NCBI RefSeq assembly: GCF_009769755.1
Contig: NZ_SDWJ01000002.1
Coordinates: 1,178,001 to 1,242,000 of the forward strand
Origin: Sphingorhabdus profundilacus
Lineage (GTDB): Bacteria; Pseudomonadota; Alphaproteobacteria; Sphingomonadales; Sphingomonadaceae
DNA length: 64,000 nucleotides
Direction of reading: 5' to 3'
Each line of letters opens with the position of its first letter. Position 1 is the first letter of the stretch. Shown piece by piece: positions 1 to 64,000 of this stretch. The notes beneath the pieces are model-generated. The model did no database searches. It was not told where the DNA came from and saw nothing but the letters and a program-made list of their open reading frames with translations. The position numbers and the translations under genes were made by a program.

Positions 1-431
1 GTCGGAATTGTATCCACATCGACAACCGCCGTTCCGGACGACCCGGCAACATGACGCCGACCGTTAACAAGCACCAGCGTTCGAACCGAACCTAGGCCGC
101 GCAAATCCAGCTGCGTACCGCCCAATAATGTTCCGCGCGTTGCGGACAGGTCACTGTTAGTGGAGCTGAAAAGGGCGGGGATATATTGGATGACATCGCC
201 CGCAGCGGTATTGCCTGACTCGGTCAGAATATCGCTTGTCAAAGTCGTAACGGGCGCTGCTGATTCCAACTCGGGCCGTGCGATGCGTGAACCTGTGACT
301 ATAATCGCAGATTCTTCTTCCTTCGCTTCCGGGGCGGCTTCTTGCGCGTAAGTTGCCTGTGAGGCAAAAACGGTCGCTAAGCCGGCGATGCTGCATAGCA
401 AATGTGCCGATAAAGTGCGCGATTTTGTCAT
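1..431 (-). CDS. TonB-dependent receptor, N-terminal part (runs off the window)
   Basis: Outer-membrane TonB-dependent receptor for active uptake of a large or scarce substrate; only the first ~143 residues are in the window. Reading the minus strand from ATG at 431 gives a signal peptide ending in TYAQ, an acidic linker, then the plug start IIVTGSRIARPELES and the plug motifs LDLRGLG and LVLVNGRRH. This matches the N-terminus of the full receptor at 22437-25544 closely in layout. A good Shine-Dalgarno (AAGGAG, 437-442) precedes the ATG. The gene is divergent from rpsM. The substrate cannot be told from this part. Confidence 0.9.
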   Translation of the reverse strand, partial: MTKSRTLSAHLLCSIAGLATVFASQATYAQEAAPEAKEEESAIIVTGSRIARPELESAAPVTTLTSDILTESGNTAAGDVIQYIPALFSSTNSDLSATRGTLLGGTQLDLRGLGSVRTLVLVNGRRHVAGSSGTAVVDVDTIP

Positions 432-814
432 AAATTCTCCTTGAGTGAAAAGGTGTCTGATCCGTTCGCCCGCGAAGTCAGCATCAGGTTCGTTCACTTT
501 TCTCGCCCCCAAGGGACTCATTTATCTTAGAGCGATACCCAATGGCGGAATGCTAATATCAAACTCGCCAAGCGCAATATGTCACTAGATTACATGACCT
601 TATTCTTTTGTACCGTTGCCATAATGCAACGGTGAACGAATATATGGTCAAGCTTGACTTCCAGCCCGACTCACAGTAACGCAGCATCAATTCCGATCAT
701 CTGGTGCCGCCAGCAGCGCTTTATCGCGTCCGCTGGTTTTGTGCGTTTCGGAATGTCATCAGCGTTGAGATAGGGTTCGTCTTTCGGGGCACCTGTGGAG
801 CAGGAGTAAGTAAA
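432..814. other. Intergenic region between TonB receptor and rpsM
   Basis: No credible gene. It holds the receptor leader (444-498) and a perfect 8-bp hairpin, ACCGTTGC/GCAACGGT with a 6-base loop, at 612-633. The hairpin has no T-run on either side, so it looks more like an operator or RNA structure than a terminator. Promoters for both divergent genes must lie here, but I cannot assign -35/-10 boxes with confidence. Confidence 0.5.
444..498 (-). promoter_or_regulatory. Nested stem-loop leader upstream of TonB receptor
   Basis: Three nested inverted repeats sit just before the receptor Shine-Dalgarno. The outer arms are AGTGAA/TTCACT (444-449 with 493-498), the middle arms CTGAT/ATCAG (457-461 with 483-487) and the inner arms TTCGC/GCGAA (465-469 with 472-476). 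The outer stem ends one base from the AAGGAG. This is what the sequence shows; a role in translational control of the receptor is inference. It does not fit a riboswitch class I can name. Confidence 0.4.
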
Positions 815-1183
815 TTGGCTCGTATTGCCGGGGTTAACATACCAACGAATAAGCGCGTGATCATTGCGCTTACCTATATTCACGGTATCGGTCGCACAAA
901 AGCGCTCGAGATTGCGGATAAATTGGGAATTGATCATAGCCGCCGTGTGCAGGATCTTTCGGATGCCGAAGTTCTGCAAATCCGCGAAACCATTGATGCG
1001 GGCTACACCGTAGAGGGCGACCTTCGCCGCACCACATCGATGAACATCAAGCGTCTTATGGACCTTGCCTGCTACCGTGGCCTGCGCCACCGTAAGGGTC
1101 TTCCGGTCCGTGGCCAGCGCACGCACACAAATGCGCGCACCCGCAAGGGCAAGGCCAAGGCAATTGCTGGCAAAAAGAAGTAA
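815..1183 (+). CDS. rpsM: 30S ribosomal protein S13
   Basis: Small-subunit head protein that contacts 5S/23S rRNA bridges and P-site tRNA. The start is placed at TTG 815, which gives the family N-terminus [13 protein letters not shown] and a normal length of 122 residues, with GGAG at 803-806 as Shine-Dalgarno. A longer reading from 704 adds 37 residues foreign to S13. The basic C-terminus ([14 protein letters not shown]) binds rRNA and tRNA. First gene of rpsM-rpsK-rpoA-rplQ. The usual upstream neighbours (secY, adk) are absent, replaced by a divergent TonB receptor. Confidence 0.97.
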
Positions 1184-1239
1184 GCGCGAGCCTCGCTCGT
1201 CTACTTTTTTACGCATATTTCGAATAGGATACACATTTT

Positions 1240-1629
1240 ATGGCACGCGAACCACAGCGCATTAAAAAGCGGGAACGCAAGAATATTTCGGCCGGTGTTG
1301 CCCATGTCAACGCCAGCTTCAACAACACGATGATCACGATCACCGATGCCCAGGGCAACGCGATCAGCTGGTCGTCTGCCGGTACCATGGGCTTCAAGGG
1401 CAGCCGCAAGTCTACCCCTTATGCTGCACAGGTTGCTGCAGAAGACGCCGGCAAGAAGGCCGCCGAACATGGCGTCCGTACGCTCGAAGTCGAAGTCAAG
1501 GGCCCCGGTTCGGGTCGTGAATCGGCTCTGCGCGCTTTGCAGGCCGTGGGCTTCACGATCACCTCGATCCGTGATGTTACCTCGATCCCGCACAACGGCG
1601 TTCGTCCTTCGAAACGCCGCCGCGTCTGA
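1240..1629 (+). CDS. rpsK: 30S ribosomal protein S11
   Basis: Platform protein of the small subunit, binding 16S rRNA near the E site. The 129-residue product has the family core [17 protein letters not shown] and ends in the basic tail KRRRV. It lies 56 bases after rpsM in the same direction. Only a weak AGGAT element precedes the ATG, which fits co-transcription. The gap to rpoA carries the palindromic repeat described at 1637-1683. Confidence 0.97.
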
Positions 1630-1636
1630 TATTGTA

Positions 1637-1683
1637 GGGACTGTCCCCTTGGGGACTGTCCCGGCTCTCGTTTCGGGACAGTC
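1637..1683. repeat. Palindromic GGGGACTGTCCCC-type repeats
   Basis: Between rpsK and rpoA there are two near-identical palindromes, GGGACTGTCCCC and GGGGACTGTCCC, separated by TT, and a third partial copy in opposite sense (GGGACAGTC, about 1675-1683). The same 13-mer recurs at 27693-27705 followed by T6. This is a REP-like intergenic repeat; inside an operon it could form hairpins that modulate read-through. Confidence 0.6.
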
Positions 1684-1774
1684 TTCAAAGAGGCGGTCCC
1701 AGTGAAGTTTCAATCGGATTGACCGGACGGTGCACCAAAAACCGGTTCAGTCCCAACCTAGCTAGGGGAAATCC

Positions 1775-2836
1775 ATGTCCGTCAATATCAAGAACTGGCA
1801 GGAACTGAAAAAGCCCAACGCCCTCGAACTCAAGTCTGGCAGCGATGCGAAGCGTAAAGCTACCTTCGTCGCCGAACCTCTGGAACGTGGCTTTGGCCTG
1901 ACATTGGGCAATGCGCTGCGTCGCGTATTGCTCTCGTCGCTGCAAGGTGCAGCGATCACGTCGATCAAGATCGAGAACGTGCTGCACGAATTCTCGTCGC
2001 TTGCCGGCGTGCGAGAAGATGTCACCGACATCGTTCTCAACATCAAGCAGGTCGCCCTGAAAATGGAAGGCGAAGGCCCTAAGCGGCTTCAGCTTTCGGC
2101 CACTGGCCCCGGCGCGGTTACCGCAGGTGATATCTCTGTTTCCGGCGACATTCAGGTGATGAACCCGGATCTGGTTATCTGCCATCTCGACGACGGCGCG
2201 ACGCTGAACATGGAAATCACCGCCGACAGTGGCAAGGGCTATGTTCCTGCCGTCGCCAACCGTCCGGCCGATGCACCAATCGGTCTGATCCCGGTTGACA
2301 GCCTCTATTCGCCGGTCCGTCAGGTCGCCTACAAGGTCGACAATGCGCGTATCGGTCAGGAACTGGATTATGACAAGCTCAGCCTGACCATCGAAACCGA
2401 CGGCACCGTCACCCCCGAAGACGCCGTGGCCTATGCCGCGCGTATCCTTCAGGACCAGTTGCAAGTGTTCGTCCACTTCGAAGATTCGATGGCCGCAAGC
2501 TCGCCGATGATCGGCATGGCCGCCCCATCGGCATCGTCGGAAGAATCGGACGCGAACCAGCTCAACCGCTACCTCCTGAAAAAGGTGGACGAACTGGAAT
2601 TGTCGGTCCGCAGCGCAAACTGCCTCAAGAACGACAATATCATCTACATCGGCGACCTCGTCCAAAAGAGCGAAGCCGAAATGCTCCGCACCCCCAATTT
2701 CGGTCGCAAATCGCTGAACGAAATCAAGGAAGTGCTGTCATCCATGGGTCTGCGCCTCGGCATGGATATCCCCGGCTGGCCGCCTGAAAATATCGAGGAA
2801 ATGGCCAAGAAGCTCGAGCAGGAACTGCTGGGTTAA
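1775..2836 (+). CDS. rpoA: DNA-directed RNA polymerase alpha subunit
   Basis: Scaffold for assembly of RNA polymerase and contact site for activators and UP elements. The 353-residue product has the N-terminal dimerisation domain (about 1-235, with [12 protein letters not shown]) and the C-terminal DNA-binding domain (about 270-330, with [16 protein letters not shown] and [12 protein letters not shown]). Length is normal for alphaproteobacteria. Third gene of the alpha operon; AGGGGA about 10 bases upstream serves as Shine-Dalgarno. Confidence 0.98.
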
Positions 2837-2904
2837 TTGCCGGAAAGGAGAGGGCGCGCCCCTCTCCGCTGCGACTAGGGTCTGCGGTGCAGCCCCAAGT
2901 CTCG

Positions 2905-2963
2905 CTCCTCTCCCCTGAAGGAGAGAGGGCACGTGATTTTCCCTCTCCCCTTCAGGGGAGAGG
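2905..2963. repeat. Pair of CCTCTCCCC inverted repeats
   Basis: Two adjacent hairpins between rpoA and rplQ. The first is an imperfect CTCTCCCCTGAAGGAGAGAG at about 2908-2927. The second is perfect, CCTCTCCCC/GGGGAGAGG (2942-2950 with 2955-2963) around a TTCA loop. Related C/T-rich tracts lie at 2849-2868 and 3000-3015. No T-run follows, so it is a REP-like element rather than an intrinsic terminator. It probably arose by repeat insertion into the operon. Confidence 0.6.
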
Positions 2964-3117
2964 ATATGAAGCCTTAGCCGTCAGGCATAAGCGTAGTTGG
3001 AGAGGGGGAGGGGCCGCGCTGGCATCTCCGCCGATCAAAAACGGGCAATGGCTCCCCCTCAAGCGGGCCTGGATCGGGTTACCTCATACGGACCCCCTAC
3101 GAACGAAGGAACTATTT

Positions 3118-3534
3118 ATGCGCCATAAAGTTGGCCACCGTAAGCTTCAGCGCCCCACCGCGCACCGTAATGCAATGCTGCGTAATATGGCGGCGTCGCT
3201 GATCAAGCATGAGCAGATCAAGACCACCCTGCCAAAGGCGCGCGAATTGCGGCCCTATGTTGAAAAGCTGATCACATTGGCGAAAAAGGGTGGCCTGTCC
3301 AACCGTCGCCTGGCGATGAGCCGCTTGATGGACGATGTCCAGCTGGTGAAATTGTTCGACACGCTGGCCGCCCGCTATGCCGACCGCAATGGTGGCTATA
3401 GCCGCGTGGTCAAAGCCGGCTTCCGCGGCAGCGATGCGGCACCGATGGGCATCATCGAGCTGGTCGATCGCGATGTATCGGCCAAGGGTCAGGACAGCGG
3501 CCCTGTCGAAATGATGGACGACGACGCCGAATAA
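3118..3534 (+). CDS. rplQ: 50S ribosomal protein L17
   Basis: Large-subunit protein near the exit tunnel. The start is ATG 3118, giving the invariant [17 protein letters not shown] and 138 residues, with GAAGGA at 3105-3110 as Shine-Dalgarno. The reading frame stays open upstream to 2887, but that stretch crosses the REP region and is not L17. The C-terminus is acidic (MMDDDAE). Last gene of the operon, followed by a strong terminator. Confidence 0.97.
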
Positions 3535-3560
3535 ACCCGGCCTTCGCAGATAGATATTAA

Positions 3561-3597
3561 GGGCGGCATCCATGGCGGATGTCGCCCTTTATTGATT
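3561..3597 (+). terminator. Intrinsic terminator of the rpsM-rplQ operon
   Basis: The arms GGGCGGCATCC (3561-3571) and GGATGTCGCCC (3577-3587) pair fully with one G-U wobble around a 5-base loop. A T-rich stretch (TTTATTGATTT) follows. Confidence 0.85.
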
Positions 3598-3938
3598 TGG
3601 GCCAGAAAGAATAGGAGAAGTGGATAGAGAGGGGCTTCCGATTTTTGCGCTATTACGTGAAAAATCCTGCACCGTTTCCGACAATCGTTGGAGTTAAAGG
3701 GAAAAGCTATTCTTTTACAAACGCGTCACCTTTGGCTCGAAGGCGTGGACAGCCTATCGCCTGCTGGCCCGTTTACGGTACAGGATGCCTGGAGAACGGA
3801 TAGGGGTCCGGAATTGGACATTTCCGGACGTAGTTGGGCAAAATTTGCAGTTCATTATATTGTCATTCACGCATTCTCGCCTACATTGCATCTAATGTCC
3901 CGTCGCACTTTGCGCCGGTGAAGAAAATCAAGGCGTAA
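3598..3938. other. Intergenic region upstream of ftsH
   Basis: No supported gene; the small open frames here lack Shine-Dalgarno signals and recognisable content. It contains a hairpin GTCCGGAA/TTCCGGAC (3806-3813 with 3822-3829) with an 8-base loop and no T-run. The AT-rich stretch 3845-3900 is the likely place for the ftsH promoter, but no sigma-70 or RpoH box is clear enough to call. Confidence 0.4.
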
Positions 3939-5891
3939 ATGATGAACGACGAACCGGAGTCCAAAGGCAATCCGCTGTTGCGTAACATGGCGATCTGGTC
4001 GGCAATCATTGTCGCCATTTTGTTGGTTGCATCCATTTTTGGGGGATCATCGGAACCCGCCAAAGGCATCAGCTATTCCACCTTTCGGGATAAGGTTGAG
4101 GCTGGCGAAGTCAAATCGGTTGCCATCGCACCGGAACGGATTTCGGGTAAACTGCAAAATGACGAGATTTTCGTCACTATTCCTATCCCTGGTGATAACA
4201 CGCTTTACCCGCTGCTCGATGAAAAGGGCGTGGATGTGCAGGGGAAGGCCGAAGAGCAGCCCAGCCTGCTGTTGATTCTGGTCTATCAGGCCCTGCCTTT
4301 TCTTTTGATCCTTGGCATCGCTTTCTTCGTTCTGCGCCAGATGCAGAAGGGCGGCGGCGCTGGCGGGGCGATGGGCTTTGGCAAGTCCAAGGCGAAGTTG
4401 CTGACCGAAAAGCATGGCCGCGTCACTTTTGAAGATGTCGCCGGTATCGACGAAGCCCGCGAAGAGCTTCAGGAAATCGTCGAATTTTTGAAAGATCCGC
4501 AAAAATTTTCGCGGTTGGGCGGTAAAATCCCCAAGGGTGCGTTGCTCGTCGGTTCACCCGGCACGGGCAAGACCTTGCTCGCCCGCGCAATTGCCGGTGA
4601 GGCAGGCGTACCTTTCTTCTCCATCTCCGGTTCGGACTTTGTCGAAATGTTCGTCGGCGTCGGCGCAAGCCGCGTGCGCGACATGTTCGAACAGGCCAAG
4701 AAGAACGCACCGTGCATCGTCTTCATCGACGAAATCGACGCCGTGGGCCGTAGCCGTGGCGCAGGCCTTGGCAACCAGAATGATGAGCGCGAGCAGACAT
4801 TGAACCAGCTGCTCGTCGAAATGGACGGCTTTGAAGCCAATGAAGGCATCATCATCGTCGCCGCTACCAACCGTCCCGACGTGCTCGACCCTGCCTTGTT
4901 GCGTCCCGGCCGTTTCGACCGCCAGGTCGTCGTGCCGCGCCCCGACATTGATGGCCGCGTCAAGATCCTCGAAGTGCATATGAAGCGCGTACCGCTCGCC
5001 CCCGATGTCGATGGCCGCGTCATTGCCCGTGGCACCCCCGGCTTTTCCGGTGCGGACCTTGCCAATCTGGTGAATGAAGCGGCTCTGCTGGCCGCGCGCC
5101 GTGGCAAGCGCCTGGTCGCGATGCAGGAATTTGAAGACGCCAAAGACAAGGTCATGATGGGCACCGAGCGCAAGTCGATGGTCATGACCGAAGACGAAAA
5201 GAAAATGACCGCCTATCATGAGGCTGGCCACGCCATTGTGTCCATCCACGAAACGGCGTCCGATCCGATCCACAAGGCAACGATTATTCCGCGCGGCCGT
5301 GCGCTGGGTATGGTGATGCGCCTGCCGGAACGTGACAGTTATAGCTACCACCGCGACAAGATGCACGCCAACCTGTCGGTATCGATGGGCGGCCGCGTCG
5401 CCGAAGAGCTGATCTTCGGTTACGACAAGGTGTCTTCGGGTGCGTCGAGCGATATCCAGTACGCCACCAGCCTCGCGCGCGACATGGTCACCCAATGGGG
5501 CATGTCCGACGAAATGGGCCCGCTGCAATATGAAGAGCGGCAGGATGGCTATCTCGGCTATGGCATGTCGCAACGCTCGGCCATGTCGGACGAAACCGCG
5601 AAGAAGATCGACGCCGAAATCCGCAAGTTGGTCGAAGGCGGCCATAAGCGGGCGACCGACCTGCTGAAAAAGCACAGCAAGCAGCTGCATCTGCTGGCCA
5701 ATGCGCTGCTCGAATTTGAAACCCTGTCGGGTGAAGAAATCAAGTCGCTGCTGGCCACTGGCAAGTTCGAGCGTGACGATGGCGCGATTGCCAAGCCGTC
5801 GAGCATCCCGCAAATCGGCACTTCTATTCCGAAGGCAGGCCGCCGCAAGACGGGTGACGTATCGGGCGAACCCAAGCCGCAAGGCGCGTAA
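3939..5891 (+). CDS. ftsH: ATP-dependent zinc metalloprotease FtsH
   Basis: Membrane-anchored AAA+ protease that degrades misfolded membrane proteins and regulators. The 650-residue product has TM1 (about 13-31), a periplasmic segment, TM2 (about 110-128), the AAA domain with Walker A at 205-212 and Walker B (VFIDEID, D264-E265), then the peptidase domain with HEAGH at 427-431 and a third zinc ligand Asp505 in SGASSDIQ. Walker A reads GSPGTGKT where the family usually has GPPGTGKT; Lys211 and Thr212 are kept. The start could be either of two adjacent ATGs (3939 or 3942) after AAGGCG. Confidence 0.97.
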
Positions 5892-5912
5892 GCACCGACC
5901 CGGTCCGGCACC

Positions 5913-6539
5913 ATGCCGATCTATTGCGATGAATCAGGCGGCGTTGGCCGGGGTGTCATGACCCTGGCCGGGCTGTCCATCGAAGCCGCGGATGCCGAAA
6001 AAACCCTCGCCCGTTTCCGCGAAGTCACCGGCCTGACCGGCGAACTGAAGGGCAGCCGGATCGATCTGGCGGAACGCGCCTTGCTGTTTGAACTGTTGGG
6101 CGATGGTCCTTGGTCAGCGACCGTCGGCATCGCGATATCGGTGCTGACCCCAGCGCAGGGCAGCGACCGGGGCGACCATGACGCCGCTATCTATGCAGCT
6201 TTGTTGCAGGATGTGATTGGTGCGATGACCCCTGCGACTGACGGGTGCGTTAACGTATTTATCGACGATGGCCGCTATGGCCCCGACACGCTGGCGCGTG
6301 TCCGCAAGGATATCGCTACGATCATCGGCCCATGTGGGACAGCGCAACTGGAATTGAGTCACCGCTTGCCCGGCCTGCAAATTGCAGATGTCATCGCCAA
6401 CACATTTTTCAACCGCGCCATGGTGACCGAACGGCAGGCGCGCATGGCGGCCATTGTCGCGCCATGGTTGGAAAGCGGCAAAATCAGAATGCTGCTTCTG
6501 TCAGATCCCGCCAAAAGCGAGGACAAAAATGCGAAATGA
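5913..6539 (+). CDS. DUF3800 domain-containing protein
   Basis: 208-residue protein with the DUF3800 signature: an N-terminal CDESG (5-9) and a late LQIADVIANTFF segment. DUF3800 proteins are predicted to have an RNase H-like fold, with the early Asp/Glu and a later Asp as candidate metal ligands, and some are linked to mobile or defence loci. The substrate is unknown. It starts 21 bases after the ftsH stop on the same strand and may be co-transcribed. No clear Shine-Dalgarno. Confidence 0.75.
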   Translation: MPIYCDESGGVGRGVMTLAGLSIEAADAEKTLARFREVTGLTGELKGSRIDLAERALLFELLGDGPWSATVGIAISVLTPAQGSDRGDHDAAIYAALLQDVIGAMTPATDGCVNVFIDDGRYGPDTLARVRKDIATIIGPCGTAQLELSHRLPGLQIADVIANTFFNRAMVTERQARMAAIVAPWLESGKIRMLLLSDPAKSEDKNAK

Positions 6540-6596
6540 TCGGCTTGCCGTCACGGCAAATGAAAATTTGCACCAGCGATAGTTTTGGCGTCGATT

Positions 6597-7046
6597 TCAG
6601 AATGAAGCGCGCAGGCGTTCGATCATGGCGTGCGGTTCGGATGCAGGGGCCGTGCGTGCGCGCATCTTGGTGCTGATCCGTTGCAGCCGGAAATAGAGGT
6701 CTTCACTTGCCGCGATCAGCGCTTTGGCTTCATCGGGAAAGCGTTGGACCTGAAAATCATCGCTGGCAGGTGAATAGCCAAGGTCGCGTTCATCTCCATG
6801 GCTGTCATGCTGCGAAATCTCTCCGGCGCGCATCGCTTTCTGGTTTAGCAACCAGGCTATGCTGTGCATCAGGCGAGTGGTTACCTTTAACGATTCGCAC
6901 GAAAAGGCGACCGAGATTTCCGGCGAAGCAATCGCGGTGACCTGATCGCGGTCGAAATAGGAACGCGCCTCGTCGGCGAGCACCATCGCTTCGACATAGA
7001 GCGAGTCGAGCAGCTTGGGTGTCAATTCGTGATGCGGGCGTTCCAT
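6597..7046 (-). CDS. rcdA: RcdA-like protein (DUF1465)
   Basis: 149-residue helical protein of the DUF1465 family, whose Caulobacter member RcdA is an adaptor in ClpXP-dependent degradation of the master regulator CtrA. The conserved core runs through SLYVEAMVLADEARSYFD and SCESLKVTTRLMHSIAWLLNQKA, followed by a variable linker and a C-terminal helix (AASEDLYFRLQRI). It is a single gene on the minus strand. Function is transferred from the family; CtrA and CpdR partners are not in the window. Confidence 0.8.
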   Translation of the reverse strand: MERPHHELTPKLLDSLYVEAMVLADEARSYFDRDQVTAIASPEISVAFSCESLKVTTRLMHSIAWLLNQKAMRAGEISQHDSHGDERDLGYSPASDDFQVQRFPDEAKALIAASEDLYFRLQRISTKMRARTAPASEPHAMIERLRASF

Positions 7047-7163
7047 GGCCGGTCTATGCCACCACAGACGGGTTTTTGTTAGCTCAAAAAAGTCATAATC
7101 AAGGTTAACGTCGCGACTGTACCGGGATGAAACGCCTGATAGATAAATGTAAACCGCGAAGGG

Positions 7164-7361
7164 TCAGGCGATAATGTCTGGAACAAGCTGGTCTTCAAGC
7201 CGCATGATGCGGTCTTTCAATCCAAGCTTTTTCTTCTTCAGCCGGGCGATTTGCAACTGGTCTACACGCGTTTGCAGCATGAGCGCGCGAATGGCGTCAT
7301 CAAGATCGCGATGTTCGACCTTGAGTTGTTCAAGAAGTTGCTGATACCCCTCGTCATTCAT
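7164..7361 (-). CDS. YdcH-family (DUF465) small coiled-coil protein
   Basis: 65-residue protein starting MNDEGYQQLLEQLKVEHRDL and ending in the typical LKKKKLGLKDRIMRLED of DUF465/YdcH. It is predicted to be a helical hairpin of unknown function. The ATG at 7361 is chosen because GAGGGGAGC lies just upstream and the family begins here; the frame stays open to 7439 without a supported start. Divergent from a second DUF465 gene at 7516. Confidence 0.82.
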   Translation of the reverse strand: MNDEGYQQLLEQLKVEHRDLDDAIRALMLQTRVDQLQIARLKKKKLGLKDRIMRLEDQLVPDIIA

Positions 7362-7515
7362 GCTCCCCTCTAGCCATATTAAAGTTAACAAGTCACCGTC
7401 AAAATGTGGCGCTACGCCGCTTTGGACCGATTGCGACATATTTGGGGAAGACAGTAGGATGCATTCGTGATTTACTGCCTACCCAATCGTCGAGTCTTAC
7501 GAAAAGGAGTATGAG

Positions 7516-7683
7516 GTGAACAACAGCCATATATCCGCGCTACGCACGAAACATGCCCAATTGCAGGCCAAGCTGGAACGCGAAGAGGTGCGGCCGATGC
7601 CCGATACCAGCCTGATCCACACTCTCAAAAAACAGAAATTGCACGTGAAGGACATGTTGCGGCAGGAATCATCCCCTGCCTGA
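7516..7683 (+). CDS. YdcH-family (DUF465) small protein, second copy
   Basis: A 55-residue gene starting at GTG 7516, six bases after a perfect AAGGAG (7504-7509). The product begins NNSHISALRTKHAQLQAKLE and has the family core LIHTLKKQKLHVKDML, the DUF465 helical hairpin. It is divergent from the first copy, with about 150 bases between them that must hold both promoters. Function unknown. Confidence 0.78.
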   Translation: MNNSHISALRTKHAQLQAKLEREEVRPMPDTSLIHTLKKQKLHVKDMLRQESSPA

Positions 7684-7762
7684 AGCGCGGTGGCTAGGTC
7701 CTGACCCTAATCTGAAACTATTTTAAGCAATGGGTATCGCTTGCCCACGACGCATCTGTTAG

Positions 7763-10036
7763 ATGAGGTGCATGGAAAACGCCACCCGTTCTGCCCGTAA
7801 CATATTGACCGGCCTGCACGAAGTTATGGCTTCGAAAAGCCATGCACAAACGAAGCTCAATCATGTCGTCAACATTATTGGCGAAGCACTGTCGAGCGAG
7901 GTGTGCTCCATCTATCTGTTGCGTGACGGTGCGCTGGAGCTGTTCGCGACGCGCGGGCTGAACGAAGCAGCGGTCCATGTCACCCGCCTTGGCCTTGGCG
8001 AAGGGCTGGTCGGGACCATCGCCGAAAATGTCGAGACGCTGAACCTGGACGAGGCCGCGGCCCACCCCAATTTCCGCTATGTCCCCGAAACCGGCGAAGA
8101 ACGGTTTCACAGCTTTGCAGGTGTCCCTATTGTCCGGTCAGAACGCGCCGTGGGGGTGCTGGCGGTTCAGCATGTCGAAACTCGCAAATATGACGAGATC
8201 GAGATTGAGGCATTGCAGACGGTGGCGATGGTCCTTTCCGAACTAATCGCCAATGCCGACCTGATCGACGACCCCGAAACAGGCGGCGGCATAGAAACCG
8301 GAACAATCATTCTGACTGGCCTGCCGCTGGTCAAGGGGGCGGCGGCAGGGGTTGCGATATTCCACCAACCCAATGTCCGTATAGAACACACGGTTGCCGA
8401 AGATACAGAGGCAGAGCGCCAGCGGGTTTATTCCGCCTTTGACAAAATGCGCGAACAAATTGACCGCATGGCGAGCCAGATCGATTTTGGCACCGGCGGC
8501 GAACATGAAGAGGTCATCGCGACTTACAAGATGTTTGCCTATGACGAAGGCTGGAGCCGCCGCATCAACGAAGCCATTGACAGCGGCCTGACCGCCGAAG
8601 CCGCGATTGAGCGCGTGCAGCAACGCACGAGAATGCGGATGCGGCAGATTGACGATCCGCTGCTCGCCGACCGGATGCACGATCTGGAAGATCTGTCGAA
8701 CCGGTTGCTGCGGATCGTGTCGGGGCAGATGAGCACGGCGGCGCAGCTCGGTTTGAAAAAAGACACAATCTTGCTCGCGCGCAATCTGGGGCCGGCTGAA
8801 CTGCTGGAATATGACAAAAGACGGCTGCGCGGGGTCGTTCTTGAAGAAGGGTCTTTGACCGCGCACGTCGTAATCGTTGCGCGCGCAATGGGTATTCCGG
8901 TGCTGGGCCGGGTTCGTGGCATCCGCCACAAGGTGCGCGATGGCGATATGCTGCTGCTGAATGCCGATGACAAAAGCGTTATCGTCCGGCCCGCCGCCGG
9001 GACCGAAGAATTGTTCCAGCATGATCTGGTCGACCGGCAAAAGAAAAAGGCCCGCTATGCCGCCATGCGGGACGACGCATCGGTCACAAAGGACGGCGTT
9101 CCGATTACCCTGATGATAAACGCCGGGCTACGCGACGATATGTCTGCGCTGGCGACGACCGGGGCCGAGGGCGTGGGCCTGTTCCGCACCGAATTCCAGT
9201 TCCTGATTTCCGCAACCCTGCCGCAACGCGAACGGCAGCAGCGATTTTACCGCGATGTGCTGGAGGCGGCGGGGGACAAGCCGGTGATTTTCCGCACGCT
9301 GGACATTGGTGGTGACAAGGCGCTGCCTTATCTGAAAGACGAAACCAGCGAAGAGGAAAATCCGGCGTTGGGCTGGCGGGCACTGCGCCTGTCGCTTGAC
9401 CATGCAGGGTTGATGAAAACGCAGGCGCGTGCGTTGATCGAGGCTTCGGCCGGTCGCACATTGCACGTGATGTTCCCGATGGTGTCGGAACCGTGGGAAT
9501 TCGACGCCGCAAAAGCCATTTTTGAAGGGCAGATGAAGTTTCTGGGCAAACAGAAAAAGCAGTTGCCCAGCAAGATCCGCTATGGCGCGATGCTGGAGGT
9601 TCCCGCGCTTGCCGAAACGCTCGATATTTTGCTGCCCAAAATCCAGTTTCTGTCCATCGGCACCAATGATCTGACACAATTCCTGTTCGCCGCCGACCGC
9701 GCCGACCCGCGATTGGCGGAGCGCTATGACTGGTTAAGCCCGGCCATTTTGCGGTTTATCAAACGCGTGGTCACTGCGACGCAAGGCCATGATGTGGATG
9801 TCGCCATCTGCGGCGAAATGGGCGGACGCAGTCTGGAAGCACTGGCGCTGATCGGCCTTGGCATCCGCAGACTGTCGATCACGCCTGCGGCTGTCGGGCC
9901 GGTCAAGGCGATGATCCGTACCGCCGATCATGCCGCCATCGGGGCCAAGATGACCGAGTTGCTGGCGATGCCGACCGCCAATCTTCGCACCGAATTATCG
10001 GCATGGGCCGCAGCCCAGGGCATTGAAACCGGCTGA
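7763..10036 (+). CDS. ptsP: Phosphoenolpyruvate-protein phosphotransferase PtsP (EI-Ntr)
   Basis: First enzyme of the nitrogen-related PTS, passing phosphate from PEP to NPr and EIIA-Ntr. The 757-residue product has an N-terminal GAF domain (about 15-165), the EI N-terminal domain, a swivelling phosphohistidine segment GSLTAHVVIVARAMG with His368, and the C-terminal PEP-binding TIM barrel (GLFRTEFQFL, FRTLDIGGDKALPY, LSIGTNDLTQFL). An ATG at 7772, three bases after AGG, is an equally possible start. EIIA-Ntr and NPr genes are not nearby. Likely a soluble cytoplasmic regulator. Confidence 0.95.
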   Translation: MRCMENATRSARNILTGLHEVMASKSHAQTKLNHVVNIIGEALSSEVCSIYLLRDGALELFATRGLNEAAVHVTRLGLGEGLVGTIAENVETLNLDEAAAHPNFRYVPETGEERFHSFAGVPIVRSERAVGVLAVQHVETRKYDEIEIEALQTVAMVLSELIANADLIDDPETGGGIETGTIILTGLPLVKGAAAGVAIFHQPNVRIEHTVAEDTEAERQRVYSAFDKMREQIDRMASQIDFGTGGEHEEVIATYKMFAYDEGWSRRINEAIDSGLTAEAAIERVQQRTRMRMRQIDDPLLADRMHDLEDLSNRLLRIVSGQMSTAAQLGLKKDTILLARNLGPAELLEYDKRRLRGVVLEEGSLTAHVVIVARAMGIPVLGRVRGIRHKVRDGDMLLLNADDKSVIVRPAAGTEELFQHDLVDRQKKKARYAAMRDDASVTKDGVPITLMINAGLRDDMSALATTGAEGVGLFRTEFQFLISATLPQRERQQRFYRDVLEAAGDKPVIFRTLDIGGDKALPYLKDETSEEENPALGWRALRLSLDHAGLMKTQARALIEASAGRTLHVMFPMVSEPWEFDAAKAIFEGQMKFLGKQKKQLPSKIRYGAMLEVPALAETLDILLPKIQFLSIGTNDLTQFLFAADRADPRLAERYDWLSPAILRFIKRVVTATQGHDVDVAICGEMGGRSLEALALIGLGIRRLSITPAAVGPVKAMIRTADHAAIGAKMTELLAMPTANLRTELSAWAAAQGIETG

Positions 10037-10132
10037 TATCGCACCCTTTATCGATTGACTTTCAACAGCGGGATGCCATTGTCCGCGCATCCGCCCGGAG
10101 AGGTGGAGGGACATAGGGTTGTGGAGATTGCA

Positions 10133-10942
10133 GTGGGTGAAGATTCACCGAGTGAAGACGAGTTCCGGTTTCACACCGTCGGCGAACAGCTAAAGGCGGA
10201 ACGAGAGCGCTTGGGTTTTAGTCTGGCCGATCTTGCAGCGCGCACGCGGGTGCCGATGCGACATCTGGAATCCATTGAAAAATCCGATTTTTCGGCGCTT
10301 CCCGGCTCGACCTATACGTTGGGTTTCGCCCGGTCCTATGCCCGCGCGGTGGAACTAGATGCGATTAAAATCAGCGCCGATTTGCGGTCAGAACTCGCCC
10401 AGAGTGGGCATGAGGGATATCAGGCGCCATTGCAAAATTACGAACCGACCGACCCCGCGCGTGTACCCTCGCGGACACTCGCCTGGACAGCGGCGGCCAT
10501 CGGCGTGCTTTTTGTGGCAGGCTATTTCATATGGCGCAGTATGACGCTTGATGGTTCGGTGGACATTACAATGCCGGTCCCATTTGCCGAGAAATCGCAA
10601 ATTGCAGCTCCGGCCCCCAAGGCAGCCCCACCCCCTTCGCCCGATATGACGGCGATGAAAGGACCTGTGATATTGACCGCAACCGACACGGTCTGGGTCA
10701 AGGTTTATGACGCCGAAAACAAGCGGCTTTATGAAAAAGAAATGCAATCGGGCGACAGCTATACCGTGCCGGCCGACGCCAACAAACCGATGATCGTAAC
10801 TGGCCGGCCAGAAGTGCTGACCGTGACCGTCGGCGGAAAAACCGTTCCGTCATTAGGCCCACCGGAAAAGACCGTCGCCGATCTGGAAATCAGTGCTCAA
10901 GCCCTGTTGGCAAGAACCCCGACGGCAAATCCCGCACCCTGA
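10133..10942 (+). CDS. RodZ-like HTH membrane protein (DUF4115)
   Basis: Bitopic protein with a cytoplasmic XRE-type helix-turn-helix domain (VGEQLKAERERLGFSLADLA, about residues 16-80), one transmembrane helix (TLAWTAAAIGVLFVAGYFIW) and a periplasmic beta-rich DUF4115 domain after a proline-rich linker. This architecture is that of RodZ, which links MreB to cell-wall synthesis. I chose GTG 10133 because GGAG lies six bases upstream and the HTH domain begins soon after. Earlier in-frame starts (TTG 10055, ATG 10073) lack a Shine-Dalgarno. 269 residues from 10133. Confidence 0.8.
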   Translation: MGEDSPSEDEFRFHTVGEQLKAERERLGFSLADLAARTRVPMRHLESIEKSDFSALPGSTYTLGFARSYARAVELDAIKISADLRSELAQSGHEGYQAPLQNYEPTDPARVPSRTLAWTAAAIGVLFVAGYFIWRSMTLDGSVDITMPVPFAEKSQIAAPAPKAAPPPSPDMTAMKGPVILTATDTVWVKVYDAENKRLYEKEMQSGDSYTVPADANKPMIVTGRPEVLTVTVGGKTVPSLGPPEKTVADLEISAQALLARTPTANPAP

Positions 10943-10972
10943 GCTTGTTTCACCACCGGTGACTGCGTTCCA

Positions 10973-11005
10973 GCGTCCCATTTGCAGCGGCCATGAGTGG
11001 GACGC
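10973..11005. other. Hairpin between the rodZ-like gene and cpoB
   Basis: The 8-bp arms GCGTCCCA (10973-10980) and TGGGACGC (10998-11005) enclose a 17-base loop. No T-run follows, so it is a weak terminator candidate at best. The rest of 10943-11149 shows nothing recognisable except the promoter-proximal region of cpoB. Confidence 0.4.
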
Positions 11006-11149
11006 CACCCAAAGCGGAGTTACAGAGTGAGGCGCCGGATAACCGGCCTTATTCGAAACTTTACATAAATACATTGCGATAGGCCTTTATTGCCTGAATC
11101 GGGCAGGCTATAGGATCAGCTGTTGGTCAGCATTCTGGGGAGAAGCCCA

Positions 11150-12082
11150 ATGATATTTCGAATTTTTTTAATGGGCAGCGCCGCGTTGATGTTGAGTGTT
11201 CCGGTGCACGCACAAGATGCCAATATCGACGGCCGCGTCGGCAAGCTGGAAAAGGAAATGCGCGCCGTGCAGCGGCAGGTATTCCCCAATGGCGCCGGAA
11301 AATTTCTGGAACCTGAAATCCAGACACCCAATGCGCCGAAACCGACAGGCTCTGCGTCCACGGCGACGGCAGATTTGTTGGCAAGGGTCGATACGCTGGA
11401 AACCCAGTTGGCAACATTGACCGGGCAAATTGAACAGCATGAAAATGTGATGCGATCAATGGAAAGCCGGTTGAAGACATTAGAGGCGCAGTTAAAGGCG
11501 CAGTCCGAAGCAACCACTGTCGAAGTGACAGAGCCGCCCGCAGCGGCTGCGATTATTGTGCCTGCGCCCAAACCGACGCCAGCAGCTGTAACCGTCCAGA
11601 CCAAGCCCAAAGTTGCAGCCGTCGTCCCTGCGGCCAAGCCGTCGGCGGCACGCACGGCGGCGGTGGCGGCGGTGGAAAAACCGGCGACCGGCGATGTCTT
11701 TGAAGATGGCTACACTTACGGATACCGCTTGTGGGAGGCGAAATTTTATCCCGAGGCGCAGGTTATGCTGGAAGAAATCATCAAGAAAAATCCCAAGCAT
11801 AAACGCGCCAGCTATGCCCGCAATTTGCTGGGCCGCGCCTGGCTTGATGACAAGAAGCCGGCCACGGCGGTGAAAGTTTTCTATGAAAATTACAAAAATG
11901 AACCGCGCGGCGACCGTGCAGCGGACAGCCTGTTCTACCTTGGATCTGCACTAACCGATCTGGGTAAAGCGGCCGAAGCGTGCGAAGCCTTTGGCGAATT
12001 GGCCAAGGCCTATCCCGATGTTGCCAGCGGACGACTGGCCGAACGGATGACAGCTGGCAAAATCAGGGCCAAGTGCACATAA
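11150..12082 (+). CDS. cpoB: Cell division coordinator CpoB (YbgF)
   Basis: Periplasmic Tol-Pal-associated protein that coordinates envelope constriction with peptidoglycan synthesis. ATG 11150, with GGGGAG at 11137-11142, gives a signal peptide (MIFRIFLMGSAALMLSVPVHAQ), a coiled-coil trimerisation region (DTLETQLATLTGQIEQHE), an Ala/Pro-rich linker (about residues 125-190) and C-terminal TPRs (EDGYTYGYRLWEAKFYPEA). 310 residues. The stop overlaps the proposed tilS start by ten bases. The usual pal and tolB genes are not upstream here. Confidence 0.9.
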   Translation: MIFRIFLMGSAALMLSVPVHAQDANIDGRVGKLEKEMRAVQRQVFPNGAGKFLEPEIQTPNAPKPTGSASTATADLLARVDTLETQLATLTGQIEQHENVMRSMESRLKTLEAQLKAQSEATTVEVTEPPAAAAIIVPAPKPTPAAVTVQTKPKVAAVVPAAKPSAARTAAVAAVEKPATGDVFEDGYTYGYRLWEAKFYPEAQVMLEEIIKKNPKHKRASYARNLLGRAWLDDKKPATAVKVFYENYKNEPRGDRAADSLFYLGSALTDLGKAAEACEAFGELAKAYPDVASGRLAERMTAGKIRAKCT

Positions 12083-13029
12083 AAATCCCCTGCGACGGGT
12101 TGGACCGGTTCCGTCAGGCGCTGGCCGATCTGGGTGTATTGAGGCAGGACCGGTTGATGCTCGCCATATCGGGTGGACCGGACAGTCTGGCATTGCTGTT
12201 GCTCGCCAGCCGGGTACTGCCGGGTCAGGTGGTGGCGGCTACTGTCGATCATCAACTGCGTCCCGAATCTGCGGATGAGGCGGATTTTGTCGGTGCCTTG
12301 TGCCTGGATCTGGCGGTTCCGCATGATATCATGCGGCCCGCGCATCCCATTGTCGGCAATATCCAATCCTCTGCCCGCGCGGCACGCTATGCCTTGCTGG
12401 AACAGGCCGCGGATGCCCATGGTTGCGCCTATATTGCGACCGCACATCATGGCGATGACCAGATTGAAACCCTGCTGATGCGGGTGGCGCGGGGCAGCGG
12501 CGTCGACGGCATGGCGTCAATTCGCGCCAAGAACGGCCGGATCATTCGCCCGATACTGGGCTTTGCCAAGGCTGAGCTGGAAGACATCTGCGCCGCCGCA
12601 GGCATAGATCCGGTGCGCGACCCCAGTAATGACAATGCCGATTTTGACAGGGTTGCGATGCGCCAATGGATCGCACAGACCGATCATCCGTTCCAAATTG
12701 ACCGAGCCAACCGGACGGCGGCGGCGTGCGGCGATGCGGCAGATGCGCTGTCATGGATGACGCGGACGCTCGCAGATGAACGGATAACGCAGACGGACGA
12801 CGCCATAACCTGTGATGCCCAGTCACTGCCCCGCGAAATCCAGCGCCGCCTGCTGCTGGAATCGATCCACCGCCTTGACCCCGGCCTGCACCCGAAGGGC
12901 GGGGCCATCGACCATCTGCTCATCCAGTTGCAATCCGGCAAATCGGCGATGATCGGCAATTTGATCTGCAAGGGCGGGCCGCGCTGGACCCTATCGCCTG
13001 CCCCCCCGCGTCGCACTGGCGGGCCTTGA
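12073..13029 (+). CDS. tilS: tRNA(Ile)-lysidine synthase
   Basis: Modifies C34 of the CAU-anticodon tRNA-Ile to lysidine, changing both charging and decoding. The PP-loop ATPase motif SGGPDS is at residues 33-38, followed by the family signatures TVDHQLRPES and TAHHGDDQIETLLMRVARGSG. GTG 12073 is chosen because it overlaps the end of cpoB (translational coupling) and places the PP-loop at the usual distance; a frame open to 11980 would lie inside cpoB. 318 residues, without the full C-terminal domains seen in some homologues. Confidence 0.9.
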   Translation: MHIKIPCDGLDRFRQALADLGVLRQDRLMLAISGGPDSLALLLLASRVLPGQVVAATVDHQLRPESADEADFVGALCLDLAVPHDIMRPAHPIVGNIQSSARAARYALLEQAADAHGCAYIATAHHGDDQIETLLMRVARGSGVDGMASIRAKNGRIIRPILGFAKAELEDICAAAGIDPVRDPSNDNADFDRVAMRQWIAQTDHPFQIDRANRTAAACGDAADALSWMTRTLADERITQTDDAITCDAQSLPREIQRRLLLESIHRLDPGLHPKGGAIDHLLIQLQSGKSAMIGNLICKGGPRWTLSPAPPRRTGGP

Positions 13030-13069
13030 AGCAAGGGTCGGTATCCTGACCCTAAGTTGTAAGCTTGCT
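13030..13069. terminator. Nested hairpin between convergent tilS and ruvB
   Basis: The outer arms AGCAAG/CTTGCT (13030-13035 with 13064-13069) enclose an inner hairpin AGGGTC/GACCCT (13034-13039 with 13048-13053). It sits exactly between two convergent genes and touches the ruvB stop, so it may act as a shared, weak bidirectional terminator. It also contains the recurrent TCCTGACCCTAA motif (13044-13055). Confidence 0.4.
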
Positions 13070-14090
13070 ATTTATCAAACAACCCATCCTGCGAACCGGC
13101 AGGCGGGTTGAGGCCCAGATGCTTCCATCCCGGTGCATTGAGTGCACGGCCACGCGCGGTGCGGGCGATGAGGCCGAGTTGCAACAGATAGGGTTCCACC
13201 ACATCCTCGATTGTATCGCGTGGTTCGGACAAGCCCGCGGCCAGCGCCTCGACACCGACCGGTCCGCCCCGATAAATATCGGCAATCATGTATAGATACC
13301 GCCGGTCCATGGCATCCAGTCCCAGTGCATCAACCTCCAACCGGTTGAGCGCGGCATCGGCAATTTTTGCGGTGACCACCGGTTCGCCCGCAACATTGGC
13401 AAAATCGCGCACACGGCGCAGCAAGCGACCCGCGATCCGGGGCGTGCCCCGCGCGCGCTTGGCAATTTCATTCGCGCCGTCGGGCGCAATGCCCAGATCG
13501 AGCAAGCGGGCGGCGCGGGTTACAACCAGTTCCAGTTCGGCATGGGTGTAGAAATTCAGCCGCACCGGAATGCCGAAACGGTCGCGCAACGGCGTCGTGA
13601 GCAGTCCCTGCCGCGTTGTCGCCCCGACAAGCGTGAAGGCGGGCAAATCGATCCGCACCGACCGCGCCGATGGCCCTTCGCCGATCATGATATCAAGCGC
13701 GCGGTCTTCCATGGCAGGATAGAGAATTTCCTCGACCACCGGACTTAGCCGGTGGATTTCGTCGATGAACAAAACGTCGCCATCTTCCAAATTGGTCAGC
13801 AGCGCCGCCAGATCGCCCGATTTCGCAATGACCGGACCTGATGTCGCGCGGAACCCGACGCCCATTTCCTTGGCCACAATTTGCGCCAATGTGGTCTTGC
13901 CCAAGCCCGGCGGCCCAAAAAACAGGACATGGTCCAGCGGCTGCCCGCGACCTTTCGCCGCCTCGATAAAGACTCGCAAATTATCGCGCGCCGCGGCTTG
14001 GCCAATAAATTCGGCGAGCGTCTTGGGACGCAGCGCGGCATCGACATCTTCGGGGCGTTTGTCTGGCGTGGTGAGGCGGTCTTCAGTCAC
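13068..14090 (-). CDS. ruvB: Holliday junction branch migration helicase RuvB
   Basis: Hexameric AAA+ motor that drives branch migration with RuvA. The 340-residue product has Walker [10 protein letters not shown], Walker B ([10 protein letters not shown]) and the C-terminal winged helix ([17 protein letters not shown]). It starts at GTG 14090, and that GTG overlaps the stop of the upstream parE gene as GTGA. Translation of ruvB may therefore be coupled to a toxin gene. ruvC and ruvA lie upstream on the same strand. Confidence 0.97.
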
Positions 14091-14392
14091 TGCTTCGCTT
14101 CCCTTAACGCCCGCTTCACATCCATGGCATGATGGATAATCCGGATAATAACTACGACATCATCCTGCACATGATAAATTATCCTATGTTGCCGGTGTGT
14201 AAGCTTTCGGATGCCTTTCCCCAGATCGGGTTCCAGCAGTCCAGCCTTCGGATGACGACGCAGCAGATCGAACAATTCGTCAAAGCCAGTAAAATAGCGA
14301 TCAGCTACATCGGCGCTGAATTGCTCGATGCTGTATTTACGAATTACCACAAAATCTGCCCGAGCCGCAGAGCTTAATTTTACCCTAGTCAC
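14087..14392 (-). CDS. parE: ParE/RelE-superfamily toxin
   Basis: About 101-residue toxin starting at GTG 14392 (or the adjacent GTG 14395), overlapping the end of parD by eight bases. The sequence [17 protein letters not shown], then [15 protein letters not shown] and [14 protein letters not shown], is the ParE layout: an N-terminal helical hairpin followed by a beta-sheet with basic residues. ParE toxins usually poison DNA gyrase and RelE toxins cut mRNA; ParE is the better match given the ParD-like partner. Its stop overlaps the ruvB start. Confidence 0.85.
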
Positions 14393-14636
14393 CACGAGCC
14401 GGATGCTCGGCCATAATTTCGCGCAGAACAACCTCGGGCTCTTTTTCTATGACACCCGATGCCAACCCTTCGGCAACCAATCCGCGCAGCCATGCAGAGT
14501 CGTCCATGGCTGCTTCCTGGTCGCGTCGGACCAGATCGCGCACATAGTCGCTTGCGCTGCTGTAGCGGCCTTCCAAAACCCTCGAATCTACCCAATCTTT
14601 GAGCGCGGGCGGAATGGATAAATTGAGCTGGGCCAT
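14385..14636 (-). CDS. parD: ParD-like ribbon-helix-helix antitoxin
   Basis: 83-residue antitoxin starting MAQLNLSIPPALKDWVDSRV, with the RHH core SSASDYVRDLVRRD and an acidic/hydrophobic C-terminal toxin-binding tail. ATG 14639 is also possible. The upstream DNA (14637-14693) is AT-rich and holds ACAAAT/ATTTGT repeats (about 14650-14669) that could be the autoregulatory operator. It lies between ruvA and parE, all on the minus strand. Confidence 0.87.
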   Translation of the reverse strand: MAQLNLSIPPALKDWVDSRVLEGRYSSASDYVRDLVRRDQEAAMDDSAWLRGLVAEGLASGVIEKEPEVVLREIMAEHPARGD

Positions 14637-14693
14637 CATATGAATATACAAATCCGCACAAATTTGTCGAGTAATTTCTCAATATTGTATTAA

Positions 14694-15302
14694 TCATGGC
14701 TTCGAAGCCTTCTTCAACGCCAGCCGGACCAGCGCATCCAAGCTCGCATCCGCCCCCAATTCCTCAACCGCCAAGGCCACGGCGGCCCCCGCCTCTCCGG
14801 GTTTGAAGCCCAGATTGGCAAGCGCCGACAGGGCATCGCCCGCATGTCCGCCGCCACCAGCCGCAGCCGCCAATTTTGCCCCGCCGCCAATTCCGGCAAG
14901 CGCGCCGACCTTATCCTTCAATTCATTGACAATCCGGCTGGCGAGTTTCGGACCAACGCCATTGGCGCGCGCGACCATCGCGGCGTCGCCGCTGCCAATC
15001 GCAAGCGCGAGATCCTGTGGTTCGATGGCGGACAATATCGCAAGCCCCACCTTGCCGCCCACGCCTTGCACCCCAGTTAAAAGGCGGAACCAGTCGCGCT
15101 CTTCGCGGGTGGCAAAGCCGATCAGGCGCATGTCATTTTCGCTGACCTGCATTTCGGTGAATACGGTGGCGAAATCATCGGTCTTGCCAAGCGCCGCCAA
15201 CGTCCGCGCGCTTGCCTGTACCAGATAGCCGACGCCATTTACGTCGATAACCAGATGGTCAGCGCTTGTTTCGTCAATCCGGCCATATAGCTTTGCGATC
15301 AT
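14694..15302 (-). CDS. ruvA: Holliday junction branch migration complex subunit RuvA
   Basis: Binds Holliday junctions as a tetramer and loads RuvB. The 202-residue product starts [20 protein letters not shown] (OB domain), has two helix-hairpin-helix motifs ([18 protein letters not shown] and [19 protein letters not shown]) and a C-terminal RuvB-binding domain ([16 protein letters not shown]). It lies between ruvC and the parDE insertion. Confidence 0.97.
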
Positions 15303-15373
15303 GTCCGCCCCTTCATGCCAGATGGTTAGCCTGCCAAAAGTTCAAGGGCAAGAAAAAGAGAACAAGAAGTGAA

Positions 15374-15844
15374 CTAGCCCCGCATATGATGCGCGTGGGT
15401 AATCGCCACGGCCAGGGCATCGGCGGCATCCGGTCCGGCCAGTTTGAGGCCCGGCAGCAATATGCGGAGCATTGCCTGAATCTGATCCTTGTCGGCCTTG
15501 CCCGTGCCCACGACCGATTTCTTCACCAGCCGCGCGGCATATTCGGTGACGATAACCCGCGCCTTGGCCGCCCCGAGCAGGACGACCCCGCGTGCCTGAC
15601 CCAGCTTCAATGTCGTCTGCGGGTTTTTGTTCACGAACACTTCTTCGACCGCCACCGCGTCGGGACGGAAGCTGTCGATCACGGCATTCAGCTTGGCATC
15701 GAGCAGCAGCAGGCGGTTGGCCAGCGGCAATTTGGCGTCCGTTTCAATCTCGCCATTGTCGATGTGGGAAAGGCGGTTGCCTTCCTTGCGAATAACGCCC
15801 CAGCCGGTCGTACCCAGGCCGGGGTCAAGTCCGAGGATGATCAT
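15374..15844 (-). CDS. ruvC: Crossover junction endodeoxyribonuclease RuvC
   Basis: Resolves Holliday junctions by symmetric nicks. The 156-residue product begins [18 protein letters not shown], with catalytic Asp7. The other acidic residues are visible in [13 protein letters not shown] and in [17 protein letters not shown]. First gene of ruvC-ruvA-parD-parE-ruvB; 71 bases separate it from ruvA. A large inverted repeat lies just upstream of its start. Confidence 0.96.
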
Positions 15845-15853
15845 AGTCGAAAT

Positions 15854-15933
15854 CCGTTCGTGTCGAGCGAAGTCGAGACAGCGATCGGCCGTGCGCGGTC
15901 TAGCGGCATCTCGACTGGGCTCGATGCGAACGG
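15854..15933. repeat. Long imperfect inverted repeat with TCGAGCGAAGTCGAGA core
   Basis: The 25-base arms 15854-15878 and 15909-15933 are complementary except for four positions, both carrying CCGTTCG at the outer edge and AGTCGAGA at the inner edge. It fills most of the 99 bases between yebC and ruvC. Similar TCGAGCGAAGTCGAGA elements are, to my knowledge, common REP-like repeats in sphingomonad genomes. Confidence 0.7.
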
Positions 15934-15943
15934 TACTGGGTGC

Positions 15944-16687
15944 TTAGCCAAGCTTCGCCATGACCTCGTCGGACATGTCGTAATTGCCCCAGACCGTCTG
16001 AACATCATCATCGTCTTCCAGCGCGTCGATCATTTTCAGCAAGGTCGCGGCATTGGCTTCGTCAACTTCCACGAGGATTTGCGGCTTCCAGGCAAGCTTC
16101 GCGCTCTCGGCCTCGCCAAGGGTTGCCTCGAGTGCCTTCGAAACTTCGTGCAAACTATCCATCGCAGTCCAGATGCTGTGTTCGTCTTCGCCCGATTCCA
16201 CGTCTTCGGCGCCTGCCTCAAGAGCAGCCTCGAACACATGGTCGGCATCGCCGACACTGGCGGGATAGGTGATCAGGCCCATACGGTCGAACCCGTGGCT
16301 CACCGCACCTGACGCACCCAGATTGCCGCCATTCTTGCTGAATGCCGTGCGTACATTCGTCGCCGTGCGGTTGCGGTTGTCGGTCAGCGCCTCGACGATG
16401 ACAGCAACGCCGCCGGGGCCATAGCCTTCGTAGCGCACCTCTTCATAATCTTCGCCGCCGGCGGCATTCGCCTTGTCAATCGCGCGCTGGATATTGTCCT
16501 TGGGCATTGACTGCGCCTTGGCCGCGTTGACCGCCAGCCGCAGGCGCGGGTTCATGTCGGGATCCGGCATCCCCATTTTCGCCGCTACAGTGATTTCGCG
16601 GCTCAATTTGGAAAATTGGGCCGAACGTTTCTTATCCTGCGCGCCTTTGCGATGCTGGATATTTTTGAATTTACTATGGCCTGCCAT
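15944..16687 (-). CDS. YebC/PmpR family protein
   Basis: 247-residue protein opening [20 protein letters not shown], the hallmark of YebC/TACO1. Members were annotated as transcriptional regulators and are now linked to translation of difficult (for example proline-rich) sequences. The acidic central part (EDDDDVQ near the C-terminus) and [13 protein letters not shown] segment fit the family. It lies upstream of ruvC on the same strand, the classical yebC-ruvCAB linkage. Confidence 0.95.
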
Positions 16688-16764
16688 GGCTCTTTTCTTT
16701 GAAGCTAAAGTGAAGTGAAGGCGCGCCCTTACAACAGGGACGGGGGCAAGGGCAAGCGGGGCGC

Positions 16765-17085
16765 TTAACCCAGCTTCACCGCTGTGCCCGATGCGGTGAC
16801 CATCAACATCGAACCTTCCTTGCCCAGCACCTCATAATCAAGGTCGATACCGATCACAGCGTCCGCACCCAGATTGCGGGCTTCGTCGGCCAGCTCGGCT
16901 AGCGCCGTCTGGCGGGCGTCACGCAGCGAGCTTTCATACGCCCCCGACCGTCCGCCCACAATGTCGCGGATGCCGGCGAACAGATCCTTGAAGATATTGG
17001 CGCCCACAATGACTTCGCCGGTAACCACGCCGAGATATGCGCGAACGGGTTGGCCTTCAATGGTGGAGGTGGTGGTCATCAGCAT
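16765..17085 (-). CDS. YbjQ/UPF0145 family protein
   Basis: 106-residue protein with the family motifs [29 protein letters not shown] and [15 protein letters not shown]. The family is described as putative heavy-metal-binding and forms pentamers; its cellular role is not established. GGAG lies about ten bases upstream of the ATG. A second in-frame ATG two codons later is possible. Stand-alone gene. Confidence 0.88.
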
Positions 17086-17225
17086 AAGGAATCTCGCTCC
17101 TGAAATTTAAATAGGATTTTTTCGCCTCTGATCATTGGCCTAACTCGATGTCAGCCTCAAGTCTTGAGCAAAGTTAAATTGCAATTTTCTTGATCGAATG
17201 GTTGGGGAAGGGTCGGAGGTATAAA

Positions 17226-17861
17226 ATGATGATCAACAACGACTTAAGACAAACATTTTGCGGAGTTTTGGGATATGATGCCTTAGAGGCAATGATAAAA
17301 ATGGAGACGAATGACAACCAACCGGCGCGGCGCGATTTCGTGCGATCCGCTTTTGCCGCAATTGAAGGCTGGCTATGGTTGTATCGACAAAACATTCAGG
17401 AAATGGTGGCTTCAATCCGCGGACTGACGCCATTGGAACGATCCGCATTTGAAGAAAAAAGTTTTAGCATTAGCGAAACTGGCAAACTCAAAGAGCAAGA
17501 GAGATTTGTTCCCCTAGCGGTCATGTTCCGTTTTGTTGTCAAACTAGCCGAGAAGGAGTTTGGCGAACGGCTCATCGATTTTTCATCCGCGGACTGGCAA
17601 AATTTTAGACATGCAATCCGCATCCGAAACCGTATTACGCACCCCAAGACCAGTGAAGATCTGAATTTGTCAAAGAAAGATATCGAACTTGTAAGGGGTG
17701 CGCTTTTATGGACATTTGCTAATGTGGTCACTGGGAGTGAGCGAGCTCAGCTTGCCTTGACCAATCATGTCGGTTCTATGCGAGAAGTTTTAGACGAACT
17801 GGCAACCGGCAACCCCGAGACAATAGCTCTGTATCAGTCTGTTCTATCAGGCGTCAGCTGA
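17226..17861 (+). CDS. Unknown protein with a HEPN-like RNxxxH motif
   Basis: 211-residue, mainly helical protein of no family I can name. Near residue 140 it has FRHAIRIRNRITHPK, which fits the Rx4H motif (with N after R) of HEPN ribonucleases. ATG 17226 or 17229 follows a strong GGAGGT (17215-17220). Base composition is clearly more AT-rich than its neighbours, suggesting acquisition. No nucleotidyltransferase (MNT) partner is adjacent. It could be an orphan RNA-binding or toxin-like protein; assignment rests on one motif. Confidence 0.5.
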   Translation: MMINNDLRQTFCGVLGYDALEAMIKMETNDNQPARRDFVRSAFAAIEGWLWLYRQNIQEMVASIRGLTPLERSAFEEKSFSISETGKLKEQERFVPLAVMFRFVVKLAEKEFGERLIDFSSADWQNFRHAIRIRNRITHPKTSEDLNLSKKDIELVRGALLWTFANVVTGSERAQLALTNHVGSMREVLDELATGNPETIALYQSVLSGVS

Positions 17862-17878
17862 CACCATCAATTTCAAGC

Positions 17879-18121
17879 TTACGCCAATCCCAAAGCCGAC
17901 TTATAAACGTCGAGAAGTGCTTCCATCTCTTGGCGATCATCATTGCTCATTTTGCGCAGCTTCAATATTTGGCGCATGATTTTTGTATCGTAACCTTGAC
18001 TTTTAGCCTCAGAAAAAACGTCGCGAATATCGTCAGAAATTCCCTTTTTCTCTTCATCCAAACGCTCAATGCGCTCCATAAATAGGCGCAGTTGTTCATT
18101 GGAAACAGCGGCATCTGCCAT
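17879..18121 (-). CDS. gapR: GapR-like DNA-binding protein (DUF2312)
   Basis: 80-residue DUF2312/UPF0335 protein: N-terminal coiled coil (EQLRLFMERIERLDEEKKGI) and the conserved FSEAKSQGYDTKIMRQILKLRK. Caulobacter GapR of this family clamps overtwisted DNA ahead of replication and transcription. It is slightly shorter than the Caulobacter protein. Convergent with the HEPN-like gene, only 17 bases apart. Function is by homology. Confidence 0.85.
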   Translation of the reverse strand: MADAAVSNEQLRLFMERIERLDEEKKGISDDIRDVFSEAKSQGYDTKIMRQILKLRKMSNDDRQEMEALLDVYKSALGLA

Positions 18122-18187
18122 AATATTCTCCTGTTAGTTGGGTGAGTGCCGATGATTGTCGGCGGCCCGAATCAGATTGGCACCCGC

Positions 18188-18481
18188 TTAATGCGACGCT
18201 GCGTTCTTCGCTATGCTTTCCTGCATCAGTTGCAGCTTTTCCGGCGTTGCTTCGCTCTGGTAGCGGGCCTTCCATTCTGCGGCCGGCATGCCGTGGATCA
18301 GTTCGCGGGCCTCGTCCTTGGTGAAGTTGCCATTGGCCTCCATCACCCAGTCGGCCAAGCAGTTGCGGCAAAATCCGGCTAGGCCCATCAGGTCGATATT
18401 TTCGGCATCATGCCGGTGCTGCAGATGCGCCACCAGGCGGCGGAATGCAGCGGCGGCGGCTTGGTCGGTCAATTCTTTCAT
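18188..18481 (-). CDS. DUF1244 domain-containing protein
   Basis: 97-residue protein with the DUF1244 core FRRLVAHLQHRHDAENIDLMG and GFCRNCLADWV, including a conserved Cys-x-x-Cys. It is a small helical protein found in proteobacteria, function unknown. Upstream of gapR on the same strand (66 bases apart), so possibly co-transcribed. Divergent from pyruvate kinase. Confidence 0.85.
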   Translation of the reverse strand: MKELTDQAAAAAFRRLVAHLQHRHDAENIDLMGLAGFCRNCLADWVMEANGNFTKDEARELIHGMPAAEWKARYQSEATPEKLQLMQESIAKNAASH

Positions 18482-18578
18482 CGGTGAATACCTATTCTTC
18501 GTTCGCGAAGGCCTTTCGCCTTGATTCCCTTGTGCTATAGCTCGTCAAATTACATTTTCCAGCCAACGGAGCGGATGC

Positions 18579-20030
18579 TTGACACAATATTCGAAACCAC
18601 GTGCCCGCAAGGTCCGAATTCTTGCCACTCTTGGCCCCGCCAGCGACACGCCGGAAATGATCGAAAAACTGTTTCTTGCAGGTGCCGATGCCTTTCGCAT
18701 CAATATGAGCCACGGTGAGCAGGCGGACAAGGCAAAGCTTGTCGAGCATATCCGCGGGCTGGAAAAGAAATATGGCCGCCCGACCACAATATTGGTCGAT
18801 TTACAGGGACCCAAATTACGCATCGACAAGTTCGCCGACGGTAAGGTTGAGCTGAAAACCGGATCAAAGTTCACATTGGATGCGGATAAAACACCCGGCA
18901 ACGCAAACCGCGTATACCTCCCGCATCCCGAAATTTTTGCTGCCCTCGAACCACAAACCCGGCTTTTGCTGGACGATGGCAAATTGGTATTGCGCGTATT
19001 GACGGTTGCGCCGCAAAAAATTGAAACAATGGTCGAAGTCGGCGGCATGTTGTCTGACCGCAAGGGGCTGAATGTCCCTGATGTGGTGGTGCCTGTGGCT
19101 GCGCTGACCGAAAAAGACAGATCCGATCTTGCCTTTGCCGTGTCGCAACATGTCGACTGGATCGCCATGTCCTTTGTGCAGCGGCCCGAAGATGTGGCCG
19201 AGGGCAAGAAGCTGATCGGCGGCAAGGCGGCTTTGTTGGCAAAGATTGAAAAGCCGGCGGCCATTGGGCGGCTCGAAGAGATTCTGGAGCTGGCCGATGC
19301 GGTGATGGTGGCGCGCGGTGATCTGGGCGTCGAACTGCCGCCTGAACAGGTGCCGCCGTTGCAGAAACGGATCGTCAGCACCGCACGGCGGATGGGCAAG
19401 CCGGTGGTCGTCGCCACGCAAATGCTCGAGTCGATGATCACCTCGCCGTCGCCAACACGTGCCGAAGTGTCGGACGTGGCGACGGCGATTTATGACGGGG
19501 CGGATGCGATCATGCTGTCGGCTGAAACCGCCGCAGGGGCCTGGCCCATTGAGGCAGTGTCGATCATGGACCGGATCGCGATGCAGGTCGAAAGCGACCC
19601 TGACTATCACGCCCGCGTCCAGTTCACCAAGATCCGCGCCGATGCGACCACCGCCGATGCCCTGGCGGCGTCTGCGGCGCAGATTGTGCAGACCATCGAT
19701 ACCAGCGCGATCATCTGCTTCACCTCGTCCGGATCAACCGCGCGGCGGATCGCGCGGGAACGGCCGATGGTTCCGGTACTCGTGCTGACATCGCACATCG
19801 CGACCGCGCGGCGGCTGGGTCTGCTCTGGGGCGCGCATAGCGTGCGGACCAAGGACATTGGCAGCTTCGAAGAAATGGTCGCCAAGGGCCGCCGCATGGC
19901 GCTGCGCCATCATCTGGGGACGGCGGGCGCGCGGATCATCATCATGGCCGGTGTTCCCTTCGGCACACCGGGCTCGACCAATGTGCTGCACATCGTCCGC
20001 CTGACGGGGGATGAGTTGAAGGGGCATTGA
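18579..20030 (+). CDS. pyk: Pyruvate kinase
   Basis: Final step of glycolysis, PEP + ADP to pyruvate + ATP. The 483-residue product has the signatures KVRILATLGPASDTPEMIEKL, AFRINMSHG, VDLQGPKLRI, the active-site strand LAKIEKPAAIGRLEEIL and MVARGDLGVELPPEQVP. It starts at TTG 18579, seven bases after GGAG (18568-18571); the ATG at 18575 is out of frame. Single-gene unit, divergent from DUF1244. Confidence 0.96.
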   Translation: MTQYSKPRARKVRILATLGPASDTPEMIEKLFLAGADAFRINMSHGEQADKAKLVEHIRGLEKKYGRPTTILVDLQGPKLRIDKFADGKVELKTGSKFTLDADKTPGNANRVYLPHPEIFAALEPQTRLLLDDGKLVLRVLTVAPQKIETMVEVGGMLSDRKGLNVPDVVVPVAALTEKDRSDLAFAVSQHVDWIAMSFVQRPEDVAEGKKLIGGKAALLAKIEKPAAIGRLEEILELADAVMVARGDLGVELPPEQVPPLQKRIVSTARRMGKPVVVATQMLESMITSPSPTRAEVSDVATAIYDGADAIMLSAETAAGAWPIEAVSIMDRIAMQVESDPDYHARVQFTKIRADATTADALAASAAQIVQTIDTSAIICFTSSGSTARRIARERPMVPVLVLTSHIATARRLGLLWGAHSVRTKDIGSFEEMVAKGRRMALRHHLGTAGARIIIMAGVPFGTPGSTNVLHIVRLTGDELKGH

Positions 20031-20175
20031 TCCGATTTTGGGGTGATTTTGCTTAGAAAGGAAAATGGGGTGGGGATTACATTTCCTCTCCCCGACTGCC
20101 TTTGCCCCCCGCTTTTAGGGACCTATCTCGGCTAACTCCGGTCACTCTTCCAAATCCAGCGCAGCTCACACCCTA

Positions 20176-20196
20176 ACCCTGAAACAAGTTCAGGGT
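20176..20196. repeat. REP-like hairpin ACCCTGAA/TTCAGGGT
   Basis: Perfect 8-bp arms (20176-20183 and 20189-20196) with loop ACAAG, in the 326-base gap between convergent pyk and queA. The core resembles the element at 49276-49326. The rest of 20031-20356 shows C-rich tracts and a T-rich stretch (20281-20340) but no gene; the T-rich part is preceded by no clear stem. Confidence 0.6.
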
Positions 20197-20356
20197 GACG
20201 GTGGATGGGTGGTTCGGATTGCGGTCGAAGGAGCATATTCAGGGTGAACGCAGTTGTGAATTTACGGGTTTGTGGCGGACATTCGCTCTTCTTCTTTTTC
20301 CCCTTATTCCTTCTGACGAAAAATTTTCAACATTTCTTCTGGTTCACTGCGCCTGA

Positions 20357-21388
20357 TCAGGCCGGCAGCAACAGGCTGGAATCACCATAAGAGTAAAAGC
20401 GATATTCGCTGGCAATGGCATGGACGTAAGCGGCCTGCATGGTTTCGCGGCCCATCAGCGCGCTGACCAGCATGAACAGGGTTGATTTGGGCAGGTGGAA
20501 ATTGGTCATCAGACCCTGGATGGCCTTGAATCGATAGCCCGGCGTGATGAAGATGTCGGTGTCGCCCGAAAACGCGCTGATGGTTCCGTCGGCGTCCGCC
20601 GCGCTTTCGACGAGCCTGAGCGAGGTTGTTCCCACCGCTATGAGACGCCCGCCATATTCGCGAACCTCATTCAGCTTGCGCGCCGTTTCTGCGGGTATTT
20701 CACCCCATTCATGGTGCATGACATGTTCAGTGGTGTCGTCGGCTTTGACCGGCAGAAAAGTACCTGCGCCAACGTGCAATGTCAGGGTCGCGGTTATGAT
20801 ACCGGCCGCTGCGACCGCCGCCATCAATTCGGGGGTGAAGTGTAAAGATGCGGTCGGGGCGGCGACGGCGCCGTCTTTTTGGGCAAACATTGTTTGATAA
20901 TCTTGCTCATCACGCGCGTCGGTCGGGCGCTTGCCCGCAATATAGGGCGGCAATGGCATTGTTCCGGCGCGGCCTAGCAACAATTCAACGGGTTCATCCC
21001 CCTGAAAATGCAGCGTAAAGCTGCCATCGTCATGGCGCGTTTCGGCCAGCGCGGTGACGTTCGATCCGAAATCCACAATTTCACCGACGCGCAGGCGTTT
21101 GCCATTGCGGATGAATGCCTGCCATCGGCGCAGGTCGATGCGTTTGTGCAATGTCGCCCCTATTTTCGCTGCACCGCGCTTACCTTCCAACTGGGCCGGT
21201 ATGACACGGGTGTCGTTGAAAATCAGGCAGTCGCCGGCGCGCAGGGCAGACGGTAAATCGCGGACATGGGCATCACGCAGCGCCGCCTGTCCTGAAACAA
21301 GCAACATGCGTGCGGAATCGCGCGGGACCGCAGGGCGAAGGGCGATCCGTTCGGGTGGCAAGTCGAAATCAAACAGGTCAACGCGCAT
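20357..21388 (-). CDS. queA: S-adenosylmethionine:tRNA ribosyltransferase-isomerase
   Basis: Transfers the ribosyl moiety of SAM to 7-aminomethyl-7-deazaguanine in tRNA, making epoxyqueuosine. The 343-residue product starts [20 protein letters not shown] and has the family motifs [37 protein letters not shown] and [17 protein letters not shown]. The next enzyme of the pathway, QueG, is 37 kb away in this window. Shares orientation with the cyclophilin gene upstream (29 bases apart). Confidence 0.97.
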
Positions 21389-21417
21389 ATGGCCTGCCCT
21401 GATCCCCTGCGCTTACC

Positions 21418-22044
21418 CTAATCATTCATGATCTGGGGCGCGGCGACCAGCGGCGGGGTGACATTGTCCGCCCCGATGGAAGCCTGCAAGACCTTGCTTG
21501 GGCTTTCGGGGGGTTCGCCGCGTTCAATCGCGTCGACATATTGCATGCCTGAAATGACACGGCCGAAGACGGTATATTTGTTGTCCAGGCTGAATCGCGG
21601 TTGAAAACAGATGAAGAACTGGCTGTTGGCAGTGTCGGGTTCATTGGTTCGCGCCATGGACACTGTGCCGCGCAAATGCGGGGTTTTGTTAAACTCCGCC
21701 TTTAAGTCGGGCAGTTGCGATCCGCCTTGTCCGGTCCCGGTAGGATCGCCGGTTTGGGCCATGAACCCGTCAATCACGCGATGGAATATGACTCCATTGT
21801 AAAACCCCTGCCGGGCGAGCGTTTTGATGCGTTCGACATGCATCGGCGCGATTTCGGGAAAGAGCTGTATGGTCACGCGGCCCCCCGTCGACAGATCAAG
21901 GTGCAGGATATTTTCAGGCGATGGTGCCTCGGCTACTGCTGGTGCAACAGGGGCTTCTTGGGCGCGCAAATTGGCAGGTAACAGCAGGGTTAAGGCAAGA
22001 AAGACAGCGGAAATAGCGCGGGCGAACGGGTAGCAAGCAGACAT
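21418..22044 (-). CDS. Cyclophilin-type peptidyl-prolyl isomerase, exported
   Basis: Catalyses cis-trans isomerisation of prolyl bonds in the periplasm. ATG 22044 gives a signal peptide (ALTLLLPANLRAQ). The cyclophilin core follows: YNGVIFHRVIDGFMAQTGDP, RGTVSMARTNEPDTANSQFF and DNKYTVFGRVISGM, with catalytic Arg in FHRV and the Gln-containing FMAQTGDP. The frame is open to 22107, but no Shine-Dalgarno supports that start. Probably co-transcribed with queA. Confidence 0.92.
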   Translation of the reverse strand: MSACYPFARAISAVFLALTLLLPANLRAQEAPVAPAVAEAPSPENILHLDLSTGGRVTIQLFPEIAPMHVERIKTLARQGFYNGVIFHRVIDGFMAQTGDPTGTGQGGSQLPDLKAEFNKTPHLRGTVSMARTNEPDTANSQFFICFQPRFSLDNKYTVFGRVISGMQYVDAIERGEPPESPSKVLQASIGADNVTPPLVAAPQIMND

Positions 22045-22436
22045 CAGGATGGGGTATCTCCACAACAAGGTTGCGACGCTATTAACGAAAGCCGCTGTCG
22101 CTGTCATGAATGAAATAACACGGCCCGCGGTGGGGACCAGCTAAATACTGAATGCTGATGTTCCGTATAGAAAATCTTGTCTGGTCGATTTATCGAATCT
22201 GGCCCGGAAATACTGTGGCAAAATTACTACATGCTTTAAAATTTCCCGTCTCGATTCAGCAATTTCTTTGCGCGATGCAGGCTTTTCGGCCAAAGCTAAG
22301 GTAACCTAGAGTGGTTTCGTCCGCCGTTTAGCATGCCCGATGCTTGCGGAGTGGGTGAAAATCTGGGGCATTGTACAAGCTTTGCAAACGCGACCCAAGT
22401 GTTTGCATCACCCAAATAGCTATGGAGGGCTATGCC
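22045..22436. other. Intergenic region before the TonB receptor
   Basis: Divergent promoter region between the cyclophilin and a TonB receptor. No gene. It is AT-rich around 22140-22260, and its 3' part (22353-22413) holds a nested inverted repeat listed separately. Confidence 0.4.
22353..22413 (+). promoter_or_regulatory. Nested stem-loop leader of the TonB receptor mRNA
   Basis: The outer arms GGGTGA (22353-22358) and TCACCC (22408-22413) enclose an inner hairpin TGCAAAC/GTTTGCA (22383-22389 with 22401-22407) that directly abuts the outer right arm. The structure ends ten bases before the Shine-Dalgarno GGAGGG (22424-22429). Regulatory role is inferred from position and from the comparable layout before the other receptor. 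Confidence 0.4.
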
Positions 22437-25400
22437 GTGAAAACTACACGTATCAGCAATTTGAAATATGCTGCAGCACCGATTGCAATCGGTCTGGCGC
22501 TGATTTCCACACCATCGTTCGCGCAAAATGCGGTCGAGGAAGAAGCCAGCGAGGCAATCATCGTCACAGGTTCGCGCATTGCGCGCCCCAATCTGGAATC
22601 TTCAAGCCCTATCACTGTTGTAAGCAGTGAAGACATCAAGCTTCAAGGAACCGTCCGGGTTGAAGATCTGTTGAATTCACTTCCATCGGTTTTTGCAAGC
22701 CAGGCTTCGACTTTGTCGAACGGTGCGGACGGAACAGCTTCTGTCGACCTTCGCGGTCTTGGAACAAGCCGTACATTGAGCTTGGTCAATGGCCGTCGCC
22801 TTCTTCCTGGCGACCCTAGCCCAACAAGCGGTTCGGCTGCGGATATCAATATCATTCCGGCCGCTATTCTAAAGCGCGTTGAAGTGCTGACCGGTGGTGC
22901 CTCGTCGACCTATGGTGCGGACGCTGTTGCAGGTGTTGTCAACTTCATCATCGATACAGATTTCACCGGTATTCGTTTTGACGGCCAGTACAGCCTGTTC
23001 CAACACAATAACCGGAACAAGTTGTTGCCACCCTTGCTCGATGCGCGTCAGGCGCAAGGCCTTGCCGGCTATGGCTATCCTGAAGGAAGCGTGACCGATG
23101 GTGGCGCGTTTGATGGCACGGTTTCCATCGGCAGCGGCTTTGACGGTGATCGTGGACACGCAGTGGTCTATTTCGGCTATCGCAACGTAAAGCCTGTTGT
23201 TCAGGCAAATCGTGACTACAGCGCCTGCGTTCTTCAGAACACCGGCGGTGGCGCGAACCAGTGCGGTGGCTCTGCAACTTCACCCGAAGGCAATGTCCTT
23301 GTTTTCGATGGCGGCACTTCGACCTTTTATTCGTTCGCACCAGGCGGCGGGTTCAACAATGCGGCAACGCGGTTCAACTTTGCCCCGACAAATTTCTTCC
23401 AGCGTAACGACGAACGGTACACTGCGGGTCTTTTCGCGAATTATGAAATCAATGATGCCATCAAGCCTTATATGGAATTCATGTTCATGGACGACAGAAC
23501 CGTCGCCCAGATCGCGCCATCGGGTAACTTTGGCAACACATTGACGATCAACAGCGACAACCCGCTGATTTCGGCAGCCCAGCGTGCGGTCATTTTCGAC
23601 AATGAAAACCTCATTAACGGCTTCCTTGGGACATTCCCGCTCGCCGTGGGTGCGCCATACAACCCTAATCCGGGCGCCGCTCCAATCAACTTTATCGACC
23701 CGACAACGGGCCTGCCGTACAACCGGGCCTATTTCCAGTTGCTGCGTCGTAACATTGAAGGCGGTCCACGTCGTTCCGATTTGCAACACACCAACTTCCG
23801 CGCTGTTCTGGGCAGCAAGGGCGATTTGGGCAAGGCATGGTCTTACGACGCCTATTATCAATATGGCCGCTCTAATTATTCGCAAGTTTACACCAACGAA
23901 TTTTCGGTTGCCCGCCTGACCAAGGCACTGGACGTTGTTGCCGGACCAGGCGGCGTGCCAATCTGCCGTTCGGTTCGTGATGGCACCGACCCCAATTGCG
24001 TACCGTATAACGTATTTGCAGGTCTGGGTGGCGCGAGCGCCGCTGCAGTCAATTACCTCAATGCAAGCGGTTTCCAAAAAGGTCAGACATCTGAACAGGT
24101 CTTTTCTGCTTCGATGACAGGCCTGCTTGGCGAATATGGCGTCAAGGCACCTTGGGCGAATGACGGCGTTGCCATCAACTTTGGTGTTGAGTGGCGCAAA
24201 GAATCGCTCGAACTGTTGACCGACAATGCGTTCCAGACAGGCGATCTGACCGGTCAGGGCGGCGCTACTTTGCCGCTATCGGGTGATTTCACCGTGAAGG
24301 AATTCTTTGTCGAGGCACAGATCCCCGTCATACAAGATAGCTTCATCCAGGAATTGTCGTTTAACACCGGCTTCCGTTATTCGGATTACAAGACAAGCTC
24401 GGGCAATTCCTACAGCACGAGCACCTACAAGATCGCTGCTGATCTTGCCCCTGTCGAAGACATCCGTTTCCGTGCGGCCTATAACCGTGCGGTTCGTGCG
24501 CCTAACATTCAGGAATTGTTTGCAACGCCAACAGTCGGCCTGAACGGTTCGGTTGATCCGTGCGCCGGCGTGGTCATCACTGCGGCTGATTTTGGCTGCT
24601 TGGCGCAAGGACTGATTGTCGGTCAAACGACAGCAGCAAACCCTGCCGGACAGTATAACGGCTTTGTTGGTGGCAACCCCAACCTGTCACCTGAAAAGGC
24701 AACAACCAAGACAATCGGTTTCGTGCTGCAGCCATCGTTCTTGCCGCGCTTTTCACTCACCGTCGACTATTTTGACATCAAGGTTGCGAACGCTATCCGT
24801 TCGTTCGGCCAAGATGCCATTCTTGGTGATTGTATCGCAAACGCAACCGCAACATTTACACCCGTTTCATGCGGACTGGTAGATCGTGATGCGGCTGGTT
24901 CAATCTGGCTAACCCCAGGTGGATTTGTGAACGATTTGCCAAACAATGTCGGTGAAGTGCAAACCAAGGGCATTGAAATCAACAGTGGTTATAATACCGA
25001 ACTGGGTAGCCTTGGAACATTGTCCTTCAGCTTTGTCGGAACCTATCTGGATGCCTATAAGGTCGATAACGGCCTGACCCAGCCTTATGACTGCGCGGGC
25101 CTCTATGGTCCAACTTGCAGCAAGGGCGGCACCACGGACAGCGGCGCGCCGCTTCCTAAATGGCGTCACAAGGTGCGGACAACATTGCAGATGACCAATG
25201 GCATTGGTCTTTCACTGCAATGGCGTCGTGTCGGTAAGGTACGGGCTGAAACGCTTTCGAGCAATCCGTCGCTTTCCGGTGCATTCAACTTTGACCCAGG
25301 TCTTCGTATCAAGGCTCAGGATTATTTTGACCTTGCCACGACCGTTGCAATTGGCGACAATTTCAACTTCCGTCTGGGCGTAAATAACGTGCTTGATAAG

Positions 25401-25544
25401 CAACCGCCATTGGTCACATCAGGAAACGGCAACCGTGCCGGATCCAATTTGTGCCCAACCGGACCTTGCAATGGCAACACCTATCCTGCGACTTATGACG
25501 CACTGGGCCGCTATCTCTATGCGGGTATAACACTGGATTTCTAA
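22437..25544 (+). CDS. TonB-dependent receptor
   Basis: Outer-membrane active transporter with N-terminal plug and 22-strand barrel. GTG 22437, seven bases after GGAGGG, gives a 1035-residue product with signal peptide (ending STPSFAQN), the plug motifs AIIVTGSRIARPNLES, VDLRGLGTSRTLSLVNGRRL and VLTGGASSTYGADAVAGVVN, and a barrel ending in ITLDF with the C-terminal Phe expected for outer-membrane insertion. Substrate unknown; the family in sphingomonads covers oligosaccharides, peptides and siderophores. A TPR-sulfotransferase gene follows. Confidence 0.95.
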   Translation: MKTTRISNLKYAAAPIAIGLALISTPSFAQNAVEEEASEAIIVTGSRIARPNLESSSPITVVSSEDIKLQGTVRVEDLLNSLPSVFASQASTLSNGADGTASVDLRGLGTSRTLSLVNGRRLLPGDPSPTSGSAADINIIPAAILKRVEVLTGGASSTYGADAVAGVVNFIIDTDFTGIRFDGQYSLFQHNNRNKLLPPLLDARQAQGLAGYGYPEGSVTDGGAFDGTVSIGSGFDGDRGHAVVYFGYRNVKPVVQANRDYSACVLQNTGGGANQCGGSATSPEGNVLVFDGGTSTFYSFAPGGGFNNAATRFNFAPTNFFQRNDERYTAGLFANYEINDAIKPYMEFMFMDDRTVAQIAPSGNFGNTLTINSDNPLISAAQRAVIFDNENLINGFLGTFPLAVGAPYNPNPGAAPINFIDPTTGLPYNRAYFQLLRRNIEGGPRRSDLQHTNFRAVLGSKGDLGKAWSYDAYYQYGRSNYSQVYTNEFSVARLTKALDVVAGPGGVPICRSVRDGTDPNCVPYNVFAGLGGASAAAVNYLNASGFQKGQTSEQVFSASMTGLLGEYGVKAPWANDGVAINFGVEWRKESLELLTDNAFQTGDLTGQGGATLPLSGDFTVKEFFVEAQIPVIQDSFIQELSFNTGFRYSDYKTSSGNSYSTSTYKIAADLAPVEDIRFRAAYNRAVRAPNIQELFATPTVGLNGSVDPCAGVVITAADFGCLAQGLIVGQTTAANPAGQYNGFVGGNPNLSPEKATTKTIGFVLQPSFLPRFSLTVDYFDIKVANAIRSFGQDAILGDCIANATATFTPVSCGLVDRDAAGSIWLTPGGFVNDLPNNVGEVQTKGIEINSGYNTELGSLGTLSFSFVGTYLDAYKVDNGLTQPYDCAGLYGPTCSKGGTTDSGAPLPKWRHKVRTTLQMTNGIGLSLQWRRVGKVRAETLSSNPSLSGAFNFDPGLRIKAQDYFDLATTVAIGDNFNFRLGVNNVLDKQPPLVTSGNGNRAGSNLCPTGPCNGNTYPATYDALGRYLYAGITLDF

Positions 25545-25567
25545 ATCCGGTTTGAAAGTGAAGTTCA

Positions 25568-25600
25568 GGCGGCCGGCATCACACCGGCCGCCTTTTCTTT
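25568..25600 (+). terminator. Intrinsic terminator of the TonB receptor gene
   Basis: Perfect 9-bp stem GGCGGCCGG/CCGGCCGCC (25568-25576 with 25584-25592), 7-base loop, then TTTTCTTTT. Confidence 0.93.
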
Positions 25601-25677
25601 TGCCTGAACACGGTCTATTCGACTGTTGCTGAGGTGCCCTGTTCTGCCAGCCTCCAAAAACGGATTGATTGGACTCC

Positions 25678-27681
25678 ATGCTTGACCCGTTAACCGCCGA
25701 TATTCTCAAAAGGGCGATGGCCGAAGTTCAAAAAGGCAATTTTGGACAGGCAAAGATAATTGCACAGGACGGCCTTTTGCAGTCGGGCGACTTGGTTGCA
25801 CTGAATGCCTTTCTCGGCATGGTTTTTGCCCATGATGGCGACCTGAAAACTGCATCCGGCCATTTGCAAATCGCGCATCAAGGGCAACCCGGTGACGGCA
25901 AAATTGCCCTCAATCTGGTAAGCGCTCTTGTCGAACTGGGCGAATTTCGGGCCGCATTCGACATCGCATCATGGGACCAGCTGCTGGCCGATCCAACATT
26001 GCGTATGGCGCGGTATCGAGCATTTTTGGCCCAATCGCTGGAATTATTCCCCGAAGCGGTTCAGGCCTATCAATATATAGTGGCGCGCGCCGAAGATGAT
26101 TTTGAAAGCTGGAACAATTTGGGCAATGCCTTGCAACCCGTCGGTGATTATCTGGGCAGCGTGCAGGCATTGGAGCGGGCAGTTGCGCTCGATCCGAAGT
26201 CTGCGCCGTCGCGGCTCAACCTGGCAGCGGCATATTTTGCTGCGGATCGTCAGGCGGATGCGGAGACCGCCATTCGCGGAGTCATTGCAGATTACCCCGG
26301 GACCGCCCCGCCATTTTACGAACTATATCTTTTTTGCAAGCGCGCCGACAGGACGGACGAAGCCATATATGCCCTTGAACAGGCGGCCGGGCTGGACCCT
26401 GACAATGCCGATTTTCAGCTCAAGCTCGGCGTCGAATATGGCAATGCATTGAGAACAGAAGAGGCTGAAAAGGCATATCTCAAAGCGATTGCAATCCATG
26501 CCGGGTTGGCGGAAGCCTATTTGGGGCTGGCGATCCAATATGAACATATGAACCGCGAAAGTGAATTTTCGCCGCTGATTGTCCGTGCGGAAAAAAATGG
26601 GCTGGATGTCGGCGTCCTCGCTTTTCTCCGTGCGCTGGAATTGCGACGGACGGGCGCATTTTTGGAAGCGCTCGACGCGATCGCACATGTTCCGGAAACG
26701 CTGGAACCTGAACGCACGGCGCATATCCGGGCCACGCTTCTGGATCGGCTTGGCCGTTCGGATGAAGCATTTGAAGCGTTCGAAACGACGGCAAAACTGC
26801 ACCAGATGGATCCTTCCGATCCCTTGTCCCGCGCGCGCGCGATCCGCGATCAACTGCGTTCCGAGATCGGGTTGCTGACGCCCGAACTTGCATCGACATG
26901 GACTGGACCAACTGCCTCAATCGACAGACCCGACCCTGTTTTTCTCGTCGGATTTCCCAGATCGGGTACAACATTGCTGGATACTATCCTGATGGGGCAT
27001 CCGCACACGACGGTTCTTGAGGAAAAACCGGCGCTGAATCGCGTGGATCATCTGATCGGTGGCCTGCTGGGACTGCGATCGCTTGGCCCGGACGAAGTCA
27101 CAAAGGCGGTGCAACACTATTTTGCTGAGGTCGATGCGGTAACAGACGATCCGAAAACAAATTTGCTCATCGATAAATCACCCCTTTTTCTGCAAAAAGT
27201 TCCGCTTATTCAGCGTCTCTTTCCAAAGGCGCGCTTCATACTCGCATTGCGTCACCCCTGTGATGTGTTGCTCAGCTGCTTTATGAGCAATTTCCGCCTG
27301 AACTCCGCAATGGCCAATTTCCTGCGTCTCGAAGATGCGGCGGAATATTATGACCTGACCTTCCGCCATTGGCAAAAATCCTGCCAGTTATTTTCTCCCA
27401 ATGTCCATGTCATTTCCTATGAACGCATGGTCGAGGACATGGAGTCAGAGGTTCGGCCGCTTTTCCAGTTTCTGGATCTGGAATGGCGTCCGGATGTGCT
27501 TGACCATCAACGCACGGCAAAGGCACGGGGGTTGATTACGACCGCCAGCTATTCTCAGGTGACCGAACCGATATACCGGCGCGCATCCGGTCGTTGGCTT
27601 CGCTATCGCGATAAAATCGCGCCGGTTTTACCGATATTGCAGCCCTGGATCGATGAATTTGGATATGAGTCGACGACTTAG
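25678..27681 (+). CDS. TPR repeat and sulfotransferase domain protein
   Basis: 667-residue two-part protein. The N-terminal ~400 residues are tetratricopeptide repeats (for example WNNLGNALQPVGDYLGSVQ and AYLGLAIQYEHM). The C-terminal domain is a PAPS-type sulfotransferase with the 5'-phosphosulfate loop VGFPRSGTTLLDTIL and the 3'-phosphate-binding segment FILALRHPCDVLLSCF. ATG 25678 is preferred over TTG 25669. Location next to a TonB receptor recurs in sphingomonads by my recollection; the substrate is unknown. Some family members modify proteins or small molecules with sulfate. Confidence 0.88.
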   Translation: MLDPLTADILKRAMAEVQKGNFGQAKIIAQDGLLQSGDLVALNAFLGMVFAHDGDLKTASGHLQIAHQGQPGDGKIALNLVSALVELGEFRAAFDIASWDQLLADPTLRMARYRAFLAQSLELFPEAVQAYQYIVARAEDDFESWNNLGNALQPVGDYLGSVQALERAVALDPKSAPSRLNLAAAYFAADRQADAETAIRGVIADYPGTAPPFYELYLFCKRADRTDEAIYALEQAAGLDPDNADFQLKLGVEYGNALRTEEAEKAYLKAIAIHAGLAEAYLGLAIQYEHMNRESEFSPLIVRAEKNGLDVGVLAFLRALELRRTGAFLEALDAIAHVPETLEPERTAHIRATLLDRLGRSDEAFEAFETTAKLHQMDPSDPLSRARAIRDQLRSEIGLLTPELASTWTGPTASIDRPDPVFLVGFPRSGTTLLDTILMGHPHTTVLEEKPALNRVDHLIGGLLGLRSLGPDEVTKAVQHYFAEVDAVTDDPKTNLLIDKSPLFLQKVPLIQRLFPKARFILALRHPCDVLLSCFMSNFRLNSAMANFLRLEDAAEYYDLTFRHWQKSCQLFSPNVHVISYERMVEDMESEVRPLFQFLDLEWRPDVLDHQRTAKARGLITTASYSQVTEPIYRRASGRWLRYRDKIAPVLPILQPWIDEFGYESTT

Positions 27682-27692
27682 GCTGGGATGTT

Positions 27693-27711
27693 GGGGACTG
27701 TCCCCTTTTTT
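27693..27711 (+). terminator. GGGGACTGTCCCC hairpin with T-run
   Basis: Stem GGGGA/TCCCC around CTG, followed by TTTTTT, twelve bases after the sulfotransferase stop. The 13-mer is the same palindrome found at 1637-1662, so a mobile-like repeat may serve here as a terminator. Confidence 0.65.
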
Positions 27712-27777
27712 GAACCCATTTTGCCCTGCGGCTTCCTTCCTTACCAATCTCGACGACGAAATTTATGCGATCATGGC

Positions 27778-30351
27778 CTAGGTCAAAACCAACGCACCTT
27801 CGCCTTCATCCACCTGCACCGTCGATCCGTCGGGGATTTCCCCGCGCAGCAATTTGTCGGCCAGCGGATCTTGCAGATAGCGCTGGATCGCACGTTTCAA
27901 CGGACGTGCGCCATAGACCGGGTCATAGCCCACCCGCCCCAGCCACGCTTTCGCCTTGTCGGTCAGCGCCAGCTCGATCTTCCGGTCCTTCAGCAATTTC
28001 TGTACCCGCTTGACCTGAATTTCCACAATCGGTGCCATATGTTCGGCGGCGAGACGGTGGAACAGGATGATCTCGTCCAGACGGTTCAGAAATTCCGGCC
28101 GGAAATGGCTGCGGACAATTTCCATGACTTGGGGTTCGACATCTTTCACATCCTGACCGTCCTCCAGCCCCGCCAGATACTGGCTGCCCAGATTGGAGGT
28201 CAGAATGATGAGCGTGTTGGAAAAGTCGACTGTGCGTCCCTGTCCATCGGTCAGACGCCCATCGTCGAGCACCTGCAACAGGATGTTGAACACATCGCTA
28301 TGCGCTTTTTCGACCTCGTCAAACAGCACGACCTGATAGGGTCGCCGCCGCACGGCCTCGGTCAGCACGCCGCCTTCTTCATAACCGACATAGCCCGGAG
28401 GCGCTCCGACGAGACGCGATACGCTATGCTTTTCCATGAATTCGGACATGTCGATGCGGACCATGGCATTGTCATCGTCGAACAAGAAGCTCGCCAGTGC
28501 TTTGGTCAGTTCGGTCTTGCCAACGCCCGTCGGGCCTAAAAACAGGAACGACCCCAGCGGACGGTTCGGATCCTGCAACCCTGCGCGGCTGCGGCGCACC
28601 GCCTTGGATACGGCCTCGACCGCATCCTTTTGCCCGATCACCCGGCCCCCGATCAGCGCCTCCATATTGAGCAGCTTGTCGCGCTCACCTTCGAGCATCT
28701 TGTCTACCGGGATACCGGTCCAGCGGCTGACGACACCGGCGATATCCTGCGCGGTAACCTCTTCGCGCAGCATCGCATTGCCGGCAGCGGCTTCGGCTTC
28801 CTCCAATTGTTTTTCAAGGCCTGGGATCGTGCCATATTGCAGCTCACCTGCCTTGGCCAGGTCGCCACCGCGTTGCGCCTGTTCGAGCTCGATCCGCGCA
28901 GCATCAAGCAATTCCTTGATCTTGGCTTCGGCCGAAATCTTTTCCTTTTCCGCCTGCCAGCGTTGCGTCAACCCGGCGGACTGCTGTTCCAGATTGGCCA
29001 GTTCGTTTTCCAGCGTCGCAAGCCGGTCCTTGGACGCATCGTCGCTTTCCTTTTTCAGGGCCTCGCGTTCAATCTGCAACTGCATGATCCGGCGGTCGAG
29101 ATTCTCGATTTCTTCGGGCTTCGATTCCACCTCCATCCGCAACCGCGATGCAGCTTCATCCATCAGGTCGATGGCTTTGTCGGGCAGAAAGCGGTCGGAA
29201 ATATAGCGGTGTGACAAAGTAGCGGCACTGACTAGCGCGCCATCTGTAATCCGCACGCCGTGGTGCAGTTCGTATTTTTCCTTGAGGCCACGCAGGATGG
29301 ATATCGTGTCCTCTACTGTAGGCTCGCCTACAAACACCGGCTGGAACCGACGTTGCAGCGCGGGGTCTTTTTCGACATGCTTTTGATATTCATCAAGCGT
29401 TGTCGCGCCAATGCAATGCAATTCGCCGCGCGCGAGGGCAGGCTTGATCAGATTGGCGGCGTCCATCGCGCCTTCGCCCTTACCCGCGCCGACCAGCGTG
29501 TGCATTTCGTCGATAAACAGGATGATGTCGCCCTCGGCCTGCTTGACCTCGTCGAGCACGCCTTTCAGCCGCTCCTCAAACTCACCGCGATATTTCGCAC
29601 CGGCAATCAGCGAGCCCATGTCGAGCGAGAGCAGCTTGCGATGCTTCAGGCTGTCGGGCACGTCGCCATTGGCAATGCGGAGCGCAAGGCCTTCGGCGAT
29701 GGCGGTTTTTCCGACACCGGGTTCCCCGATCAGCACAGGGTTATTCTTGGTCCGACGGGCCAATATCTGGATGGTCCGGCGGATTTCTTCGTCGCGTCCG
29801 ATGACCGGGTCCAATTTGCCGGCGCGCGCCACTTCGGTCAGGTCGCGGGCAAATTTCTTCAGCGCGTCATAGCGGTCTTCGGCACCGGCGGTATCCGCCG
29901 TGCGTCCACCGCGCAGTTCGTTAATCGCGCCGTTCAACCCTTCGGCATTCACGCCGGCCGCCGCAAGCGCCTTACCCGCCGCGGTCGTCGTGGCAAGGGC
30001 CAAAGCGAGCAGCAGACGCTCGACGGTGACATAGCTGTCGCTTGCCTTTTGCGCGACCTGCTCGGCTGCGTCGAGCACGCGCACGGCGTCATTGTCCAGA
30101 CCCGGCGTCTGTTGCGCGCCACCGCCGGACACGGCGGGCACTTTGGCCAAGGCCGCATCGGTTTCGCGCAGCGCCGTAGCCGCATCGCCGCCTGCCGCCT
30201 TGATAAGGCCGGACGCCATACCCTGTTCATCCTCCAGCAGCGCCTTGAGCAAATGCTCCGGGCTGATCCGCTGATGGCTCATTCGGATGGCTACGGTCTG
30301 CGCGCTCTGCAGGAAGCCCTTGGCGCGGTCGGTAAATTTTTCGAGATTCAT
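27778..30351 (-). CDS. clpB: ATP-dependent disaggregase ClpB
   Basis: Hexameric AAA+ chaperone that, with DnaK, rescues aggregated proteins after heat stress. The 857-residue product has the N-domain ([18 protein letters not shown]), AAA-1 with Walker [10 protein letters not shown], the coiled-coil middle domain (about 400-530, rich in E/K/Q), and AAA-2 with Walker [10 protein letters not shown] and [13 protein letters not shown]. Length is normal. An RpoH promoter is expected upstream (30352-30577) but I could not identify one with confidence. Confidence 0.97.
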
Positions 30352-30577
30352 GCCTTCATTCCATCTTTCTCAATTGCTTCCCCACCATTGATCTAGGAAG
30401 CGTTCTTCGAAGATGTAATGTTGCATTTATGCCACACAAGCCCGGTGCATCAATTTATTCACTTTAAGCGGGAAGACCTGATCGCTGACGTTTCGATTGT
30501 AACGGATCGAACAATTCAGGGGCGACATCAGCCGAGCGAGTTGCTAGCAAATTAAAAAACATATTCGGGAGAGAGAG

Positions 30578-32689
30578 ATGAAGCGTTGGCTTTTAGGTGT
30601 TTCGGCGGTGATTGCCACCGTTGCAGTGGCAGGACTTGTTTGGGAACCATTGGTCGCAACGGAATATGCTGCGCCGCCGTCCCGGAAATATGATGTCGAA
30701 ATCGCCCGCGATTCTTTTGGCGTTCCACATATCAACGGCAAGACTGATGCCGACGCAGCCTATGGCCTAGCCTATGCCCATGCCGAGGATGATTTTTCGA
30801 CGATCGAAGATGTCGTGGCCATGACGCGGGGGCGCTATGGCGCGTTGGCGGGGTCTGACGGGGCAAAGGTCGATTATGTCCTGCACTTGCTGGGCGCACG
30901 CGAAACGGCGGAGCGCCGCTATACCGAATTGTCCCCGGAAGTGCGCGCTGTGGCCGAAGGCTATGCTGCTGGCCTGAACCATTATGCACAAAAACATCCG
31001 CAAGAAGTGCGCCTGTCGAAACTGTTTCCGGTAACCGGGCAGGATATCGTCACGGGTTTCGTCCTGCGTGCGCCTTTTTTCTATGGGCTGGACAATGTCA
31101 TTGGCGCGCTGGCCGAGGGTAAGCCGCAGCCGCGTGAAAGCGCAGCGCGGATGACGCCCATTGGCCGCGATCCCGAAATGAACGGCTCCAATGCCTTTGC
31201 CATAGCGCCCAAGCGTATGGCTGATGGCAAAACCTGGCTGATTTCCAATTCGCACCAGCCCTATGAAGGTCAGGTGGCATGGTATGAGGCGGTGACTCAT
31301 TCGGGTGAAGGGCTGGACATGGCAGGCGCGTTGTTCCCCGGATCGCCTTTTGTGCTGCTGGGGCATAACCGCAATCTGGGCTGGACCAATACGGTCAACC
31401 GTCCGGATCTGGTCGATGTATATAAGCTGGTGCTGAACAAGGCAGGCGACAAATACCGGTTCGACGGCAAGTGGCTGACGCTCCAGTCCAAACGGATATG
31501 GCTGCCGGTCAAATTCGGACCATTTACTTTGCCGGTGCCCCAGACGGTGTATCGTTCGATCCACGGGCCAGTCATCAAAAATGATAAAGGTGCCTTTGCC
31601 GTCCGCTATGCCGGTATCGACAGCGTGAAGGCGGTCGAACAATATTATCGCAACACAAAGGCCCAAAATTGGGAAGAATGGTCGAAATCGATGGCGATTG
31701 GCGGCATTCCGGCGACCAATTTCGTCTATGCCGACAAGACCGGCCGTGTCGCCTATATTTACAATGCCCTATTCCCTGACCGGAAACCCGGTTTTGACTA
31801 TACGCAGGAATTGCCCGGCGACACATCGGCGGCGCTGTGGAACGGCCCTGTTGGATTTGACCGCTATCCCAAGATCGTCGATCCAGCCTCCGGCTTTGTC
31901 CAAAATGCCAACAACAACCCCTTTCTGGCCGCAGGTCCGGGGTCGGAAATGAAACCGTCGGACTATTCACCCTATCTCGGGATCGAACGGGGGATGACCA
32001 ACCGCGGATTGCGCGCGACAGAGCTGCTCGCTGCGGACATGTCCATCACACCCGAAGAGCTTTTGGCCATCAAGATGGACACCGTTTACAGCAAGCAAAG
32101 CTGGGTCGGTGCATGGATGGCCGCATTTGCCGCGCTGGATTTGAAAGATGATCCCGACTTGCAAAAAGCGCAGAAATTATTGGCGACATGGGACTGGTCC
32201 AGCGATGGAAACGGCGCTGCTGATGCGTTCGCAGAACGTATCATCCGTTTGGGTGCGCGGCCAAACTGGCGCGGTGATCCGATGCCGGATGCGCGCAAAA
32301 CGCTAAAAGAGGCGGCAGATGAGTTTAAACTCCGCTTTGGCCGCATCGACCCGCCTCTCGCCGATATTCAGCGATTGCGGCGCGGCAAGGTGGACATGGC
32401 GATGCTCGGCGGCACCGACACATTGCGTGCAACCACGATGTGGGATACCGAACAGCCGGACAAGAAAGAGCGGGTTCGCCATGGCGACAGCTTCATCATG
32501 CTGATCCGCTGGGACAAGGATGGCACGCTGACATCAGAATCGATCCAACCCTATGGCGCGGCGACCACACGACCCGATTCCCCGCATTACACCGATCAGA
32601 TGAAGCTATTCGTGGCCGGAAAATACAAGCCGGTGCATTTTGAGTGGGCCGACGCCGTGAAGGCATCGAAGCGTCGTTATCGACCATAG
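30578..32689 (+). CDS. Penicillin acylase family protein (N-terminal nucleophile amidase)
   Basis: 703-residue periplasmic acylase made as a precursor: signal or anchor helix (MKRWLLGVSAVIATVAVAG), alpha chain, spacer and beta chain starting at Ser204 in NGSNAFAIAP, the autocatalytic nucleophile. LLGHNRNLGWTNT fits the beta-chain oxyanion region. Relatives hydrolyse beta-lactam side chains or acyl-homoserine lactones (PvdQ, AiiD, QuiP); substrate cannot be set from sequence alone. GGGAGAGAGAG precedes the ATG. Monocistronic. Confidence 0.9.
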   Translation: MKRWLLGVSAVIATVAVAGLVWEPLVATEYAAPPSRKYDVEIARDSFGVPHINGKTDADAAYGLAYAHAEDDFSTIEDVVAMTRGRYGALAGSDGAKVDYVLHLLGARETAERRYTELSPEVRAVAEGYAAGLNHYAQKHPQEVRLSKLFPVTGQDIVTGFVLRAPFFYGLDNVIGALAEGKPQPRESAARMTPIGRDPEMNGSNAFAIAPKRMADGKTWLISNSHQPYEGQVAWYEAVTHSGEGLDMAGALFPGSPFVLLGHNRNLGWTNTVNRPDLVDVYKLVLNKAGDKYRFDGKWLTLQSKRIWLPVKFGPFTLPVPQTVYRSIHGPVIKNDKGAFAVRYAGIDSVKAVEQYYRNTKAQNWEEWSKSMAIGGIPATNFVYADKTGRVAYIYNALFPDRKPGFDYTQELPGDTSAALWNGPVGFDRYPKIVDPASGFVQNANNNPFLAAGPGSEMKPSDYSPYLGIERGMTNRGLRATELLAADMSITPEELLAIKMDTVYSKQSWVGAWMAAFAALDLKDDPDLQKAQKLLATWDWSSDGNGAADAFAERIIRLGARPNWRGDPMPDARKTLKEAADEFKLRFGRIDPPLADIQRLRRGKVDMAMLGGTDTLRATTMWDTEQPDKKERVRHGDSFIMLIRWDKDGTLTSESIQPYGAATTRPDSPHYTDQMKLFVAGKYKPVHFEWADAVKASKRRYRP

Positions 32690-32927
32690 GGGAGGCGGCA
32701 GTTTCAAGCCGATCAGTCGCTTTGCTTCTGCTTATGGCGCCGGATAGCGCGGGTTTTCTAGTGTCCGAAAAATTTGCAGGTTTCGCACCTCTCTTGCAAA
32801 TGGGAGCGCACGGTTTGCTGTTTAATCCTAACAGGATGCCGTTTGTCGAATTATTGGCGGGGCCGCATTGTGTTTGGTCCCGCTTTCGCTATCTTTCCGG
32901 CTATTATTAAAGCTTTGGGAGCATCAC

Positions 32928-35807
32928 ATGGTTCGTAAATTCACTCTCGCGCTCTTGCTATCGGGCAGCGCGCTCATTTCCTCTGCGCCCGCTTTGGCGC
33001 AAGAGCCTGCACCTGTTTCCAAACTGGTCGAGGCGGTCAATATCCCGCACGAGAAATTTGTTCTTCCCAATGGCTTGACCGTGCTGGTGCATGAAGACCG
33101 CAAGGCACCGGTGGTGGCCGTGTCGATCTGGTATGCAGTGGGGTCGAAGAATGAGCCGAAGGGCAAGACCGGCTATGCCCATTTGTTCGAACATATCATG
33201 TTCAACGGCAGTGAGAACGCACCGGGTGATTATTTCGAATATACCAAGAAAATCGGCGCAACCGACCTGAACGGCACGACGTGGCTCGACCGCACCAATT
33301 ATTTCCAGACCGTGCCGACAACCGCGCTTGAATCCGCGCTGTTCCTCGAAAGCGACCGGATGGGCTATTTGCTGAACGGTCTGACCAAGGAAAAGCTCGA
33401 TAACCAGATCGGCGTCGTTTCCAATGAAAAGCGGCAGGGCGATAACCAGCCTTTTGGACTGGTGGATTATAAAAGGTCTGAAACCCTGTTCCCCGTCGGG
33501 CACCCCTATCATCATGACACGATCGGCAGCCTGGAAGATCTGGCTGCGGCGTCGCTGGATGACATGAAGACGTGGTTCACCGACCATTATGGTCCGAACA
33601 ATGCGGTGCTGGTGCTGGCGGGCGACATCAATGCCGCACAAGCCAGACCGTTGGTCGAAAAATGGTTCGGTAAGATCAAGCGCGGCAAAGATGTTGCGCC
33701 TGTGAACGCGCCGGTTCCAACATTGGAAAAGCCGATCAAGATTGTCATGAAGGACAAGGTTCCGACAACACGAATCTATCGCAACTGGGTGGTGCCAGGA
33801 CTTGCTGACCCCGATACCAATGCGCTTTATGTGGCGATGAGCGTTCTGGGCGGGCTTTCAAGTTCGCGGCTCGACAATATCCTGATCCGTCAGGAACAAA
33901 GCGCAGTTTCCGCTTCGGCCTATCTGTTGCCATTCGTACATGGCAGCGCCGTTAACATCCAGGTGGATGTCAAGCCGGGCGGCGATGCCGATGCGGTGGC
34001 CAAAAGGCTTGATGAAATCCTTGCCGATTTCATCGCCAACGGCCCCACGGCCGAAGAAGTACAGCGCGTTGCCACCAGCACGATTGCCCAGCAGATTGAC
34101 GGGCTGGAACAGGTCGGCGGGTTCGGCGGAAAAGCCGTCGCACTGGCCGAAGGACAGCTTTATGTGGGCGATTCCAACTTCTACAAGAAAGAACTGGAGC
34201 GTTTGGCCGCGACCAAACCCGAAACCGTGAAGGCCGCGCTGCAAAAATGGCTGACCCGGCCGGTGCTGGAAATCCGTGTCGAACCGGGCGAGCGTGAAGC
34301 CTATCAGGAAGTAGCGGCGGGAACCGGATCGCGTACCGGCACCTTGTCCGCCCCTGCATTTTACAGCCCCCCGGGTAGCGACGATATGGCCGGAACTGTG
34401 GGAACCACTTTTCAGGACCGCAGCAAATTCCCTGAACCCAGCGGAACCCCGGCACTGGATTTCCCGACGGTAGAAGAAACCACGCTGACCAACGGGATCA
34501 AGGTGTTCTTCGCCCGCCGTGCCGCTGTGCCAACCGTGCGCGTCGCGGTCAGCTTCAACGCTGGCTATTCTGCTGACCCTGTCGACAAGCGCGGTATTGC
34601 GTCGATGATGTCGACGATGCTGTTGGAAGGCACCAAGACGCTGACCTCGACACAGATCGCAGAAACCGAAGAGAAGCTGGGCGCCGACGTCAATGTCAAT
34701 TCCTCGCTTGACCGGACCGTGGCAAGTGTGCGGGCGGTCAAGCCCAATCTGGCGCCGTCGCTTGACCTGTTGGCGGACGTCATCAAAAATCCCGCTTTTG
34801 ACGATAAGGAACTGGAGCGCGTTCGCGTGCAACAGCAAACGCGCATCAAGTCGGAAAATAATCAGCCGCAGGGCATCGCTGTCCGCACGCTGCCGCCGCT
34901 CATCTATGGTCGGGGGCATCCATATGGCGGTCCTCAAACCGGCAGCGGCTATGCCGAAACCGTGGCCACGATCAGCAAGGCCGAAATATCTGCCTTTCAC
35001 CAGGGTTGGGTTCACCCATCCAAGGCGGAGATATTCGTGGTCGGCGACACCAGCCTGAAGGAAATCAAACCGCTCCTTGAAAAGCGGTTCGGCAATTGGA
35101 AGCCTGCAATGGCGGCCGCGCCTGCGAAGAATTTCGCGGTCGCGATTCCGGCGGCTCAGTCGAAAATCCTGCTGATTGACCGTCCCAATTCGCCGCAATC
35201 TTTGGTGATGGCGGGTACGGTTCTGGGTGCCAAGGGGTCCGACGACCTATTGACATTGCGCGCCGCGAACGAAATTTTCGGCGGTGACTTCCTGTCACGG
35301 ATCAATATGGACCTGCGCGAAACAAAGGGTTGGTCTTATGGGGTTCGCTCTCAGGTAAACGGTGCCGAAGACCGCGTACCTTTCTATATGTTTGCGCCGG
35401 TGCAGACCAACCAGACAGGTCCGTCGATCAAGGTTTTGATGGACCAGCTCAATGATTTCAACGGGACGAAACCGGTGACGGCTGACGAACTGGACAAGAC
35501 CATCAAAGGCAATGTTCTTGAACTGCCCGGCAGCTATGAACAATCAGCAGCGGTGCTCGGCCAGATGCAGGCGGATCGTTTGAACAAGCGTCCGTTCGAT
35601 TATGCCGAAACCATTGCGGCCAAATATACCGCGTTGACCGCAAAGGCGTTGAATGACGAAATGCGTGCCAAAATCGACCCTGCCAAGATTACGTGGCTCG
35701 TTGTCGGCGATGCGGCAAAAGTAAAACCGCAACTGGAAGCACTCGGTTTGCCGATTGAAATGGTCGGCGAAACTGCTAACACCAGTGCAAGCAACAACGC
35801 TAAATAA
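32928..35807 (+). CDS. M16 family zinc metallopeptidase (two M16 halves)
   Basis: Pitrilysin-like protease, predicted to be exported (signal peptide ending APALAQEP). The 959-residue product has two M16 units. The N-terminal one has the inverted zinc motif HLFEH (85-89) and NLTKEKLDNQ-type downstream helices. The second (about 510-900) lacks HxxEH and probably shapes the closed chamber. ATG 32928 is chosen for GGGAG at 32917-32921. A small gene follows after 11 bases, so they may be co-expressed. Confidence 0.93.
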   Translation: MVRKFTLALLLSGSALISSAPALAQEPAPVSKLVEAVNIPHEKFVLPNGLTVLVHEDRKAPVVAVSIWYAVGSKNEPKGKTGYAHLFEHIMFNGSENAPGDYFEYTKKIGATDLNGTTWLDRTNYFQTVPTTALESALFLESDRMGYLLNGLTKEKLDNQIGVVSNEKRQGDNQPFGLVDYKRSETLFPVGHPYHHDTIGSLEDLAAASLDDMKTWFTDHYGPNNAVLVLAGDINAAQARPLVEKWFGKIKRGKDVAPVNAPVPTLEKPIKIVMKDKVPTTRIYRNWVVPGLADPDTNALYVAMSVLGGLSSSRLDNILIRQEQSAVSASAYLLPFVHGSAVNIQVDVKPGGDADAVAKRLDEILADFIANGPTAEEVQRVATSTIAQQIDGLEQVGGFGGKAVALAEGQLYVGDSNFYKKELERLAATKPETVKAALQKWLTRPVLEIRVEPGEREAYQEVAAGTGSRTGTLSAPAFYSPPGSDDMAGTVGTTFQDRSKFPEPSGTPALDFPTVEETTLTNGIKVFFARRAAVPTVRVAVSFNAGYSADPVDKRGIASMMSTMLLEGTKTLTSTQIAETEEKLGADVNVNSSLDRTVASVRAVKPNLAPSLDLLADVIKNPAFDDKELERVRVQQQTRIKSENNQPQGIAVRTLPPLIYGRGHPYGGPQTGSGYAETVATISKAEISAFHQGWVHPSKAEIFVVGDTSLKEIKPLLEKRFGNWKPAMAAAPAKNFAVAIPAAQSKILLIDRPNSPQSLVMAGTVLGAKGSDDLLTLRAANEIFGGDFLSRINMDLRETKGWSYGVRSQVNGAEDRVPFYMFAPVQTNQTGPSIKVLMDQLNDFNGTKPVTADELDKTIKGNVLELPGSYEQSAAVLGQMQADRLNKRPFDYAETIAAKYTALTAKALNDEMRAKIDPAKITWLVVGDAAKVKPQLEALGLPIEMVGETANTSASNNAK

Positions 35808-35818
35808 GGAGCAGGAAT

Positions 35819-36118
35819 ATGGCATCAGTTGATGGCGATTGGGATGTAACGATCAAAAGCCCGATGGGCGACCAGAAGGCAGTTCTTACCGTGAACAGCG
35901 ACGGCGCAAGCTTTTCTGGCAAGATGGCGGGTGGACTTGGCGCGATGGATATCCCCAGCGGATCAGTTGATGGAAACACGATAAGCTGGTCGATGGACAT
36001 GACTGTTCCGATGCCAATGAAACTGGATTGCACAGCCACAGTCGATGGTGACGCGATTTCCGGCGAAGTAAAAGCAGGCGCTTTTGGTTCGATGGGGCTT
36101 TCAGGTTCACGCAAATAA
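35819..36118 (+). CDS. Conserved hypothetical protein, small beta-rich
   Basis: 99-residue protein without a signal peptide, made of alternating beta strands with repeated short motifs (GDWDVTIKSPMGDQ, ASFSGKMAGGLGAMD, DAISGEVKAGAFGSM). It looks like a small beta-barrel or sandwich. AGGAG precedes its start and it lies 11 bases after the M16 peptidase gene, so it is likely in the same operon. Function unknown. Confidence 0.75.
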   Translation: MASVDGDWDVTIKSPMGDQKAVLTVNSDGASFSGKMAGGLGAMDIPSGSVDGNTISWSMDMTVPMPMKLDCTATVDGDAISGEVKAGAFGSMGLSGSRK

Positions 36119-36157
36119 ATTCGGCTTCGCAAAAGCTGTATCTTAAATGACGGTCTG

Positions 36158-36195
36158 GGCCGCCTGCCCTTCGGGGAAGGCGGCCTTGTTCTATT
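36158..36195 (+). terminator. Strong intrinsic terminator with UUCG tetraloop
   Basis: Stem GGCCGCCT/AGGCGGCC (36158-36165 with 36178-36185), one G-A mismatch, then CCC/GGG around TTCG (36167-36176), followed by TTGTTCTATT. Ends the M16 peptidase operon. Confidence 0.9.
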
Positions 36196-36266
36196 AGTCC
36201 GGACTGCAAAGGATCAGGACAATGAAAAGACTTGCGAGGCGTCAGAAAGCCTTGGGATATATTTAT

Positions 36267-36341
36267 CCCGGCGGCTTCCTTTCTCGCCCTGAGCAAATGG
36301 CCTCAAACCTCGCAATTGCTTTTAACAGGTCCGGACCCTAA
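36267..36341. repeat. Dispersed ~75-bp diverged repeat, copy A
   Basis: Aligns base by base with 54218-54291 along its whole length: both share CCC..GGCTTCC, CCTGA, CCTCAAA, TTTAA and GGTCC-GACC-TAA in the same order and spacing. It lies between a terminator and tspO, with no reading frame. The 3' end GGTCCGGACC is a perfect palindrome. Nature unknown. Confidence 0.5.
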
Positions 36342-36394
36342 GGACTTGGGGGAACGGCGTTCGCCCGAATCGCCGGATACGTCTGGAGACTCCC

Positions 36395-36955
36395 ATGAAC
36401 CAGCTTGCATCTGCTTCACAGCTACGCATGTCGCTCTTGCGCTGGGCGCTTTTTGTGATCCCTGTTATCATGTTTCTTGGATTTTTATCGGGGACCATAT
36501 CGGGCTCTACGGCGGATAATAACTGGTACCAGACATTGATAAAGCCGGATATTCAACCCCCTGGCTGGGTCTTCGGAATTGTCTGGCCGCTATTATATCT
36601 ATCCATGGGCCTTGCCTTTGCGATGGTGCTGCATGCGCGCGGTGCCCAAAATCGCGGGTTGGCGATCGGTCTTTTTCTGGTCCAGTTTCTCATCAATCTG
36701 TCCTGGTCTCCGATTTTTTTCGGCCAGCACAAGGTTAGTTTCGCCCTTTACGTCATCGTCACCCTGATTGTCGCGGCCATCGCCACGACCTTTGCCTTTG
36801 GCCAGATTCGCAAGGCGGCAGCTTGGTTGATGGTGCCTTATTTGGTCTGGATCAGCTTTGCCGCGATCCTCAATTTTAAGATTGATCAGCTAAATCCCGA
36901 TGCAGAAAGCCTTTACGTTCCGGCTGCGAGTTCCCAAATAGGGTCTGGCCGCTAA
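36395..36955 (+). CDS. tspO: TspO/MBR family protein
   Basis: Five-helix membrane protein binding tetrapyrroles; bacterial TspO modulates photosynthesis-gene expression or porphyrin handling. The 186-residue product shows the hallmark YQTLIKPDIQPPGWVFGIVW, WSPIFFGQHK and AAWLMVPYLVWISFAAILN. No photosynthesis genes are in the window. Its C-terminal 30 residues extend past the usual end. Confidence 0.93.
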   Translation: MNQLASASQLRMSLLRWALFVIPVIMFLGFLSGTISGSTADNNWYQTLIKPDIQPPGWVFGIVWPLLYLSMGLAFAMVLHARGAQNRGLAIGLFLVQFLINLSWSPIFFGQHKVSFALYVIVTLIVAAIATTFAFGQIRKAAAWLMVPYLVWISFAAILNFKIDQLNPDAESLYVPAASSQIGSGR

Positions 36956-36993
36956 ATCCCGCCCCCCGGGACACTGGCAATGGAGTAAACGAC

Positions 36994-37311
36994 ATGCAAA
37001 GCGAAAAGCGTATTTTTGATGATCTGGCCAAGGTGCTGAACGGCGTTGCTGGTACAGTCGCAGGCATGGGCCGCGAAGCCGAAGCGAGTATGCGCGAGCG
37101 CGCCCGCGAATGGGCAGGCGGGCTGGACCTGGTTACGCGTGAAGAATTTGATGCGGTCAAGGCGCTTGCCGCCAATGCCCGTGCCGAAGCCGACGCATTG
37201 GCCAAGCGCGTCGCCGTTTTGGAAGCGGCGGCGGGGCTGAAATCGGCTTCGGCGGCCAAGGTTGCGCCGAAAGCGAAGCCTGCCGCGAAGAAGCCGGCGA
37301 CCAAAAAGTAA
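36994..37311 (+). CDS. ubiK: UbiK family ubiquinone biosynthesis accessory factor
   Basis: 105-residue protein of the BMFP/UbiK family: amphipathic N-terminal helix (KRIFDDLAKVLNGVAGTVAG), coiled-coil segment (LVTREEFDAVKALAANARAE) and a Lys/Ala-rich tail. UbiK assists ubiquinone synthesis with UbiJ in proteobacteria. TspO gene lies 38 bases upstream and may share a transcript. Confidence 0.85.
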   Translation: MQSEKRIFDDLAKVLNGVAGTVAGMGREAEASMRERAREWAGGLDLVTREEFDAVKALAANARAEADALAKRVAVLEAAAGLKSASAAKVAPKAKPAAKKPATKK

Positions 37312-37421
37312 AAACTTTTCCACAACCCGCCCACAGACTTGTTCGGACAGACGACGCAAGACCCTTGCGCGCGAGTCCGCGGCAAGGCAGAATCAGACGA
37401 TATTAATGGGCGCTTCACAGC

Positions 37422-37934
37422 ATGCACGATGCAGACGAACAATATGAGCAGTTTGAACGGGATGAATCCGCACCTGTAGACATGCTTGCTGCATTGTTCG
37501 AGGCGCGCGGCTGGTCCTATGAACTGGACGGTGAGGATGAAATCACCGCAGAATATAAGGGAAGCTGGACCAGCTATCAGATCCGCGCCATCTGGCGTGA
37601 AGAGGATAATGCCCTGCAGCTCATTCTGCTGCCCGATGTGACCGTCCCCAGTGACAAGCGTGACAGCGTTTACAAGGCACTGGGGCTCATTAACGAACAA
37701 TTGTGGCTAGGCCATTTCGATATGTGGTCGGCCAATGGCATATTGCTGTTCCGGCACGGCAGTTTGATGCCATCAAATGGCCTGCTGGGTGTCGACCATG
37801 CCCAGACCATCATCGACGTCGCTATCGACGAATGCGAACGCTTTTATCCCGTATTCCAGTTCATTATCTGGGGTGACAAATCGCCCGAAGAAGCCATCGC
37901 CAGCGCCTTGATCGAAACCCACGGCGAAGCGTGA
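37422..37934 (+). CDS. YbjN domain-containing protein
   Basis: 170-residue protein with a YbjN-like fold (type III secretion chaperone-like): MLAALFEARGWSYELDGEDE, then YQIRAIWREEDNALQLILLP, and C-terminal FQFIIWGDKSPEEAIASAL. Enteric YbjN affects stress and motility genes, but the role in alphaproteobacteria is unknown. Same direction as ubiK, 110 bases downstream. Confidence 0.8.
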   Translation: MHDADEQYEQFERDESAPVDMLAALFEARGWSYELDGEDEITAEYKGSWTSYQIRAIWREEDNALQLILLPDVTVPSDKRDSVYKALGLINEQLWLGHFDMWSANGILLFRHGSLMPSNGLLGVDHAQTIIDVAIDECERFYPVFQFIIWGDKSPEEAIASALIETHGEA

Positions 37935-37946
37935 AAAGCGACTTTT

Positions 37947-38366
37947 TTAACTTCCCTCGATTTTCGGACGACGGATCAGATAGTGCATGGTGGCCATCGC
38001 AATAGGCTTTGTCCTGTCGTCCTGCCATGCACGGGCTTCGACATTGGCCATTGTCCGGCCCAGCCTTATGACCTCACCCACCGCATAAGTCATGTGCCCC
38101 ACGCCGCCGCGCATGAAATCGATGGTGACATTGACTTGCTTGATGCCGCTGTCGCTGCCTTTGGCACGCAATGCCTGATGGATGGCGGCGACTGCGGCGA
38201 TTTCCAGCAAGCCTGATATGGCGCCGCCGTGCAGAAATCCGGGGCGGCCTTGCACCTTGTTGGCAAAGGGCATGCCGATCACGGGCGCACCCTCGACATT
38301 GTCGACAATTTCCATATCGAGCGCCAGCGCATAAGGCGGCAAGCCGGCAGGATGGGTGTGGTTCAT
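37947..38366 (-). CDS. PaaI family hotdog thioesterase
   Basis: 139-residue single hotdog-fold protein: GFLHGGAISGLLEIAAVAAI is the HGG motif with the acidic residue of the catalytic helix, followed by VNVTIDFMRGG. It probably hydrolyses an acyl-CoA or aryl-CoA. It overlaps the upstream thioesterase gene by four bases (ATGA). Confidence 0.87.
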   Translation of the reverse strand: MNHTHPAGLPPYALALDMEIVDNVEGAPVIGMPFANKVQGRPGFLHGGAISGLLEIAAVAAIHQALRAKGSDSGIKQVNVTIDFMRGGVGHMTYAVGEVIRLGRTMANVEARAWQDDRTKPIAMATMHYLIRRPKIEGS

Positions 38367-38836
38367 GATACCCGGTCGCCTACGCGGATGAAGGTGCCGC
38401 TGGCATGGGCCAGCGGGTCATCCGGGTTGCCATTATGGGCAAAGCCCCGCACAAATCCGATGCTGTGCGTCAGATGGTAACAAATCCCCCGACCATAGAC
38501 CCGCGCGCCTGATGGTGACGGGCGCAGATAATCGAGGCGCAGGTCCATGGTAACCTGCGGGCGGAATTCGCCCAATTTAGTCCAGATCGACATGCTGGTG
38601 GCATTGTCCATCAGGCTGATGACCACTGCCGATGCGAGAATGCCGGTATCGGGATCAGCCACCAAATCCTCGCGCCAATCGATGGCGAGTTCCACCCAAT
38701 CGTTGCCATGCCCGACATATTCCATATCGAGAAAACCGCCATGCCCGAATTTGCCCATCAGCTTGTTGACCAAAGCCGGATCAAACGCTGCATTTTTCGG
38801 GATTGCACTTCGCAAATCAGGTTTATTAGGTGTCAT
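38363..38836 (-). CDS. PaaI family thioesterase, second copy
   Basis: 157-residue hotdog protein related to its neighbour but diverged: ASAVVISLMDNATSMSIW in place of the HGG helix, and TMDLRLDYLRPSPSGARVYG. The usual HGG is replaced, so its catalytic acid is Asp. It overlaps the amidase gene upstream and the thioesterase gene downstream by four bases each. Two adjacent hotdog genes could form a heterodimer (inference). Confidence 0.83.
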   Translation of the reverse strand: MTPNKPDLRSAIPKNAAFDPALVNKLMGKFGHGGFLDMEYVGHGNDWVELAIDWREDLVADPDTGILASAVVISLMDNATSMSIWTKLGEFRPQVTMDLRLDYLRPSPSGARVYGRGICYHLTHSIGFVRGFAHNGNPDDPLAHASGTFIRVGDRVS

Positions 38837-40443
38837 TGTTTTTCATCCACACTGGCAGCAAATTTGGGGACAGACCGCATTTGCGAAAGCTGTTCATAGG
38901 CAAAGCCGGCCTTGAGCACCACATGGTCATGCCATTTTGCGCCAATGAAACTCAAGCCCACAGGCAGGCCGCCCGATAGACCCATGGGAACGGTAAGATG
39001 CGGAAATCCCGCAATCGCAGGCCATTGACTGGCGCTTGGCCCGGTAAAGGCATCGCCCTTGCCCAAGGTTGACACCCATGCCGGTCCATTGGTTTGCGCG
39101 ACGATGACGTCCAGCCTGTGGGTGGTAAGCATGCTGTTAAGCGCGTCCGCCGCCAGCTGTCGCGACGTTGCCAAAGCGGTCTTGTAGGCGGGGTCATCAA
39201 GTCCTGCTTCCTTGTCGGCGAGCTCAAAAGTTTCCTGTCCGAAATACGCCAATTCAGTGTCGGCATGGACCTTGTTGAAGGCAATGATATCAGCAAGGGT
39301 TTTATGCGGAACAAGATTTTGCGGCAGCCCTTGAAGATAGGCTGCAAGATCGGCTTTCAGCTCGGCCAGCAAAACCTTGAATTCCGCCGCCCCCATTTTT
39401 TCCCCGTCAACCTTGCTGCTATCAAGCAGGATGATTTCGGCCCCGCCTGCTTTCAATGTCGCAATGGCGGCGTCGAACCGGGCGGCGTCCACATCCGGCG
39501 CGCGCAAGACACCGATCCGCATCCCGGACAATGCCGTCACAGACAGCCCCGCAGCATAATTGCCGCGCCACCGGTCTGCCTCTGCTGTAGCGGCGTCTTG
39601 CGGGTCAGTGCCCGCCATCGCGGTCAACATAATCGCTGCGTCCCTTACGGTGCGGGTCATGGGGCCTGCCGTGTCCTGGCTATGGCTGATCGGGACGACA
39701 AAGCGGCGCGAGATAAGGCCCACGGTCGGTTTGAACCCGACAATGCCATTGACACCCGAAGGGCAGGTGATGGAACCGTCGGTTTCAGTACCGATGGTCG
39801 CCGCCGCCAGCCCGGCCGCCATGGCCGATCCGCTTCCGCTCGAAGATCCACAGCTGTTGCGGTCCAGCGCATGGGGGTTTTTGGTCAAACCGCCCACCGC
39901 GCTCCATCCGCTGGTGGATTTTTCAGACCGGATATTGGCCCATTCGCTCAAATTTGTCTTGCCCAAAATCACCGCCCCCGCTTCGCGCAGCCGGGCGATC
40001 AAAGGGGCGTCGCGGCCAGTAACATTAGTTGCCAGCGCCAGCGAACCCGCGGTGGTCGGAATTGGGCCGGCCACTTCGATATTATCCTTTACCAGCACGG
40101 GCATTCCATGCATCGGCCCGCGATATTTACCGGCCTTCAGCTCTGCATCCATTGCCCGCGCTTGATCCAATGCATCGGGAAATGTGGCGATGACAGCGTT
40201 CAGCATGGGGCCGTTGTCATCCACCGCTGCAATCCGCGCAAGATAGGCCGCGGTGATCGCCTCGCTATTAAGCGCGCCGTCATCAATGCCGTCTGCCAAT
40301 TGCGACAGGTCGAAACTCTCAATGGGACCCGCCTTGGCAAGGTTGGCCTTGGCGATTTCGGTCGTGGGTGGCGGTGCCACCGAAGCGATCAGCGGCGATG
40401 AAAGCAGGGCAAGGCCTGCCCAGATTGCGCCTTTAACCGTCAT
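38833..40443 (-). CDS. Amidase signature family amidase, exported
   Basis: 536-residue Ser-Ser-Lys amidase with N-terminal signal sequence (IWAGLALLSSPLIASVAP). Catalytic residues fit Lys119 (VLVKDN), cis-Ser200 and nucleophile Ser224 (TDGSITCPSG), 24 apart as in malonamidase. Length is that of periplasmic amidases acting on small amides. It starts with ATGA overlapping proC and ends overlapping a thioesterase gene, so all four are likely co-translated. Substrate not known. Confidence 0.9.
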   Translation of the reverse strand: MTVKGAIWAGLALLSSPLIASVAPPPTTEIAKANLAKAGPIESFDLSQLADGIDDGALNSEAITAAYLARIAAVDDNGPMLNAVIATFPDALDQARAMDAELKAGKYRGPMHGMPVLVKDNIEVAGPIPTTAGSLALATNVTGRDAPLIARLREAGAVILGKTNLSEWANIRSEKSTSGWSAVGGLTKNPHALDRNSCGSSSGSGSAMAAGLAAATIGTETDGSITCPSGVNGIVGFKPTVGLISRRFVVPISHSQDTAGPMTRTVRDAAIMLTAMAGTDPQDAATAEADRWRGNYAAGLSVTALSGMRIGVLRAPDVDAARFDAAIATLKAGGAEIILLDSSKVDGEKMGAAEFKVLLAELKADLAAYLQGLPQNLVPHKTLADIIAFNKVHADTELAYFGQETFELADKEAGLDDPAYKTALATSRQLAADALNSMLTTHRLDVIVAQTNGPAWVSTLGKGDAFTGPSASQWPAIAGFPHLTVPMGLSGGLPVGLSFIGAKWHDHVVLKAGFAYEQLSQMRSVPKFAASVDEKQ

Positions 40444-41258
40444 GTCTTGTCCCCTTTGGCCAATTGCGCGCCACGGTCACGGGCCGCTTTCAATGTTGCT
40501 TCGACCAGATTTCGCAAGCCGTCCCCTGCGTCCAGCACGGCAAGCCCCGCCGCAGTGGTGCCGCCCGGGCTGGTGACGCGCATGGCCAATGCCGCCGGAC
40601 TTTCGTCCGATACCGCCGCCAGCCGTGCTGCACCTGCAACCGTGGCCAATGCGAGCCGCGCCGATGTTTCCGCAGGTAACCCCGCCGCAACGCCGCCTTG
40701 GGCCAAGGCGTCGATAAAACGGTAGACAAAGGCCGGACCGGACCCGGCAAGCGCGGTGACGGCATCCATTTGCGCCTCGTCGTCGATCCAGACCGGCGTT
40801 CCCAAGGGCGCCACCAAAGCGTCCACCGCGTCCCTTTCCGCCGAAGACAGCGCAGCGGAAAACAGACCCAGCGGTGAAAGCCCCAGCGCCGCCGACAGAT
40901 TAGGCATCAACCGTACGATATGGGTGTCTGGAAAAAGGGCAGCAAGCGCCGATGTCATAGCACCGGCCAAAATTGAAAGAACCAGCGCATTCGGCGCAAT
41001 CCGCGCACGGATGGCAGGGGCAAGACTGTCGAGAATCTGGGGCTTAATGCCCAAAAGGACCGTGTCGAATGATTCATCGAGCGCATCAGCCGATGCCACA
41101 TGGCGGACCCCTGACGGCAGATCCTGCGCCACCGGATCAATCACGGTAAAATGCTTCGGCGACCGTCCTGAAGCCACCCACCCGCGCAACATCGCACCGC
41201 CCATATTGCCGCAGCCAACAATCAATATGTGAGACGAAATTTCGGGCACACCATCCAT
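40440..41258 (-). CDS. proC: Pyrroline-5-carboxylate reductase
   Basis: Last step of proline synthesis, reducing P5C with NAD(P)H. ATG 41258 gives 272 residues with the dinucleotide-binding loop ILIVGCGNMGGAMLRGW near the N-terminus, PDTHIVRLMPNLSAALG and the C-terminal ALAMRVTSPGGTTAAGL of P5C reductases. The frame continues to 41348 without a supported start. First gene of the operon with the amidase and the two thioesterase genes. Confidence 0.93.
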   Translation of the reverse strand: MDGVPEISSHILIVGCGNMGGAMLRGWVASGRSPKHFTVIDPVAQDLPSGVRHVASADALDESFDTVLLGIKPQILDSLAPAIRARIAPNALVLSILAGAMTSALAALFPDTHIVRLMPNLSAALGLSPLGLFSAALSSAERDAVDALVAPLGTPVWIDDEAQMDAVTALAGSGPAFVYRFIDALAQGGVAAGLPAETSARLALATVAGAARLAAVSDESPAALAMRVTSPGGTTAAGLAVLDAGDGLRNLVEATLKAARDRGAQLAKGDKT

Positions 41259-41418
41259 CCTGCAGTTCACACAAGGTCCATGCCCTATCTGTACGCAGAC
41301 GGCAACCTCAGGGTCCGCTTCTGTTCTTCGCGTCCGGTGCAAACACAATGCGGGGGTTCGAAATACCCTTCTTCATCGCTTTACCTTTACCCTGGCCTAA
41401 GTTGGAGGTGATGGGGGC

Positions 41419-41448
41419 AAAAAAGTCGGCCTCTCCCACTAACGGGAG
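41419..41448 (-). terminator. Candidate terminator downstream of pyrC
   Basis: On the minus strand, stem CTCCC/GGGAG (41444-41448 with 41433-41437) around a 6-base loop, then eight bases and TTTTTT (41424-41419). The distance between stem and T-run is longer than ideal. The remainder of 41259-41496 has no gene. Confidence 0.5.
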
Positions 41449-41496
41449 GGAAGCAGGATTTGCGAACCTATGAGACGATAGTCGCGGGGAGGACTT

Positions 41497-42543
41497 TCAA
41501 AGGTCCGCAGCAGCCACAACCCAACCAAGCGTCTCGCCTGCATGGAAAGGCACGATCGTGGTGCCATTGGCATCGACCGTATGGGGGACATTGGTTGACC
41601 CGCGCTCCAGCGTGATTGTACCCTTATTCAAGGGCAGACCATAAAAACGTGGGCCGTTCTCGCACGCAAAGGCCTCGAATCGGTCAAGCGCACCTTCTTC
41701 GTCAAACACCGTGACATAGCTTTCCAGCGCATAGGGTGCGTTGAAAATGCCCGCACAGCCACAGGCGCTTTCCTTTGCCGATTGGGCGTGCGGCGCGCTA
41801 TCTGTGCCGAGAAAATATTTGGCGTTGCCCGATGTCGCCGCCTTGCGTAGCGCAAGCCGGTGCACCTCGCGCTTCGCAACGGGCAGGCAATAGGCGTGCG
41901 GGCGCATCCCGCCCTCAAACATCGCATTGCGGTTGATATGCAGATGCTGCGGCGTGATCGTCGCGGCGACATTGGGTCCGCTGGCATCGACAAAGGCGGC
42001 GGCATCGGCAGTCGTGATATGTTCGAACACGATCTTGAGTTCGGGCAAATTCCGGACGAGGCCGGTCAAAATACGCTCGATAAACACGGCCTCACGGTCG
42101 AAAATATCGACATGGCTGTCGGTCACCTCGCCATGGATCAGCAAGGGCATCCCCACCGACGCCATTGTTTCGAGCGCGGGCATGATCCGCGCGATGTCGG
42201 TCACGCCATGCGCGCTGCCCGTGGTGGCATGGGCAGGGTAAAGCTTGGCGGCCGTAAACACGCCCTCGGCATAGCCCCGCGCCAGTTCGTCGCCGCGCAC
42301 ATCATCGGTCAGATAGGCTGTCATCAAGGGCGTGAAATCCACCCCCGCAGGCACAGCCGCCTGTATTCGGTCGCGATAGGCGGCGCAGCCTTCGACGCTG
42401 GTCACGGGCGGCGACAGGTTGGGCATCACAATGGCGCGGGCAAATTGCCGGGCGGTAAAAGGAACAACCCCGTTCATCACGGCGTCATCGCGGAAATGGA
42501 GGTGCCAGTCATCGGGGCGGCGGATCGTCAAGCTGTCAGTCAT
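41497..42543 (-). CDS. pyrC: Dihydroorotase
   Basis: Zinc amidohydrolase closing carbamoyl-aspartate to dihydroorotate in pyrimidine synthesis. The 348-residue product begins MTDSLTIRRPDDWHLHFRDD, with the metal ligands in HLHFRD, and continues with FTPLMTAYLTDD, IHGEVTD and EHITTADA, plus AKYFLGTDSAPH near the C-terminus. It is of the class II (homodimeric, E. coli-type) family. Divergent from ygfZ, 38 bases apart. Confidence 0.97.
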   Translation of the reverse strand: MTDSLTIRRPDDWHLHFRDDAVMNGVVPFTARQFARAIVMPNLSPPVTSVEGCAAYRDRIQAAVPAGVDFTPLMTAYLTDDVRGDELARGYAEGVFTAAKLYPAHATTGSAHGVTDIARIMPALETMASVGMPLLIHGEVTDSHVDIFDREAVFIERILTGLVRNLPELKIVFEHITTADAAAFVDASGPNVAATITPQHLHINRNAMFEGGMRPHAYCLPVAKREVHRLALRKAATSGNAKYFLGTDSAPHAQSAKESACGCAGIFNAPYALESYVTVFDEEGALDRFEAFACENGPRFYGLPLNKGTITLERGSTNVPHTVDANGTTIVPFHAGETLGWVVAAADL

Positions 42544-42581
42544 CCCTTCCCTTTAGGCGAAGCGGACCCTATCTGTCACGC

Positions 42582-43313
42582 ATGTCCAACCCCCGCCTGT
42601 TCGATCGCGCCGTCCTCCGCCTCTCCCCCACCGAGGAGGACGAAGATGTACGCGGATTTCTGCAAGGGTTGGTGACACAGGACAGCAAAGGCACCCTGCC
42701 CGCATGGTCCGGACTGCTTACGCCGCAGGGCAAGGCTCTGTTTGATTTCATCCTGTGGGACGGCGGCGCGGATATCCTGATCGATTGCGAGGCCGCACAG
42801 GCCGAGGCGCTGGCACGGCGGCTGTCCATCTATCGCCTGCGCCGCAAGATTGCCATTGGAGTCGATGATACCCTAGGCGTGTTCTGGTCACCCGAAGGCG
42901 AAGGCGACCCGCGCCACCCCGCGCTTGGCCGCCGCTGGATTGCGCCCGTCGACGCTAACGATGCGGACACAAGCGCCACCTTCCGCCGTCACCGGCTGGC
43001 GCTCGGCATCGCGGAAGGTCTGGCCGAACTTGGTAGCGACCAGACACTCTGGCTGGAAACTAACGCGGCGGAGCTGGGGGGCGTGTCCTTTTCCAAAGGA
43101 TGTTATGTGGGACAGGAAAATACCGCGCGGATGAACTGGCGGCAAAAAGTCAACCGCCGGCTGATAGTCGTCCCGCTGGCGAACGCCGACCCCAAAAGAC
43201 AGCGGATGGCCTATCCGGAGCTTGGGCTCTCGGTCGAGTTGCGGCGGGTGGAGGATATGGCGGGGCTGGAGTTGCCGGAGTGGCAGCGGGCTGCTTTGGG
43301 GGTCACGCATTGA
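42582..43313 (+). CDS. ygfZ: Folate-binding protein YgfZ
   Basis: 243-residue protein of the YgfZ/GcvT-like family, which supports iron-sulfur enzymes with tetrahydrofolate. The signature KGCYVGQENTARMN is clear. The N-terminal GcvT-like fold (LFDRAVLRLSPTEEDEDVRGF) and DFILWDGGADILIDCE also fit. It is separated from pyrC by a 38-base divergent promoter region. Confidence 0.93.
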   Translation: MSNPRLFDRAVLRLSPTEEDEDVRGFLQGLVTQDSKGTLPAWSGLLTPQGKALFDFILWDGGADILIDCEAAQAEALARRLSIYRLRRKIAIGVDDTLGVFWSPEGEGDPRHPALGRRWIAPVDANDADTSATFRRHRLALGIAEGLAELGSDQTLWLETNAAELGGVSFSKGCYVGQENTARMNWRQKVNRRLIVVPLANADPKRQRMAYPELGLSVELRRVEDMAGLELPEWQRAALGVTH

Positions 43314-43402
43314 CGAAATGGTAAGTCAGTAGTTTGGGACCTGAACAAGCGCAATGATTTTTGAAAATATGCTCCCCTCATTGTGGGAAGAGGAGAGCTT
43401 AG

Positions 43403-43439
43403 ATGCCTGTCGGTGGGGTCGCAATTCACCGTCAGGCAT
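43403..43439. other. Strong nested hairpin between convergent genes
   Basis: ATGCCTG/CAGGCAT (43403-43409 with 43433-43439), a T-T mismatch, then CGGTG/CACCG (43411-43415 with 43427-43431) around an 11-base loop. It lies in the 325-base gap between ygfZ and the b561-YceI gene, which otherwise shows nothing. No T-run follows on either strand, so it is not a classic terminator; an RNA element or protein site is possible. Confidence 0.5.
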
Positions 43440-43638
43440 TATCAAACCGGAATGGCACTCTATCGAGGAGCATGCCCCCACATCCGATTCTTTTCTATGT
43501 CTAATCTGCATAAGCGCATCATTTTTTAAGTCAAGAAACATCGCGAAACACGACAGGGCAAATCACGCAAAAGGCACATTAAAATTGCGACTGTTGCAAC
43601 AATGGCACATCGGCAGAAGGTCACGGAATTTGTCCGAA

Positions 43639-44913
43639 TTAGTTTTTGGCCTTGGCAGAAAAGTTAAACGAAACCGATACATTGTCCGCCACTTCATCAG
43701 TCGCCGCCCATTCGCCGCTGCCTACGCCAAATGCCGTGCGCTTTATCCGCGATGTGCCCGATACTTTCGCGGACTGCCCGTTAATCTTAAGATTGAAATC
43801 GAGCGATAAAGGCTGCGTTCGGCCATTCAGATTCAATGTGCCGCGCGCCCGATAGGTGTCGCCGCCGACATGGGTGATGGATGAAGATTTGAACGTCGCT
43901 TTGGGGTGCGCGGCCACATTGAAGAAACTATCGCCTAGCAAAATTTCATCGCGCTGTGCATCCGAAGTAGTGGCCGAACCAAGGTCAACATTGACCGTGA
44001 TCGCCGAACGGGCAAGATCGTCCTTGCTAAAGTGGATATCGCCGGTCCAGCGCCCAAAGCTGCCATTGATTGGCGTTCCGTTCCAATCGACGGTAAAGCC
44101 AAGACGGCCACCGCGCGCAATCTGCCAATCTGCAAGTTTTACGGCGGTATCCGCAACGGGCGTTTCTTGTGCTGCCTCGGCCAAACCTTCAGAGGTATTT
44201 TCCGCACCATCTTTGGTATCGGTTGCCGATGGCGTCGCAATTGGTGCAGCAGGCGTGGCAGAAACGGGCGCCGCCGTCTTTTCAGGCAGAGCCGAGCTGA
44301 TCGTGTACCCGTTCCAGAATGCAAAGCCAAATGCTGCAAAAATGACGGACAGGGTCACAAGAACCGACCCCCCGCGCCGAACTGCCCATGGGATCATCCG
44401 CCCCAGAATATTTTCGCCTTTGAAAAACTGGTGCCGCAATGCGCCTGCCACATGCAGAACAAGCAAGCCGATAGCCACCCAAGCCAAAAGTTCATGCGCG
44501 ATTTCGGCAGGTTCATGAAATGCTTTGCCAATGGGCAGATGCGGTAAGGGGATCGTGCCGAACAGCATGGTAGGAATACCGATTTTGGCGGTTGATACCA
44601 GAATCCAGCCGGTTACCGGCCCGCCAATCATCACGATGTAAAATGCCGCATGAACCATTTTGGCCGCACGTTGGGACCAGATATTATCAGCAAATGCCGC
44701 CGGTCTTGGCAAGGTGTACCGCAAAGCGAGACGCAGGATCGACAAAACCAAAATCGCAATGCCGACCGATTTGTGCAGCTGAAAAAGGCCAAACAGATTG
44801 GCCCCGCGTTCGAGAGTTTCAAACTGCCACCCCAGCGCAATCTGGAAAACAAGCGCAAGTGCAATAGACCAGTGCAATAGCATCGCGATGAAAGAATAAC
44901 GGGCGTTTGTCAT
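43639..44913 (-). CDS. Cytochrome b561 - YceI fusion protein
   Basis: 424-residue membrane protein. The N-terminal half (about 1-210) is a di-haem cytochrome b561: LLHWSIALALVFQIALGWQ, FQLHKSVGIAILVLSILRL and HELLAWVAIGLLVLHVAGAL, with the His haem ligands. After a Thr/Ala/Pro-rich linker (about 220-265) comes a periplasmic YceI-like lipocalin domain (GRLGFTVDWNGTPINGSFG...DRMQPLSLDF-type). YceI binds polyisoprenoids. The fusion suggests electron or quinone handling in the periplasm (inference). Start ATG 44913 follows GAGAG; TTG 44937 is less likely. Confidence 0.9.
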   Translation of the reverse strand: MTNARYSFIAMLLHWSIALALVFQIALGWQFETLERGANLFGLFQLHKSVGIAILVLSILRLALRYTLPRPAAFADNIWSQRAAKMVHAAFYIVMIGGPVTGWILVSTAKIGIPTMLFGTIPLPHLPIGKAFHEPAEIAHELLAWVAIGLLVLHVAGALRHQFFKGENILGRMIPWAVRRGGSVLVTLSVIFAAFGFAFWNGYTISSALPEKTAAPVSATPAAPIATPSATDTKDGAENTSEGLAEAAQETPVADTAVKLADWQIARGGRLGFTVDWNGTPINGSFGRWTGDIHFSKDDLARSAITVNVDLGSATTSDAQRDEILLGDSFFNVAAHPKATFKSSSITHVGGDTYRARGTLNLNGRTQPLSLDFNLKINGQSAKVSGTSRIKRTAFGVGSGEWAATDEVADNVSVSFNFSAKAKN

Positions 44914-45144
44914 GAATATGCTCTCGATAAATAACAATGTCGGTCATGGGGGCCATAACCAAAAACAAACGATCGCGGATTTGCGATACCAAGATCGCTA
45001 TGTTATGGCAAGGCTCGACCCCTGATCTTGCCCTTAATCCTGCAACCGGTGCCAGATGGCCGCCAACCTTGATGATGATAGCAGCCGGGGTTCGGCTGAG
45101 TGTCCTGGCCTTAAAATGGGTCTGTGAAAGATTGGGGTGTCTGC

Positions 45145-47133
45145 ATGCTAAGCGAAAATGGCGGCATTTCGGGCTTACGCACGCCGCCGATTATACTGGA
45201 TATCGGAATTACGGGCCATCGCAGCCGCCATCCGATATTTTCGCACAACAGAATGGCAATTTCGGAAAGTCTGTCCCGGTTGATCGATCTGCTGGAACGG
45301 GTCGCGCATGAAACGCTGAATGACAGTGACGAAGGCAGCTTACCGCTTGTCCGCCTGCACTCCATGCTGGCCTATGGGGCAGATATCATGGCCGTTGATG
45401 CGGCGCGGGCTAAGGGATGGCCGGTGGTTGCCCCTTTGCCATTCGGGCGGGCGCTCAATCTGGCGATCAACGCGCATCCTACCAACCTTGCCGATATGCA
45501 GGCCTTGCTGGAGGGTCATGCCGCTGCCGATCCCGATACGGCATTGCGGGCGGCTGAGATCGAGACGATTGCAAAGCAGGTCAGCCTGTTCGAACTGGCG
45601 GAACAGGACAAAGACGTTGAGGCTTATTATCGCGCACATCTTGGCGCGCCGGATGACCGTTTGGCAGAACAGGCCTTTGTCGGAATATGTTCCGACCGCG
45701 CAGCGATGGCCGCACGGGTCATGGTCGAACATTCCGATATTCTGGTAGGTATATGGGACGGCGTGACGCGGGGGACAGTGGGCGGCACGCGGCACACCAT
45801 CGAAAGTGCTTTGGAACAGGGCATTACGGTCATCTGGATTGATGCCGCCAATCCCTATGGCTGGCATATCTTGCGCGCAACCGAAGAATTGGCCGGATTG
45901 ACCCGGCGCGCGCCCGATCCAAACCCCGAATCCGCAATCAGGGCAATTGTCCGGGAAACCCTGTGTCCTGTTGGCGACAAGTGGCAAAATGAACCTGCCA
46001 ACCGGAAATGGCGCGCCAAAAGCACAGCGCTGTTTCAGGCTTATCGACGGGTTGAGGCGGTGTTTGGAACGCCCGGGGCCCGCGCTTTTCGAAGCCTTAC
46101 CCAATATTACGAACATCCTGATGCCATAGCGGCGGGCAGCGGTGCGCCCATGCTGAAGGCTGCAAAATCCCTTCCCGGCGGGGATCCGGTCATTGCCGAA
46201 CGGATCGCGACCGACATATTGCAGCCATTTGCCTGGGCGGACGGCGTATCGACCTGGCTATCGGATGCTTATCGCGGTGGAATGGTCGCCAGTTTTTTGT
46301 TATCGGCCTTTGCGATTATTGGGGGCATTGCCTATCTGCCCTTTGCATCGATTGATGCCAAATGGGGCTTTGCTGCGTTTGAATTTCTGGTTTTGGCGGC
46401 GATCGTCCTGATCTTTCTAACCGGCAAAAGGCGGCATTGGCATGAACGCTGGTTTGAAACCCGGCGCGTCGCCGAATATTTCCGGCATGCGCCAATATTG
46501 TTGTTATTGGGGGCGGCCCGGTCAACCGGCCGGTGGCCGCGCGGATCAAAGGGCAATTGGCCTGAATGGCATGTCCGGCACGCCATGCGTGGTGTGGGGT
46601 TGCCACATATGAAAGTGACATCTGAATTTCTGCGTGCTGCCCTTGTGCTGATGCGTGACCATCATGTGTTGCCACAACGCAGCTATCATCAGGGCAAATC
46701 GATCCGTCTCAAGCGTACACAGCATAATCTGCATCGCACTTCCGAGCTGTTATTCTTGCTGGCGGTTCTTTCGGTCACGGTTTACCTTTTGATCGAAATT
46801 GGAGCCGCTATGCAAGTTTTGCCGCATGATTTGCCCCATGCAGTAGCCAAGTCCTTCACCTTTTTGGGGGTCTTGTTTCCCACATTAGGTGGCGCCTTTG
46901 CCGGCATCCATTATTTCGGTGACTTTGAACGCTTTGCCGCAATATCGGAAATAACGGCAGAAAAGCTGGGCGATGTAGAAACGCGCATCGCATTTCTGCT
47001 GGACGCGCCCGATTGCGACATCGCCTATTCACGCGTTTCGGGTCTTGCCCATGCGATAGACGATATCGTCGTCGACGAAATTGAAAACTGGCAGGCAGTC
47101 TTTGGCGGAAAGCATATCACGGTCCCGGTTTAA
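45145..47133 (+). CDS. SLOG-like and SLATT-like membrane protein
   Basis: 662-residue protein with two parts. Residues ~10-260 look like a SLOG (Rossmann-type) domain: LDIGITGHRSR, LAYGADIMAVDAARAKGWPV, and SDILVGIWDG followed by GGTRHTIESALEQGITVIWI. The C-terminal part has two pairs of transmembrane helices (about 382-402, 408-430; 533-556, 568-592) with WHERWFETRRVAEYFR between them, resembling the SLATT/DUF4231 family. SLOG domains sense or make nucleotide-type signals and SLATT domains are predicted pore-like effectors. ATG 45145 is chosen over GTG 45124. A secreted protease gene follows after 101 bases. No cellular function is known. Confidence 0.6.
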   Translation: MLSENGGISGLRTPPIILDIGITGHRSRHPIFSHNRMAISESLSRLIDLLERVAHETLNDSDEGSLPLVRLHSMLAYGADIMAVDAARAKGWPVVAPLPFGRALNLAINAHPTNLADMQALLEGHAAADPDTALRAAEIETIAKQVSLFELAEQDKDVEAYYRAHLGAPDDRLAEQAFVGICSDRAAMAARVMVEHSDILVGIWDGVTRGTVGGTRHTIESALEQGITVIWIDAANPYGWHILRATEELAGLTRRAPDPNPESAIRAIVRETLCPVGDKWQNEPANRKWRAKSTALFQAYRRVEAVFGTPGARAFRSLTQYYEHPDAIAAGSGAPMLKAAKSLPGGDPVIAERIATDILQPFAWADGVSTWLSDAYRGGMVASFLLSAFAIIGGIAYLPFASIDAKWGFAAFEFLVLAAIVLIFLTGKRRHWHERWFETRRVAEYFRHAPILLLLGAARSTGRWPRGSKGNWPEWHVRHAMRGVGLPHMKVTSEFLRAALVLMRDHHVLPQRSYHQGKSIRLKRTQHNLHRTSELLFLLAVLSVTVYLLIEIGAAMQVLPHDLPHAVAKSFTFLGVLFPTLGGAFAGIHYFGDFERFAAISEITAEKLGDVETRIAFLLDAPDCDIAYSRVSGLAHAIDDIVVDEIENWQAVFGGKHITVPV

Positions 47134-47150
47134 CGGGGCAAATTCCCCGT
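47133..47150. other. Hairpin ACGGGG/CCCCGT
   Basis: Six-base arms (47133-47138 with 47145-47150) directly after the stop of the SLOG/SLATT gene. No T-run follows (AACAGGCAAAA), so it is a weak or factor-dependent terminator at most; read-through into the protease gene is plausible. Confidence 0.4.
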
Positions 47151-47234
47151 AACAGGCAAAAGTATTACGTAAAAAGCTGTACTGTGATACTGGTTCAGGA
47201 ACGGGTCGCGCCGGTTGCTTCCAATGGGGGGAAG

Positions 47235-49250
47235 ATGACGCAGCATGTTCGTGGAATAAAGCCTTCGGAATGGGTATTTTATCGTCATCTGGTTACCGGG
47301 CTGTTGCTATTGACGGCATTTTGCAGCGTGCAGAATGCTTTCGCACAGCAACTTGATGCCTATCAAGACGGGCTGCCGCTCGACGATGTAGGTGACTCAT
47401 CGGCAGAGACAGTGCCTGCGCCAAATTCCCTTCCTACCGCTGTTCCGTCGGGGTGGATTATCGGCGCAAATGAGCCCACGGCTGATGCCCGTTCGGATCA
47501 ACGTCCGATCACCATTGGGTTTCGACAGAATTTGGGCCGCGACATGAAACGGATGCAGGATTTTGTCGCCAGAGATTGGGCGTTGCAAATTGGCTGGCCT
47601 GCTGAATTCGAAATGAGCCGTTCTTTCGACGACCCGTCGCAACTGGTCCTGATCGATATGTTGCACCAGCCGCCATTTATAGACATGGCTGACACGGACA
47701 TTTCCTTTATTGCCAATAATTACGACGCCGTGGCGATATCACGCGAAGTGAATTCTGCGATCATGATCGGCAATCCTGATGCCCCGGGATTTGCGGAAAA
47801 ATTCTACGTCGAGATCGCCAAAATCATTCGCGCGCGCGCCCTTATTGCCAATTCTTTCCCCGCCAATGCACGTGAATATGCACTGTGCGCTGAAAAAGGT
47901 GACCGGCCATGTCCAGAAACAGGTCAATCCCGGATAACGGATCTGGGCACCAATGATAAGGTGCACTTTGCGCTTCGAAACGAAAGCCAGGAACCACAAT
48001 TTGTATATGTGTTTCTGATCGACCCGGAAAATGAATTACGCCTTGTCATAGGTGGCCCAACGCCCCTTGAACCCGGCGCGATGGTGGAAGCCAAAGGCGA
48101 ACCTGTCGAGCTTAAGCAGGGGCGCTATCATATCTTCATACTCCGGTCCGATCGTCCGATTGATGATGCTCTGTTTCTTAGCGACATTGGGAAAATCGAC
48201 CCTTCGAAATGTAGCGAAGGAGTCGCAGAAAGCCTGTGCGCTATCCTGTCCGGGCAAGATATTTCCATTCCCCGCGGGAGCGCATTGTGGGACCGGGGGT
48301 GGAGCATGAACGTCGAAACCATTGCCGCCGTCGTCAAAAAAACGGTGACAGTAGGTGGCGGAGATGTTGCAAAGGCAGGCTTCGCGCCTTGGCAGGTGCA
48401 AATCTATTCCAATCAAACCTATAGCAAGGCGCAAATTGCCAAGGACACAGAGGCAGGGGCCAAGGGCAAGTCACTGGCGAAGCAATTGCCTTTTCAACTC
48501 TATCATCGTTGTGCGGGGTCGTTAATTGCGAAGAATATTGTTTTGACGGCGGCGCATTGCGTTGCACATCCACCGGTCGACGGCACAAATGTTCTACGTA
48601 CCCGCGAAGTTCTTGTGGGTACGCAGACCTTGAGCCAAGGCGGTGCGCGGTACCGGATTGTATCGGCTGTGGTGCACAAAGGGTATAAGCCGGGCAGTCA
48701 AAAGGATGATATTGCGGTCGTGCGGATCGAACCCATCGCAGCGCCGGCAACGCAATATGCAATCAAATTACCCGATGATGTGGCCGGATTCAGCAAGGTT
48801 GTTGCTGGATCGAAAATCAGCGTACTCGGCTGGGGTTTTACCGGGGTAGTTGGCCGGACGGAACGTCATGAACGAACACGGGCAGGCCCCCAATTTGCAC
48901 AGGATAAACTCAGGATAGCTGCCATGCAGGCTTATGATACCAACGCTTGCAAGCTTTTGTCCGGCTATCAAAATATCGACAAAAAGATTTGTGCAATCAC
49001 GCCAGAAGACCGCACAAAACCGGGCAACAGTTTCAGCTGTCGCGGGGACAGCGGCGGCCCTGTTATCCAGCAATCCAATGGACGTGTTGTTCAGGTTGGT
49101 CTGGTATCTGGCGGTGTGGGATGCGGCGCGAATGAAAATGGGAAGCAAAATCCATCGCTGTTCGTCGATCTGGCGCAATACACGACATGGATCAAAAATG
49201 CAGAGACGCGCGTGCGCGCAATCTCGAACGCTGTTGAACCCATGCCTTGA
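47235..49250 (+). CDS. Secreted trypsin-like serine protease with large N-terminal region
   Basis: 671-residue exported protein. The start ATG 47235 follows GGGGGGAAG and gives a long N-region with hydrophobic core LVTGLLLLTAFCSVQNAFAQ. Residues ~60-370 are an uncharacterised region with a DUF4384-like beta segment (FVYVFLIDPENELRLVIGG, RYHIFILRSDRPIDD). The C-terminus is an S1 peptidase with triad His441 (LTAAHC), Asp492 (DDIAVVRI) and Ser606 (CRGDSGGPV). All three are intact, so activity is expected in the periplasm or outside. Next to SLOG/SLATT and TIR genes. Its substrate is unknown. Confidence 0.85.
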   Translation: MTQHVRGIKPSEWVFYRHLVTGLLLLTAFCSVQNAFAQQLDAYQDGLPLDDVGDSSAETVPAPNSLPTAVPSGWIIGANEPTADARSDQRPITIGFRQNLGRDMKRMQDFVARDWALQIGWPAEFEMSRSFDDPSQLVLIDMLHQPPFIDMADTDISFIANNYDAVAISREVNSAIMIGNPDAPGFAEKFYVEIAKIIRARALIANSFPANAREYALCAEKGDRPCPETGQSRITDLGTNDKVHFALRNESQEPQFVYVFLIDPENELRLVIGGPTPLEPGAMVEAKGEPVELKQGRYHIFILRSDRPIDDALFLSDIGKIDPSKCSEGVAESLCAILSGQDISIPRGSALWDRGWSMNVETIAAVVKKTVTVGGGDVAKAGFAPWQVQIYSNQTYSKAQIAKDTEAGAKGKSLAKQLPFQLYHRCAGSLIAKNIVLTAAHCVAHPPVDGTNVLRTREVLVGTQTLSQGGARYRIVSAVVHKGYKPGSQKDDIAVVRIEPIAAPATQYAIKLPDDVAGFSKVVAGSKISVLGWGFTGVVGRTERHERTRAGPQFAQDKLRIAAMQAYDTNACKLLSGYQNIDKKICAITPEDRTKPGNSFSCRGDSGGPVIQQSNGRVVQVGLVSGGVGCGANENGKQNPSLFVDLAQYTTWIKNAETRVRAISNAVEPMP

Positions 49251-49275
49251 GGATGAAGGTTCTGTCTTTTTCCGC

Positions 49276-49326
49276 CGTCACCCTGAAACCGCAAATGTGC
49301 TGAGCACCATTTGGATCAGGGTGACG
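49276..49326. repeat. REP-like inverted repeat CGTCACCCTGA/TCAGGGTGACG
   Basis: Perfect 11-bp arms (49276-49286 and 49316-49326) enclose a 29-base loop that itself contains AAATGTGCTGAGCACCATTT, a second near-palindrome. It lies between the convergent protease and lipoprotein genes. The arm core matches the element at 20176-20196. Confidence 0.65.
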
Positions 49327-49376
49327 ATCAAGCGAAGCGATATTTATCGGTTCACGGCCAATTCGGAAATCTCGGA

Positions 49377-49628
49377 TTACTGTTCAGTATTACCCTGATC
49401 CGTCGAACCCTGGTCGGTCGAACCTTGATCCGTCGAACCTTGGTCTGTTGATCCCTGATCCGTCGTGCCTTCTTCGGTCTTGGCAGCGGCATCTTCAGCA
49501 ACCGGTTCGGCCACAACAGTTTCATCAGCGACAACTTCTTCGGAAGCTTTTTCCGCTTCGGGTTTATTGCAGGCGGTTACGCCCAGCGACAAAATGGCAG
49601 CAGACGACAATAAAATGATCTTATGCAT
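49377..49628 (-). CDS. Small acidic lipoprotein with TDQGS repeats
   Basis: 83-residue predicted lipoprotein: MHKIILLSSAAILSLGVTAC with lipobox Cys20, an acidic Ala/Glu/Val region (about 24-50), then five tandem TDQG-S/N pentapeptides and a short end. No enzyme domain. ATG 49628 is chosen because it gives a proper signal and GGGGGAAAG precedes it. The upstream frame continues to 49664. It follows the TIR-TPR gene after 28 bases on the same strand. Function unknown, perhaps a cell-surface spacer. Confidence 0.75.
   Translation of the reverse strand: MHKIILLSSAAILSLGVTACNKPEAEKASEEVVADETVVAEPVAEDAAAKTEEGTTDQGSTDQGSTDQGSTDQGSTDQGNTEQ
49389..49463 (-). repeat. Five tandem 15-base repeats coding TDQGS
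   Basis: Five consecutive 15-base units within the lipoprotein gene, encoding TDQGS four times and TDQGN once. Units differ by synonymous changes (for example GACCAG against GATCAG), so they are old enough to have drifted. Any change in unit number keeps the frame. Confidence 0.85.
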
Positions 49629-49656
49629 AATCTTTCCCCCTTCAGGAAATATGAAG

Positions 49657-51603
49657 TTACACAAATTTCAGTTGCCGTAGCAAGGCAATAAAACGGGTAT
49701 CTGCACGCAGCGGTTCAAGGAACGGATCATTCAGCAAATAAACAAGCCCTGAATCCGCTGCGGCATAGGCTTTATCGAGTGCGGCAAAGGCTTTTTCGAT
49801 TTCGCCCCATTGGGCAAATATCTGCGCCTGTTGATACAGCGCATTATCGCCATGTTCGGCAATCAGCGCAGCCAGCGCCGCGTTCGCCTTGCCCTTATCG
49901 TTGCGCCTGTGGGCGATGATGGCATCGCCGGGCAGCGCTAAAAGGCTGTTGCTTTCCAGCGCGAATTCCGCCTGCGCCTTGTCAAGATCGCCCAGCATGA
50001 AATAGGCATTTGCGATATCGCCATGCAATGTGCCGCGCTGCGGGCTGAGCGCCAACGCCTTGCGCCCGAAACCAATCGCGGCTTGATAGGCTTTGGCCGC
50101 ATATTTGATATTACCTGCGGATTTGAACATGGACGAATTGAGCGGATCTAGCACAGCGGCCCTGTTAATGGCCGTTTCGGCGGCGACAAAGCGTCCCGTG
50201 CGCGCGCAATATACAGCATAGCGACTAAGTACATCGACATCGCCCTGTGCCAGTTGATGTGCGCGTTCATAAGGTGCGCGGGCCGCAGCCGCATCGAGCC
50301 GCCCGTAAAACAAGGCATAGCCCAAGGCAGCATAAGCAGGTGCAAAATTTGGCGCGTTGCGCGTCGCCTGCTGCGCTTCGGACACCGCTTCGTTATACAA
50401 GGCCTTGCGTTCAACGGCTGTTGCATATTGGTTGGCGATGACCGCAAGAGTGCGCGAACGCAGGGCCCGGGCGGCGGCATAATCAGCATCGATGGCAATA
50501 GCCTGTTCCAGCTTCGCCAGCGCCGCCCGCTCGGATGCTTCGTCAATATGTGATTCAAAAAGATCGCGCCCGCGCAGATACGCATCGAAAGCGGCCAGGC
50601 TTTTCGTACCACCGACCTGAAGGGCCTTTTTACCAGCCGAACCTTCATCCATCACCGCAGATAGCGCCCCTGCAACAGCAGTAGCAATTTCGCTTTGTAC
50701 GGCGAAAATATCAGCCAATTGCCGTTCGAAAATTCGCGACCATTGGGTCGTTCCTGTTCGGCCATCGGTCAACTCCGCCGCAATTTTTACCCTGTCGCCC
50801 ACGCGCTGCACATTTCCATCCAGCAGGAATGACACATTCAATTCTTTGGCAATCGAACGCGCATTACCGCTATGTTCTCGAAACTGGTTGGACGAAGTTT
50901 GCCCGACAATTTCCAATAACCCGTTGCGCGAGAGATTGGACCGGATTTCAGATGCCAGCCCGTCGGAAAAATACCGTTGCTGCGGGTCCCCACTCAAATT
51001 ATCAAAGGGCAAGACGGCAACGCTGTTGCGGATGGCCGGGCTGCCGAGCATATTTCCTTTCCAGATAGCTATACCCGCAGCCGCCGCAGCCACCGATAGT
51101 CCGCCGCCGATGGCCAAACGCCGTCCTATTTTTCTGCTTTGTTTTACAGGGGCAATCGGAATGGAAAGGACCGCGCGATGCGATGCCGCAATGGCCCGCA
51201 ACATGCGAAGAATTTCGGTGTCCGAACTGTCTATTCTGGATTGAGCCAGATTGATAACCTGAAACTGTCCAAAACCCAGCGGTGGTTCACAGCCATCCAG
51301 CGATAACGGTATTAAAATGCCCCGGTCGCGGCCGCGTGTGGCTTCGTCACGCACCCAATGGGACTGGACCGATGTTCGGGACCACAGGACAACCACGGCT
51401 TTGGCCCTGTCAAGCGCATCCTCCGTCGCTTTTGAAAACCGCTCGCCTCCTTCAAGCAACCCGTCCCACCATGTGGTAAAACCGGCATCTTGGATAACAC
51501 CTATTATCGGCACGGCCCGCGCCTGATCTTCGCGCGAATAGCTGAAGAACACAGTCGATGGCTGCGGATCGGAATTATCAGTTGTCGGGTCGCGGTCAGT
51601 CAA
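49657..51603 (-). CDS. TIR - transmembrane - TPR protein
   Basis: 648-residue protein. Residues ~16-120 are a TIR domain: STVFFSYSREDQARA, TTWWDGLLEGGERF, VVVLWSRTSVQSHWVRDEA, with Glu87 in WVRDE as the candidate catalytic Glu of TIR NAD-hydrolases. A transmembrane helix follows (about 164-181), then a segment of the kind found in adenylate-cyclase-like TPR proteins (SVAVLPFDNLSGDPQQRYFS) and C-terminal TPRs (about 330-648). It starts at TTG 51603. Whether it is an NADase, a scaffold or a sensor is not decidable here. Flanked by a lipoprotein gene and, 118 bases upstream, a divergent PPIase gene. Confidence 0.85.
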   Translation of the reverse strand: MTDRDPTTDNSDPQPSTVFFSYSREDQARAVPIIGVIQDAGFTTWWDGLLEGGERFSKATEDALDRAKAVVVLWSRTSVQSHWVRDEATRGRDRGILIPLSLDGCEPPLGFGQFQVINLAQSRIDSSDTEILRMLRAIAASHRAVLSIPIAPVKQSRKIGRRLAIGGGLSVAAAAAGIAIWKGNMLGSPAIRNSVAVLPFDNLSGDPQQRYFSDGLASEIRSNLSRNGLLEIVGQTSSNQFREHSGNARSIAKELNVSFLLDGNVQRVGDRVKIAAELTDGRTGTTQWSRIFERQLADIFAVQSEIATAVAGALSAVMDEGSAGKKALQVGGTKSLAAFDAYLRGRDLFESHIDEASERAALAKLEQAIAIDADYAAARALRSRTLAVIANQYATAVERKALYNEAVSEAQQATRNAPNFAPAYAALGYALFYGRLDAAAARAPYERAHQLAQGDVDVLSRYAVYCARTGRFVAAETAINRAAVLDPLNSSMFKSAGNIKYAAKAYQAAIGFGRKALALSPQRGTLHGDIANAYFMLGDLDKAQAEFALESNSLLALPGDAIIAHRRNDKGKANAALAALIAEHGDNALYQQAQIFAQWGEIEKAFAALDKAYAAADSGLVYLLNDPFLEPLRADTRFIALLRQLKFV

Positions 51604-51720
51604 ATCGATGCGTGCCCCCCAGTTGCAGCAAAGCCCGAAAAAGCAGGCCCGAAATCCGCCTATTTCTCACATTCTTTATCGGTGCTTGCAACCATTTTGA
51701 TGGCGCTTTAGGCAAATAAA

Positions 51721-52560
51721 ATGAACATCCTCGAAAAGCTGCGGCTACAGACGCGTGCCTTGCTTCGTGAACCATTGTTGCATTTTATCGTCGCCGGGCT
51801 GCTGGTGTTTCTGCTTTCGCTGTGGCGTGGGGACGCGGTCGACCCGGCAAGCAGAACCATCGTCATTTCCGAAGATACCGTGCAGCGTCTTGCCGCCAGT
51901 TGGGAACAGATTTGGCGGCGTCCACCGACCCAGGCAGAGATAGACGGATTGATCCGCGACTATATCAAAGAAGAAATCTATTATCGGGAGGCAAAGCGGA
52001 TCGGCCTTGATGAGGATGATACGGTCATTCGGCGGCGTTTGCGGTCCAAGATGGAATTCCTGGCCGTCGCACAAACGGAAAGTGCCAGGCCCGATGAACG
52101 GACATTGCAACGCTGGCTTGACCGGCACCCACAAAGGTTCGCTGAAGAGGTCGAGTTCAGTTTTGACCAGATCTATCTAGGCGAGACCGATACTGATGGC
52201 ACAGCGGCGATGTTACAGATTTTGGCATCGGGCGGTGACTGGCGCAATTTGGGTCGGCCGATTTCGCTTCCCCGGTCAATGGATGCAGCAGCGCGGTCGG
52301 ACATTGCGCGGCAATTTGGTGATCCGTTCGCCCGATCTCTGGCGCTTGCCCCGCAAGGCGGCTGGACCGGGCCAGTCAAATCGGGTTTCGGGGTTCATCT
52401 CGTTCGGGTCCGCGTCGTCCAACCAGCGGGCAAGCCCATATTGGCCGAGGTCCGGCAGGCGGTCGAAAATGACTGGCGCGTCAACAGCGCAAAAGTGCGC
52501 GAAGCAAAAGCCTATCAAGCATTGTTGGACGGATATTCCATAAAGATAGCCAAACCATGA
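51721..52560 (+). CDS. Membrane-anchored peptidyl-prolyl isomerase-like protein (PpiC/SurA type)
   Basis: 279-residue protein with an N-terminal transmembrane anchor (PLLHFIVAGLLVFLLSLW), a helical SurA-like region (about 35-130, EIDGLIRDYIKEEIYYREA) and a parvulin-like C-terminal domain (FSFDQIYLGETDTDGTAAML, GPVKSGFGVHLVRV). Such proteins chaperone periplasmic substrates. The gene overlaps hupE by ATGA, so the two are co-translated; it may assist folding of HupE or its ligand (inference). Confidence 0.85.
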   Translation: MNILEKLRLQTRALLREPLLHFIVAGLLVFLLSLWRGDAVDPASRTIVISEDTVQRLAASWEQIWRRPPTQAEIDGLIRDYIKEEIYYREAKRIGLDEDDTVIRRRLRSKMEFLAVAQTESARPDERTLQRWLDRHPQRFAEEVEFSFDQIYLGETDTDGTAAMLQILASGGDWRNLGRPISLPRSMDAAARSDIARQFGDPFARSLALAPQGGWTGPVKSGFGVHLVRVRVVQPAGKPILAEVRQAVENDWRVNSAKVREAKAYQALLDGYSIKIAKP

Positions 52561-53534
52561 CACGCCTATTATGGCTTCTGATTTTGCTGGCGGTTCAGGC
52601 CCCTGTCCATGCAGACGAATTGCGGCCCGGCTATGTAGAATTTGAACAAAAGTCTGCAAATGAATGGATCATAGTCTGGAAAATCCCGCTGCAAGGAGGG
52701 TTTACGCCTTTGACCCGACCCCAATTACCAGCCGGTTGCCAAATGACGGGCATAGCGGCTCGGCAATTGTCTGATGCGGCGGTAACCACGCGTTCGGCGG
52801 TGCATTGCCGAGGTGATGTCTCTGGCCAGTTCATCGGACTGGAAAATTTCGAAACGGCGCAATCCGACGTGCTCGTCCGCGTGGCGCCTTTGGCACGGCC
52901 GGTGCAGGCAATGCGCCTGACACCTGCCGAACCACGCACGATCATTCAGGCTAGGGCAGGTACTTGGCAGGTTGCCCAAACCTATTTCCTGACCGGTATC
53001 GACCATATCCTGTTCGGATATGACCATCTGCTATTCGTTGTGGCACTGGTTCTGTTGTTACAGGGTTTCTGGACGATTGCCAAAGCGGTGACGGCATTCA
53101 CTTTGGCGCATTCGCTGACTTTGGCAGGCACGACATTGGGCTGGATCGGCCTGCCGCAAAATCCTGTGGAGAGCGTTATTGCCCTGTCGATCATGTTTTT
53201 GGCTGTCGAAATCATCAAACGTAAACCGGACCAAAAGCGATTGTCGGAACGCGCCCCGTGGATTGTTGCATTCGGCTTTGGTCTTTTACATGGCTTTGGT
53301 TTTGCAGGTGCGTTGAAAGAGATTGGTTTGCCCGAGCAGGATGTATCCATCGCCCTTGTCACTTTCAATCTAGGGGTCGAGGCGGGCCAAATTGTGATTA
53401 TCGCGGCAACTTTGATGCTTCTGGAAACGATAAGGCGATTGTTCGCGACGGCCTTGGTCCCGGTCATAACCATGGCGACTTATGCCATCGGCATCACCGC
53501 AAGTTTCTGGTTCATTGAACGCACATTTTCCTGA
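52557..53534 (+). CDS. HupE/UreJ family membrane protein
   Basis: 325-residue protein with a signal peptide (LLWLLILLAVQAPVHADE), an N-terminal periplasmic beta-rich domain (about 20-135) and a C-terminal HupE/UreJ-like domain with six or seven transmembrane helices. Histidines and acids lie in GIDHILFGYDHLLFV, FTLAHSLTLAG and LLHGFGFAGAL. HupE proteins are nickel or cobalt permeases, but no hydrogenase or urease genes are here, so metal specificity is open. Coupled to the PPIase gene. Confidence 0.88.
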   Translation: MTRLLWLLILLAVQAPVHADELRPGYVEFEQKSANEWIIVWKIPLQGGFTPLTRPQLPAGCQMTGIAARQLSDAAVTTRSAVHCRGDVSGQFIGLENFETAQSDVLVRVAPLARPVQAMRLTPAEPRTIIQARAGTWQVAQTYFLTGIDHILFGYDHLLFVVALVLLLQGFWTIAKAVTAFTLAHSLTLAGTTLGWIGLPQNPVESVIALSIMFLAVEIIKRKPDQKRLSERAPWIVAFGFGLLHGFGFAGALKEIGLPEQDVSIALVTFNLGVEAGQIVIIAATLMLLETIRRLFATALVPVITMATYAIGITASFWFIERTFS

Positions 53535-53651
53535 TGGCGCCAAAGTCGGTCAAATACTGACCCCGCGCGCCGGTAGGGCTTGCAGTCCCCGACCCCTAAT
53601 TGCTAAGCTTCTATTCTCTTTGGAATTGCTGATTAGAAAAGGGTGCTTGAA

Positions 53652-54185
53652 ATGCGGGCAAATTGGATTTTGGCATTGATCGGTTACGTGGCCGCATCGG
53701 CAGCCCCAGCCATCGCACAGGGCAATGCAGCCCCCGAAATTCGCCCAGCAGTGTTTGAAGACCTGTTGCGGTGCCGTTCGATATCGGACGAAACCCAACG
53801 GCTTGCCTGTTATGATGCCAAGACCGCAGCGATGGATGAAGCGGAAAAAAAGGACGAACTGGTCCTGGCCGACACGGCATCGATGAAAGAGGCAAAGCGT
53901 GGCTTGTTCGGCTTTTCCATCCCTAAACTCAAAATCTTTGGCAATGACAAACAGGAACAGGAAAAGTTCGAACTGGTCGCCAAAATCGATACCGCCTTTC
54001 AGACAGGGCATGGCCAATGGACCATCATTTTGGACAATGGTGCCCGTTGGATGCAAATTGATTCCCAGACCATGGTTCGCAGCCCGGCAAAGGGCATGGA
54101 TATCAAAATCCGTGAAGCCGCAATGGGCAGCTATTTCGCCAATATAGCCGGGCAAAGAGCCATCCGCATGCGCCGGGTGAATTAG
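53652..54185 (+). CDS. Conserved periplasmic protein of unknown function
   Basis: 177-residue protein with signal peptide (LALIGYVAASAAPAIAQG). The early motif CRSISDETQRLACYD, in which two Cys flank a charged helix, recurs in sphingomonad periplasmic proteins. The C-terminal half (KFELVAKIDTAFQTGHGQW) is beta-rich and basic near the end. AAGGG precedes ATG 53652; GTG 53643 is also in frame. Function unknown. Confidence 0.7.
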   Translation: MRANWILALIGYVAASAAPAIAQGNAAPEIRPAVFEDLLRCRSISDETQRLACYDAKTAAMDEAEKKDELVLADTASMKEAKRGLFGFSIPKLKIFGNDKQEQEKFELVAKIDTAFQTGHGQWTIILDNGARWMQIDSQTMVRSPAKGMDIKIREAAMGSYFANIAGQRAIRMRRVN

Positions 54186-54217
54186 GTCCCGAACGCATAA
54201 TTATTGGCTCAATTTGT

Positions 54218-54291
54218 CCCAGGCTTCCGTCCTTGTCCTGAATAAAATGACCTCAAATCGTGTAAGCGCATTTAAGTGGTCCTGACCTTAA
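54218..54291. repeat. Dispersed ~75-bp diverged repeat, copy B
   Basis: Partner of 36267-36341: same order and spacing of CCC..GGCTTCC, CCTGA, CCTCAAA, TTTAA, GGTCC..GACC.TAA, with about a third of positions changed. No coding potential. It lies between the periplasmic gene and msrB (54186-54328). Confidence 0.5.
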
Positions 54292-54328
54292 ACAAAATGA
54301 CGATATTCAAGGTCATCATCACCCCGTC

Positions 54329-54811
54329 TCAGCCCGGCAGAAACTTCATAGCGACGCCGTTCATACAATAGCGTTTGCCGGTGGGCTTGGGTCCATCGTC
54401 AAACACATGACCCAGATGCCCGCCGCAGCGTGCACAATGCACTTCGGTGCGGGGCAGGCCAATTTTATAGTCGGTCTTTGTGCCGACCCCGCCTGCCAAG
54501 GGTTGCCAGAAACTCGGCCATCCAGTGCCGCTGTCATATTTGGTTGTGGACGAGAACAGCCGCTGGCTGCACGCTGCACAGACGAAGGTGCCCTTGCGCT
54601 TTTCCTTGTTCAGCGGGCTGGTAAAGGGCGTTTCGGTATCTTCTTGCCGTAACACGCGATAGGCCGCAGGCGGCAACCGTTTTTTCCACTCGGCGTCGCT
54701 ATATGTCACGGCATAGCGTGTTTTGGCTGTCGCGTCGGCGCCGCAGCCGAAAATGAAGGCGGCAACCCCGACACTGCCAAAGGAAAGAAACTGGCGCTTG
54801 TTCATCTGCAT
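54329..54811 (-). CDS. msrB: Peptide-methionine (R)-S-oxide reductase MsrB, exported
   Basis: Reduces R-methionine sulfoxide in proteins. The 160-residue product has an N-terminal segment NKRQFLSFGSVGVAAFIFGC (Tat- or lipobox-like), suggesting a periplasmic enzyme. The MsrB core has zinc-binding CAAC and CARCGGHLGH, and the catalytic Cys in RYCMNGVAMKF. AAGGA precedes ATG 54811. Single gene. Confidence 0.92.
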   Translation of the reverse strand: MQMNKRQFLSFGSVGVAAFIFGCGADATAKTRYAVTYSDAEWKKRLPPAAYRVLRQEDTETPFTSPLNKEKRKGTFVCAACSQRLFSSTTKYDSGTGWPSFWQPLAGGVGTKTDYKIGLPRTEVHCARCGGHLGHVFDDGPKPTGKRYCMNGVAMKFLPG

Positions 54812-54867
54812 GGCGATATCCTTAATCTGATTTCAGATGTAAATACGTACCAGCAGACCAAAAGGTT

Positions 54868-56148
54868 TCAATATTTCGACAGTTCAACCATCATCTTGCG
54901 ATATCCATGGACAAAGCATCCTGCGACACGCTCGGGTTCGCCAAGCACATTGGGCCGCAAGCGCCGCTTTGCCATTTCTTCGAGCAGGATACGGATTTGC
55001 AGTTCAGCAAGCCGCGCACCCACACAGCGATGGATGCCATAGCCAAACGCCAAATGTCGCCGCGCATTTTCGCGATCAACAATCAACTTGTCCGGATTGT
55101 CGAACACCGTTTCATCCCGGTTGGCGGACAGATACCACATGCCGATCTTGTCGCCAGCCTTGATCGGCGCACCGAACAGATCATGGTCACGCAATGCCGT
55201 GCGCCGCATATGTGCAAGCGGCGTCTGCCAGCGGATAATTTCGCTGACCGCATTGGGGATATATTCCGGATTTTTCTCCAGCTTTTCCCGCTCGTCCTGA
55301 AACGAATGCAAGCCATAAGCATAACCCGACATCGAATTGCGGGTGGTGTCATTGCCGCCGACGATCAGCAGGATCAAATTGCCCATATATTCGAACTGGT
55401 TCATGTCCTTCATCGGCGAATGGATCATGCGGCTGATAAGATCAGGTGCCTCACCCCGGTTTTTACGTTCTTCCCAAAGGCCCTGGAAATAGGCACCCAT
55501 TTCGAACATTTTTTCCAGCCTGGCCTTGCGGGTTTCTTCGGTGCGGAACAGTTCGACATCGCCGGCCCAATCCGACCATTCGGTCAATTTGCGCCGATCC
55601 TGCCACGGAAAGTCGAACAGCAACGCCAGCATTTGGGTCGTCAATTCAATCGAAACCAGGTCGACCCAATCAAAGGATTGGCCGACCGGTAACGAATCCA
55701 GCAATTCACCGGTGCGTTGGCGAATATCGCTCGACATCCGCTCCATTTCCCCAGGCGTAAATGCAGGCGCTATAACCCTGCGTTCCTCGGTATGTTTGGG
55801 CCGGTCCATGGCAATGAACATCGGCATGATGATTTTCTGGTCTTCGGGAATCGGTTCATCCAGCGATTCTTCGTCAACCAGCGTAATGCCCCCATGTTCA
55901 AAGGACGAAGAATAAATGTCTGGCAACGCTTCTACATGTTGAATGGCTTTTAACGTTGTGACGTTCCAGTAACTGCCAAAACCGCTGCCCTCAATCTTGT
56001 TGATCGGTGCTTTCTCACGCATTTCCTTGAATATCGGATGCCAACGATCTTCCGTATATATTTCAGGAAGGGTCACATCCCAACGATGCGGAGCTTTGTT
56101 GATTTCCCATGGAAGCGAATCATTTTCAAAGACGGGTGCTGTGGCCAT
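54868..56148 (-). CDS. Cytochrome P450, CYP153-like
   Basis: 426-residue soluble P450. It has the oxygen-activating I-helix GGNDTTRNSMSG, the ERR-triad-like EIIRWQTPLAHMRR, and haem ligand Cys375 in FGYGIHRCVGAR. GGNDTTRNSM is characteristic of CYP153 medium-chain alkane or fatty-acid omega-hydroxylases. No ferredoxin or ferredoxin reductase gene is adjacent, so electron donors must be encoded elsewhere. ATG 56148 is chosen for AGAGG ten bases upstream. Class assignment is by motif only. Confidence 0.88.
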   Translation of the reverse strand: MATAPVFENDSLPWEINKAPHRWDVTLPEIYTEDRWHPIFKEMREKAPINKIEGSGFGSYWNVTTLKAIQHVEALPDIYSSSFEHGGITLVDEESLDEPIPEDQKIIMPMFIAMDRPKHTEERRVIAPAFTPGEMERMSSDIRQRTGELLDSLPVGQSFDWVDLVSIELTTQMLALLFDFPWQDRRKLTEWSDWAGDVELFRTEETRKARLEKMFEMGAYFQGLWEERKNRGEAPDLISRMIHSPMKDMNQFEYMGNLILLIVGGNDTTRNSMSGYAYGLHSFQDEREKLEKNPEYIPNAVSEIIRWQTPLAHMRRTALRDHDLFGAPIKAGDKIGMWYLSANRDETVFDNPDKLIVDRENARRHLAFGYGIHRCVGARLAELQIRILLEEMAKRRLRPNVLGEPERVAGCFVHGYRKMMVELSKY

Positions 56149-56353
56149 TATATAAATTCCTCTCAGTGAAGAAACTGCCACTACTTACAAATATGTCAAT
56201 CCCGTTTCGATACGCAACTTATGGGCAGGATCACTAAACTGCAGATGCGAGGCGTCAAAATTGGCTTCGACCTCAAGCCAAAAAACGCCTGCTGCTAGAG
56301 TTACGATTGGCGGCGCCCATTTTGGGCTATATCTCCGCCATTTTTACGCCTCG

Positions 56354-56375
56354 AAAACCCATATGAATGGGTTTT
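56354..56375. terminator. AAAACCCAT/ATGGGTTTT hairpin
   Basis: Perfect 9-bp palindrome (56354-56362 with 56367-56375) with loop ATGA, 26 bases beyond the ABC permease stop on the minus strand. The A/T edges give a short T-run in either direction. The rest of 56149-56400 has no gene. Confidence 0.6.
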
Positions 56376-56400
56376 GACTCCATCTTACGTTCGGCACATT

Positions 56401-57627
56401 TTACCCGCCGACCGCAATCAGTCCGAACAATTTACGTTTACCGTCACCCTTGATTCGACCGGCATTGCCTGATTTCATCACATTACGCTTGAATAGCCAG
56501 ACGCCGAGACGAAGCAGAAGGATGGCGAAAAATAACTGGCCCACAATTGCCACCCCATGATGCCATAATGTCGGTTCCAGCGCGGCACGGCCAATCATGG
56601 CGAAAGGTGAACTGAACGGGAAGATCGCGGCGAACTGTTCGACGGGCTGGCCTGTTTTAGTCAAGGCATAGGATGCGAAAAAGAAATTGATGAGCTGCGC
56701 CATCGTGACCGGCATCGAAATAGTCTGAACCTCGCGCACCGTTGCGGCCATGGCACCAATCCCCAAAAACAGCGCGCCAAGCATGAGATAGGCCATGATG
56801 AAATAGGTAAAGCATAATGTAATGAAGATGGGCCATCCGACAGCAGGCGTCGGGAAATTGGGAAGTCCTTGCGTCACCTGTAACCCTATACCGCCCACGG
56901 TCGTCCAGACCAATATCCCCAATAACGCCATGCCGAGCATAGCAAAAAGCTTACCTAGAAAAACGGATTCCATGGGAATGGATGCGGCCAGTATTTCGAT
57001 AATCTTGTTCGATTTTTCCTCGACCAGATTGGACAACACCATACCGGCGAGCAACATAGTCAGGAAAAAGACCAGAACCTGTCCACCTTGCGCGGTGACG
57101 GTTCGCAATTGTTTATCATTATTTGCCGTTTCGGCCACGAAGTCCGCCTTGGCGTCCGACAATGTCACCGCACCGGGGTTTAGCGCGTGCGCCGTTAGTA
57201 ATTCAATGCTTGCGCTTTCGCGGTCAACCGACCTCTTTGTTCCCGTGACAATGGGCCGGGCCAGCGTCCCGGTCAAAACAACGCTAAGATTATCTTCCTT
57301 TTTGTTCAGATAATCTTGCGGGTTCTTGCCGCCGTCGCTGGTCGCATCGCCGACAATTTTCATCTGGGTAAAATAGCTCTCGCCCATGTTGACCGCCAGC
57401 TTTTCTCGCATGTCTATCAGTTTTTGGGAATCAGCTCGGGCCATTGCTAGGCCGACCACTGGCTGCGCGGCTTCCCGGGCAATCTGGCCACCAAGGCTGC
57501 CTGCTGCAATGCCTACAAGAACCGGAAAGAAAGGCCCCAGCAAAAAGAAAATGAAGGCCTTGGAATAAATGATCGCGGAAAAATCGCGGCGGGCGATTAC
57601 AAAAGCGGCGCGGAGTATCTCTTTCAC
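56401..57627 (-). CDS. ABC-2 type transporter permease (NatB-like)
   Basis: 408-residue membrane subunit with an N-terminal helix (FIFFLLGPFFPVLVGIAAG), a large extracytoplasmic domain (about 45-170) and five or six C-terminal helices (GQVLVFFLTMLLAGMVLSNL, AYLMLGALFLGIGAMAAT). This is the ABC-2/NatB layout of exporters for sodium, lipids or drugs. It overlaps the ATPase gene by ATGA. Substrate unknown. Confidence 0.9.
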   Translation of the reverse strand: MKEILRAAFVIARRDFSAIIYSKAFIFFLLGPFFPVLVGIAAGSLGGQIAREAAQPVVGLAMARADSQKLIDMREKLAVNMGESYFTQMKIVGDATSDGGKNPQDYLNKKEDNLSVVLTGTLARPIVTGTKRSVDRESASIELLTAHALNPGAVTLSDAKADFVAETANNDKQLRTVTAQGGQVLVFFLTMLLAGMVLSNLVEEKSNKIIEILAASIPMESVFLGKLFAMLGMALLGILVWTTVGGIGLQVTQGLPNFPTPAVGWPIFITLCFTYFIMAYLMLGALFLGIGAMAATVREVQTISMPVTMAQLINFFFASYALTKTGQPVEQFAAIFPFSSPFAMIGRAALEPTLWHHGVAIVGQLFFAILLLRLGVWLFKRNVMKSGNAGRIKGDGKRKLFGLIAVGG

Positions 57628-58556
57628 AGCGTTTCTCCTGCTATGGGTTCATCCATTTCGGCCGCGACTGACTCGCCTGCAATGGCAACGAACGCATCGT
57701 GCAAACCGGGGCGTTCGATGGACAGCGATTTGATCCCTGCCTTGCCTTCTACCAATGCTGTGAGCAAAGGTTCTACGCCGGTTTCGGGCAGTGTGAAATG
57801 CCACCAATGGCCCTCGGCGCGTGTGTCGGCGGGCAAGGCCTTGCGCCATATGCCATCCAGCGTTTCGGTTTCCAGATGCACTTGTGGACGCAGTCGGTCA
57901 CGGGCTTCGGACACCAGCCCGTCGAAACTGATCTTGCCTTTGGCAATGATGGCAATACGTTCGCATAGGCGTTCGGCATGCGCGATGACATGGGTTGAAA
58001 AAATGACCGTAACACCTCTTGCTGCCTGGGCGCGGATCATTTTTTCAAGCTTTGCCTGGTTCAGTGCGTCGAGACCTGAAAAGGGTTCGTCCAGCACGAT
58101 CAATTTGGGATCATGTACAATGGTGCCCATCAACTGCACGGTTTGCGCCATGCCCTTGGAAAGTTGGCGGATCTGGCGGTCGGCGGCGTAGCCAAGGCCT
58201 GCCTCTTCCAACAACGCACGGCCTTTCTCTTTACCTTCCTTGAGCGACAAGCCACGCAGCGCGCCCATAAAGGCGATGGTATCGACCGCGCGCATGGACT
58301 GGTACAGACCCCGTTCTTCCGGCAGATATCCCACATTGCGTGATTGGGTGATGGGCCGGTCAGAGCCAAGAAGGGTTCGCACACCGGCATCGGGGTCGAT
58401 AATGCCCAACAAAGTGCGAAGCATCGTGGTCTTGCCTGCGCCATTGGGGCCTAATATGCCATAAATGCTGCCCACCGGTACTTTCAGGTCAACCCCGTCT
58501 ACTGCGCGAAATCCGTCGAACTGCTTGACAATTCCCTGTGCCTCGATTGCATACAT
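57624..58556 (-). CDS. ABC transporter ATP-binding protein
   Basis: 310-residue ATPase starting MYAIEAQGIVKQFDGFRAVDG. Walker A GPNGAGKTT, an atypical signature LSKGMAQTVQ in place of LSGGQ, and Walker B LIVLDEPFSGLD are present. The frame is open to 58931, but the family start is ATG 58556. It lies upstream of its permease with a 4-base overlap, and 48 bases from divergent queG. Confidence 0.93.
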   Translation of the reverse strand: MYAIEAQGIVKQFDGFRAVDGVDLKVPVGSIYGILGPNGAGKTTMLRTLLGIIDPDAGVRTLLGSDRPITQSRNVGYLPEERGLYQSMRAVDTIAFMGALRGLSLKEGKEKGRALLEEAGLGYAADRQIRQLSKGMAQTVQLMGTIVHDPKLIVLDEPFSGLDALNQAKLEKMIRAQAARGVTVIFSTHVIAHAERLCERIAIIAKGKISFDGLVSEARDRLRPQVHLETETLDGIWRKALPADTRAEGHWWHFTLPETGVEPLLTALVEGKAGIKSLSIERPGLHDAFVAIAGESVAAEMDEPIAGETL

Positions 58557-58604
58557 TCTAAAACGCGCCCCGGATAAGATAGAGGTGCTGAATAGGGTTG
58601 GCGT

Positions 58605-59750
58605 GTGAAAAGACACAAGACAAATTTGGTTAACGCGTTGAAAGCCCAAGCCGCAAGCGAAGGTTTTGTGGCTGTTGGCATCGCACCGGGCCATTTGGCT
58701 CCTGCGGCGGGTGCTCGTTTGCGCCAATGGTTGGATGACGGCTGCCATGGCGACATGCTGTGGATGGAAAGCCGCGTCGATCAAAGGGCTAACCCTGATG
58801 TGCTTTGGCCCGAGGTTCGGTCCGTCATCATGCTGGGCATGAGCTATGCCCCCTATGCAGACCCAATGGCGCTGGCAGATTATCCGGAACGCGGACGCAT
58901 TTCGGTCTATGCCCAGGGGCGCGATTATCATGATGTTGTCAAGGGTGCGCTAAAACGCTTGGCAGGCTGGTTGGCGCATACCGCGGATGCAGGGGTCAAG
59001 GTGTTCGTCGATACCGCACCGGTGATGGAAAAAGCGTTGGCAGAGGCCGCCGGTCTGGGCTGGCAAGGCAAGCATAGCAACATCGTCAGCCGCGCACATG
59101 GCAGTTGGCTGTTTTTGGGGGCGATATACACGACGGCACATTTGGAACCGGATAGGGCTGACGGTGACCGTTGCGGTTCCTGTCGTGCCTGTCAGGATAT
59201 TTGCCCCACGGACGCTTTCCCCGCGCCCTATCAGGTTGATGCGCGGCGGTGTATTTCCTATCTGACAATCGAACATAAAGGGCCGATAGATCGCTCGCTT
59301 CGTCCCCTGATCGGCAATCATATCTATGGCTGCGATGACTGTTTGGCGGTGTGTCCGTGGAACAAATTTGCCAATACCGCGGCGGCGCACAAAGCATTTC
59401 TGCCGCGGGCTGAGCTTGTCGCTCCGCGCCTCGCCGATTTGCTGGCATTGGATGACGCTGCATTCCGCACGCTGTTTTCGGGATCACCGATCAAGCGGAT
59501 TGGCCGCAACCGTTTTGTACGCAACGTTCTGATCGCGGCGGGGAATAGCAAAGATGTGTCTTTGCTACCGGGGGTCATCCATTTGTTGGGCGACAGCGAT
59601 GATGGGGTGCGGGCAAGTGCTATTTGGGCGTTGGGGCGGATTTCTCCTGATGAATTTGACGAAATGAAAACCCTTTTGGCGGAAAATGAGGGAAGTTCGG
59701 TGGTACGTACCGAATGGGACTTCAGCGCGGGGGAAAACGAACTCTGGTGA
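58605..59750 (+). CDS. queG: Epoxyqueuosine reductase QueG
   Basis: Cobalamin- and iron-sulfur-dependent enzyme making queuosine in tRNA from epoxyqueuosine. The 381-residue product has two [4Fe-4S] motifs, [16 protein letters not shown] and [13 protein letters not shown], and the active-site [13 protein letters not shown]. The start is GTG 58605 with only a weak Shine-Dalgarno. It follows QueA in the pathway; queA is at 20357-21388. Confidence 0.95.
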
Positions 59751-59758
59751 TAGTTCCC

Positions 59759-60118
59759 CTAACGCCGGATCAACGCCTCGATACAGGCCGCACGGTCGAC
59801 TTCGGCACCGTCACTGCGGCGGGCATCAACATGGGTTACGATTTCTGTTCCTCCCTTTCCATCAGGATAGAGATAGACATCAAGAATGCAGACCTTGCCG
59901 GTGAACTGCAATTTGCGACCGTAAACTTCGATAATGTCAAGGCGTGGCTCACCAAACAGGCGTTTCAACGTAGCTGTATCTTTTCCCATGACCAACGCAA
60001 CACCCCTTTTTTCAAGCGAAGGGCGTGCGGGAACGCTGGATATCTGGCGGTCTGCGCCGATTTGGGCAGACGCACTGGCGGTGGCCGCCGCGTACAACAA
60101 GATAGACCATTTATACAT
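59759..60118 (-). CDS. Conserved hypothetical protein
   Basis: 119-residue protein with a predicted signal peptide (MYKWSILLYAAATASASAQ). The core RLFGEPRLDIIEVYGRKLQF and the following CILDVYLYPDGKGGTEIVTHV look like a small SmpA/BamE-type beta domain. Its ATG overlaps the upstream EI24 gene stop as TAATG. Possibly an outer-membrane-associated periplasmic protein; function unknown. Confidence 0.75.
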   Translation of the reverse strand: MYKWSILLYAAATASASAQIGADRQISSVPARPSLEKRGVALVMGKDTATLKRLFGEPRLDIIEVYGRKLQFTGKVCILDVYLYPDGKGGTEIVTHVDARRSDGAEVDRAACIEALIRR

Positions 60119-60783
60119 TATAATTTGGCCACTCCCGAATGGACCATATGCACCGCAGTGGCGGTTGCCAGAACAGGTATGAAGAGATTGAGAACAGGTA
60201 CCATCATCCCTGCGGTTCCAAAAAGCCCCAATAGCAGGCGGGGCAGTTTGCGAATCGAACCATGATCCTTGCCATGGCGGGCAATCAGCATATCTTCCAG
60301 ATCCCGACCTAGCAGCAGCGCGTTGACCAACAGGAAGGCAATTGCGGTACCTATTCCGGTAAAGAGCAGCAGGACGTAAATGGGCAGTGCCAATATATTG
60401 TAAGCAATCACGCGGATGACCGAGCGGGCTGCCATTTGAACTCCGGTCGCAAGGCCCGGTCGCTTTCCCCGTTCTGCATGCTGGGGATAATGTCGGTCTT
60501 CAACGGCATCGATTATATCATCGGCGAAGATCCAGGTCATTGCAATCGCGACGACACGAAACAACAGGATTGCGGTCAACAGCGATAGTGCCACGGAGAG
60601 CAACATTGTCCAGGTTCCGTCGTCGGCCAGATTGAACCAATCGAACAAGGCGTTTACGCCATACCAAAGGCCGACACCCAATAGCACAAATGCAGCAAGG
60701 GTAAGGAAGATGACCTTGGCCATCAGCAGTGCGACACGTCGGTCCGTCAGGCTTTGGAACGACAACATAAGTGCTTGGATCAT
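60118..60783 (-). CDS. EI24 domain membrane protein (CysZ-like)
   Basis: 221-residue multi-helix membrane protein of the EI24/CysZ superfamily: FLTLAAFVLLGVGLWYGVNAL, LLTAILLFRVVAIAMTWIFAD and a C-terminal helix pair. CysZ relatives import sulfate, but distant members have unknown substrates. Co-transcribed with the hypothetical gene downstream. Divergent from the adenosine kinase gene, 73 bases apart. Confidence 0.85.
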   Translation of the reverse strand: MIQALMLSFQSLTDRRVALLMAKVIFLTLAAFVLLGVGLWYGVNALFDWFNLADDGTWTMLLSVALSLLTAILLFRVVAIAMTWIFADDIIDAVEDRHYPQHAERGKRPGLATGVQMAARSVIRVIAYNILALPIYVLLLFTGIGTAIAFLLVNALLLGRDLEDMLIARHGKDHGSIRKLPRLLLGLFGTAGMMVPVLNLFIPVLATATAVHMVHSGVAKL

Positions 60784-60856
60784 CGTTCCACTCTAAAGCG
60801 CTTGCTCGAAATGTCCAATCCCACTAGGGCGCGCCGGACCGTAAACAGGATATTAT

Positions 60857-61852
60857 ATGACTGAAATTCGCTATGACGTGCTCGCAATCGGCAATGCGAT
60901 TGTGGATATTATCGCCGAAACAAACGATAGCTTCATCACCGAACAGGGCCTGACCAAAGGTAGCATGCAGCTGATCGACGAAGATCGCGCGAGGACGCTG
61001 TACGATCATATGGGACCGGCACGTGAAATCAGCGGTGGCTCGGCCGCAAACACCTTGGCTGGCCTGGCACGGCTGGGGCATAAAACCGCATTTATCGGTC
61101 AGGTCGCAAATGACCAGCTTGGTAATGTGTTCGCGCACGACATCCGCGCAGGCGGGATCCATTTCGACATTCAGGCGCGTGATGGTGCTCCGGCCACGGC
61201 CTGCTGTTATATCCTGGTGACCCCCGATGCCCAGCGCACGATGAATACATTCCTGGGCGCCTCGCAATATTTGCCGGCGCGTTTGATCGACAAAGAACTG
61301 ATCGAGAGCGCGGCGATCCTGTATCTCGAAGGCTATTTGTGGGACCCGGAGGAGCCGCGTGCGGCCATGCGGAACGCCATTGACGTGGCGCGCGCTGCGG
61401 GACGCAAGGTCGCGCTGACACTTTCGGATGCATTTGTTATCTCCCGGCACGGCCCCGATTTTCTTGCCGAGATGGAGGCGGGACGCATCGATATTTTGTT
61501 TGCCAATGAAGTCGAAATTTGCGCGTTACATGGTAGTGATGATTTTGAAGCATCGGTCGCCGCGATCGCGGCCAAGGTTCCTCTTCTCGTGTGCACCCGC
61601 GGCGAACACGGGGCGATTGCAGTGGAAAATGGTGTTCGCACCGCGGTGTCGGCGGAGCCTGTCACGCAACTTGTCGACACCACAGGCGCAGGTGACCTGT
61701 TCGCCGCAGGTGTTTTTGCAGGGATTGCCCAGAGCAGGCCGATGGCCGAATGCCTGACGATGGGGGCCGTTTGCGCCGCTGAAATCATCTCGCATTATGG
61801 CGCCCGGCCCGAAGCGGATATCGCCGAATTGGTGCGTCAAAGGTTCGGTTAG
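60857..61852 (+). CDS. Adenosine kinase (PfkB family sugar kinase)
   Basis: 331-residue PfkB kinase. The N-terminal VLAIGNAIVDIIAE and GGSAANTLAGLARLG bind the nucleoside or sugar; DTTGAGDLFAAGVF is the PfkB signature 2 with the catalytic Asp. Close similarity of layout to bacterial adenosine kinases supports phosphorylation of adenosine to AMP, but ribokinase-type substrates cannot be excluded. Its last four bases overlap the convergent flippase gene. Confidence 0.9.
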   Translation: MTEIRYDVLAIGNAIVDIIAETNDSFITEQGLTKGSMQLIDEDRARTLYDHMGPAREISGGSAANTLAGLARLGHKTAFIGQVANDQLGNVFAHDIRAGGIHFDIQARDGAPATACCYILVTPDAQRTMNTFLGASQYLPARLIDKELIESAAILYLEGYLWDPEEPRAAMRNAIDVARAAGRKVALTLSDAFVISRHGPDFLAEMEAGRIDILFANEVEICALHGSDDFEASVAAIAAKVPLLVCTRGEHGAIAVENGVRTAVSAEPVTQLVDTTGAGDLFAAGVFAGIAQSRPMAECLTMGAVCAAEIISHYGARPEADIAELVRQRFG

Positions 61853-63366
61853 CCCGCTTTTTTGCGGAACAAGACCCGGTCTTCCGGACCAAATCCCCAG
61901 CGCCAGATTATCCAGCTATATAGACCTAATATAATCGGGATGCCGATGGCCAGTTCGACCCATTCAAATCGGGCCGGGACACTGACTATAAGCATGCCTG
62001 TGCAGGCTGCGCCGACAACGGCGAAGACCAGGGCGCTGCGCCAGATGCTGATGCCATGACCGAGCAGACGGCTTAAGAAGCTGGATTTGATGATTGAACC
62101 TATTCCCAAAGAAATCATCAGCCCACAGGCAACCGCTGCTGCCTGATAAAGCCCGACATAGGATGGTTTGATCGGCCAATAGGGAATAAGCAGGATAAGG
62201 CCCACGCTCACCAAAGCCTGGACCGCGAGCATAGCAATGGAAATCAGCAAATTGCGGTGGCGGGCCATATATACAAGAGCGGATTCACTGACGACTGCGG
62301 TGGCGGCAGCGACCTCCGCCGCGAGCAGGAATGCCAAAGCGCCCGTGCCGCCGACAAATTCCGGGCCTACAAGTCCCATTACCGCTTCGCCCGGTATGCC
62401 AAGCGCGAGCGCAATCCCGGCTTGGGCAGCGATGATCCAGAAACCCACTTGCCCCACTTGACGGGCAATTTCGGCATAATTTTTAGACTTTAAATTGCGT
62501 GTGATCACTGGTCCCAAAATAGGGTCGAAACTGGTTTTCAGTTTTTGTGGCAGACTGGCGACCTGTTGCGCGACATAGTAAATGCCAACGATGGCGGGCG
62601 ATGCAAACAGGCCCAATATGGCAAGGTCCAGCCTTCGGCTTCCCCATTCGGCAGCATCTGCAGCGGCGAGGGGAAGATTGCGGCGGGCAATGGCATAGGA
62701 CCGCGAAAAACTTGGTATCCAACCCCAGGCAACACCATAGCTGCGCCAAAGGGGCCAAAGCGCAAAGAGCAAAGCAGCGATCAATGATGTTACATAGGCA
62801 AGGATCAGCCCGTCACGTGCGGAGTAAAAATATAGGATTCCTGCCGCGATACTGATGGTCCAAGGTTCAATTATGGCGCGCGCGCGCACCGTTGACAGAA
62901 TATCAAAGCGGTAAGCCAATGCGGCCAAGGCAATGTCGGTGGCAACAATCGCAAAGATGACCAGCGGTAAGAAGCGGTCAAGTCCGTTAATGGCACTATT
63001 GGGAAACATGGTCTGTGGTATGGCTATCAAAAGTATGGCGCCAAGTGCGGAGGCGAGCATCGCGGAAAACATGGCATCGGCCACCAAATTGGCATGCGGG
63101 CGTTCGCCTTGGGACAATAGTTCCGCCAAGCCGCGCCTTAGGCCCAACGTCGCCAATTGGGCGACGAATTCGACAATCAATATGGCATATGCAAAGCGGC
63201 CCAAGGCTTCGGGGCCATAGAGGCGACCGGCGATGAAAAGAAACGGAATGCGCGCTGCAAGACGCAGCAGAAAGCCAAAGACGTTCGTCCGCCCACCTTT
63301 TGCGAGCGCCTGAATGTCATCCTCGTCGGTCCGGACTGCGGTCAATATCTCATCCCTGTTGGCCAT
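61849..63366 (-). CDS. Polysaccharide flippase (Wzx/MATE-like)
   Basis: 505-residue membrane protein with about 12-14 transmembrane helices, of the MOP superfamily used for O-antigen or exopolysaccharide unit export: FGFLLRLAARIPFLFIAGRLYGPEALG, LGLRRGLAELLSQGERPHANLV. It lies 23 bases downstream of gpsA on the same strand and overlaps the end of the adenosine kinase gene. The glycan is not known; no glycosyltransferase genes are adjacent in the window. Confidence 0.88.
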   Translation of the reverse strand: MANRDEILTAVRTDEDDIQALAKGGRTNVFGFLLRLAARIPFLFIAGRLYGPEALGRFAYAILIVEFVAQLATLGLRRGLAELLSQGERPHANLVADAMFSAMLASALGAILLIAIPQTMFPNSAINGLDRFLPLVIFAIVATDIALAALAYRFDILSTVRARAIIEPWTISIAAGILYFYSARDGLILAYVTSLIAALLFALWPLWRSYGVAWGWIPSFSRSYAIARRNLPLAAADAAEWGSRRLDLAILGLFASPAIVGIYYVAQQVASLPQKLKTSFDPILGPVITRNLKSKNYAEIARQVGQVGFWIIAAQAGIALALGIPGEAVMGLVGPEFVGGTGALAFLLAAEVAAATAVVSESALVYMARHRNLLISIAMLAVQALVSVGLILLIPYWPIKPSYVGLYQAAAVACGLMISLGIGSIIKSSFLSRLLGHGISIWRSALVFAVVGAACTGMLIVSVPARFEWVELAIGIPIILGLYSWIIWRWGFGPEDRVLFRKKAG

Positions 63367-63389
63367 ATGCTAGCGCAATCGCTGGCGAC

Positions 63390-64000
63390 TTACCAGCTTT
63401 CGGCTTTCAGGGGACGCGATAGCAGCGCGGTGGTCACGTCGCTGACATTTGCCTTGCCCCCCAGCAAAGCGCAAACAGCCGCTACAATCGGCATGTCGAT
63501 GCCCAGTTTTTGGGCTGATTGCAAAAGCACCGGGGCGGTAAACGCTCCTTCGGCCACTGTGTTTCGGTCCGCGAGTAGGGCGTCTACCGAGAGTCCTTGG
63601 CCTAAACCGCGACCAAGAGAGAAATTACGGGAATTTTCGGAACTACATGTCAGAACCAAATCACCCAGCCCCGATAATCCGGCGAGTGTTTCTGGCCGTG
63701 CACCGCGCGCAAGGCCATAGCGCTGAATTTCGGCAAATCCGCGTGCAATAAGCGAGGCGCGCGCGTTGAGGCCAAGGCCTGCTCCATCGACAACGCCGCA
63801 GCCGATCGCGAGAACATTTTTTACCGCTCCTCCAATTTCAGCGCCGGTTACATCATCGGACCAATAGGGCCGGAAATGTGGGGCGGCTATTAAGTGCATC
63901 AGCATGGCGCCTAAGGCCTGGTTGGCAGTGGCAAGCGTGATAGCGGTCGGTTTGCCGACTGCCACTTCATGTGCAAAGGTGGGGCCAGATAGTACAGCGA
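63390..64000 (-). CDS. gpsA: Glycerol-3-phosphate dehydrogenase [NAD(P)+], C-terminal part
   Basis: Makes sn-glycerol-3-phosphate for phospholipids. The window holds the last ~203 codons; the N-terminal Rossmann domain lies beyond 64000. Present are the end of the nucleotide domain (SGPTFAHEVAVGKPTA), the catalytic Lys region (GGAVKNVLAIGCGVVDGAGLG), ETLAGLSGLGDLVLTC and SSENSRNFSLGRGLGQG. It precedes the flippase gene by 23 bases and probably shares a transcript. Confidence 0.95.
   Translation of the reverse strand, partial: AVLSGPTFAHEVAVGKPTAITLATANQALGAMLMHLIAAPHFRPYWSDDVTGAEIGGAVKNVLAIGCGVVDGAGLGLNARASLIARGFAEIQRYGLARGARPETLAGLSGLGDLVLTCSSENSRNFSLGRGLGQGLSVDALLADRNTVAEGAFTAPVLLQSAQKLGIDMPIVAAVCALLGGKANVSDVTTALLSRPLKAESW

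What the first reader, a model, noticed from the sequence alone, without database searches (positions are those of the whole stretch)
45145..51603. Candidate conflict/signalling locus: SLOG-SLATT-like, secreted trypsin, lipoprotein and TIR-TPR genes
Within 6.5 kb lie a SLOG-like sensor joined to SLATT-like transmembrane pairs, an S1 protease with intact triad and an uncharacterised N-terminal region, a repeat-bearing lipoprotein and a TIR-TM-TPR protein. SLOG, SLATT, trypsin and TIR domains recur together in predicted nucleotide-signal immunity systems. Here the arrangement is two convergent pairs, and the protease is secreted, unlike the usual cytoplasmic forms. The linkage may be chance.
Basis: partly seen in the sequence, partly recalled or inferred. 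Interest (0 to 1): 0.72.

Follow-up and report, generated by a model that had tools for sequence, protein, structure and literature searches.

The report
Envelope-spanning TIR, SLOG-SLATT and protease module
Four neighbouring bacterial genes (a membrane receptor with an internal TIR domain, a small lipoprotein, an exported trypsin-like protease and a nucleotide-sensing membrane protein) stay together in related bacteria and look like a new variant of TIR-signal defence whose sensing half lies outside the inner membrane; the function is predicted, not tested.

The parts
45124..47133 (+). A: SLOG-SLATT-SLATT membrane protein, 669 aa (predicted signal sensor and membrane effector)
   Evidence: ORF; SLATT_1 2.7e-7 sub-cut-off; family members over cut-off; AF2 pLDDT 84.6; structure matches
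45196..45963 (+). SLOG domain of A (about residues 25-280), YpsA/DprA/LOG-like Rossmann fold; GxTGHR after strand 1, GGT loop
   Evidence: conservation
46186..46518 (+). first SLATT module of A (about residues 355-465, two TM helices)
   Evidence: NF033634 match 365-465; hydropathy; helices
46621..47004 (+). second SLATT module of A (about residues 500-627, two long helices)
   Evidence: second SLATT_1 stretch; helices; SLATT_4 match in relative L048
47184..49250 (+). B: exported protein with caspase-derived N-terminal part and trypsin domain, 688 aa (likely start ATG 47235)
   Evidence: ORF; PF00089; alignment; triad
47496..48308 (+). N-terminal region of B (about residues 105-375), homologous to the C-terminal region of secreted caspases of sister loci; no caspase catalytic domain here
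48357..49193 (+). trypsin (S1) domain of B (residues 392-670)
   Evidence: PF00089 1.5e-27
49377..49664 (-). C: small lipoprotein with pentapeptide repeats (STDQG), likely ATG at 49628
   Evidence: repeats; relatives
49657..51603 (-). D: TIR-TM-(TolB_N-like)-TPR receptor, 648 aa
   Evidence: TIR_2 and TPR; TM; alignment
51226..51552 (-). TIR domain of D (residues 18-126), catalytic Glu87 and WWD motif
   Evidence: PF13676 2.9e-18; E87 in 22 of 22 rows
51064..51120 (-). single TM segment of D (residues 162-180); preceded by RKIGRR, so TIR inside and TPR outside by the positive-inside rule
   Evidence: sequence; rule recalled
49678..50463 (-). TPR half of D (about residues 381-642), predicted periplasmic

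Best explanation
The four genes form one envelope-spanning signalling unit of the TIR-to-SLOG kind, probably a defence or self-destruction system. D sits in the inner membrane with its TIR domain in the cytoplasm and a TolB_N-like/TPR part in the periplasm. When the outer part is triggered, the TIR domains assemble and turn NAD+ into an ADP-ribose-type signal. The SLOG domain of A binds that signal and opens the attached SLATT helices, which permeabilise the inner membrane. The exported trypsin (in sister loci with an exported caspase) and the lipoprotein share the periplasm with D's outer half and most likely form the input stage: proteolysis of D, of the lipoprotein, or of each other converts an envelope event such as phage entry into D activation. 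Shown here: the domains, catalytic residues, gene linkage and its conservation. Inferred: topology, signal identity, pore formation, order of steps, trigger.
Against: No activity has been measured. 12 of 38 genomes have no TIR_2 within 6 kb of A; 13 of 46 loci had none in the stretch held, among them several distant A relatives with housekeeping neighbours (L045, L049, L051, L053, L055). A without D occurs in 18 of 42 genomes at the thresholds used. Only some A relatives have the protease: 15 of 46 loci have the full four-gene set contiguous or nearly so. Co-occurrence tests are not corrected for shared ancestry. The window proteins hit no PADLOC system convincingly, and flanking genes are housekeeping-like, so no defence island was shown. 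The AF2 model of B is poor (pLDDT 49). Topology rests on hydropathy and the positive-inside rule.
Confidence: 0.52

Rival explanations
1. The TIR-SLOG-SLATT axis is right but the protease is the executioner: it waits as a zymogen in the periplasm and attacks envelope or, once SLATT opens the membrane, cytoplasmic proteins, much as type IV Thoeris uses a caspase-like protease as effector.
For: Several sister trypsins carry a canonical zymogen junction R|IVGG or R|VVRG (L050, L062, L032, L060); caspase and trypsin genes pair (L032, L050, L060, L062, L098, L103); N7-cADPR activates a caspase-like effector in type IV Thoeris (passages of PMC12847820).
Against: The window protease has VTVGGG without Arg before it and lost the caspase domain; the protease tracks D (20 of 22) more than A (18 of 22); an exported protease is on the wrong side of the membrane from a cytoplasmic signal.
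Confidence: 0.22
2. Two independent units that merely share a neighbourhood: a TIR-receptor/protease/lipoprotein unit (D, C, B) for envelope homeostasis, and a SLOG-SLATT protein (A) with its own role.
For: D-C-trypsin occurs without A nearby (L094, L095, L098, L100); A relatives stand alone in several genomes.
Against: TIR adjacency of A is far above chance inside (26 of 38 vs 0.50) and outside the family (5 of 16 vs 0.22); one-strand D-C-trypsin-A runs; A-D pairwise distances correlate (r 0.74, 0 of 2000 permutations, n 21), although shared species history alone could give that.
Confidence: 0.15
3. The TIR domain of D is a non-enzymatic adaptor or a plain NAD+ depleter, and SLOG-SLATT senses a different nucleotide.
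For: Some bacterial TIRs act by NAD+ depletion (recalled; also passages of PMC12847820); no signal has been identified here.
Against: Catalytic Glu kept in 22 of 22 rows; a dedicated YpsA-type SLOG receptor recurs beside TIR genes of different classes; YpsA-like SLOGs are described as cADPR sensors (passages of PMC9503650).
Confidence: 0.11

Closest known systems
Thoeris type I (ThsB TIR + ThsA SIR2-SLOG)
   Different: Effector part is SLATT, no SIR2 matched in A; the TIR protein is a membrane protein with TPR outside; extra protease and lipoprotein.
Thoeris type II (TIR + TM-macro ThsA)
   Same: Signal-gated membrane effector (as described in passages of PMC12847820).
   Different: Sensor is SLOG, no macro domain matched; the helices are SLATT.
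Thoeris type IV (TIR + caspase-like protease)
   Same: TIR linked to caspase-family material; sister loci encode real caspases.
   Different: Caspase domain missing from the window protein; proteases carry signal peptides; a SLOG-SLATT is present.
SLATT-bearing conflict systems (predicted by the Aravind group)
   Same: SLATT predicted as a nucleotide-signal-responsive pore; TIR-SLATT gene pairs reported in Firmicute phages (passages of PMC9503650); SLATT, TIR, trypsin and caspase listed together for GTPase-centred systems (passages of PMC7159879).
   Different: Those passages do not describe a SLOG-SLATT-SLATT protein with a TIR-TM-TPR receptor, a lipoprotein and an exported trypsin; the GTPase/GAP1 core is absent from these four genes by Pfam.
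Toll pathway of insects (functional analogy only, recalled)
   Same: Extracytoplasmic trypsin-type protease, membrane receptor with an intracellular TIR.
   Different: No homology of pathway claimed; the bacterial TIR is predicted to be an enzyme.

Membership tests
SLOG superfamily (YpsA-like) | Rossmann-type SLOG fold with conserved loop after strand 1 | tested here: met
SLATT (2TM effector) family | Match to curated SLATT model | tested here: met
   Window protein 30.6 bits, below the 41 cut-off; homologues L048, L118, L093 pass it (59.3, 45.3, 42.5); five of the eight tested stay below.
Thoeris (any type) | TIR gene with catalytic Glu beside the effector gene | tested here: met
   E87 in 22 of 22 rows; D adjacent.
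Thoeris type I | ThsA effector with SIR2 plus SLOG | tested here: not met
   No SIR2 in A by Pfam; helices and SLATT instead.
Thoeris type II | TM-macro effector | tested here: not met
   No macro domain by Pfam in the four proteins.
Thoeris type IV | Caspase-like protease effector gated by N7-cADPR | tested here: not met
   No Peptidase_C14 in the window proteins; caspases only in sister loci.
Thoeris (any type) | TIR product is an ADP-ribose-type signal that activates the effector | not testable with these tools
   Needs biochemistry.
S1 (trypsin) peptidases | Trypsin fold domain with His-Asp-Ser triad | tested here: met
   PF00089 1.5e-27; triad in 26 of 26.
Caspase (C14) peptidases | Caspase catalytic domain | tested here: not met
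   B matches only the C-terminal region of caspase proteins; no PF00656 in B.
Anti-phage defence system | Protects against phage | not testable with these tools
   No experiment; PADLOC gives only weak TIR and protease fragments for the window proteins.

The most novel reading that the evidence does not exclude
A bacterial 'Toll-like' route: an exported trypsin/caspase zymogen pair and a lipoprotein in the periplasm act as a proteolytic trigger for a TIR receptor that spans the inner membrane (sensing half outside, TIR inside), whose nucleotide signal opens a SLOG-gated SLATT pore, so that an envelope event starts suicide from outside in, unlike the cytoplasmic Thoeris sensors.
Probability: 0.25. 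Interest if true: 0.88.

Novelty: new variant of a known kind. Interest (0 to 1): 0.62.

Why it matters
If true, TIR-based bacterial immunity is not confined to cytoplasmic sensing: a receptor with an outer sensing part and an inner TIR enzyme would be wired to an ADP-ribose-gated pore, with proteases as the outer stage. It gives a concrete, small (four-gene) set in which the ligand of a SLOG-SLATT channel, a long-predicted but to my knowledge (not searched exhaustively) unmeasured function, can be tested. It also shows caspase and trypsin modules swapping within one unit, and a SLOG-SLATT family whose partner is a TIR protein with exchangeable sensor parts (two TPR classes, FGE-sulfatase, SIR2).

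Tried and rejected

Rows dropped or chosen before counts: one search used 38 of the 42 genomes with an A match, leaving out G010 and G050 (fragments), G063 and G159 (tiny contigs; G063 does have a TIR beside A), and one A place per genome. The 40 control genomes were chosen by hand from those without A: mostly low handle numbers plus the three of the genus; G007, G011, G018, G022 and G038 were passed over, and G038 is known to carry a TIR gene, so the control of 17 of 40 is slightly low. D counts use E 1e-60 and B counts E 1e-12 as thresholds chosen by me.
Full report
What is there. Four ORFs match the finding: A 45124-47133 (+), B 47184-49250 (+), C 49377-49664 (-) and D 49657-51603 (-), i.e. 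two convergent pairs A> B> <C <D. Flanks are a cytochrome b561-YceI gene on the left and PpiC and HupE/UreJ genes on the right. The host genome is 2.9 Mb. The nearest named relatives of the locus are Sphingorhabdus contaminans (73% identity for A) and a Sphingopyxis MAG (75%), where A-B-C-D keep the same order between the same left and right flanking genes (L021, L023).

Protein B. A hydrophobic leader ending in AFA|QQ suggests export (by eye). The trypsin domain (PF00089 1.5e-27) keeps His, Asp and Ser in 26 of 26 aligned trypsins of these loci. The N-terminal region of about 270 residues is shared with a separate gene in four sister loci (L032, L050, L060, L062), and there it is the C-terminal part of a protein whose N-terminal part is a caspase domain (PF00656, E 2.2e-10 to 1.2e-14); three of these four ORFs begin with a leader followed at once by the caspase domain (L032 starts at the edge of the stretch). 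A single-sequence search of the window region against 5752 ORFs finds these four caspase ORFs at 4.2e-7, 1.4e-5, 2.3e-4 and 1.2e-3, with all other hits being trypsin ORFs of B's own kind. So B looks like a fusion of the caspase's C-terminal part with the trypsin, the caspase domain itself being absent. The region resembles DUF4384 only below cut-off (0.015 and 0.018 in two sister caspases).

Proteins C and D. C has a lipobox and pentapeptide repeats (15-bp unit); relatives beside D carry other repeats or other acidic tails (STDQG, SNDQG, DERTGP), so composition and place are kept better than sequence. D has TIR_2 (2.9e-18), TPRs, a weak TolB-like match (NCBIfam 1.7e-5) and one TM segment. Glu87, S21, WWD are kept (E 22 of 22; S, W45 and D47 21 of 22, one gap). 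RKIGRR just before the TM segment predicts TIR inside and TPR outside (rule recalled).

Linkage. Loci were collected by A only, so the neighbours are an independent observation. Among 199 family genomes 42 have an A match, 27 a D match at 1e-60, 22 a B match at 1e-12. Pairs exceed expectation: A-D 24 vs 5.7, A-B 18 vs 4.6, B-D 20 vs 3.0 (not corrected for ancestry). In 38 of the 42 A genomes all TIR_2 domains were located (113 in all): one lies within 6 kb of A in 26 of 38 against 0.50 expected, and in 10 of 14 genomes with one TIR_2 gene that gene is the neighbour. TIR_2 occurs in 38 of 38 A genomes and 17 of 40 hand-picked genomes without A.

Gene orders. Of 23 loci with close A relatives (L021-L027, L029-L044), 14 have A, trypsin, C and D contiguous, in four orders: A> B> <C <D (7), B> <C <D A> (3), D> C> <t A> (1), D> C> t> A> (3; gaps 16-62 bp, one of 234 bp and one overlap of called ORFs). 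L062, a distant A relative, adds caspase, trypsin, C, D and A together. Rearranged but kept together is the mark of selection for a unit. Exceptions: L030, L033, L034 and L036 have A alone (three from one genus), L024 and L035 only a TIR gene 3-4 kb away, L029 lies at a contig end. D with trypsin and/or C but no A nearby is seen in L094, L095, L098 and L100; the protease thus tracks D.

Wider family. Distant A relatives (about 25% identity) sit beside a second class of TIR-TM-TPR protein in 7 of 46 loci. In a class search 8 genomes outside the family have A relatives and in a phylum search 8 more; of these 16, five have a TIR_2 domain within 6 kb and a sixth a sub-cut-off one, against 0.22 expected. 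These include SIR2-TIR next to an nSTAND1 ATPase (L129) and TIR-FGE-sulfatase (L128). A Caballeronia plasmid has the pair too. One relative sits beside a patatin phospholipase like CBASS effectors instead (L093; PADLOC phospholipase effector 4.6e-45; NCBIfam CBASS_lipase below cut-off). Ten of the 16 have no TIR_2 near A, and several family members in the home family stand among housekeeping genes, so the pairing is common, not universal.

How it probably works. Established knowledge: bacterial TIR domains turn NAD+ into cADPR isomers or His-ADPR that activate SIR2-SLOG, TM-macro or caspase-like effectors in Thoeris types I, II and IV (passages of PMC12847820); YpsA-like SLOGs are regarded as cADPR sensors and SLATT as an ADPr-regulated effector of membrane permeability (passages of PMC9503650; PMC7159879). 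Put on this anatomy: D senses in the periplasm and signals inside, A receives and perforates. The proteases and lipoprotein share D's outer compartment and its phylogenetic distribution, so I place them at the input. Each of these steps is inferred. The reverse order, protease as executioner, is the main rival.

Known or new. It works like Thoeris, but the effector of types I, II and IV was tested by Pfam and not found, so it is not filed as Thoeris. SLOG, SLATT, TIR and peptidases are known to recur together in predicted conflict systems; the four-gene, envelope-spanning arrangement was not found in the eight paper searches made, which do not reach subscription papers. I rate it a new variant of a known kind.

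Noticed in passing
L093:3330-6259: A SLOG-SLATT relative overlaps by one base a patatin-like phospholipase gene similar to CBASS phospholipase effectors, with no TIR_2 found in that genome.
   Followed up: partly
L129:2375-10771: In another class a SLOG-SLATT gene is followed by a SIR2-TIR gene and a 1576-aa nSTAND1 ATPase gene on the same strand: a likely three-gene conflict operon.
   Followed up: partly
L128:6460-10239: SLOG-SLATT gene followed by a TIR (sub-cut-off) plus FGE-sulfatase-domain protein.
   Followed up: no
L091:9508-11508: The A-like gene is split into two consecutive ORFs, a SLOG half and a SLATT half; real split or frameshift not examined.
   Followed up: no
window 49392-49465 and C genes of relatives: The lipoprotein's short repeats differ between genomes in unit (STDQG, SNDQG, DERTGP) yet recur at the same place beside D; their role is unexplained.
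   Followed up: no
L022 and L025, 9984-14024: The trypsin gene is tandemly duplicated; L026 and L040 also hold two trypsin ORFs.
   Followed up: no
L118:2524-15056: On a Caballeronia plasmid the SLOG-SLATT and TIR genes lie beside a WD40-repeat gene and a TPR gene annotated with cyclic nucleotide biosynthesis.
   Followed up: no
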